A DNA stretch of 33,544 nt from an uncultured bacterium (GTDB lineage: Bacteria > Bacteroidota > Bacteroidia > Chitinophagales > Chitinophagaceae): positions 1-33,544 of the forward strand of contig CAILKQ010000068.1 in NCBI GenBank assembly GCA_903834825.1. Direction: 5' to 3'. Position 1 is the stretch's first letter, and each line of letters starts with the position of its first letter. The position numbers and the translations under genes were made by a program. Below are positions 1-33,544 of this stretch, piece after piece. The notes under the pieces were generated by a model. The model made no database searches and was not told the DNA's origin. It worked only from the letters and a program-made list of their open reading frames with translations.

Positions 1-1165
1 AAAAGATCCTATGGCCCTTCAGCGGTTGAAAGAAGCTTCTGAAAAGGCAAAAGTTGAACTTTCAGGTTCATCTGAAACAGAAATTAACCTCCCTTATGTT
101 ACCGCCATTGATGGTGTTCCCAAACACCTGGTTAAAAAACTGACCAGGGCAAAGTTTGAGCAACTCGCTGACAAATTGTTTGAGCGCTGCTTGAAGCCTT
201 GCGAGCAGGCGTTGAAAGATGCTGGCATGAACGTGAGTGAAATTGATGAGGTTATCCTTGTTGGAGGATCTACCAGGATTCCTAAGGTGCAGGAGATCGT
301 TGAAAAGTTCTTTGGCAAAAAGCCCAACAAGAGCGTTAACCCAGATGAAGCTGTAGCCATTGGTGCAGGCGTACAAGGTGCTGTACTCACGGGTGAGGTA
401 AAGGATGTGTTGCTGCTTGATGTAACCCCATTGAGTTTGGGAATTGAAACCCTTGGAGGAGTAATGACCGTTTTGATTCCTTCCAACACCACCATCCCTA
501 CCAAAAAGTCTGAAAGCTTCTCTACTGCTGCTGATAACCAGCCTGGTGTTCAGATCCATGTTATTCAGGGAGAAAGGCCAATGGCCAACCAGAACAAGAC
601 CCTTGGTATTTTCAACCTAGATAATATTCCTCCAGCACCAAGGGGTGTACCTCAAATTGAAGTCACATTTGATATCGATGCCAATGGTCTGATCAATGTT
701 AGTGCAAAAGACAAAGGCACTGGCAAGGAACAGAAGATCCGCATTGAAGCAGGAAGTGGGTTGACCAAAGAGGAGATTGAAAAAATGAAGGCCGAAGCAA
801 AAGCCAACGAGGCAACCGACAAGGAAGCCCGTGAAAAAATTGAGAAAATCAATGCCGCTGATGCCCTTATTTTCCAAACAGAAAAACAAATCAAAGAGTT
901 TGGTGAGAAGATTCCTGCAGAGAAAAAAGCAGTCATCGAATCAGCCCTTTCTAAACTCAAAGAAGTGCATAAGTTGCAGGATCTCACCTCAATCGAAGCG
1001 GCAACCAAAGAACTGAATGATGCATGGATGGCTGCAAGTCAGGACATGTACAATGCCACACAAAGTGCAGACCAGGCCGGACCTCAACCCAACGGACAAG
1101 AAGCGGGTGGAGCCAAAGCATCTGCAGACAATGTTACTGATGCAGAATTTGAGGAGGTTAAATAG
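1..1165 (+). CDS. dnaK: Chaperone protein DnaK (Hsp70), 3' part
   Basis: ATP-dependent cytosolic Hsp70 chaperone that binds unfolded polypeptides and cycles with DnaJ and GrpE. The reading frame is already open at the left edge (K-D-P precedes the track's first Met), so that Met is internal and the gene begins outside the window. Visible in order: the end of the nucleotide-binding domain ([23 protein letters not shown]), the conserved interdomain linker ([15 protein letters not shown]), the beta-sandwich substrate-binding domain ([19 protein letters not shown]), the helical lid, and a disordered tail ending in DAEFEEVK, the usual Hsp70 C-terminal EEV-type end. About 385 residues are present, as expected when roughly the first 250 are missing. 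A strong hairpin terminator follows within 20 bases. Identification is secure from motifs alone. Confidence 0.98.
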
Positions 1166-1178
1166 CAAAAAAGAACAT

Positions 1179-1211
1179 AAAAAAAGGGGATCCAAAAGAT
1201 CCCCTTTTTTT
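1179..1211. terminator. Bidirectional rho-independent terminator between dnaK and the DUF2452 gene
   Basis: A perfect inverted repeat, AAAAAAGGGGATC - CAAAA - GATCCCCTTTTTT. The stem is GC-rich in its upper part and flanked by A-run and T-run, so it ends in a U-tract whichever strand is transcribed. It lies just after the dnaK stop and overlaps the 3' end of the convergent minus-strand gene by a base or two. Confidence 0.9.
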
Positions 1212-2001
1212 ATGCCAGTTCCATCCAGGTATGGTCTGCCAGCAGTTTAACTGCTGCGGCACATTTTTTGAATGGTCCGGAAGATCCCCATTCTCTGGGG
1301 CTGACAAGAGAAAGAAAATGGCTTCCATCTTTTTTCTCGTAGAGGTAATATTGTTGACCTATCACCGGAGTGAAATTCAATTTTGCACTGTAGATCAATA
1401 CAGACAACTCTTTTCTTCTTTGAATTTCCTGGGCTTGTAATGCCAGCAACTCAATTTGCTGCCTGATTTGGGTCAGTTGCATATTGGTCTGTTCTTCCAT
1501 GGCCGTCAGGGATTTGTGTCTGATCATTCCTTCCTCAGTGGGCCTGATCACAGCGCCGGAAACAGAGGTTGAATAGGGGAGCACACTCATTTGCTTGTGG
1601 TAATAGGAAATGTTCTGGTAGGCGTTTCCTTCTTGATTTGTGCTTTGCTCAGTGACTTTCAAATAACCATTGGGCTGGATTTCATGGAAAATGCGAAGCG
1701 TCTCTTCATCTGTGATCAGCAACAAAATCTCAAAACTGATGCTGTCTATGAACTGTACCTTGGCTTTTTCAGCTACTCCTTGGTCTGTCATGGAATGAAA
1801 ATCTCCATCTGCTTCCAGTACATAATCGGAAGAAAAGGCCTGGTTTTCCAATGTAACCCAATTCATCTCTACACTGAGGTTGTTTCGCTCTCCGGAAGCA
1901 CTCAACTTGTAGATGCCGGATTTGGGCCTTTCCCCTTTTTCATAAATTCCTTTTTCAGGGAAAAGTTGCCATGAGTATAAAAAGTTATATGCCTGAATCA
2001 T
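1210..2001 (-). CDS. DUF2452 domain protein with an extra N-terminal domain
   Basis: Function unknown. The C-terminal half (from about residue 140: PYSTSVSGAVIRPTEEG, then the helical MEEQTNMQLTQIRQQIELLA, AKLNFTPVIGQQYYLYEKKDG, LSLVSPREWG, LLADHTW) matches the DUF2452 family pattern as I know it: a short amphipathic or coiled helix followed by a compact beta region. The first ~135 residues are not part of that family. They are rich in alternating polar/hydrophobic strands (SGIYKLSASG, LSVEMNWVTL, ISFEILLLI) and look like a small beta-barrel or calycin-like module. No signal peptide or membrane segment is visible, so the protein is probably cytoplasmic. It is convergent to dnaK with a shared terminator and divergent from prfB across 86 bases. 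A -7-like TAAATTTTG lies about 10 bases before the ATG. The DUF2452 assignment is from memory of the family. Confidence 0.75.
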   Translation of the reverse strand: MIQAYNFLYSWQLFPEKGIYEKGERPKSGIYKLSASGERNNLSVEMNWVTLENQAFSSDYVLEADGDFHSMTDQGVAEKAKVQFIDSISFEILLLITDEETLRIFHEIQPNGYLKVTEQSTNQEGNAYQNISYYHKQMSVLPYSTSVSGAVIRPTEEGMIRHKSLTAMEEQTNMQLTQIRQQIELLALQAQEIQRRKELSVLIYSAKLNFTPVIGQQYYLYEKKDGSHFLSLVSPREWGSSGPFKKCAAAVKLLADHTWMELA

Positions 2002-2046
2002 GTCCCTTTAACAAAATTTATCCCTGATGGTTCTAAAAAATATTAT

Positions 2047-2081
2047 TTTGAATTGGCATTCAATGAATTGACTTAATTTTG
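2047..2081 (+). promoter_or_regulatory. Bacteroidota-type promoter of prfB
   Basis: TAATTTTG (2074-2081) fits the TAnnTTTG -7 consensus exactly. TTG at 2053-2055 gives an 18-base spacer, and TTTTG at 2047-2050 gives a longer one. The ATG lies only 6 bases after the -7 box, so the transcript would have almost no leader. Confidence 0.6.
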
Positions 2082-2087
2082 CATTGT

Positions 2088-3183
2088 ATGACCATTGAAC
2101 AAATAAAGAGTATGAGAGACCGCCTATCCGTCTTGAGGAGGTTTCTTTGACGTCGAAAACCGACGATATAAAATCAATGAGGACAAGCTAAAGTCACAAT
2201 CTCCCGGATTCTGGGACGATAACAAGCGTGCTACGGAGATCCTCAAAACCATCAAACTTAATGAATACTGGCTCAACCTTTATACGTCAACTGATGCTGC
2301 TGTAGAAGACCTGGTGGTATTGTTTGAATTCTGGAAAGAAGGTGAATGCTCCGAAGAAGAAGTAAAACTGGCGAATGACAAGGCCATAGCATCCTTGGAT
2401 GAAGCTGAGTTTAAGAGTACCCTGAACCAACCCGAAGATGAACTTCCTGCTGTGCTACAGGTCAACAGTGGTGCTGGTGGAACAGAAAGCCAGGACTGGG
2501 CCGAGATGTTGGTCCGAATGTACAGGATGTACGGTGAAAAACAAGGTTGGACTGTTACAGAATTGGATTGGCAGGATGGAGATGGTGCAGGTATAAAATC
2601 CGCAGTTTTGCAGTTTGAAGGTCCTTTTGCCTATGGTTTTTTGAAGGCAGAAAATGGCGTTCACCGGTTGGTAAGGATTTCTCCTTTTGATAGCAATGCC
2701 AGGCGTCATACTTCTTTTGCTTCAGTTTATGTGTATCCGCTGGTAGATGATTCCATTGAGATCGAAGTCAATCCTGCTGATTTGGTATGGGATTTTTACC
2801 GCTCGGGTGGAAAGGGTGGACAAAATGTAAACAAGGTAGAAACGGCAGTAAGGCTAAAACATACACCCAGTGGTATAATTGTTGAATGTCAACAAGCGAG
2901 GACCCAGGGTGAGAACAGGGAAAAAGCCCTCAAGATGCTCAAGAGTAAATTGTACGAAGAGGAAATGAGAAGGCGAGAAGAACTCAAAAATGCCAACAAC
3001 GCCTCCAAGAAAAAAATTGAGTGGGGAAGTCAGATCCGCAGCTATGTTTTCCATCCTTATAAAATGATCAAAGATCACAGAACCGACCATGAAGTGGGTA
3101 ATATCCAACCGGTAATGGACGGTGACCTTGATGGTTTTATCAAGGCTTATCTTATGATAGAAAAAGAGAATGTTTCAACTTAA
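2088..3183 (+). CDS. prfB: Peptide chain release factor 2, with programmed +1 frameshift
   Basis: Class I release factor that recognises UGA/UAA and triggers peptidyl-tRNA hydrolysis on the ribosome. The true gene starts at ATG 2088 and reads 20 codons ([20 protein letters not shown]) to an in-frame TGA at 2148. After a +1 slip on CTT it continues as [13 protein letters not shown] to the stop at 3181-3183. The joined product is 364 residues, the normal RF2 length. The ORF track's start at 2314 is an artefact of the frame change. Motifs in joined numbering: the stop-recognition tripeptide SPF at 198-200 and the catalytic GGQ at 243-245 ([15 protein letters not shown]). The P5C dehydrogenase gene follows 11 bases later, probably co-transcribed. 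The identification and the recoding are both clear; whether slippage is efficient cannot be seen from sequence. Confidence 0.97.
2136..2151 (+). promoter_or_regulatory. prfB programmed +1 frameshift site (AGGAGG TTT CTT TGA C)
   Basis: An internal Shine-Dalgarno-like AGGAGG (2136-2141) is followed after three bases by the slippery codon CTT, the in-frame stop TGA and a C. This is the same architecture and spacing as the classical RF2 autoregulatory site. When RF2 is scarce, the ribosome pauses at UGA and slips from CUU to UUU, entering the GAC frame. The reading frame upstream and downstream only makes RF2 if the shift happens. Confidence 0.95.
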
Positions 3184-3194
3184 AATTACCATAA

Positions 3195-4826
3195 ATGAAC
3201 AACGGTCATTACAGTTTGCCTATTCCTGCCAATGAACCCATCTTAACATACGTGCCAGGTTCAACAGAACGAAACAGGTTGAAAGAGGTCATCAATGAGC
3301 TGAAATCCACCAGTATTGATGTACCCATGTACATTGGTTCCAGAGAAATCAGAACCAACAATAAAGTAGCCATGCGTCCTCCGCATGAACGCAAGCACGT
3401 ATTGGGATATTTTCATGCAGGTGAGGCCAAGCATGTAAAAATGGCCATTGATGCAGCATTGGCTGCAAAAAATGACTGGGAAGCCATGCCATGGGAAAGC
3501 AGGGCTGCAATCTTTTTGAAAGCGGCAGACCTTATCGCAACACGCTACAGGCCTTACATCAATGCAACCACCATGTTGGGGCAAAGCAAAAATGTTTTTC
3601 AGGCAGAAATTGACAGTGCATGTGAACTCATTGATTTTTTGAGGTTCAATGTTCATTTCCTGGGAGAAATATACCAACAACAACCCGTGAGTGCACCGGG
3701 CATTCACAACAGGCTTGAATACCGTCCGCTGGAAGGATTTGTTTTGGCCATCAGTCCATTCAATTTCACTGCCATCGGTGGAAATTTGCCGGCTTCAGCA
3801 GCACTTTGTGGCAATACCGTAGTTTGGAAATGTGCCAACACACAGGTTTACTCAGCCCAAATGTTCATGCGCATCATGAAAGAGGCTGGCTTGCCAGATG
3901 GCGTCATCAACCTGATTTACGTAGATGGACCTACGTTGGGTGGTGTATGTTTCAGCCATCCAGCATTTGGAGGGGTTCATTTTACCGGTTCAACAGGTGT
4001 TTTCAACCAGATGTGGAAAACCATTGGTGAGAACATTGCCAAATACCGTTCTTACCCAAGAATTGTAGGTGAGACCGGAGGAAAAGATTTTGTCATGGTG
4101 CATCCTTCTGCTGATCCTGATGTTGTGGCCACTGCCTTGCTCAGGGGAGCATTTGAATTCCAGGGACAAAAATGTTCAGCTGCTTCAAGGGCCTATATTC
4201 CTTCCAACCTTGCCGCTGCAGTAAGGAAAAGACTGATTGCGGGCATCAAAAGCTTTAAAATGGGTTCTGTTGAGGACTTCAGCAATTTTATTACTGCAGT
4301 CATTGACGAAAAATCTTTCAACAACATCAAATCCTATATCGATAAGGCAAAAAGATCTTCTAAGGTGAAAGTGATTGCAGGCGGTAACTGCGACAAATCG
4401 ATTGGTTATTTTATCGAGCCAACCGTTATTGAAACAACCGACCCAAAATATGTGACCATGTGCGAGGAAATTTTTGGGCCTGTACTAACCATGTATGTTT
4501 ACCCCGAACGAAAGTTCAGTGAAACGCTTGAGTTGCTTGACCAGACCTCACCGTATGCCCTTACAGGTTCCATCATTTCTCAGGACAGGGCAGCCATTGT
4601 GGAAGCAACCCATATATTGAGAAATGCTGCCGGCAACTTCTACATCAATGATAAACCAACAGGAGCAGTAGTTGGACAACAACCATTTGGTGGTGCAAGG
4701 GGTTCTGGAACAAACGACAAGGCTGGCTTTTCCATCAATCTATACCGGTGGTTGAGTGTAAGGACTATCAAGGAAACATTTGATCCTCCCAAGGATTACC
4801 GGTATCCTTTCATGCAGCCAGAATAA
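3195..4826 (+). CDS. pruA: L-glutamate gamma-semialdehyde (1-pyrroline-5-carboxylate) dehydrogenase
   Basis: NAD-dependent aldehyde dehydrogenase that oxidises glutamate semialdehyde (from proline or ornithine catabolism) to glutamate in the cytoplasm. The 543-residue length is typical of the stand-alone ALDH4-type enzyme rather than bifunctional PutA. Visible: N-terminal substrate/oligomer segment (PANEPILTYVPGSTER), NAD-binding region (AISPFNFTAIGGNLPA; GVHFTGSTGVF), general-base Glu in VGETGGKDF (about residue 293), nucleophilic Cys in FQGQKCSAASRAY (about residue 327), EEIFGPVLTMYVYP, and the C-terminal PFGGARGSGTNDKAG anchor. It begins 11 bases after prfB, so an operon with the release factor is likely. 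No proline dehydrogenase gene is present in the window. Confidence 0.95.
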   Translation: MNNGHYSLPIPANEPILTYVPGSTERNRLKEVINELKSTSIDVPMYIGSREIRTNNKVAMRPPHERKHVLGYFHAGEAKHVKMAIDAALAAKNDWEAMPWESRAAIFLKAADLIATRYRPYINATTMLGQSKNVFQAEIDSACELIDFLRFNVHFLGEIYQQQPVSAPGIHNRLEYRPLEGFVLAISPFNFTAIGGNLPASAALCGNTVVWKCANTQVYSAQMFMRIMKEAGLPDGVINLIYVDGPTLGGVCFSHPAFGGVHFTGSTGVFNQMWKTIGENIAKYRSYPRIVGETGGKDFVMVHPSADPDVVATALLRGAFEFQGQKCSAASRAYIPSNLAAAVRKRLIAGIKSFKMGSVEDFSNFITAVIDEKSFNNIKSYIDKAKRSSKVKVIAGGNCDKSIGYFIEPTVIETTDPKYVTMCEEIFGPVLTMYVYPERKFSETLELLDQTSPYALTGSIISQDRAAIVEATHILRNAAGNFYINDKPTGAVVGQQPFGGARGSGTNDKAGFSINLYRWLSVRTIKETFDPPKDYRYPFMQPE

Positions 4827-4871
4827 TAAAAAGAATTGAATTGCATATATTTACATTAAGTCAACTGAACA

Positions 4872-5402
4872 ATGAAAGGAGTCAATACCATCATGGAAGA
4901 AGATCAACTCAAACTGACCTTAAAAAGGTTGGCCCATGAATTGATTGAAAACCATTATCCTTTTACAGATACTTGTATCATCGGTATTCAGCCAAGAGGT
5001 ATTGCCATCAGTGATTTCATCACGCAGTATATCCAAACCATTCATCCGGAAGTCAGCATTCATTATGGAAAATTGGACATCACTTTTTACCGGGATGATT
5101 TCAGGGGGCAGATTCATATTCCCAGCATAACGGATCTTCCTTTTTCCATTGAAGGGAAAAAAGTGATCCTGATTGATGATGTACTCTATACTGGCCGAAC
5201 CATCAGGGCAGCAATGGATGCCTTGTTAGACAATGGCCGCGCCCAGAAAGTGGAACTGTGTATTTTGGTAGACCGCAAGTTCAGCAGAGAACTCCCGATT
5301 CAACCTGATTATGTTGGAAAATCGATTGATTCCATCGTTACACAGAAAGTGAAAGTGATGTGGGGAGATGAAAAAAGGGTGATTTTATATGATAGCATTT
5401 GA
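4872..5402 (+). CDS. pyrR: PyrR-type uracil phosphoribosyltransferase / pyrimidine regulatory protein
   Basis: A type I phosphoribosyltransferase of the PyrR family, which makes UMP from uracil and PRPP and, in Firmicutes, attenuates pyr transcription by binding leader RNA. The PRPP-binding signature is complete (KVILIDDVLYTGRTIRAAMD), preceded by the family's GIQPRGIAISDFI and DITFYRDDF segments, and the length (176) is normal. Two Met codons compete for the start; the downstream one (4893, MEEDQLK) gives a more standard N-terminus. pyrB follows after 56 bases. No PyrR-binding-loop consensus or anti-terminator hairpin is visible in the leaders of pyrR or pyrB, so an RNA-attenuation role here is not supported and the enzymatic role is the safer reading. 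Confidence 0.93.
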   Translation: MKGVNTIMEEDQLKLTLKRLAHELIENHYPFTDTCIIGIQPRGIAISDFITQYIQTIHPEVSIHYGKLDITFYRDDFRGQIHIPSITDLPFSIEGKKVILIDDVLYTGRTIRAAMDALLDNGRAQKVELCILVDRKFSRELPIQPDYVGKSIDSIVTQKVKVMWGDEKRVILYDSI

Positions 5403-5415
5403 TACCGCTCAAAAA

Positions 5416-5451
5416 TTTGTCGGAAAAATATAACTGTATACTTTAAATTTG
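5416..5451 (+). promoter_or_regulatory. Possible promoter of pyrB, abutting the start codon
   Basis: TAAATTTG (5444-5451) matches TAnnTTTG exactly; TTTG at 5416-5419 could serve as the -33 element, although the 24-base spacer is longer than usual. The pyrB ATG is 7 bases after the -7 box, which would place the transcription start at or next to the initiation codon. Transcription from pyrR is an alternative. Confidence 0.45.
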
Positions 5452-5458
5452 CTTCCTA

Positions 5459-6394
5459 ATGCAACTAAGCTCAAAACACTTGCTCGGCATTAGAGACCTC
5501 CTTCCGGGAGATATCCAGCTTATTTTAGACACAGCCCGTCAATTCAAGGAAGTACTTCAAAGGCCCATAAAAAAGGTTCCATCTCTTCGAGACATCACCA
5601 TTGTTAACCTTTTTTATGAGAATTCAACAAGAACAAGGATTTCTTTTGAGTTGGCAGAAAAAAGATTGAGTGCAGACACCATCAATTTTGCTGCAAGTGG
5701 TTCTTCGGTTTCAAAAGGTGAAACACTGTTAGATACCGTCAACAACATTTTATCCATGAAGGTGGATATGGTGGTGATGCGCCACAGTGCAACAGGTGCT
5801 CCTCATTTTTTAGCGAAACATATTCCGGCTGCCATTGTCAATGCAGGGGATGGCATCAATGAGCATCCTACCCAAGCATTGCTGGATGCATTGTCCATCA
5901 CAGAAAAATTGGGAGATTTAAAAGGTAAAAAGATTGCAATCATTGGAGACATCATGCATTCCAGGGTGGCTTTGAGCAATATCTACCTGCTGACCAAAAT
6001 GGGTGCAGAAGTAACCCTTGCAGGCCCGCCCACCTTGATTCCCAAGCATATCAAGGATGCATTTGGTGTAAACGTTACCTACAACGTAAAAGAGGCCCTT
6101 GAATGGTGTGATGTTGCGAATGTGTTGAGAATACAGTTGGAACGCCAGAACCAGGTGCTGTTCTCTTCACTGCGCGAATACAACCAGGCCTATGGTATCA
6201 CCAGGCGATTGCTTGATTCACTTCATAAAGAAGTGTTGATCATGCACCCAGGACCGATCAACAGAGGCGTGGAGCTTGATTCTGATGTGGCCGATAGCAA
6301 ACAGTCTATCATACTTGATCAGGTTGAAAATGGTGTAGCCGTAAGAATGGCCGTATTGTATCTTTTATCAGGAAGAAAAGAATCAACACCTTAA
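5459..6394 (+). CDS. pyrB: Aspartate carbamoyltransferase catalytic subunit
   Basis: Transfers the carbamoyl group from carbamoyl phosphate to L-aspartate, the committed step of pyrimidine synthesis. The 311-residue chain has the carbamoyl-phosphate loop (FYENSTRTRISFE, residues about 53-65), the SKGETLLDT loop, GINEHPTQALLDA, and the aspartate-domain signature MHPGPINRGVELDSD. The start at 5459 gives the usual short N-terminus (MQLSSKHLLGI). No pyrI-type regulatory subunit gene is adjacent. pyrR lies upstream and coaD begins 9 bases downstream, so pyrR-pyrB-coaD looks like one transcription unit, possibly with an internal promoter. Confidence 0.97.
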   Translation: MQLSSKHLLGIRDLLPGDIQLILDTARQFKEVLQRPIKKVPSLRDITIVNLFYENSTRTRISFELAEKRLSADTINFAASGSSVSKGETLLDTVNNILSMKVDMVVMRHSATGAPHFLAKHIPAAIVNAGDGINEHPTQALLDALSITEKLGDLKGKKIAIIGDIMHSRVALSNIYLLTKMGAEVTLAGPPTLIPKHIKDAFGVNVTYNVKEALEWCDVANVLRIQLERQNQVLFSSLREYNQAYGITRRLLDSLHKEVLIMHPGPINRGVELDSDVADSKQSIILDQVENGVAVRMAVLYLLSGRKESTP

Positions 6395-6403
6395 AAAAAA
6401 ACC

Positions 6404-6880
6404 ATGCAAAAAATTTGTCTTTTTCCTGGCACATTCGATCCGATTACACTGGGTCATGTGGATGTGATCAAAAGAGCATTGCCCTTGTTCGACAAAATCA
6501 TCGTTGCTGTGGGAAATAATTCCGGGAAATCTTCTATGTATAGTCCTGAGCAAAGGAAATCATGGATAGATGAGATTTTTAAAGATGAGGACAAGGTTTA
6601 TGCCGCCGTCTATGAGGGCCTGACTGTGAATTTTTGTAAAGAAGTTGATGCCCAATATATTCTAAGGGGTATCCGGTATGTGAGTGATTTTGAATATGAA
6701 AAGACCATTGCTGATGCCAACAGAACCTTGGATCCTCGTATAGAAACTTTTTTCCTTACCTGCGAGCCCAAATACACTTCCATCGCCTCAACCATCGTGA
6801 GAGACATCATCCGAAATGGGGGAGATGCCTCCCTGTTTTTGCCAGAGGTGGTTTCGAAATCAATACAGAAACACCCATAG
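6404..6880 (+). CDS. coaD: Phosphopantetheine adenylyltransferase
   Basis: Joins 4'-phosphopantetheine with ATP to give dephospho-CoA, the penultimate step of CoA synthesis. It is a small nucleotidyltransferase of normal length (158). The N-terminal FPGTFDPITLGHVDVI contains the T/H-x-G-H nucleotide-binding motif (TLGH, H18). It also has LRGIRYVSDFEYE and the C-terminal YTSIASTIVRDI phosphate-binding stretch. It follows pyrB by 9 bases, implying co-expression. Its 3' end faces the NUDIX gene across 18 bases, with no visible terminator between them. Confidence 0.97.
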   Translation: MQKICLFPGTFDPITLGHVDVIKRALPLFDKIIVAVGNNSGKSSMYSPEQRKSWIDEIFKDEDKVYAAVYEGLTVNFCKEVDAQYILRGIRYVSDFEYEKTIADANRTLDPRIETFFLTCEPKYTSIASTIVRDIIRNGGDASLFLPEVVSKSIQKHP

Positions 6881-6898
6881 TTACTATGTTTAACCTGG

Positions 6899-7378
6899 CT
6901 ACAGGTAATATTTTTCAACCATTTCTCTGATGGAAGGAAAAGCTATTTGTGCCAATTCGGCAGCTTCAACTTTATCCACCCACCGCAACTCAGTGATGTC
7001 CTCTTCTGTTTGAGGAACCAATTCTTCATTTCCGGAATATTCCATTTTGTACCAATGTGATGGCTTGAGTGCGGGTTTACCATGGAAAGAATAGGTATGG
7101 TAGGTTGTCTGTAATTTGCTACAAAGCTTCAGGTTAGAAATACCCGTTTCTTCCTCCACTTCTCTTAGTGCACAGGCTTCTATGGTTTCGCCCTCATCCA
7201 GTTTCCCTTTGGGCATATCCCATTGGCCACGCCTTAACATCATCAACAATTCACCTTTGGGGTTGAAAACCATTCCCCCGCCAGCTTCAATGATCATTTT
7301 ATCAGCTAAAAATGACTGCCATTCCTTCTCTTTTGTGAAGACGACTGGGCCGGTTGGTTCGTGAACAATGATGTACAT
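6899..7378 (-). CDS. NUDIX hydrolase
   Basis: Hydrolyses a nucleoside diphosphate linked to some moiety X; the substrate cannot be read from sequence. A perfect NUDIX box is present (GKLDEGETIEACALREVEEE followed by TGI, i.e. Gx5Ex7REVxEExGI), preceded by LLMMLRRGQWDMPKG and followed by the beta strands of the fold. The Trp-Asp-Met-Pro-Lys stretch resembles housekeeping ADP-ribose/(di)nucleoside polyphosphate clades. The first ~40 residues (MYIIVHEPTGPVVFTKEKEW) form a short extra strand or helix pair. It is divergent from pyrE across a 43-base gap and convergent with coaD. It is cytoplasmic, with no signal peptide. Confidence 0.92.
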   Translation of the reverse strand: MYIIVHEPTGPVVFTKEKEWQSFLADKMIIEAGGGMVFNPKGELLMMLRRGQWDMPKGKLDEGETIEACALREVEEETGISNLKLCSKLQTTYHTYSFHGKPALKPSHWYKMEYSGNEELVPQTEEDITELRWVDKVEAAELAQIAFPSIREMVEKYYL

Positions 7379-7421
7379 AACTTAATTTTCTTTTCTGATG
7401 AGCTTGATTCAATTTTGCTAT

Positions 7422-8051
7422 ATGACAAACGAAAAAACAGTTGCTGAAAAACTGCTACAAGTTAATGCAGTGAAGTTGAATCCCAAAGAACCTTTTACTT
7501 GGGCATCAGGCTGGAAAAGTCCGATTTACTGCGACAACCGTAAACTCCTTGGATATCCCTATGTAAGGGATTTCATCAAAAGTGAATTGTGCAACGTGAT
7601 TTTTGAAAAATTCCCTGATGCTGAACTGCTCGCCGGTGTTGCGACTGCTGGTATTGCATGGGGCGCAATGGCTGCTGATCAGCTAAAACTTCCTTATATC
7701 TATGTGCGTCCGAAACCCAAAGAGCATGGATTGGGCAACCAGATTGAAGGGGATTATGAAAAAGGCATGAAAACAATCATCATCGAGGACCTCATCTCTA
7801 CAGGCAAAAGCAGTTTACAGGTAGTTGATGTAGTGAGAAATGCTGGTCTTGATGTAATAGGCATGGTATCCATTTTTACCTACGGATTTGAGGCTGCAGC
7901 AAACGCCTGTTCTGCAGCAGGTGTTCCAACGATTTCCCTGACCAATTATCCTACCTTAATTGAATTGGCCGTTGAAAAAGGAACCATCGATCCTGAAGAT
8001 CAAAATACATTGTTAAACTGGAGCAAGAACCCTTCAGAATGGGGGAGATAA
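7422..8051 (+). CDS. pyrE: Orotate phosphoribosyltransferase
   Basis: Makes orotidine 5'-phosphate from orotate and PRPP, step five of pyrimidine synthesis. The PRPP motif is TIIIEDLISTGKSSLQVVD. Also visible are the N-terminal ASGWKSPIYCDNR substrate loop and the KPKEHGLGNQIEG catalytic-loop region, which are diagnostic. The ORF track begins at ATG 7398, but the product MSLIQFCYM ahead of MTNEKTVAEKLL is not family-like, and the DNA there (TTCAATTTTGC) looks like a -7 promoter box. I place the start at ATG 7422, giving 209 residues, the normal size. The HMA gene follows after 28 bases. pyrE is separated from pyrRB by coaD and the antisense NUDIX gene. Confidence 0.95.
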   Translation: MTNEKTVAEKLLQVNAVKLNPKEPFTWASGWKSPIYCDNRKLLGYPYVRDFIKSELCNVIFEKFPDAELLAGVATAGIAWGAMAADQLKLPYIYVRPKPKEHGLGNQIEGDYEKGMKTIIIEDLISTGKSSLQVVDVVRNAGLDVIGMVSIFTYGFEAAANACSAAGVPTISLTNYPTLIELAVEKGTIDPEDQNTLLNWSKNPSEWGR

Positions 8052-8079
8052 CCTTAATTTACAAACAAAATTAATCCAA

Positions 8080-8418
8080 ATGAAAAAAGCAATTTTATCT
8101 ATACTGGTCCTTTTTATAGCCTTGGCATCAAGCGCCCAACAAAAAAAACCAGTTACTGTCAAAATCAACACGCCTAGCGTTCAATGTGAGATGTGCAAAA
8201 AAAAGATTGAGGAATACCTGATGTATGAGGAAGGTGTCACCAAAGTGCTTGTGGATTACAAGCAGAAAAAAACAACTGTTACTTACCTGACAGATAGGAC
8301 AAACCTCGATAACATCAAGACAGCCATTGCCAATACGGGTTATGATGCTGAAGAAGTCAAGGCTGCAGAAGATGCCTATGACAAGCTTCCCAAATGTTGC
8401 AAAAAACCTGCAAAATAA
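8080..8418 (+). CDS. Periplasmic heavy-metal-associated (HMA) domain protein
   Basis: Probably a small metal-binding or metal-shuttling protein (copper or another soft metal) in the periplasm. Residues 1-19 form a signal peptide (MKKAILSILVLFIALASSAQ). The following ~70 residues have the ferredoxin-like HMA layout with the metal-binding C-x-x-C in VQCEMCKKKIEEYL (C36, C39) and the VTKVLVDYKQKKTTVTY and IANTGYDAEEV segments. The tail ends in KLPKCCKK, an additional Cys pair that could add a ligand. The usual family size fits. It lies between pyrE and a WbqC-like gene and may simply be carried in the pyrE transcript. No metal-transport ATPase is nearby, so the partner is unknown. Confidence 0.85.
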   Translation: MKKAILSILVLFIALASSAQQKKPVTVKINTPSVQCEMCKKKIEEYLMYEEGVTKVLVDYKQKKTTVTYLTDRTNLDNIKTAIANTGYDAEEVKAAEDAYDKLPKCCKKPAK

Positions 8419-8419
8419 C

Positions 8420-9046
8420 TTGTTAAGCATTGAACTTCAATATTTTCCATGCATCAACGCAATGAGGGATATAGTTGATTGCAAATTGGTTTTTTTTGAC
8501 AATGATCTTTTATTTCGGCGGTCCAGTTTCCGTAACAGAATGATACTCCCCGGAGGCAATGGCCTGGTTTCCATGACTATTCCAGTCGTTGGTGGAAGGT
8601 CGGTCAAGCTGCCATTCAAAGCTGTTGAAATCGATTATACCAGCAACTGGCAACGCAATCATTTTCGCAGCATGGAAACCATCTACGGTAACTCGCCTTT
8701 TTATTTCCAATACAGCGCTTCGCTCATGGAAATTTATGAACAGAAACCACAATACTTGGTTGATTGGAACAGTATCTGTCTTGATTGGGTAGTCAAAAAA
8801 ATGAAAATCAACCTGATTTTGCTTAAAGATGCCAACCAATTAACCGAAAACCAGGAAAAAAAGGAAAGAATTGATTATTATTTGCCGTCTAACCATGATA
8901 ATTCTGGAAAAGGGCCATTCATCAAATATCCTCAATTGTTTGAGGACAGGATTGGTTTTAAGCCCAATGTATCCATTGTAGACCTATTGTTTACCCTTGG
9001 ACCTGATGCGCTAAAGAAAATCACCAATCCTACTAAACCTCTTTGA
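8420..9046 (+). CDS. WbqC-like family protein, probable TTG start
   Basis: A member of the WbqC family, found in polysaccharide and glycan loci and of uncertain biochemical role. Diagnostic stretches are IELQYFPCINAM near the N-terminus, RRSSFRNRMIL, GGNGLVSMTIPV, and the C-terminal SIVDLLFTLGPDA. The ORF track begins at 8327, inside the preceding gene and with unrelated sequence. The family-like protein begins with LSIELQYFP, and the only sensible codon is TTG at 8420, one base after the HMA stop. That gives 208 residues, the expected size. The first ATG (8463) would cut off the conserved QYFP segment. The arrangement suggests translational coupling to the HMA gene. No other glycan-biosynthesis gene is adjacent. 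Confidence 0.85.
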   Translation: MLSIELQYFPCINAMRDIVDCKLVFFDNDLLFRRSSFRNRMILPGGNGLVSMTIPVVGGRSVKLPFKAVEIDYTSNWQRNHFRSMETIYGNSPFYFQYSASLMEIYEQKPQYLVDWNSICLDWVVKKMKINLILLKDANQLTENQEKKERIDYYLPSNHDNSGKGPFIKYPQLFEDRIGFKPNVSIVDLLFTLGPDALKKITNPTKPL

Positions 9047-9064
9047 GAATCAATGGTCTAAGAG

Positions 9065-9095
9065 TTTGTACTTATTCAAATTTTCACTATTTTTC
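9065..9095 (+). promoter_or_regulatory. Promoter of the PKD adhesin / PorP cassette
   Basis: TTTG (9065-9068), a 19-base spacer and TATTTTTC (9088-9095), one base off the TAnnTTTG consensus, in the gap between the WbqC-like gene and the giant gene. The ATG is 14 bases after the -7 box. Confidence 0.55.
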
Positions 9096-9109
9096 CATTT
9101 AGCCAAACA

Positions 9110-12100
9110 ATGTTCATGAGAAGACTGGTTGTTGTTTTTGTTTTGACTTTTTTTGGGACATTTTCCCATGCACAGGATTTTTCCAACAAGGGGAAGGAGT
9201 TTTGGGTTGGCTATGGCAGCCATGTCGCGATGTACAATGCCAATGGAACAGTTGACGCAGGGGGCGGAGCACAGGATATGGTTTTGTATTTTACATCGGA
9301 TCGAAATGCAAATGTTACAGTAAGCATTCCCTCGTTAGGGTGGACTAACACCTATACCGTAGTTGCAAATGCAGTAACCACATCAGCACGTTTACCAAAG
9401 ACAGGAGCACAAGATTCCAGAATTACTAATGAGGGCAAAACTGCTAAAGGAATCCATATAACCTCCGATGTACCCATTATTGCATATGCTCACATTTATA
9501 ACGCTTCGGTATCCGGTGCCACTTTGTTGTTTCCTGTAAACACTTTGGCACGTGAATATTATTCCATCAATTACAAGCAAGTCTCAAATCAGAATTATTC
9601 CTATTGTTTTTCTTATGTTATTGCAACTGAAGATGATACCAATATAGAAATCATTCCAAGCGCAAGAACAATACTAAATAATGCTGGGGACACCATCAAG
9701 GTTAACCTCAACAAAGGAGAGATTTACAATATCCTTGGGAGGTTGAATACTGCATCCAATCCGTTTTTGGGAGAAGACCTGACTGGAACAAAAATCAGAT
9801 CAGTTGCCACCCCCACAAGTCCATGTAAACGGATCGCTGTTTTTTCAGGATCTGGTAAATTGAGCATCTCCTGCAACAATGGATCAGGAAGTGCTGATAA
9901 CTACATGCAACAAGCATTTCCATCCAATGCCTGGGGTAAAAAATATCTTACCGTTCCAACCTTGAGAATGCCAAATAATTTTTTTCGTGTTGCCATCAGC
10001 AAGCCTGGTACTGTGGTAAAAAGAAATGGCACAGCGCTTACAGGCTTACAAGGTGGTTTTTATTACGAATACCAAAGCAACACACCGGATCTCCTGGAAT
10101 CTGATCAACCTATAATGGTTGCCCAATATATTACCACTGCAAACAGCTGTGGCAATACCCAAATTGCTGGCAATGGCGATCCTGAAATGATATACATCAG
10201 TCCTATTGAGCAAACAATAGATAAGGTAACAGTAAACTCCACACCCAATGCGGGGATAAACCAGCACTATATCAATATTGCCATTCACAAGAATGGGGTA
10301 AGTTCTTTAAAAATTGATGGTGTCGCTCCAGTGATAGTATCAACTGTTCATCCACAGGAATCTAATTATGCCTATTACCAAGTTCAGGTGGGGGCAGGCT
10401 CGCATACCATTCAAGCTGATTCTGGTTTCAATGCCATTGCATATGGTTATGGTGGTGCTGAAACCTATGGCTATAACGCCGGGGCTAACGTGAAGGATCT
10501 TTACCAGACCCTGACCACCAACAATAAATTTGCAACAGTAAAACTGCCTGCTACTTGTAAGGGAACACCTTTCAATATTGCTATTACTTTACCTTATGAG
10601 CCACTTTCCCTTGAATGGAAGGTTCCCAATTATCCGGCAATTCCTAAAGACAATGCTCCAAAATATGATTCAACATATTTGGTCAGTGGTAAACGTATTT
10701 ATAGCTATTCATTGAAAGGAACTTATATTTATAATACGATCAGCACCTATAATATCCAAGTAATTGCCAACAACCCAACCACAGATGGATGTACTGGAGA
10801 ACAGCAAATTGATTTTGATTTGCAGGTTTTTGAACCACCCAAAGGAGGGTTTAAGTTTACATCATCGAATTGCATCACTGATTCAATCGCATTTGTTGAT
10901 ACAACTACGTCTACTGCCAGGCCGGTTATTGGCTATTCATGGGATATGGGTGACGGAAACTTCTCTGCACTGAAAAATTTCAGTTATAAGTACAAGAATC
11001 CTGGGAAATATACAGTCAAGTATTTTGCCTACACGGATGTAGGTTGTTTGACAGATACCATCTCACAAGATGTATATGTAGACAGCGTTCCAGTTGCTAA
11101 TTTTTCCATCCTTGGTCAAACCTGCCAAAACAAAGATGTCACGTTCGTTGATGCTTCCCGTGTTGGGGGAGGATCAAAAATAGTAAAGTGGTTGTGGGTA
11201 ACTAATAATTCATTTACCAATGCTACCAATGCATCAGTAGTGGAGAAATTTACGGGTTTGCAACAATACAACGTACAATTGAGGGTCGTCACAGAATATG
11301 GTTGTTTTAGCCCAACCAAGTCATTACTGTTTTCAAACAACCCCAACCCATCTGTAGATTTCAGTTTACCCAAAATCTGCTTGCCTGATGGTATGGGAAC
11401 CTTTAATGACCTAAGCACCATCGTTGATGGAAGCCAGGCCTCATTTATCCGCAACTGGTCTTTTGGAGATCCAAATGCATCTCCAACCAATCCTGATACT
11501 GCGATTAATCGTATTTCACCTACACATAAATATACTGCTGTAGGTCCTTATACAGTTAAATTAATCATCAGATCCAACAATGGTTGCGTAGATAGTTTGA
11601 GCAAACAATTGACCCAGGTGTTTGCACAGCCAAAGGCTGAATTCACCGTTACTCCTGAAGTTTGTTTAAGGGAAAATACAAAAATGAATGACCAGACCAA
11701 TCCGCAGGGAAGAACCATGTTCAAATGGAATTGGACCTTATCCAATGGATTGAAAGATACCCTCCAAAATCCATTGTTCACACTCACAACAGCAGGTACT
11801 TATACAGCGAAATTGGTTGGCTTTACAGCAGATGGTTGCATCAGCGATACTGCTACAAAATCGTTTGTTGTTCATCCATTGCCTGTTGCCAATTTTAAGG
11901 TCATAGATCCGGCTTGCGAAACCGAAACCGTTTCATTTGAGCAGTTGTCAACCGCAAATGTAGGAACTTTAACAAGGTGGAATTGGCGATTGGGCAATGC
12001 AACAACTCCCCAAGATTTTACCAATGCCAATCAGGTAACAAAAACCTTTGCAGTCTGGGGTGACCAGGTGATCAAGTTGATGGTCGAGAACAGCAAAGGG

Positions 12101-14257
12101 TGCAAAAGTGATACTACAACCAAAACAATTCGGATTCATCCTAAACCAGTCGTCAACAACAGCATACCCGAAGTGTGCTTGAACGACGCATTTGCAGAAT
12201 TCTCAGACAGCACTAAAATTGCAGATAACAGTACAGGTTTTGCGCATCTTTGGAGATTTGGTGATGCCAATGCCATCCCTTCAAATCCTGATAGCTCAGT
12301 ATTGAAAGACCCAAGACACAAATACACAGCTGCTGGCACATACACCATGTCTCACAGGGTAACCAGTCTTGCGGGTTGCGTCTCTACTAAATCAACATCT
12401 TTTATTGTAAGTGGTGCAGTACCTAAATCCAACTTTGTGGTTTTGTTGCCAGATTCACTTTGTAGCAACGATACCGTAAGGATAAAAAATCTGTCTACCG
12501 TAGACTTTGGATTTATCGGTAAACTTGAAATCTATTGGGATTACGACAATAATCCAACGGTTAAGGATATCGACCAACTTCCGGATTCAGGAAAGATATA
12601 CAAACATGTTTATCCAAAGTTTTCCAATCAGCCGCTTAAGCCTGTCAGAATTGTGGTTCGCGCATTTTCTGGTGGTAGCTGCTCTGATGATGAAAATAGT
12701 CAGGTAAAATTGTTGGGAAGCCCTGCTGTACAATTTGATTCAATCCCAGGCATTTGCCTTGAAGCAACACCACGACAAATTACCCAAACAAAATATACTG
12801 ATGTAACAGGAATTGCACCTGGCGATTCAGTCTTTACCGGTAAAGGAGTTAATACAAAAGGTTTATATTCCCCTTTGATTGCCGGTGCAGGTACATATTT
12901 TTTACAATATACTTTCACCGCTTCCAATGGTTGCAAGGATACAGCAAGCAAAAGCATCATTGTTTGGCCCAGACCAACAGCAGATTTTGTTTTTAGCACC
13001 TTGAATTGTGAAAAAAACCCAATCACGTTCACCAGTAAATCAATTCCTAATACTGGTACACTGGTGAAATGGAACTGGAACTTTGGAGATGGTTCGCCCA
13101 TTCAATCCACAGGAAATGCCAGTCCTTTGAACTATGTTTATTCTTTATACAAAACCTACAATGTTAGCCTGGATGTTGTAACCAATAACGGATGTACAAG
13201 TCAACCGAAAATACTTCCTGTGTTGGTTCATCCGCTCCCCCTGCTGAATTTTGATCTTCCAAAAGTTTGTCTACCAGAAGGGAAGGCCTTGTTCACCAAC
13301 AATACCACCATACCAGATGGATCTGGCTCGCTACTCACATATTTATGGAATTTTGGCAATCCCAACAATACCAATCCAGCTGTTACCAAAGATGGTACAC
13401 ACAATTATCTTTCTTTAGGAAGTTACAGTGTAAAATTGGTAGCAACAAGCAACAACAATTGTAAAGATTCACTGACCAGGCTGCTGGTTGATGTATTTCC
13501 CCAACCCAAAGCAATCTATACAAGCCTTGATTCTGTATGCCTGGGAAAAGACATTCAATTTAGTGACAAAAGCAATGGATTTGTAAGACCCATCACAGCG
13601 TGGAACTGGGATTTTGGCAATGGCAATGTAGATAAGACAAAAAATCCGCTCTATTTATACAGGGCTACTGGAACCTTCAATGTTAGCTTGTTTGTAGTTA
13701 GTGCTGAAGGTTGTGTCTCTGACACGGCAGTAAAATCCATTACCATCCATCCTTATCCGAAAATATCTGCCGGACCCGACATGTATGTATTGGATGATGG
13801 TCAAAAAACAATTGTTGCCACAGCTACGGGGAACTCCCTCACTTATGCCTGGTCACCAGCGACTTATCTCAATTTTACCGATATTCTTCAGCCTTTGGTT
13901 GTAAAGCCGCAAGACGATATTGTATATACCCTCAGTGTTACGGGTAGGGGTAATTGTACAAGCACGGATGATATTGCTATTACAGTTCTGAAACTTCCAA
14001 AGCCCCCCAATACTTTCACCCCCAATGGTGATGGCATCAATGATCTATGGGATATCAAATACCTGGATCAATATCCAGGTTGTATCTTAGAGGTGTATTC
14101 GCCCCAGGGCCAACTTGTTTTCAGGTCTGAAGGATATGCAAAACCTTGGGATGGAACGTACAAAGGAAATGCATTGCCAACTGGCACATATTATTTTGTG
14201 ATTGATCCGAAATCTGGCAGAAAGAAAGTTGCTGGATATGTAACCATTTTTAAATAG
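9110..14257 (+). CDS. Giant surface protein: IgGFc-binding-like domain, PKD repeats, type IX sorting domain
   Basis: A 1715-residue secreted, probably surface-attached protein. Signal peptide at residues 1 to about 22 (MRRLVVVFVLTFFGTFSHAQ; ATG 9116 is an alternative start). Residues about 25-480 resemble the IgGFc-binding-protein N-terminal domain of bacterial adhesins (GKEFWVGYGSH, DMVLYFTSDRNANVTVSIP). From about 580 to 1550 there are eleven ~85-residue beta modules, mostly PKD (YSWDMGDG, WNWNFGDGS, LWNFGNPN, WNWDFGNGN). Each typically has one Cys near its start and a second in a GC before its last strand, suggesting an internal disulfide. The C-terminus (from about 1631, NTFTPNGDGINDLWDIKYLD ... 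GTYYFVID ... VAGYVTIFK) is the gliding-motility-type T9SS signal. The likely role is adhesion or matrix binding; no enzymatic domain is visible. The PorP/SprF gene begins 2 bases later, a common pairing for this secretion class. Confidence 0.93.
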   Translation: MFMRRLVVVFVLTFFGTFSHAQDFSNKGKEFWVGYGSHVAMYNANGTVDAGGGAQDMVLYFTSDRNANVTVSIPSLGWTNTYTVVANAVTTSARLPKTGAQDSRITNEGKTAKGIHITSDVPIIAYAHIYNASVSGATLLFPVNTLAREYYSINYKQVSNQNYSYCFSYVIATEDDTNIEIIPSARTILNNAGDTIKVNLNKGEIYNILGRLNTASNPFLGEDLTGTKIRSVATPTSPCKRIAVFSGSGKLSISCNNGSGSADNYMQQAFPSNAWGKKYLTVPTLRMPNNFFRVAISKPGTVVKRNGTALTGLQGGFYYEYQSNTPDLLESDQPIMVAQYITTANSCGNTQIAGNGDPEMIYISPIEQTIDKVTVNSTPNAGINQHYINIAIHKNGVSSLKIDGVAPVIVSTVHPQESNYAYYQVQVGAGSHTIQADSGFNAIAYGYGGAETYGYNAGANVKDLYQTLTTNNKFATVKLPATCKGTPFNIAITLPYEPLSLEWKVPNYPAIPKDNAPKYDSTYLVSGKRIYSYSLKGTYIYNTISTYNIQVIANNPTTDGCTGEQQIDFDLQVFEPPKGGFKFTSSNCITDSIAFVDTTTSTARPVIGYSWDMGDGNFSALKNFSYKYKNPGKYTVKYFAYTDVGCLTDTISQDVYVDSVPVANFSILGQTCQNKDVTFVDASRVGGGSKIVKWLWVTNNSFTNATNASVVEKFTGLQQYNVQLRVVTEYGCFSPTKSLLFSNNPNPSVDFSLPKICLPDGMGTFNDLSTIVDGSQASFIRNWSFGDPNASPTNPDTAINRISPTHKYTAVGPYTVKLIIRSNNGCVDSLSKQLTQVFAQPKAEFTVTPEVCLRENTKMNDQTNPQGRTMFKWNWTLSNGLKDTLQNPLFTLTTAGTYTAKLVGFTADGCISDTATKSFVVHPLPVANFKVIDPACETETVSFEQLSTANVGTLTRWNWRLGNATTPQDFTNANQVTKTFAVWGDQVIKLMVENSKGCKSDTTTKTIRIHPKPVVNNSIPEVCLNDAFAEFSDSTKIADNSTGFAHLWRFGDANAIPSNPDSSVLKDPRHKYTAAGTYTMSHRVTSLAGCVSTKSTSFIVSGAVPKSNFVVLLPDSLCSNDTVRIKNLSTVDFGFIGKLEIYWDYDNNPTVKDIDQLPDSGKIYKHVYPKFSNQPLKPVRIVVRAFSGGSCSDDENSQVKLLGSPAVQFDSIPGICLEATPRQITQTKYTDVTGIAPGDSVFTGKGVNTKGLYSPLIAGAGTYFLQYTFTASNGCKDTASKSIIVWPRPTADFVFSTLNCEKNPITFTSKSIPNTGTLVKWNWNFGDGSPIQSTGNASPLNYVYSLYKTYNVSLDVVTNNGCTSQPKILPVLVHPLPLLNFDLPKVCLPEGKALFTNNTTIPDGSGSLLTYLWNFGNPNNTNPAVTKDGTHNYLSLGSYSVKLVATSNNNCKDSLTRLLVDVFPQPKAIYTSLDSVCLGKDIQFSDKSNGFVRPITAWNWDFGNGNVDKTKNPLYLYRATGTFNVSLFVVSAEGCVSDTAVKSITIHPYPKISAGPDMYVLDDGQKTIVATATGNSLTYAWSPATYLNFTDILQPLVVKPQDDIVYTLSVTGRGNCTSTDDIAITVLKLPKPPNTFTPNGDGINDLWDIKYLDQYPGCILEVYSPQGQLVFRSEGYAKPWDGTYKGNALPTGTYYFVIDPKSGRKKVAGYVTIFK

Positions 14258-14259
14258 AA

Positions 14260-15282
14260 ATGATGAGAAGATTGTTTTTGTTGATTGTCTGTTTTGTTTT
14301 TGTGAATGTATCCAATGCACAACAAAGGCCACACTATACCCAGTACATCATGAACAATTATATTGTCAATCCTGCCATTGGGGGTATTGAGAATTATGTT
14401 GATGTAAAACTCAGTGCCAGAAATCAATGGATTGGCATTGAAGGTGCCCCAAAAACTTTTTATGCCACCATTCATGGGGCAATAGGTAAATCTGACTACC
14501 GAGAATCAGCCAACTCTTTTGACATGAAAGGGCAAAACCCCAGAGGAAAAGAGTATTGGGCCAATTATACTTCAGCCCCTCCACATCATGGGTTAGGGTT
14601 TACCGCAGTCAATTACTCTACAGGCTATATCAACCGCATGACCACCTACGCAACCTATTCCTATCATGTAGGCCTTACTGCTACAACAAGTCTTGCAGCT
14701 GGTTTTGGTGCAGGATTTTCATCCATCAATGTCAACAAAAGCAAGATCACACTTGCAACAGCATTTGACCCGGCAATTGGTACATCAGTCAATGATATCA
14801 GCAAAATCAAGCCAGAGTTGAATGCAGGCTTATGGTTGTATTCTTCCAATTATTTTGCAGGTCTTTCCGCCCAACAAATCATTCCTGTACGGTTCAATCT
14901 GGTTGACAGCGCTGCCTATAAATCAACACTCGTTCCACATTTGTTTGCCACGGCTGGTTACCGTTTTTTCCTCAGCCAGGATATAACGGTATTGCCTTCT
15001 GTGATGTTGAGGTATATTGCTGCCACACCCTTGGCCGTTGACGCTAATGCCAAGATGCAGTTCAGGGATCTTATGTGGATCGGTGCCAACTACAGGATGG
15101 GGGATGGATTCGCAGGTATGGTTGGACTCAATGTTGCCCATACCTTCAATATCAGTTATGCATATGATCTCAACAAGGGAAAATATCTCTTAAGTACCAT
15201 GAACCGTGGCACCCATGAAATTGTACTCGGTTTCACCCTGAACAATGCATATGGAGATCTTTGTCCAAGGAATGTTTGGTAA
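14260..15282 (+). CDS. PorP/SprF family type IX secretion-associated outer-membrane protein
   Basis: A beta-barrel outer-membrane protein of the PorP/SprF family, which helps display or translocate large type IX substrates. Signal peptide (MMRRLFLLIVCFVFVNVSNAQ), then the diagnostic start of the mature protein (RPHYTQYIMNNYIVNPAIGG) and SARNQWIGIEGAPKTF. The rest alternates hydrophobic and polar strands and ends in HEIVLGFTLNN before a short tail. 340 residues is the normal size. It begins 2 bases after the giant PKD gene and is surely co-transcribed. The inference that it serves that adhesin rests on this coupling and on the known PorP/SprF-partner arrangement (for example SprF with SprB). 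Confidence 0.93.
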   Translation: MMRRLFLLIVCFVFVNVSNAQQRPHYTQYIMNNYIVNPAIGGIENYVDVKLSARNQWIGIEGAPKTFYATIHGAIGKSDYRESANSFDMKGQNPRGKEYWANYTSAPPHHGLGFTAVNYSTGYINRMTTYATYSYHVGLTATTSLAAGFGAGFSSINVNKSKITLATAFDPAIGTSVNDISKIKPELNAGLWLYSSNYFAGLSAQQIIPVRFNLVDSAAYKSTLVPHLFATAGYRFFLSQDITVLPSVMLRYIAATPLAVDANAKMQFRDLMWIGANYRMGDGFAGMVGLNVAHTFNISYAYDLNKGKYLLSTMNRGTHEIVLGFTLNNAYGDLCPRNVW

Positions 15283-15319
15283 TCCCTCAAATCTGCTTAA
15301 TTTTATAAAAATTCAAAAC

Positions 15320-15754
15320 ATGTTCAATCGGTCCTTGGCTTTTTCATTGATGATGGTGGTTTGTTTGACCATTTCATGTACCAAAAAAACTACACCCACC
15401 CCAATACCTCCCACACCACCACCACCTGTAGTTGAAGTGGAAGACAATATACTATTTTCATTGGACCCAGATCCAGGAACCACTACAGCTACAGCCTTGT
15501 CTGGTATTTATTCCTTCAAGGTAATTTTGAGTTCTAAAATGCCAACGACAGGCATCAGCATTGACATTACAACAAAAGCTGATCCTTCAGGAACATTGCT
15601 GGAAAGCCAAAATGTGAAATCTACTGTTGCCTCCACTGAAATTTCTACTGGTACATTGGTTTCAGGCTCCCTTTACAGTGTTACTGTTGCTGTAACCAGT
15701 CAAAAGACTGCAAGCAATACTTTAACCAAAACATTCAAAGTTGCCAGGAAATAA
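15320..15754 (+). CDS. Small putative lipoprotein with Ig-like fold
   Basis: Unrecognised small exported protein. The ORF track starts at 15245, inside the porP-like gene. The signal peptide begins at MFNRSLAFSLMMVVCLTISC, so ATG 15320 is the likely start (144 residues). The hydrophobic stretch ends in TISC-TKK, a plausible lipobox, implying lipidation at that Cys. A Thr/Pro-rich linker (TPTPIPPTPPPP) leads to a ~95-residue beta-rich domain (FSLDPDPGTTTATALSGIYS ... LVSGSLYSVTVAVTSQ) of Ig/fibronectin-like character. It lies at the end of the adhesin-PorP unit, just before a strong terminator, so it may be a periplasmic or surface accessory of that cassette. The function is not known. Confidence 0.75.
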   Translation: MFNRSLAFSLMMVVCLTISCTKKTTPTPIPPTPPPPVVEVEDNILFSLDPDPGTTTATALSGIYSFKVILSSKMPTTGISIDITTKADPSGTLLESQNVKSTVASTEISTGTLVSGSLYSVTVAVTSQKTASNTLTKTFKVARK

Positions 15755-15788
15755 ACAATCTGAATTTTCCTTAAATACATTCGTACAT

Positions 15789-15821
15789 AAAAAATCCCCT
15801 TCATTTGAAGGGGATTTTTTT
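15789..15821. terminator. Bidirectional rho-independent terminator between the lipoprotein gene and hppA
   Basis: The inverted repeat AAAAAATCCCCTTC - ATTT - GAAGGGGATTTTTT ends in a T-run on both strands. It separates the plus-strand surface cassette from the convergent minus-strand pyrophosphatase gene. Confidence 0.92.
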
Positions 15822-15841
15822 ATTGCTCATATTCACAAACA

Positions 15842-18229
15842 TTATTTGGTAACTGCTTTCTCATCAATTTTAATCAGTACTTTATCACCTTTTATCATTG
15901 ATCTGTATTTTTCAGCATCAACAATCTTGCCATTTACCTTTAGTATATCTTCTTCAAACTCAATGGTATTTGAACCCTCACCAATCAAACCGTCCGCTTT
16001 CAACGCCTGAATAAGGCCTTGATCAGGACCTTCCATCATGCTGATTTCAGCATTCGCAGTGTCAGTATTGATGATTGAGATCTCAACATTCTTTTGGATC
16101 TTGGAAGTTCCCGTTGGGTGCATTTGGGCAAGGGTAGGGGCGATCACCAATGAAACAATCGACATCAATTTGATGAGGATGTTCATGGATGGGCCAGAAG
16201 TATCCTTGAATGGATCTCCAACAGTATCTCCAGTTACAGAAGCCTTATGGGGTTCAGATTTCTTGTAAAAAACTTCTCCATTGATCTCAACACCTTTCTC
16301 AAAGCTCTTTTTGGCATTGTCCCAGGCACCACCAGCGTTGTTCTGGAAAATACCCATCAACACACCACTGACAGTAGCACCAGCCAAAAATCCACCCAAT
16401 GCTTCTGGTCCTAAAATGAAGCCAATGAGCAAAGGAGAAACAATGGTGATAGCACCGGGCAACATCATCTTTTTAAGGGATGCTTCCGTTGAAATGGCCA
16501 CACATTTGTCATATTCTGGCTTTCCTGTACCTTCCATGATTCCAGGAATGGTACGGAATTGGCGGCGAACTTCTTCAACCATGGCCATGGCGGCTTCACC
16601 AACAGCGCGGATGGCAAGAGAGGAAAATATAAAAGGGATCATTCCACCAATAAACAAAGAAGCGAGTACATTTGCCTTGTAAATATCGATGTGTTGATTA
16701 TCCGGCATGGCTACCCCTACAAAGGCAGCAAACAAGGCAAGAGAGGTCAAAGCTGCAGAAGCAATGGCAAATCCTTTTCCGCTGGCTGCAGTAGTATTAC
16801 CCACCGCATCAAGGATGTCTGTTTTCTCACGAACCTCGCTGGGCAATTCACTCATTTCAGCAATACCACCTGCATTGTCTGCAATAGGACCGAATGCATC
16901 AATGGCCAACTGCATGGCAGTAGTGGCCATCATACCTGCTGCAGCGATGGCTACACCATACAAACCTGCACAAGCAAATGAACCATAAATACCACCAGCC
17001 AATACCAATATGGGCAAGAAGGTACTTTCCATGCCTATGGCCAGTCCACCGATGATGTTGGTTGCATGACCAGTAGCTGATTGGCGAATGATGCTCATCA
17101 CAGGACGTTTGCCCATGGCAGTATAATATTCTGTAATAATACTCATGAGGGCACCTACCACAAGACCTACTGCAATAGCACCGATAACACCATTGCGTGT
17201 AAATGCTAATCCACGCAGTATCATTGTTTCTGGCAAAATAGCGTTTACGATAAAATATGCTGCGATGGCTGTCAGGATCATGGAACCCCAGTTACCCATG
17301 TTGAGGGCTTTCTGTACAGCATGTGTACTTGCACCAGCAGAATCACTCACCCTAACAAACAAGGTACCAACAATCGATAAAAGAATACCTACGCCAGCAA
17401 TGACCATTGGCAACAAAATAGGGGCAATGCCACCAAAATTGTCAACTGAAATGGTTTCCTGACCAAGTACCATTGTTGCCAATACAGTTGCCACGTAGGA
17501 GCCAAACAAGTCAGCACCCATACCAGCAACGTCTCCAACGTTATCTCCTACATTGTCTGCAATGGTGGCTGGATTACGGGGGTCATCCTCTGGGATACCC
17601 GCTTCAACCTTACCCACCAAATCAGCACCTACGTCAGCCGCTTTGGTATAAATTCCACCACCAACACGTGCAAAAAGAGCGATGCTCTCTGCTCCAAGTG
17701 AAAAGCCAGTAAGCACTTCAATGGTGCGCAACATGCCTTCAGCATTTCCATCGGGAGCGAAAAAATGTTTCAATATGATGAACAAGCCACCCAATCCTAA
17801 AACGGCCAATCCAGAAACACCGAGGCCCATCACAGCACCACCAGTGAAGGATACATTGAGTGCTTTGCTGAGGCTTGTTTTGGCCGCTTCAGCAGTACGG
17901 ACATTGGCTTTGGTAGCAACTTTCATGCCTATATACCCTGCGGTTGCACTGAAAACGGAACCAATAACAAAAGAAATGGCAATACTCCAATGGCTACCTG
18001 CATTGCTCTGTGCCATGAATCCCAGCAAAAGGGCCACTATGGCTACAAAATAGCCAAGAATTTTCCACTCAGCCTTCAAAAAGGCCATGGCTCCTTCAGC
18101 AATATAAGTGCTGATTTCTTTCATTCTTTCAGATCCGGCATCCTGCTTTGATACCCAGCGAAATTTGATAAGTGTGTAAAGCAGTCCGACAACTCCCATC
18201 ATGGGAACGAGATAGATCAAATTTTCCAT
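15842..18229 (-). CDS. hppA: Membrane-bound cation-pumping pyrophosphatase
   Basis: Couples hydrolysis of pyrophosphate to pumping of H+ (or Na+) across the cytoplasmic membrane. 795 residues, about 16 membrane helices. The pyrophosphate site is complete: [40 protein letters not shown], and the later [22 protein letters not shown] (Ala at about 481) is the K+-dependent form; K+-independent pumps have Lys there. The ion-gate Glu is not at the usual place in the helix with DLFGSY but there is one in [12 protein letters not shown] (about residue 181), a pattern I associate with Flavobacterium-type H+ pumps. Residues about 706-795, after the last helix, are a soluble extension not usual for the family. 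The ORF track's first codon is TTG; ATG at 18229 ([10 protein letters not shown]) is the natural start. The terminator at the 3' end is shared with the opposite strand. Confidence 0.95.
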
Positions 18230-18288
18230 AAACAATTTTAGTGCGTTTGGTTATTGAACGAAACAGTTTTTTACTGACTTAGGGGCAG

Positions 18289-18296
18289 CAAAAATA
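18289..18296 (-). promoter_or_regulatory. Probable -7 element of the hppA promoter
   Basis: On the minus strand TATTTTTG matches TAnnTTTG exactly, about 60 bases before the hppA ATG; a TTC about 20 bases upstream is a weak -33 candidate. A second, poorer box (TAAAATTG) lies next to the ATG. The rest of the 146-base gap shows nothing else I can name. Confidence 0.4.
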
Positions 18297-18375
18297 GACA
18301 AAATCTGATGAAAAATGAAGGTTTTTTGCCGAATCATTTTTACCTTTTGGGATTAGATAATTCCGGTATTGACCT

Positions 18376-19548
18376 TTATTCATCATCATCAGACTGGATG
18401 CCATATCCTTTGAATATTCCGGCTATTTTTTTGGACTGATAAATGCTTCTGTTGAACTTGTTTCCCAAGACAATGATGGCGGTAGAATCATCCGGAAGCC
18501 TGCTGAAAACGGTATTGTTTCCATGCCACCAGCCGTTGTGGTAGATGATTTTCTTTCCTGTTGGCATTTCAACAAGTCTCCAGCCCAGTCCATAGTTGCG
18601 GGTACCCCTTCTTTCATAACTATATCCCTTAAAAGCCTCTTCCAGCGTTTTTTCAGCAAAAAGCTGGTCTTTTGAGAGCGCAAAATCCCATTTCATCATG
18701 TCTCTTGGGGTACTGTAGATGTTTTTATCGCCATAAATGGCATCAAGAAACATTATCGGTTCCCTTTGATTGTTAAATCTATAGGATGGGAGTACCGATT
18801 CTGCCATGTCTATTGAAAAGACAAAACTATTGTTCATTCCAAGGGGCTTGAAGAATACCTTGTTGAGGTAGTCAGAAAAACTCATCTGACTCACTTTTTC
18901 AACAATCAAGGCCAAAAGGGCATAATTGGTATTGCAGTAGTCAAAATAGGCATTGGCCCTACCAGGTCTAAGCTTATCTGCATTGTCAATCAATAATTGT
19001 AAAATATCGGTGTTGGTAACAAATCGATGCGTATCCCACCCCATTTTTTCAACAAAATGGACATAATTGGGCAGTCCGCTGCGGTGACTGAGCAGGTTCC
19101 TGATTGTAATCAATGGAAATGGAAAGCCCTCCAAGTATTTTGTTATGGGATCGTCCAGCAGCAATGCGGCATTTTCCCATAGTTTAAGGATGGCCATAGC
19201 AGTAAAGGTCTTTGAAACCGAAGCCAAGTGAAAAGCAGTATTGGAGTCAATGGGCTCACCGCTCAATACATTTTTAAGTCCTTGGTACTGTTCAAAGATT
19301 ATTTTACCATTCCTGGCAACAAGTATGCCGCCATTGAACCTTGATCGAAGCAATGTTTGGTCAAAAAAATGCTGGCTTGAATTCCTGAGTTCTTGGTCAA
19401 TCGCTGTGAATGCAGTATTTCGTGGTAAATTGATGGTTGTTATGGATTCTTTCAGTTTGAGTGGGCTTTGCTTTCTGTATCGATCAAAAACATAAAATAG
19501 CGCCGAAAAGGCGATAAACAAAATAAGGAACAGTTTAAGTTTCTGCAT
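18376..19548 (-). CDS. Serine hydrolase of the beta-lactamase/penicillin-binding fold
   Basis: A periplasmic or membrane-anchored class C beta-lactamase-like hydrolase (peptidase or esterase; true beta-lactamase activity is not implied). An N-terminal hydrophobic segment (LKLFLILFIAFSALFYVF) acts as signal or anchor. The catalytic set is intact: S-x-x-K in HLASVSKTF (S110, K113), Y-x-N in DYCNTNYA (Y204, N206), and H-N-G in IIYHNGWWHG (337-339) in place of KTG. The 390-residue length is usual for the family. It lies head-to-head with serA and downstream of no obvious partner. The substrate cannot be told from sequence; D-amino peptides or esters are typical for relatives. Confidence 0.92.
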   Translation of the reverse strand: MQKLKLFLILFIAFSALFYVFDRYRKQSPLKLKESITTINLPRNTAFTAIDQELRNSSQHFFDQTLLRSRFNGGILVARNGKIIFEQYQGLKNVLSGEPIDSNTAFHLASVSKTFTAMAILKLWENAALLLDDPITKYLEGFPFPLITIRNLLSHRSGLPNYVHFVEKMGWDTHRFVTNTDILQLLIDNADKLRPGRANAYFDYCNTNYALLALIVEKVSQMSFSDYLNKVFFKPLGMNNSFVFSIDMAESVLPSYRFNNQREPIMFLDAIYGDKNIYSTPRDMMKWDFALSKDQLFAEKTLEEAFKGYSYERRGTRNYGLGWRLVEMPTGKKIIYHNGWWHGNNTVFSRLPDDSTAIIVLGNKFNRSIYQSKKIAGIFKGYGIQSDDDE

Positions 19549-19561
19549 TGCTTTGCTTAAA

Positions 19562-19592
19562 TTGGAAACGGAACAATAAGTTGCTAATTTTG
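19562..19592 (+). promoter_or_regulatory. Promoter of serA
   Basis: TTG (19562-19564), a 20-base spacer and TAATTTTG (19585-19592): the best match in the window to the Bacteroidota promoter consensus. The serA ATG is 23 bases downstream of the -7 box, after an A-rich leader (AGAAAAAAAATA), giving a normal short 5' UTR. Confidence 0.7.
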
Positions 19593-19615
19593 TTTAAATC
19601 TACAGAAAAAAAATA

Positions 19616-20854
19616 ATGGTTAATACTAACAAAACCAGCTACCCCAAAGATAAGATCAAGATCTTAATGCTTGAAAATATAAGTGATGCTGCCATCAAAG
19701 TTTTCAAAGATGCCGGCTATGCAGACATCAAGAAAATTTCGGGTGCCCTTTCAGAAGATCAACTGATCAATGAGATCAAACAGGTACACATGGTTGGCAT
19801 CAGGTCAAAAACACAGATTACCGAAAAGGTATTGCAGCATGCTGAAAAACTTCAGGCAATTGGTTGTTTTTGTATAGGCACCAACCAGGTAAACCTTCAG
19901 GCAGCCCGTAAAAAAGGAATTGTTGTGTTCAATGCCCCATACAGCAATACCCGGTCAGTGGCAGAGTTGGTCATCGGGGCTTCTATCATTCTTATCCGGA
20001 AAATACTGGATAAAAACAAAGCTGCCCACGAAGGACAATGGAACAAGGATGCCAAGGGGAGTTTTGAAATAAGGGGTAAAACCCTTGGAATCATCGGATA
20101 TGGCAATATTGGTTCACAGGTAAGCATTCTTGCAGAGTCATTGGGGATGAAAGTTATATTTTATGACAATGTCACCAAATTACCACTTGGTAATGCATCA
20201 TCCAGAAAGACACTCAAGGAGGTTGTTTCAAAGGCTGACGTCATTACCCTTCACATTCCTGAAACGCAACAGACCAAAAATCTGATCAATAAAACCCTGC
20301 TCAAACACTTTAAAAAAGGTTCAATCCTGATCAACTTTGCGAGGGGAGAAGTGGTAGATCTTGATGCTTTGGCCACAGCCCTCAGAGCCGGACATTTGTC
20401 TGGCGCTGCCATTGATGTTTTCCCTATTGAACCGGAGAAGAACGGGGATCCCTTTTCATCACCCCTTCAACATATCCCTAATGTTCTCCTCACTCCACAT
20501 GTTGGTGGATCTACAGAAGAAGCACAGCATAATATAGGGGAGGATGTGAGTGCCAAATTGTTGCAATATCTTGAAATGGGGGCCACTACTGGATCCCATA
20601 CCGTTCCTGAAATAAGCCTTTCCCCGCAGGAAGGCACGCACCGCATTTTGCATATTCATACCAATGTTCCTGGGGTTTTGTCTGAGATCAACACGACTTT
20701 GTCTGAAAATAAAATCAATGTGCTCGGTCAATACCTCAAAACCAATGATGCTATTGGTTATGTAGTCTTGGATATCGATAAGAAGCTTTCTAAAAATGCG
20801 GTTGAGCTGCTTAGAAAAGTAAAAGGTTCCCTTAAAGTAAGGCTCTTATATTGA
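19616..20854 (+). CDS. serA: D-3-phosphoglycerate dehydrogenase
   Basis: Oxidises 3-phosphoglycerate to phosphohydroxypyruvate, the first step of serine synthesis. 412 residues, the E. coli-like type with a C-terminal ACT domain. Visible: Rossmann motif LGIIGYGNIGSQ, substrate Arg in NFARGEVVDLDAL, FPIEPEKNGDPF, catalytic His in LTPHVGGSTEEAQ, and an ACT domain from about residue 342 (ILHIHTNVPGVLSEINTTLS) that in relatives binds serine for feedback inhibition. A clear promoter lies upstream. A kinase-like gene follows 5 bases after the stop, so the two are co-transcribed. No serC or serB is adjacent. Confidence 0.96.
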   Translation: MVNTNKTSYPKDKIKILMLENISDAAIKVFKDAGYADIKKISGALSEDQLINEIKQVHMVGIRSKTQITEKVLQHAEKLQAIGCFCIGTNQVNLQAARKKGIVVFNAPYSNTRSVAELVIGASIILIRKILDKNKAAHEGQWNKDAKGSFEIRGKTLGIIGYGNIGSQVSILAESLGMKVIFYDNVTKLPLGNASSRKTLKEVVSKADVITLHIPETQQTKNLINKTLLKHFKKGSILINFARGEVVDLDALATALRAGHLSGAAIDVFPIEPEKNGDPFSSPLQHIPNVLLTPHVGGSTEEAQHNIGEDVSAKLLQYLEMGATTGSHTVPEISLSPQEGTHRILHIHTNVPGVLSEINTTLSENKINVLGQYLKTNDAIGYVVLDIDKKLSKNAVELLRKVKGSLKVRLLY

Positions 20855-20859
20855 TTTCT

Positions 20860-21888
20860 ATGATTGGTAACCATATCTTATACCAGTATTTTTCTGATGC
20901 AGTTGATTATCATATTGCCTTGTTTGGCAATGGACTCATCCATAAAACATATACTGTATCAAGAGCATCCGTCCCAGCATACATCCTGCAAGAGGTCAAT
21001 ACAGCTGTATTCAAAACCCCCTTGGATATTGCCTCCAATCTTGATGCCTTGTCTCAGTTCCTTAAAGAAAACAAAAAAGAAATCTTCTTTCCAACTCCAA
21101 TCTCCACGAAAAATGGGGATCCTTATGCAATAGCGTCCAACGCATATTTTAGGTTAACGCCATTTGTTGAAGGAACACATTCTTTAGATGCTTGCTCTAC
21201 TGCTGATCAGGCCTATGAAGCAGCCCTTCAATTTGGAAAATTCACTGCAGCGTTTAAAGGCATGGATGTGAGTATACTCAAACCTACGATTCCCCGTTTT
21301 CATGACCTGGCATTCAGGTGGCAACAGTTTACTGAAGCAATGCAGCATGGAAACAAGGATAGAATTCAACAAGCCTCAACAGTTATTGATCAAATACAAA
21401 ATGATTTTACCATCGTTTCAAGGTTTCAATCCATCATCTCTTCATCGCATTTCTTGCAACGTGTTACCCATCACGATACAAAAATTAGCAATGTTTTGCT
21501 GAATGAACAGGGTAAAGGTGTTTGTGTGATTGATCTTGACACAGTAATGTCTGGTCTTTTGATCAGTGATTTGGGAGATATGTTCAGGACTTATCTTTCT
21601 CCAGGAAATGAAGAGGAAACAGATCTCTCACAGGTATTTGTGAGGCCTGATTTTTACAAGGCAATTATTGCCGGATACCTTGAACACATGAATGATGTGT
21701 TGAACAAGGAAGAATTGGACGCTATCAATTATGCCGGACAATTCATGATCTATATGCAGGCCTTGAGGTTTCTGACTGATTTTCTGAATGACGATACCTA
21801 TTATGGTATAAAATATCCGCTGAACAATTACGACAGAACGATCAATCAATTGGCCTTGCTTGACCATTACAAAGCTGTCACGCTGTAG
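20860..21888 (+). CDS. N-acetylhexosamine 1-kinase-like phosphotransferase (APH fold)
   Basis: A cytoplasmic small-molecule kinase of the aminoglycoside-phosphotransferase fold. Of the relatives I know, it most resembles NahK, which phosphorylates GlcNAc/GalNAc at C1: shared stretches include YILQEVNTAVF, the catalytic RVTHHDTKISNVLL (Asp about 206, Asn about 211), CVIDLDTVMSG (metal-binding Asp about 225) and YYGIKYPLNNYDRT near the C-terminus. The exact sugar is inferred, not proven. The track's first codon is a TTG overlapping the serA stop; ATG 20860 (MIGNHILYQYF), 5 bases after serA, is preferred (342 residues). It is convergent with the cytochrome gene, with only 3 bases between stops. 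Confidence 0.8.
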   Translation: MIGNHILYQYFSDAVDYHIALFGNGLIHKTYTVSRASVPAYILQEVNTAVFKTPLDIASNLDALSQFLKENKKEIFFPTPISTKNGDPYAIASNAYFRLTPFVEGTHSLDACSTADQAYEAALQFGKFTAAFKGMDVSILKPTIPRFHDLAFRWQQFTEAMQHGNKDRIQQASTVIDQIQNDFTIVSRFQSIISSSHFLQRVTHHDTKISNVLLNEQGKGVCVIDLDTVMSGLLISDLGDMFRTYLSPGNEEETDLSQVFVRPDFYKAIIAGYLEHMNDVLNKEELDAINYAGQFMIYMQALRFLTDFLNDDTYYGIKYPLNNYDRTINQLALLDHYKAVTL

Positions 21889-21891
21889 AAT

Positions 21892-23286
21892 TTATTCTGC
21901 TTTCTTGACAAAGATGGTATCTGTAATGACCGATTTCATTGAATCACCAAAGTATAGATTAGCATTGGTTTTTATTGATTCCAATGCAAGCCTTTCATCA
22001 GTTGTTATTTTAATTCCCTGCAGATAAATCATTTTCAAATTCGGCAGATTCATCAGGTTTTTTACACCACCGGCAGTTGTCTTTGTATTTACAATGTTCA
22101 GGTATCCCAGATTATTCAATGCCGTAACCTGCTTCAATGCATTGTCTGAAATGTCAGTATGGTCCAGCCAAAGCTTCTCAAGGTTGATGAATTGATTGAG
22201 ATTTTTCAGGTCATTGTCCTTCAATGCTGAAAAGGATAATTTCAATTCTATAACATGCTCACTGATTTCAGCTGCTGCTACCAATGCATCATTAATTGTC
22301 CCCTCAATATTATAACCAATCAGTCGAATATGATTGTCATCTAATGATATAGTTGAGACAACCCATCCCATTTTTTCAAGCCTTTTCTTTATTTGCTCAT
22401 CAAGTTTATCGATGGGTTCCCTGGTTTTCACGATGGTTTTTTCTTGTATTTGGTTCTCCGCTTTAAAGGATGCCAATGCCTTGATCACCTTTGCATCTGG
22501 TGATAATGCTGCTACAGATTTATCAAAAGAGGCACCTGCATTGATCCACCATTGGAAAATGACCAGTTCTGCATCTGTGAGCTGTGTTTTTTCTTTAGGA
22601 GGCATGTGGTGCTCGTCAATATCATCCAACAAAATCCTTTTGATCAATTCTCCATCAGATGGATCTGTGGTATTGATCAAATTGCCATTCTTACCTCCCG
22701 CTTTTATCCAGCTAAGGTCATCCAAGCGTAATTTTCCTTTTTGTTTTTTACTGCCATGGCATTGAACACATTTCTGGTTCAGGGTATACTGTACCAGGTC
22801 CTTGTAAACCAGGGCTTGGTTGATGTCTTTGATGTCCAACGGCGCTGCCGTGATTGTTTTGGCATCAAGGGTTCCTTCAGTTAAAAATCCTTCTCCATGG
22901 GTAAGTGAACCTCCCTGGTGACCTGTCCAGGCCAGCATAACAAGCAATAAAAGTAGTGTATAGGTATGGGCAAGTCGCTTGGCCATTAATTTTTGCCGCA
23001 AGAAATAATATATAGTAAAGAGGGCAGTGGTTCCAATCGCCGTCCACTGGTGATTATCCACCAAATCTTGGTTGTTGATCCCTTCCAGAGAAAGGGTATA
23101 TCCTGTGACAAGGGAAAGGATAGCAGACAGTATTCCTATTCCCAGGATCAGGCGAATCGAAGCAGAGAGATATGTAAATTTATCAAACCTCGTTAGTCCA
23201 TCCATGACAATAACCAACACAAAAATACCAATGGGTAAATGCACCAAAACGGGATGAAAGCGGCCAATCAATTCTATCAGGTTCAT
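21892..23286 (-). CDS. Membrane c-type cytochrome: DUF2231 + PSCyt1 + leucine-rich repeats
   Basis: Function unknown; an inner-membrane redox protein by its parts. Residues 1 to about 125 hold four hydrophobic helices with the DUF2231-like start (GRFHPVLVHLPIGIFVLVIV). A planctomycete-type cytochrome module follows: covalent heme motif CVQCHG (C173-C176-H177) and a likely distal Met in DEHHMPPKEKTQL, then IFQWWINAGASF. Residues about 340-435 are leucine-rich repeats (LEKLWLDHTDISDNALKQV, LNNLGYLNIVNT, LPNLKMIYLQG). It is the last gene of the six-gene operon, 9 bases after the TIM-barrel gene. It probably sits in the membrane with the heme and repeats in the periplasm, feeding or receiving electrons. 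Confidence 0.85.
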   Translation of the reverse strand: MNLIELIGRFHPVLVHLPIGIFVLVIVMDGLTRFDKFTYLSASIRLILGIGILSAILSLVTGYTLSLEGINNQDLVDNHQWTAIGTTALFTIYYFLRQKLMAKRLAHTYTLLLLLVMLAWTGHQGGSLTHGEGFLTEGTLDAKTITAAPLDIKDINQALVYKDLVQYTLNQKCVQCHGSKKQKGKLRLDDLSWIKAGGKNGNLINTTDPSDGELIKRILLDDIDEHHMPPKEKTQLTDAELVIFQWWINAGASFDKSVAALSPDAKVIKALASFKAENQIQEKTIVKTREPIDKLDEQIKKRLEKMGWVVSTISLDDNHIRLIGYNIEGTINDALVAAAEISEHVIELKLSFSALKDNDLKNLNQFINLEKLWLDHTDISDNALKQVTALNNLGYLNIVNTKTTAGGVKNLMNLPNLKMIYLQGIKITTDERLALESIKTNANLYFGDSMKSVITDTIFVKKAE

Positions 23287-23295
23287 GCGATGGTT

Positions 23296-24204
23296 TTAGC
23301 TGTATCTTTTTCTTATTGTTTCCATCATGTACTTGTTGATGGCCCATTGATCAGCAACAGGTTGACTAGAGAAAGGAAGGGTCTGCAGATAATTGGGCGG
23401 ACCAAATTCAGTGAGGAACGTGATGGATTGCCCTTCAATTTTTTTTCTCTCAATGACCTTATCCCACCAATCAAAATGTGCCTTGACCTCATTTTTCCAT
23501 TCTGGTGCTCGTGGATCATTTACTTGTGGACCCTCAGCATGACCAATCCTCGCATGGATATGTTCTGTTCTTGCCAAAGCCACATCAACACTGATTTGTT
23601 GATCTGCTAATAAACCCTCATGTACATTGCACCAGTGCGAAATATCAAGGGTCAGTTTAAGTTCTTTGAATCGATCGATGAAACCCCTGGAAACATGGGC
23701 AGCAAAAAGCATCCTGCCCCGGTGGGTTTCATGGTAGATGGGCACGCCTGAAGCATCAGATTGTTTAATGGTCATGGCCACCATTGCTGCATTGTCATCA
23801 AAACTAAAATAGTCTTTACCTGAATGACAATTGATATAAAGGGGTTTCAAAGAGATGGCTCGTTCAATTGCATCAGAAAACTGTTTTTTGTGCAATGTGG
23901 GGTTGGAATCATGTCCGCCTGCCAGCAGTCCAAGTTTAAGTCCCGCTTTACCGACGGCTTCACTCAATGCATTCATCTCAGCAATAGAGCCCGGAACCCA
24001 TACTTCTATGCCATCATATCCATCTTTTTTGGCTGCTGCACAGAATTCCACAAGATTACCATTGAACCCCCAGTTGGTTGCCATGATGATCAGATTTGCG
24101 GCTGGCAACTTGATTGCAGGGGTTGCAAACGCATCAAGTTCTGTAGAAAGCAAAGAACCAGCCATCAATGATCCGGTCTTCAGAAAATTTCTTCTGTTGT
24201 TCAT
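23296..24204 (-). CDS. Exported sugar isomerase/epimerase-like TIM barrel
   Basis: A xylose-isomerase-like TIM-barrel enzyme carrying a twin-arginine-type signal (NNRRNFLKTGSLMAGSLL), so it should act folded in the periplasm rather than in central metabolism. Putative divalent-metal ligands are placed as in the family: Glu in YHETHRGRM, Asp/His in LDISHWCNVHEG, His in HIHARIGHAEGPQ, and Glu in FLTEFGPPNY. 302 residues is normal. Exported relatives act on sugars or keto-sugars as isomerases, epimerases or lyases; the substrate here is not readable. It is encoded between the DUF1501 gene (8-base gap) and the DUF2231-cytochrome gene (9-base gap), part of one operon. Confidence 0.88.
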   Translation of the reverse strand: MNNRRNFLKTGSLMAGSLLSTELDAFATPAIKLPAANLIIMATNWGFNGNLVEFCAAAKKDGYDGIEVWVPGSIAEMNALSEAVGKAGLKLGLLAGGHDSNPTLHKKQFSDAIERAISLKPLYINCHSGKDYFSFDDNAAMVAMTIKQSDASGVPIYHETHRGRMLFAAHVSRGFIDRFKELKLTLDISHWCNVHEGLLADQQISVDVALARTEHIHARIGHAEGPQVNDPRAPEWKNEVKAHFDWWDKVIERKKIEGQSITFLTEFGPPNYLQTLPFSSQPVADQWAINKYMMETIRKRYS

Positions 24205-24212
24205 GGTTTGAT

Positions 24213-25703
24213 TTAAGCGATAATGGGATCTATGGGTTTTCCAAAAACGTCTGTAAGCCGGAATGGCCTACCCTGGAATTGATAGGTCAATTGCTCATGG
24301 TCAAACCCAAGCTGTTTCAATATGGTGGCCTGTACATCATAAACGGAAACCTTTCCTTCAATGGCATTGTATCCAATTGGATCTGTTTCTCCATAGCTGA
24401 ATCCAGCTTTGATGCCGCCTCCTGCCATCCACATGCTGAAAGCTTCGGAATGATGATCACGGCCTTTGAAGCTGTTTTGTTTGCCATCCCTGTTTTCCTG
24501 CATGGGTGTTCTTCCGAACTCTCCACCCCAAACCACCAGGGTCTCTTCCAGCAAACCCCTTTGCTTCAAATCCAGCAGCAAAGCCGAAACAGCCTTGTCT
24601 GTCTGCAAACATTTGCCAATGAATCCTTTGTCTAGGGCAGTGTCTTCCCCAGTGCCATGGCTGTCCCATCCCCAATCGAAAAGTTGAACAAAGCGTACAC
24701 CTTTTTCAACCAGTTTTCTGGCAAGCAGGACATTGTTGGCAAAAGACTCTTCACCAGGTTTTGTACCATACATTTCATGAATATACGCCGGTTCATCAGC
24801 GATGCTCATGACATCTGGCACAGCAATCTGCATTTTGAAAGCCATCTCGTATTGAGAGATCCTCGCTAATATTTCAGGATCCTTGTATTCGTTGTAGGAA
24901 AGTTCATTTACATTGTTGATGGCTTCAATCGATGCTTTCCGCATATCCCTGTCAAAGCCATTGGGGTCTTCCAAAAATAATACAGGATCGCCCTCAGACC
25001 TGCATTGAACACCCTGGTAAACGGATGGCAGAAAACCACTTCCCCAGATGCTTTTTCCTGCATCCGGATTTCTTCCCCCAGAAGTCAATACCACAAAGCC
25101 AGGCAGGTTGCTATTTTCTGAACCCAGCCCGTAGGTTACCCATGAGCCCATGCTTGGTCTTCCTAACCTTGGTGTACCACAGTGCATCAGCAATTGTGCA
25201 GGGGCATGGTTGAATTGATCTGTATTGACAGCCTTCAGAATGGTTACATCATCAATGACCTGTTGAAAGTGGGGGAGGTTATCAGACAGCCACAAACCAC
25301 TTTGTCCATATTGTTTGAAACTGGCCTGAGGACCCAATAATTTGGGGACGCCACGGATGAAGGCAAATTTCTTTCCCTGAATGAATGAATCAGGACAATC
25401 GAGGCCATCCATTTTTTGAAGTTCAGGCTTGTAGTCAAACATCTCCAGTTGAGAAGGAGCCCCAGCCATGTGAAGAAAAATCACTGATTTCGCTTTTCCC
25501 TGAAAATGAGGAGCGCGGGGAGAGAGGGGATTCGACACCAATGAGCCATCTGCATTGTTGCCGGAGAACAGGTTGCAGCTGTCCAATACTGAACCCATTG
25601 CCATCATTCCCATACCAGTCCTGCATTTCCCTAGAAAATGTCTTCTTGTTTGATAGGACAGGGCGGTTCTTTGTGCCTCCAGTTGTATTTTTTCTTTTGT
25701 CAT
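24213..25703 (-). CDS. DUF1501 family exported protein
   Basis: A member of DUF1501, an alkaline-phosphatase/sulfatase-superfamily-like family abundant in Planctomycetes and some Bacteroidota; its function is not established. N-terminal twin-arginine motif QTRRHFLGKC (R20, R21) followed by GMGMMAMGSVLDSC, whose LDSC could be a lipobox. Family landmarks: KAKSVIFLHMAGAPSQLEMFD, the HAPAQLLMHCGTPRLGRPSMG region, FVQLFDWGWDSHG, VVWGGEFGRTPMQEN, and RDHHSEAFSMWMAGGGIK. Length 496 is typical. It lies 10 bases downstream of the DUF1553 cytochrome gene; DUF1501 and DUF1553 genes are habitual neighbours, implying a joint role. Confidence 0.93.
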   Translation of the reverse strand: MTKEKIQLEAQRTALSYQTRRHFLGKCRTGMGMMAMGSVLDSCNLFSGNNADGSLVSNPLSPRAPHFQGKAKSVIFLHMAGAPSQLEMFDYKPELQKMDGLDCPDSFIQGKKFAFIRGVPKLLGPQASFKQYGQSGLWLSDNLPHFQQVIDDVTILKAVNTDQFNHAPAQLLMHCGTPRLGRPSMGSWVTYGLGSENSNLPGFVVLTSGGRNPDAGKSIWGSGFLPSVYQGVQCRSEGDPVLFLEDPNGFDRDMRKASIEAINNVNELSYNEYKDPEILARISQYEMAFKMQIAVPDVMSIADEPAYIHEMYGTKPGEESFANNVLLARKLVEKGVRFVQLFDWGWDSHGTGEDTALDKGFIGKCLQTDKAVSALLLDLKQRGLLEETLVVWGGEFGRTPMQENRDGKQNSFKGRDHHSEAFSMWMAGGGIKAGFSYGETDPIGYNAIEGKVSVYDVQATILKQLGFDHEQLTYQFQGRPFRLTDVFGKPIDPIIA

Positions 25704-25713
25704 TGTTGTTGTT

Positions 25714-28470
25714 CTAGTTCTTGGTGATTACTTCATCGAGGTTTAAGATGGCATTGGTAACGACAGCAAATGCTGCCAATTCCTTGCCTTGTTTTCTGTA
25801 AACAGAATCGGATAGCATTCCCAAAATTTTCTCTTTCTCCTTTTCAAGTTTTTGAAAACTGGAGGTGTAAAGCTGTTGAAATGCTTTGGTTTTTTGTTCG
25901 TTGATGGGGTGCCCTGTTGCCAAAGCATATCCTTTGCCAATTCTTTGCTCAAGAGAAAGTGATTTGTCTTTGAGCAGGTTTTGGGCAAGTTTAACGGAAA
26001 GATCCCAATACGTTGAATCATTGAGCAAGGTCAGTGCCTGCAATGGTGTGTTTGTTCTTATGCGCCGTGTGGCACATACTTCCCTGGCTGATCCGTCAAA
26101 ACTGATCATAGATGGATATGGGCTGGTTCGTTTCCAATAGGTGTAAATAGCCCGTCTGTATTGGTCTTCTCCATCACTTTGTTTCCATTTTCGGCCATCA
26201 TAAGGTGATCTCCAGATTCCGTCAGGCTGATAAGGCATCACACTGGGCCCATACATTTTATCGCTGAGGGCACCACAAATGGCCAGTGCCTGATCCCTTA
26301 CTTGCTCAGCACTCAGCCTTACCCTTGGGGCATGGGAATAATATTTATTGAGGGGATCCTTATCTTTTGCCTTGCCCGTGGTTTTTGAGGATTGACGGTA
26401 AGTGGCAGACATGACCATCCTCTTCAACGTTTTTTTGACACTCCAATTGTCATCGTTCATGAATAGATAAGCCAAATGATCCAGCAATTCTGGGTGTGTC
26501 GGGTTGGCTCCCTGAGAACCCAGGTCTTCCAGTGTTTCCACCAATCCCTGTCCAAACAACTGCTCCCATAGCCTGTTGACCATTGTTCTGGCAGTGAGGG
26601 GATTTGTTTTTGACGTCATCCACTGGGCCAATCCCAACCTGTTCCTGAGCTGTATGTCTTTGTCATTGACAAACAATTCCGGTAATCCGGCCTCCACTTG
26701 TTTTGTCTTGAGCAACCAGTTTCCCCTTTCAAAAACATAAGTTTTGCGCTTCATGTCCGCAGGATTGTCGAGCATGATGGGCGTGAATTCAGCATCCGGT
26801 CTGTTCAAGGTCTGGATAAAAAGATCATGGTACGTTGTGAAATCTTTTTGATCTTTTCCTGGAAAACTGGGGGTAAATGCAAACCAGTCAAAGCGCATTC
26901 CATTGTCATCTTTAGACTTCAACTTGCTGTTTTCATAATTCAGGTAAAGGTCATGAACTCCAGTTGAGCCTGGTGGAAGATCTACCTCAAGCATGGACCA
27001 CCCACCTTTGCTCTTGTCTACCTTAATTTTTAAATAGGGTTTGGCACTGGTAGAATCCAACCGGATGGTCAGTTGTCCATTGTCATTACCAGAGCCATAC
27101 CGGATGAGCAAAGTTGACTTGTTGGTCAGGCTGATGGCTTTCATCCTTGCCCAAGATGATTTGCGCAACATCAGAAATTTGGTATCACCCAGCGCCGCAT
27201 TGATCATGGAGTCAGCCAACAAGCTGTTGATGCACTGCTGCCCTGTTTTAAGCAACCTGGAATAATAAGTTTTGAGGTCATTGTTGCCATAAAGGTTGAT
27301 CCAGGTCATTACAGAATCATATTGGCTGATGCTCTTGTTGCGAAACTCGCGCAACAGCGGATAATCGTCGTAGGTGTCCTCATCCCTGGAATTGTTGAAA
27401 TAAGCCATGAACTTATAATATTCCTCATGTTTGAAGGGATCATATGGGTGGCTATGGCACTGAACGCAGGCAAAACTGGTTCCCATCAGGGTCTCCCAGG
27501 TCGTATTGACCCTGTCAATGATGGCAGCTGTCCGGAATTCTTCATTATCAGTACCCCCTTCATCATTGGTCATGGTATTGCGGTGAAATGCGGTTGCAAT
27601 GAATTGTTCATCAGTGGCATTGGGCAAGAGGTCTCCCGCGAGTTGTTCTGTCAGAAACTGGTCATAGGGTTTATCCTGGTTGAATGATTTGATCAGCCAG
27701 TCGCGATACCGCCAGATGGACCTGATATAATCCCTTTCATAGCCTTTCGTATCAGCGTATCTTGCAAGGTCCATCCACAAGGATGTCCATCGTTCGCCAT
27801 AATATTTAGAGGCAAGAAGATCATCAATCAGGTGCTCATATGCTTTGTTTGATGGGTCAGAAAGGTATTTTTGAGCAATGCTATCAGGGGCAGGTATACC
27901 TATAATATCAAGTGAGGCTCTTCTCAGAAGAGATTGTTTATCAGCCATATCTGAACGTGATAAATTATTCTCATCTAGTTTTTTATCGATAAAAAGATCA
28001 ATGTCATTCTCATCATCATTGTCAAAAAAAGAAAAGAATCCTCCGCCTGGAATCTTCTGTGGCTGGACAGATTTATACGCCCAATGGGTTTCAAATTTGG
28101 CTCCTTCATCAATCCAACGGGTAAGGAGTTTAATTTCCTGTTTTGAAAGTGGTTCTTCCTTGTAAGGCATTCTTTCTTCAAGATCCTTGTGGTACAATCG
28201 CCTGATCATTTCACTGTTTTTTGCATCGCCTGGAATGATGGCTGGTTTTCCAGAAGCAGTGGGAGAGAGCGCCTCATCCCTAAAAAGCAGGCTGAAACCT
28301 CCTTTTTGCCTCACTCCACCATGGCAGGAAATGCATTTCTGGTTGATGATAGGTTTGATTTCAGCATTATAGTCTACTGGCTCATCTGTCAGGAAGAAAT
28401 AATATCCCGTTAGGCCAAGTGTTAATCCAAGGATGGTAAGGAAAAGCGGAGATTTTATAATTGATGGCAT
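25714..28470 (-). CDS. PSCyt1-DUF1549-DUF1553 cytochrome
   Basis: A large exported c-type cytochrome of the planctomycete type; no proven function. One N-terminal hydrophobic segment (SPLFLTILGLTLGLTGYYFF) acts as anchor. PSCyt1 heme motif CISCHG (C46-C49-H50). The DUF1549 (PSCyt2) section contains a second CxxCH in SFACVQCHSHPYDP (about residue 335). The DUF1553 section follows towards the C-terminus (QWMTSKTNPLTARTMVNRLW, LGSQGANPTHPELLDHLA, RRIRTNTPLQALTLLND). The middle insertion (about 440-570) is beta-rich and could bind carbohydrate. The track's first codon is TTG at 28500; ATG 28470 follows the cutC stop by one base, giving 918 residues. Two hemes suggest electron transfer linked to oxidation of a periplasmic substrate. 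Confidence 0.9.
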   Translation of the reverse strand: MPSIIKSPLFLTILGLTLGLTGYYFFLTDEPVDYNAEIKPIINQKCISCHGGVRQKGGFSLLFRDEALSPTASGKPAIIPGDAKNSEMIRRLYHKDLEERMPYKEEPLSKQEIKLLTRWIDEGAKFETHWAYKSVQPQKIPGGGFFSFFDNDDENDIDLFIDKKLDENNLSRSDMADKQSLLRRASLDIIGIPAPDSIAQKYLSDPSNKAYEHLIDDLLASKYYGERWTSLWMDLARYADTKGYERDYIRSIWRYRDWLIKSFNQDKPYDQFLTEQLAGDLLPNATDEQFIATAFHRNTMTNDEGGTDNEEFRTAAIIDRVNTTWETLMGTSFACVQCHSHPYDPFKHEEYYKFMAYFNNSRDEDTYDDYPLLREFRNKSISQYDSVMTWINLYGNNDLKTYYSRLLKTGQQCINSLLADSMINAALGDTKFLMLRKSSWARMKAISLTNKSTLLIRYGSGNDNGQLTIRLDSTSAKPYLKIKVDKSKGGWSMLEVDLPPGSTGVHDLYLNYENSKLKSKDDNGMRFDWFAFTPSFPGKDQKDFTTYHDLFIQTLNRPDAEFTPIMLDNPADMKRKTYVFERGNWLLKTKQVEAGLPELFVNDKDIQLRNRLGLAQWMTSKTNPLTARTMVNRLWEQLFGQGLVETLEDLGSQGANPTHPELLDHLAYLFMNDDNWSVKKTLKRMVMSATYRQSSKTTGKAKDKDPLNKYYSHAPRVRLSAEQVRDQALAICGALSDKMYGPSVMPYQPDGIWRSPYDGRKWKQSDGEDQYRRAIYTYWKRTSPYPSMISFDGSAREVCATRRIRTNTPLQALTLLNDSTYWDLSVKLAQNLLKDKSLSLEQRIGKGYALATGHPINEQKTKAFQQLYTSSFQKLEKEKEKILGMLSDSVYRKQGKELAAFAVVTNAILNLDEVITKN

Positions 28471-28471
28471 A

Positions 28472-29212
28472 TCAAAGCGTTGAGTGAAAATGTGTGACAA
28501 GATTATTTTTGAGGTGTTTTACTTCTGTTCCATCCAATGACACCTGAACCAGGTTCTCTTTCATATCGTTGTTGAGGTATTGCATTTGGCTTTCAAGTGT
28601 TTTTCTTGCTGAACTATGAAAGCATGTCGCGCCGGTATCCTTGGCAAGCTGAATGATATTTTCAGCCCGTACTCCTGATCCGGGCATAATCTTGATTCTT
28701 CCATTTGCCTGCGATACAAGTGTCTTGAGCAAGGTAATTCCTTCAATTGCAGTAGGTTTTAAACCGCTCGAAAGTATTCTTTTACAACCTATTGCAATTA
28801 TTTGCTCAAGTGATATGAGAGGTTCTTTGACCCTGTCAAAAGCCCTGTGAAAAGTCACTTCCATCTTACCTGCCAATGCTACCAATTCCTGGCATTTTTC
28901 GACATCAACACTTCCGTCATTTTTTAATATACCTATTACAACTCCTTCACAACCATTATCTTGTGCACATTTAATATCTTCCTTCATGGTCTCAAATTCT
29001 TCTTGAGTATACAAAAAGTCTCCACCGCGGGGACGAATGATAGGGAATACCTGTATATGGGTTGATTTCCTGGCCGCTTTCATCATGCCATACGATGGGG
29101 TAGTGCCGCCTTCATGAGGATTTGCACAAAGCTCTATCCTGTCGGCGCCGTTCTCAGCAGCCAATTGACAGGATAGAATATCAAAGGCAATGACTTCTAG
29201 TTCAAATTTCAT
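28472..29212 (-). CDS. cutC: CutC family TIM-barrel protein
   Basis: Annotated by tradition as a copper homeostasis protein, but direct biochemical evidence for that role is weak and the family has a TIM-barrel enzyme fold. Diagnostic stretches: GADRIELCANPHEGGTTPSYG, FPIIRPRGGDFLYTQEE, VTFHRAFDRV, KRILSSGLKPTAIEG, KIMPGSGVRAENI, and FHSSARK. No signal peptide, so cytoplasmic. The track starts 14 codons earlier inside the glycosylasparaginase gene; ATG 29212 (MKFELEVIAFD), one base after that gene's stop (TGACATG), is the real start, giving 246 residues. In this operon a role in sugar or glycan metabolism is as reasonable as copper handling. Confidence 0.93.
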   Translation of the reverse strand: MKFELEVIAFDILSCQLAAENGADRIELCANPHEGGTTPSYGMMKAARKSTHIQVFPIIRPRGGDFLYTQEEFETMKEDIKCAQDNGCEGVVIGILKNDGSVDVEKCQELVALAGKMEVTFHRAFDRVKEPLISLEQIIAIGCKRILSSGLKPTAIEGITLLKTLVSQANGRIKIMPGSGVRAENIIQLAKDTGATCFHSSARKTLESQMQYLNNDMKENLVQVSLDGTEVKHLKNNLVTHFHSTL

Positions 29213-29213
29213 G

Positions 29214-30230
29214 TCAGTTAAAATAACTTTCACCAGGAATAACAATCTCTTCATTGGCAGATTTTACCGCATAAGAGAAACCTTTTTGAAGGGCATAAGC
29301 ACCATAATTACCTTCTTTATCCATGGCAAGAAAGCCAATCTGTATTTTTTTTGCTTTTTCAGGATCTCTTTTGGCAATTCTTTCAACCACTTTTTTACAG
29401 GCTTCTCTTGGTGAATTTCCCTGTCGCATATATTCCACAACCAAGTGAGAACCAACGCACCTGATGACTTCTTCTCCAACACCAGTAGAGGTAGCCGCTC
29501 CAATTTCACCGTCTACAAAAAGCCCGGCTCCAATGACAGGAGAATCTCCAACACGACCATGCATTTTGAAAGCCATGCCACTGGTGGTGCATCCGCCACT
29601 TAAATTACCCTGTGCATCCAGGGCCAGCAGCCCAATGGTATCATGGTTATCGATGCTTCCAGGGAACATGTCGGTATCGGGCTGTTGTTGGTATTGTTTG
29701 TTCTCGATGTTCATTACCGGCTCATAGTTTGCTTTTTTCAGCCAGTTTTTCCATGCTTCTTCGCTATCTGGGGTAAGTAAATTCTCTTTTTTAAATCCAT
29801 TGGCAAGGGCAAATTGAAGCGCACCGTCACCAACCAGGATCACATGGGGGGTCTTTTCCATGACCATCCTGGCTACTGAAATCGGATGTTTGATGTATTC
29901 CAGGCACATGACAGCGCCGCAATTTCCTTTTTCATCCATGATGCAAGCATCCAGGGTTACACGGCCATCACGATCTGGATAGCCGCCATATCCAACCGTT
30001 TTATTGCTTTCATCGGCTTCAGTGACGCGCGCACCTTTTTCAATGGCATCCAAGGCCCGTCCATTGGCTGCCAAAACTTTCCAGCCTTCAGCATTGGCTG
30101 CACGGCCAAAATTCCATGTAGAAATGATGATTGGTTTTGTAGGTTTGTTTGTCTGAATGGGCTCAGGAGTTACTGATGAAATTACAGGTAAACTAAGCAA
30201 TGAATTTTTCAGGAAATCTCTACGAATCAT
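29214..30230 (-). CDS. N4-(beta-N-acetylglucosaminyl)-L-asparaginase (glycosylasparaginase)
   Basis: An Ntn-hydrolase that cleaves the GlcNAc-asparagine bond of N-glycopeptide remnants, releasing aspartate and 1-amino-GlcNAc. The precursor self-cleaves before a catalytic Thr: DNHDTIGLLALDAQG places it at T198, and the alpha/beta subunit split of the family would fall there. Other landmarks: IISTWNFGRAANAEGW, GYGGYPDRDGRVTLDACIMD, GGCTTSGMAFKMHGRVGDSP, and GAATSTGVGEEVIR. The N-terminus (MIRRDFLKNSLLSLPVIS) is a short twin-arginine-type signal, predicting a periplasmic enzyme. It is the first gene of the six-gene operon and is divergent from the NAGPA-like gene across 116 bases. Confidence 0.94.
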   Translation of the reverse strand: MIRRDFLKNSLLSLPVISSVTPEPIQTNKPTKPIIISTWNFGRAANAEGWKVLAANGRALDAIEKGARVTEADESNKTVGYGGYPDRDGRVTLDACIMDEKGNCGAVMCLEYIKHPISVARMVMEKTPHVILVGDGALQFALANGFKKENLLTPDSEEAWKNWLKKANYEPVMNIENKQYQQQPDTDMFPGSIDNHDTIGLLALDAQGNLSGGCTTSGMAFKMHGRVGDSPVIGAGLFVDGEIGAATSTGVGEEVIRCVGSHLVVEYMRQGNSPREACKKVVERIAKRDPEKAKKIQIGFLAMDKEGNYGAYALQKGFSYAVKSANEEIVIPGESYFN

Positions 30231-30346
30231 TCTTTATTTTTATACCTCAATTTACTCTAAAGTTTAAATACTTTGGCTGATTGTTCATTTAAAATATCAA
30301 CAGCTCAAGGATTAATGATTTATTTAATTCACTTATAATTTATATT

Positions 30347-31357
30347 ATGTTAAATAGTATTTTGTTCAGAATCAATCAAATGAGATTAAGCTTTAGTTGG
30401 TCAACCTCTACATTCGTACTTTCTCATTATCTATTTATTGCTGGCTTGTTCTTGTGTTCTATTGCACAAGCTCAAACCAAGTGGAAAGATGTATCCAATG
30501 ATTTTGGAAAGCTTCCGGCGAGCATCAAAGTTTTGAAGTCTGATGAGTTATTGGACGGATCGCCATCTATCATGTACGTCGCCACCATCAAAGCAAAAGA
30601 TCATGCAAAACAATTTTTTGTTGATACTGCCTCCCGCAGACGCCTGACACCCAGCCAGTATTTTACCCGCAATGGTCAACCTCTTGTTGTGGTCAATTGC
30701 TCCTTTTTTGAATTTGTTCAAAACCGAAATGTAAACTTGATTGTACAAAACAGCAAGATGGTCGGATTTGACACACCTGCTGTATCCAGAAAAGGCAGGG
30801 ATACCATGACCTATGTTCATACCCTTGGCAGTGCATTTGGCATTTTCAAAAACGGAAAGATGGACATTGCGTTCAATTATAATGATTCTGGTATGGCTGT
30901 ACCCTTTGTGATGCAGTCAGTGTATACGCCCATGATTGATTCTGTAAGAAGATTAAAAATCAATCATCCTAGTTTGGCAGGGCTGAAACCGTGGAAAGTG
31001 AAACATGCTTTTGGTGGTGGCCCTGTCTTGGTACAAGATGGTCAGGTAAAAATATCGAACAATGAAGAAAAGAAGTTTGCTGGAAAAGCGATTGCAGACA
31101 AGCATCCTCGGACGGCTATTGGCTATACCAGGGACGGTACCATGATCATTTTGGCCATACAAGGAAGGATGAAGGGTTTGGCAGAGGGTGCTACCCTGCC
31201 ACAAATGGCAAAAATCATGGTAGATCTTGGCTGTGTTGAAGCCATGAACCTGGATGGTGGGGGCAGTTCCTGTATGCTAATCAATGGAAAAGAAACCATC
31301 AAGCCTTCTGATCCCAATGGACAAAGACCTGTACCGGCAGTATTGGTGATCAAATAA
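30347..31357 (+). CDS. Phosphodiester glycosidase (NAGPA-domain) family protein
   Basis: Exported protein with a NAGPA domain, named for the enzyme that removes GlcNAc from GlcNAc-1-phosphodiesters; bacterial members are thought to act on phosphodiester-linked sugars. A hydrophobic export signal (FVLSHYLFIAGLFLCSIAQAQ) ends at about residue 43. ATG 30380 (MRLSFSW) is an equally good start. Domain landmarks: VVVNCSFFEF, HAFGGGPVLVQDG, HPRTAIGYTRDGTMI, AIQGRMKGLAEGATLPQMAK, and the signature CVEAMNLDGGGSSCM near residue 310. It is divergently transcribed from glycosylasparaginase, so the two may share regulation. The substrate is inferred from the family only. Confidence 0.9.
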   Translation: MLNSILFRINQMRLSFSWSTSTFVLSHYLFIAGLFLCSIAQAQTKWKDVSNDFGKLPASIKVLKSDELLDGSPSIMYVATIKAKDHAKQFFVDTASRRRLTPSQYFTRNGQPLVVVNCSFFEFVQNRNVNLIVQNSKMVGFDTPAVSRKGRDTMTYVHTLGSAFGIFKNGKMDIAFNYNDSGMAVPFVMQSVYTPMIDSVRRLKINHPSLAGLKPWKVKHAFGGGPVLVQDGQVKISNNEEKKFAGKAIADKHPRTAIGYTRDGTMIILAIQGRMKGLAEGATLPQMAKIMVDLGCVEAMNLDGGGSSCMLINGKETIKPSDPNGQRPVPAVLVIK

Positions 31358-31422
31358 CATATAAAACAGTTGATCTGGTCATTATGCTAATCAGCATCAT
31401 GAAATATAAAGAAAAAGTTTGA

Positions 31423-32517
31423 TTACAACCTCACCATAATTCCTATGTTGATAAGGTAATCAGCAAAAGCTGCATCTCCTTTGAAATAAGTACCAGTTTT
31501 TTGGGTTCTGATCTTGTCCGGGACACTTTGGGTTCTGTTGCGCTGCATCGCAATAGGAAGATTGAAAAAGAATGTGGATTTTCTGCTTTGATAGGCGATC
31601 CCTGGTTCTGCTGATACCACATATCCAGGCCTTCTGAATCCTCCGCTTTCCCCAATGAGATCTTCTGAAGGAATCCCTTCCTTGCGAATACCCATGCTTA
31701 CTGTCCACTTCCCTTTCATGTAATTCATGCCTGCACGGTACATGTATTGATCCGGAACACTCATGACGTTGCTTCCGTATTGCAACTGTGCTGTTGTAGA
31801 CACGCCACCACGGGCAGTGGAAACACCATTCTGTTCGCGGGGATTGGAAAGATAGAAGAAATTAGCATACATAGACAAATCATGTGAGAAAGCATAATAC
31901 CCATTCAATTCCAATGTTATACCAGTTCCACCATCGCCTATCTGAATGGACTGATCCACTGGCCCAAGGGTTCTGGTAGTATCATTGCGGTAAAAGTAAT
32001 CCTGGTAACGATAATCACCAGAAGGCAGCTTGATTCCCAAACCTGCTTGCAGGTTAAATTTCTTTCTTTTGGAAGGATCCAACAACCAATAGTAAACCGC
32101 ACCCCGGATATCTCCGATCCCAAATGAATGGGTTGTCTTCCTCGCTGATGCTCCGCTTGTATTGCCACCATGTTCATACAAGGATGAGCGGGCATTGGAA
32201 ATCAATGGAAGATTAATACCGATGCTAATGCGGTTGTTGAAATGCTTCTGGAAAAAAAGATCGAGTCCAAAGGTATGGTTGATGACTTCCGTGCCCAACT
32301 CTACTCTTTCTTTTTGTTCCACCATCCCTACAAAATGTTTGTAAGACTTGAAATAACGGGAATTGGCCGTAAGCGTCCAACCTGAAGAATCTTTGATATC
32401 TTCTCCATTACCACAAGAATAGGCTCCTAAGCCGCGAATGGCCACACAACCTTGTGCATGAGAATGTTGAGCAAAATTAATTGAGATTATTGCTATCAGT
32501 ATGATTGATTTTTTCAT
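31423..32517 (-). CDS. Outer-membrane beta-barrel protein of unknown ligand
   Basis: Signal peptide (MKKSIILIAIISINFAQHSHAQ), then a Cys-containing start (GCVAIRGLGAYSCGNGEDI) and about 12-14 alternating amphipathic strands (ISIGINLPLIS, FGIGDIRGAVYYWLL, FNLQAGLGIKLPSGDYRY, ITLELNGYYAFS, LSMYANFFYLS), ending in a strand with a terminal aromatic/hydrophobic pattern (LINIGIMVRL). The conserved GIGDI..., GLGIKLPSG and GDGGTG segments recall transporter/porin families of the phenol-degradation MetA-pathway type, but I would not assign a ligand. It is alone on its strand, between the convergent NAGPA-like gene and an HD gene 154 bases upstream. Confidence 0.75.
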   Translation of the reverse strand: MKKSIILIAIISINFAQHSHAQGCVAIRGLGAYSCGNGEDIKDSSGWTLTANSRYFKSYKHFVGMVEQKERVELGTEVINHTFGLDLFFQKHFNNRISIGINLPLISNARSSLYEHGGNTSGASARKTTHSFGIGDIRGAVYYWLLDPSKRKKFNLQAGLGIKLPSGDYRYQDYFYRNDTTRTLGPVDQSIQIGDGGTGITLELNGYYAFSHDLSMYANFFYLSNPREQNGVSTARGGVSTTAQLQYGSNVMSVPDQYMYRAGMNYMKGKWTVSMGIRKEGIPSEDLIGESGGFRRPGYVVSAEPGIAYQSRKSTFFFNLPIAMQRNRTQSVPDKIRTQKTGTYFKGDAAFADYLINIGIMVRL

Positions 32518-32671
32518 TTTTATTTCTTAAATCCTATTTCTCTTATCCGCTCCCTCAAAAATTTCCCATTCAACAAGTTATCATCTTTGTACCTGCAATA
32601 TTTCAAGAATGTAGATTAAAAATAATGAATGCTTCCAAAATTTTGACTTCCGAGATGCAGTGAAAGAGGAT

Positions 32672-33271
32672 TTATTTGAAGCTCCCCTGGTGTGCAATGA
32701 TAAAATCAACCAGTGTTTCAAGGCTGACTTCGGCCCTTTCGCAAGCATCGCGGATATCCTCCCTGCTCACATTAGCAGCAAAGGTTTTTTCTTTGATGCG
32801 TTTCATGGCCCCTTTCCGTTCCATTCCTTCATAGCCATTGGGGCGCATCAAAGAATAAGCATGCATCAATCCGGATAGTTCATCAAAGGCATAAAGCATT
32901 TTGTCCATTCTCGTAACTGGCTCAACACCAAAATGAATGTGTCCATGTGAAGCAATGGCCCTGATGAGTTCAGGGTCAATATTCAAAGATTCCAGGTGCT
33001 CAATGATTTTTTTACAATGCTGGTCTGGCCATTGATCCCAATCTGCATCATGCAGTAAGCCTGCCATTTTCCATCTCCAGGCATCGGTTTCACTAAGATT
33101 TTCGACTTTTTTTGCCCAGGCTCCCATCAAACCTCCTACCTGCAACATATGCAATTTCAGCCTTTCATTCAAAACCCACTCGTTCAGCAAAGTTGAAACT
33201 TGTTCTTCGGTAAGCACATTGCCTGCGTTTTTAATGTCTCCGAATGTTTTTCGTCCAAGGTGAAGTGACAT
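32672..33271 (-). CDS. HD-domain phosphohydrolase-like protein
   Basis: A metal-dependent HD-superfamily protein, probably a cytoplasmic phosphohydrolase; the substrate is unknown. The metal site is visible as H in LKLHMLQVGGLM, the HD pair in AGLLHDADWDQWP, His residues in ASHGHIHFG and a later Asp in AFDELSGLMHAY, the layout of small HDIG-type proteins of about 180-200 residues. No signal peptide. Just upstream (33272-33342) is an A/T-rich gap with a purine-rich GGAGGAGGAAAG on the plus strand, then the end of a PAP2-like gene in the same orientation, so read-through from it is possible. Confidence 0.85.
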   Translation of the reverse strand: MSLHLGRKTFGDIKNAGNVLTEEQVSTLLNEWVLNERLKLHMLQVGGLMGAWAKKVENLSETDAWRWKMAGLLHDADWDQWPDQHCKKIIEHLESLNIDPELIRAIASHGHIHFGVEPVTRMDKMLYAFDELSGLMHAYSLMRPNGYEGMERKGAMKRIKEKTFAANVSREDIRDACERAEVSLETLVDFIIAHQGSFK

Positions 33272-33342
33272 AAAATTGAATTTAAAAAAAGAGTTTGTTT
33301 GGAGGAGGAAAGATATAGACTAGAACTAATATTTCCGATATA

Positions 33343-33544
33343 CTAATGCAGTAGACGCTCTATCACTAATGTTCCAACTTTCTTCCCTGCAACATTACCT
33401 GAATCCAGATCAAATCGGTAATGGATTCCTCCATATAGTCTGGAAATACTGGCTTCTTGAGCTGCCTGGCGGAAAGATTTGATCTCACGGTTGGCAATGC
33501 CAAATTCCAACAAGGAGGTATCAGTAAACGATAATTGATCACCA
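33343..33544 (-). CDS. PAP2 / vanadium-dependent haloperoxidase-like protein, 3' end
   Basis: Not in the ORF track because its start lies beyond the right edge. On the minus strand one frame stays open from the edge for 66 codons to TAG (33343-33345). The peptide includes FRQAAQEASISRLYGGIHYR and FDLDSGNVAGKKVG. The SRLYGGIHYRFD stretch fits the third PAP2 phosphatase motif (SRxxxGxHxxxD), with the catalytic/vanadate-binding His, and the preceding AAQEA helix is typical of the vanadium-haloperoxidase-related branch. The usual length of such proteins (above 400 residues) means most of the gene is missing here. Phosphatase and haloperoxidase activity cannot be separated from this fragment. Confidence 0.8.
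   Translation of the reverse strand, partial: GDQLSFTDTSLLEFGIANREIKSFRQAAQEASISRLYGGIHYRFDLDSGNVAGKKVGTLVIERLLH

Follow-up and report, generated by a model that had tools for sequence, protein, structure and literature searches.

The eleven-module array of the 1715-residue protein described here is likely to be the stalk of a T9SS fibrillar-adhesin-like surface protein that changes its length in steps of three modules, with surface display, a rod shape and adhesion as its presumed properties. The protein is encoded in a window of 33,544 nt (contig CAILKQ010000068.1, from an uncultured bacterium of the Chitinophagaceae), which is the whole stretch of DNA that was analysed. Direct observations on which this reading draws are the architecture, the module types, the size steps, one recombination tract, the exchange of the head, the SprF linkage and the T9SS genes.

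The gene and its surroundings

The features of the gene are listed in Table 1. The sorting domain at its C-terminus scored 61.8 bits against a cut-off of 35 (NCBIfam TIGR04131) and 79.5 against 27 (Pfam CHU_C). The neighbouring PorP/SprF gene reached 227.8 bits (NCBIfam cut-off 90.55), and a PorP/SprF gene lies downstream in most relatives too. Type B proteins depend on a cognate SprF-like protein, whose gene commonly follows directly (PMC12618676) and by which they may be anchored (PMC9143113), and the PorP/SprF protein of the window is the probable cognate shuttle and anchor of the present protein. Both T9SS components that were looked for, SprA (SprA_N) and GldM, are present in the window genome, together with ten type B domains and eight PorP/SprF proteins above curated cut-offs.

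Table 1. Features of the adhesin-like gene and of the gene that follows it (positions in the window).
Feature	Positions	Strand	Description	Evidence
Whole gene	9110..14257	+	1715 aa: putative signal peptide, head, D0, eleven-module array, E, type B T9SS C-terminal domain	ORF, Pfam, NCBIfam
Head region	9167..10516	+		Pfam IgGFc_binding match, residues 137-446
D0	10517..10828	+	Unassigned domain joining head to array, two Cys; residues 470-573	
R1	10829..11080	+	C-like PKD module	
A1	11081..11344	+		
B1	11345..11623	+		
C1	11624..11875	+		
A2	11876..12142	+		
B2	12143..12418	+		
X	12419..12718	+	Distinct conserved module type, third C of the preliminary description	Without Pfam PKD match
Y	12719..12970	+	Non-PKD Ig-like module, after X in family core	
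A3	12971..13234	+		
B3	13235..13504	+		
C3	13505..13756	+		
E	13757..13993	+	Ig-like domain preceding sorting signal; residues 1550-1628	
CHU_C / TIGR04131	13994..14254	+	Type B T9SS sorting domain	Pfam, NCBIfam
PorP/SprF gene	14260..15282	+	PorP/SprF-family protein; start 2 nt past stop codon of adhesin-like gene	Pfam, NCBIfam

The closest named matches of the protein were metagenome bins labelled Chitinophagaceae or Bacteroidetes. A sequence search of the PDB returned no solved relative of the head, and a literature search on IgGFc-type surface proteins of Bacteroidota yielded nothing directly on the present family. One paralogue, L050 (G000:C18), of at least 1366 aa (it runs into a contig end), matches the IgGFc head hardly or not at all, but has A-B-X-Y-A-B, a final PKD module, E and a sorting domain in common with the window protein, at about 49% identity over residues 903-1714. 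Contigs labelled Williamsia sp. and Bifidobacterium breve (L068 and L098) encode Bacteroidota-type T9SS type B proteins and are probably mislabelled metagenome bins. Elsewhere in the window, at 21892-28500 on the minus strand, a cluster of genes for PSCyt1, PSCyt2/PSD1 (DUF1549/DUF1553), DUF1501 and xylose-isomerase-like proteins adjoins CutC and asparaginase genes. This gene set is best known from Planctomycetes.

Size classes of the array among relatives

Module profiles were run over the relatives to read their architectures, and the gap from D0 to E was measured. The spans cluster at 438-457, 700-732, 976-981 and 1242-1247 residues, corresponding to 5, 8, 11 and 14 modules, between flanking domains that are identical in kind in all four classes. 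The shortest class is R-A-B-X-Y, the 8-module class is either R-A-B-C-A-B-X-Y or R-A-B-X-Y-A-B-C, the 11-module class is of the window type, and the 14-module class is the window type with one further B-C-A. Exactly one such extra unit is present in G016 (267 aa) and in G020 (265 aa), where the B1-C1-A2 unit stands twice in tandem; this unit is absent from the 5-module relatives. The second optional triplet, A3-B3-C3, is absent from the 5-module relatives and from L062. Growth by duplication of triplets of about 260 residues had been proposed in the preliminary description, which looked to orthologues for gain or loss in steps of three. Both ideas are borne out by the four classes, with the extra B-C-A in two relatives and the rejection of single-module duplication (see below) speaking for the former, and other step sizes occur as well.

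Several relatives depart from this scheme. In the slot in which the window protein has its B-C-A, three SprB-like repeats of ~95 aa (named by eye) were found in G006 (L164, residues about 676-957) and five in G018 (L140, residues about 663-1139), neighbouring copies being 49-66% identical. A B-Y doublet is repeated four times in L139 (G003) and three times in L142 (G006), with 18-32% identity between adjacent modules compared to 44-68% between modules of the same type. Because relatives also change by B-Y doublets and by single SprB-like repeats, the triplet is no fixed rule, nor must neighbours always be unlike. In addition, the proteins of Niastella, Chitinophaga and Flavihumibacter are without X, L063/L064 carry other C-terminal domains, and short paralogues have two or three modules only.

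The B-C-A copies of G016 agree in 76-80% of their residues, and their DNA is mosaic: a tract of 209 nt has one mismatch, compared with 71% identity elsewhere (permutation p ≤ 0.0002; L127 (G016:C2), residues 812-881 and +267). Long exact repeats between modules were found in G016 only. Such a tract is what recent gene conversion or unequal exchange in the gene would leave, and an exchange within it would add or remove exactly 801 nt, in frame. The tract could also be an assembly fault, as the G016 assembly is a draft of 170 contigs, in which near-identical repeats can be put together wrongly. The G020 copies, with 66% nucleotide identity and no near-identical tract, are older than those of G016.

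The head tree was rejected as a guide to gain and loss of array units because the head has a history of its own (see below), and a tree of the invariant B-X-Y-E-sorting-domain part was used instead. For the 28 proteins on this tree, the architecture must have changed at least seven times. The two 14-module proteins do not come out as sisters, and the 5-module forms are scattered, with supported branches forcing at least two changes. A long ancestral form that has undergone triplet losses only, without repeated gains, would be in line with this scatter, and the counts, being made on unrooted trees, cannot separate gain from loss. We nevertheless find losses alone a doubtful explanation of the size classes, since the B-C-A copies of G016, and likewise those of G020, are closest to each other within their own genome in the module tree, and the 209-nt tract needs recent copying or conversion. 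This within-genome likeness of the copies therefore implies that the unit was gained twice, or once with concerted evolution afterwards, and a single old gain kept alike by gene conversion could stand in place of two.

Types of modules and their phylogeny

The array proper comprises residues 574-1549, close to the 10850-13760 first delimited (residues 581-1551 of the 1715-aa ORF). Its order had been read as R1, A-B-C, A-B-C, one non-PKD module and A-B-C. The A and B types, the non-PKD module (Y) and the first and third blocks of that reading hold; the third module of the second block is X, and the order is corrected to R-A-B-C-A-B-X-Y-A-B-C, that is, two full A-B-C triplets plus one A-B followed by an X-Y pair. 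The motifs quoted for type B (LPKICL/IPEVCL/LPKVCL and FGDPNA/FGDANA/FGNPNN) and type A (NFSILGQTC, NFKVIDPAC, DFVFSTLNC) are all present. Self-alignment of the array over shifts of 30-499 residues, the check suggested at the outset, gave 364 (B2-to-B3) and 264 (B1-to-B2) as its top two shifts, in agreement with the B-B distances.

Compared with random relabelling, the A/B/C typing is supported by a within-type mean Z of 12.6 against 8.4 for all pairs (p = 0.007). Pairwise Z values were 11-20 for B-B, 9.5-15 for A-A and 21 for C1-C3, and R1 is nearest to C1 and C3 (Z about 13-14). Most array modules are PKD-type and 20-35% identical to one another, module identity within the window protein staying below 50%. 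Pfam PKD_4 reached its cut-off in eight stretches of the whole protein. Of the eight modules from R1 to Y, each scored singly, R1, B1, C1, A2 and B2 reached the Pfam PKD cut-off, A1 was sub-threshold, and neither X nor Y gave a PKD match.

A maximum-likelihood tree was built from 116 modules of 13 proteins, labelled by position only (94 columns). All 30 B modules fall in one clade (96/86), 29 of them with a support of 98/98, which makes B the best-defined PKD type; 28 of the 30 A modules form another clade (97/86), and all X (100/100) and all Y (99/96) group together. C1 and C3 branch off separately at the bottom of the half that holds R, X and C, and C is not cleanly one clade. X, on a long branch, adjoins R rather than C. 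Constraints for C alone, for C plus X and for all A were not rejected (AU p = 0.15, 0.34 and 0.45). The grouping of types across blocks that had been predicted for a module tree is thus found for A and B, is weak for C, and fails for the supposed C of block 2.

That block 2 is nonetheless a complete triplet, its third module being a strongly diverged C, appears unlikely to us. X does follow A2-B2, where a C would be looked for, it belongs to the broad half of the tree that also holds C and R, and a C+X clade is compatible with the data (see above). Its Z values to C1 and C3, however, are only 3.7 and 4.1 where C1 and C3 score 21 with each other, it lacks a Pfam PKD match and forms its own clade with full support beside R, and the X-Y pair exists already in the shortest core relatives, which are without C1 and C3. 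X is therefore treated here as a module type of its own.

Predicted fold, cysteines and conservation

AlphaFold2 models of A3-B3-C3 (pLDDT 95) and B2-X-Y (pLDDT 93) are chains of beta-rich domains, and single modelled modules match the PKD domain of ColG (TM 0.9, rmsd about 1). All eleven modules (10829-13756), X and Y included, contain exactly two cysteines at corresponding positions, which possibly form one disulfide per module.

A distinct binding role had been suggested for the B modules, in which case they might be ligand-binding units and the array would multiply binding sites. The distinctive loop (FGDPNA plus NPD) and the sharp definition of the type in the module tree favour this idea. 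Conservation between orthologues, however, is no higher for B (56-63%) than for C (61%), A2 (60%) or X (59%), and the modelled B module has an ordinary PKD-type fold in line with its neighbours in the A3-B3-C3 chain. The suggestion was dropped, and we now consider a binding function particular to B quite improbable.

Likeness of neighbouring modules

Among spacings of 1 to 8, adjacent modules are the least alike (mean Z 5.1, below 99.9% of random orders). A spacing of 7 gave a mean Z of 13.3 (p = 0.007), and a spacing of 3 gave 8.4, which is not significant alone (p = 0.27) because the X-Y pair breaks the register; a global similarity peak at three modules was accordingly dropped as an argument. 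No exact repeat of at least 18 nt is shared between modules in the DNA of the window gene. The duplications there are therefore old, recent duplication inside this gene is ruled out, and its own triplets are recognised from diverged copies. Duplication of modules one at a time, with the A/B/C likeness due to convergence or uneven conservation, might seem natural for modules that are mostly PKD-type and 20-35% identical to each other, yet it is contradicted already by the rejection of the A3+B3 clade that single-module copying predicts (AU p = 0.0006), by neighbours being the least similar pairs and by the presence or absence of whole triplets in relatives, and can be given hardly any credence.

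Exchange of the head region

Compared with its counterparts in G011 (L059) and G030 (L060), the window protein shows an identity of about 45% over residues 51-450, which rises to nearly 90% for the part from residue 451 to the end. In the same comparison at DNA level the flanking genes are 76-97% and the stalk 70-90% identical, and no alignable DNA was found from about 9200 to 10400. The DNA on either side of the replaced head region can still be aligned, mostly at 80-95% identity. The head of G030 is shared by G027 (L163), at 80-98% over residues 51-450, but its stalk reaches an identity of only about 60%. A head tree constrained to the stalk clade was rejected (AU p = 2e-71), and the two head types are spread over different stalk lineages. 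Judged from these alignments, a cassette carrying the head (about 9200-10430) has been swapped in G011, G030 and G027, also between relatives whose stalks are nearly the same. Such an exchange is compatible with a tip domain under separate selection.

Proposed mechanism

In the mechanism that we propose, the conserved core of the family is head-D0-R-A-B-X-Y-E-sorting domain, with two optional places: B-C-A between A1 and B2, in 0, 1 or 2 copies, and A-B-C after Y, in 0 or 1 copy, the window protein having one copy in each. Because same-type copies are far more alike than neighbours, homologous recombination in the gene would pair each module with one three places off, and such pairing would add, remove or homogenise whole triplets in frame. 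Near-identical domains side by side are thought to promote misfolding in repeat proteins (PMC8201768). Since adjacent modules are the least similar, a three-module unit would lengthen the stalk without placing like beside like, a rule that the SprB-like insert shows not to be absolute; keeping unlike modules adjacent should limit misfolding between neighbours. By analogy with known families, T9SS export and the holding of the C-terminus at the outer membrane would fall to the type B signal and its PorP/SprF partner, and the array would set the distance of the exchangeable N-terminal head from the cell.

We tentatively propose, with less than even confidence, that two systems of variation meet in this one gene: stalk length would change by recombination in three-module steps, between same-type modules three apart, and the head by exchange of a cassette of about 1.2 kb, the composite repeat having been selected because it allows a change of length with unlike domains adjacent. 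The separate exchange of the head suggests an independent evolution of contact specificity and of reach in the T9SS surface proteins of freshwater Bacteroidota. With a composite three-domain unit, a repeat protein could change length without near-identical neighbours, and the present family, with its 5, 8, 11 and 14 modules between a constant pair of flanking domains, offers a natural series for testing this idea.

Comparison with known systems

Multi-domain duplication units are well known (PMC1553488), and variable-length stalks (PMC8201768) and tip shuffling (PMC10952558) have been described too. The SprB-SprF and Fjoh_3952-Fjoh_3951 pairs of Flavobacterium johnsoniae (PMC12618676, PMC9143113) resemble the present system in having a TIGR04131 domain, a PorP/SprF gene directly downstream and a large repetitive protein. 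The window protein differs from them by its IgGFc-type head and by a main repeat made of PKD A/B/C triplets; in the present family SprB-like repeats (again as named by eye) occur only in G006 and G018, in the same slot.

The Periscope proteins SasG, Rib and Sgo_0707 combine an N-terminal functional domain, a folded stalk of variable repeat number and C-terminal attachment, and SasG also has a composite repeat unit, G5-E (PMC8201768). The putative counterparts in the window protein are its IgGFc_binding-type head, its array of modules with folded models (pLDDT 93-95), which numbers 5, 8, 11 or 14 modules across the family, and its type B domain. The definition of that class asks for highly identical repeats; in the window gene there is no 18-nt exact repeat and module identity is below 50%, for which reason the protein was not filed as Periscope. 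It differs further by its three-domain unit, and by length variation between species-level genomes where Periscope proteins vary between strains. By analogy, the window family may work like Periscope proteins over longer times.

Fibrillar adhesins of the CshA/CshA_NR2 group (PMC10952558) share the arrangement of an exchangeable tip on a stalk of repeated domains, whereas in the present family the exchange of the tip is allelic, between genes that are near-identical in their other parts. Expansion by several domains at once is paralleled by the seven-domain repeats of nebulin (PMC1553488), from which the present family differs in being bacterial and PKD-type, with a unit of three and recent intragenic recombination in one relative. 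Grappling hook protein A of Aureispira (GhpA, 9flp/9fls) gave the best structural match to the A3-B3-C3 model (9fls, TM 0.61), with weak sequence similarity. Since the composition bias of this low-scoring PDB sequence match is about as large as its score, homology was rejected, no orthology is implied, and GhpA is kept as a structural analogue only. The window protein is assembled from parts of known kinds, and its three-domain building unit together with an exchangeable tip makes it a useful example of adhesin evolution.
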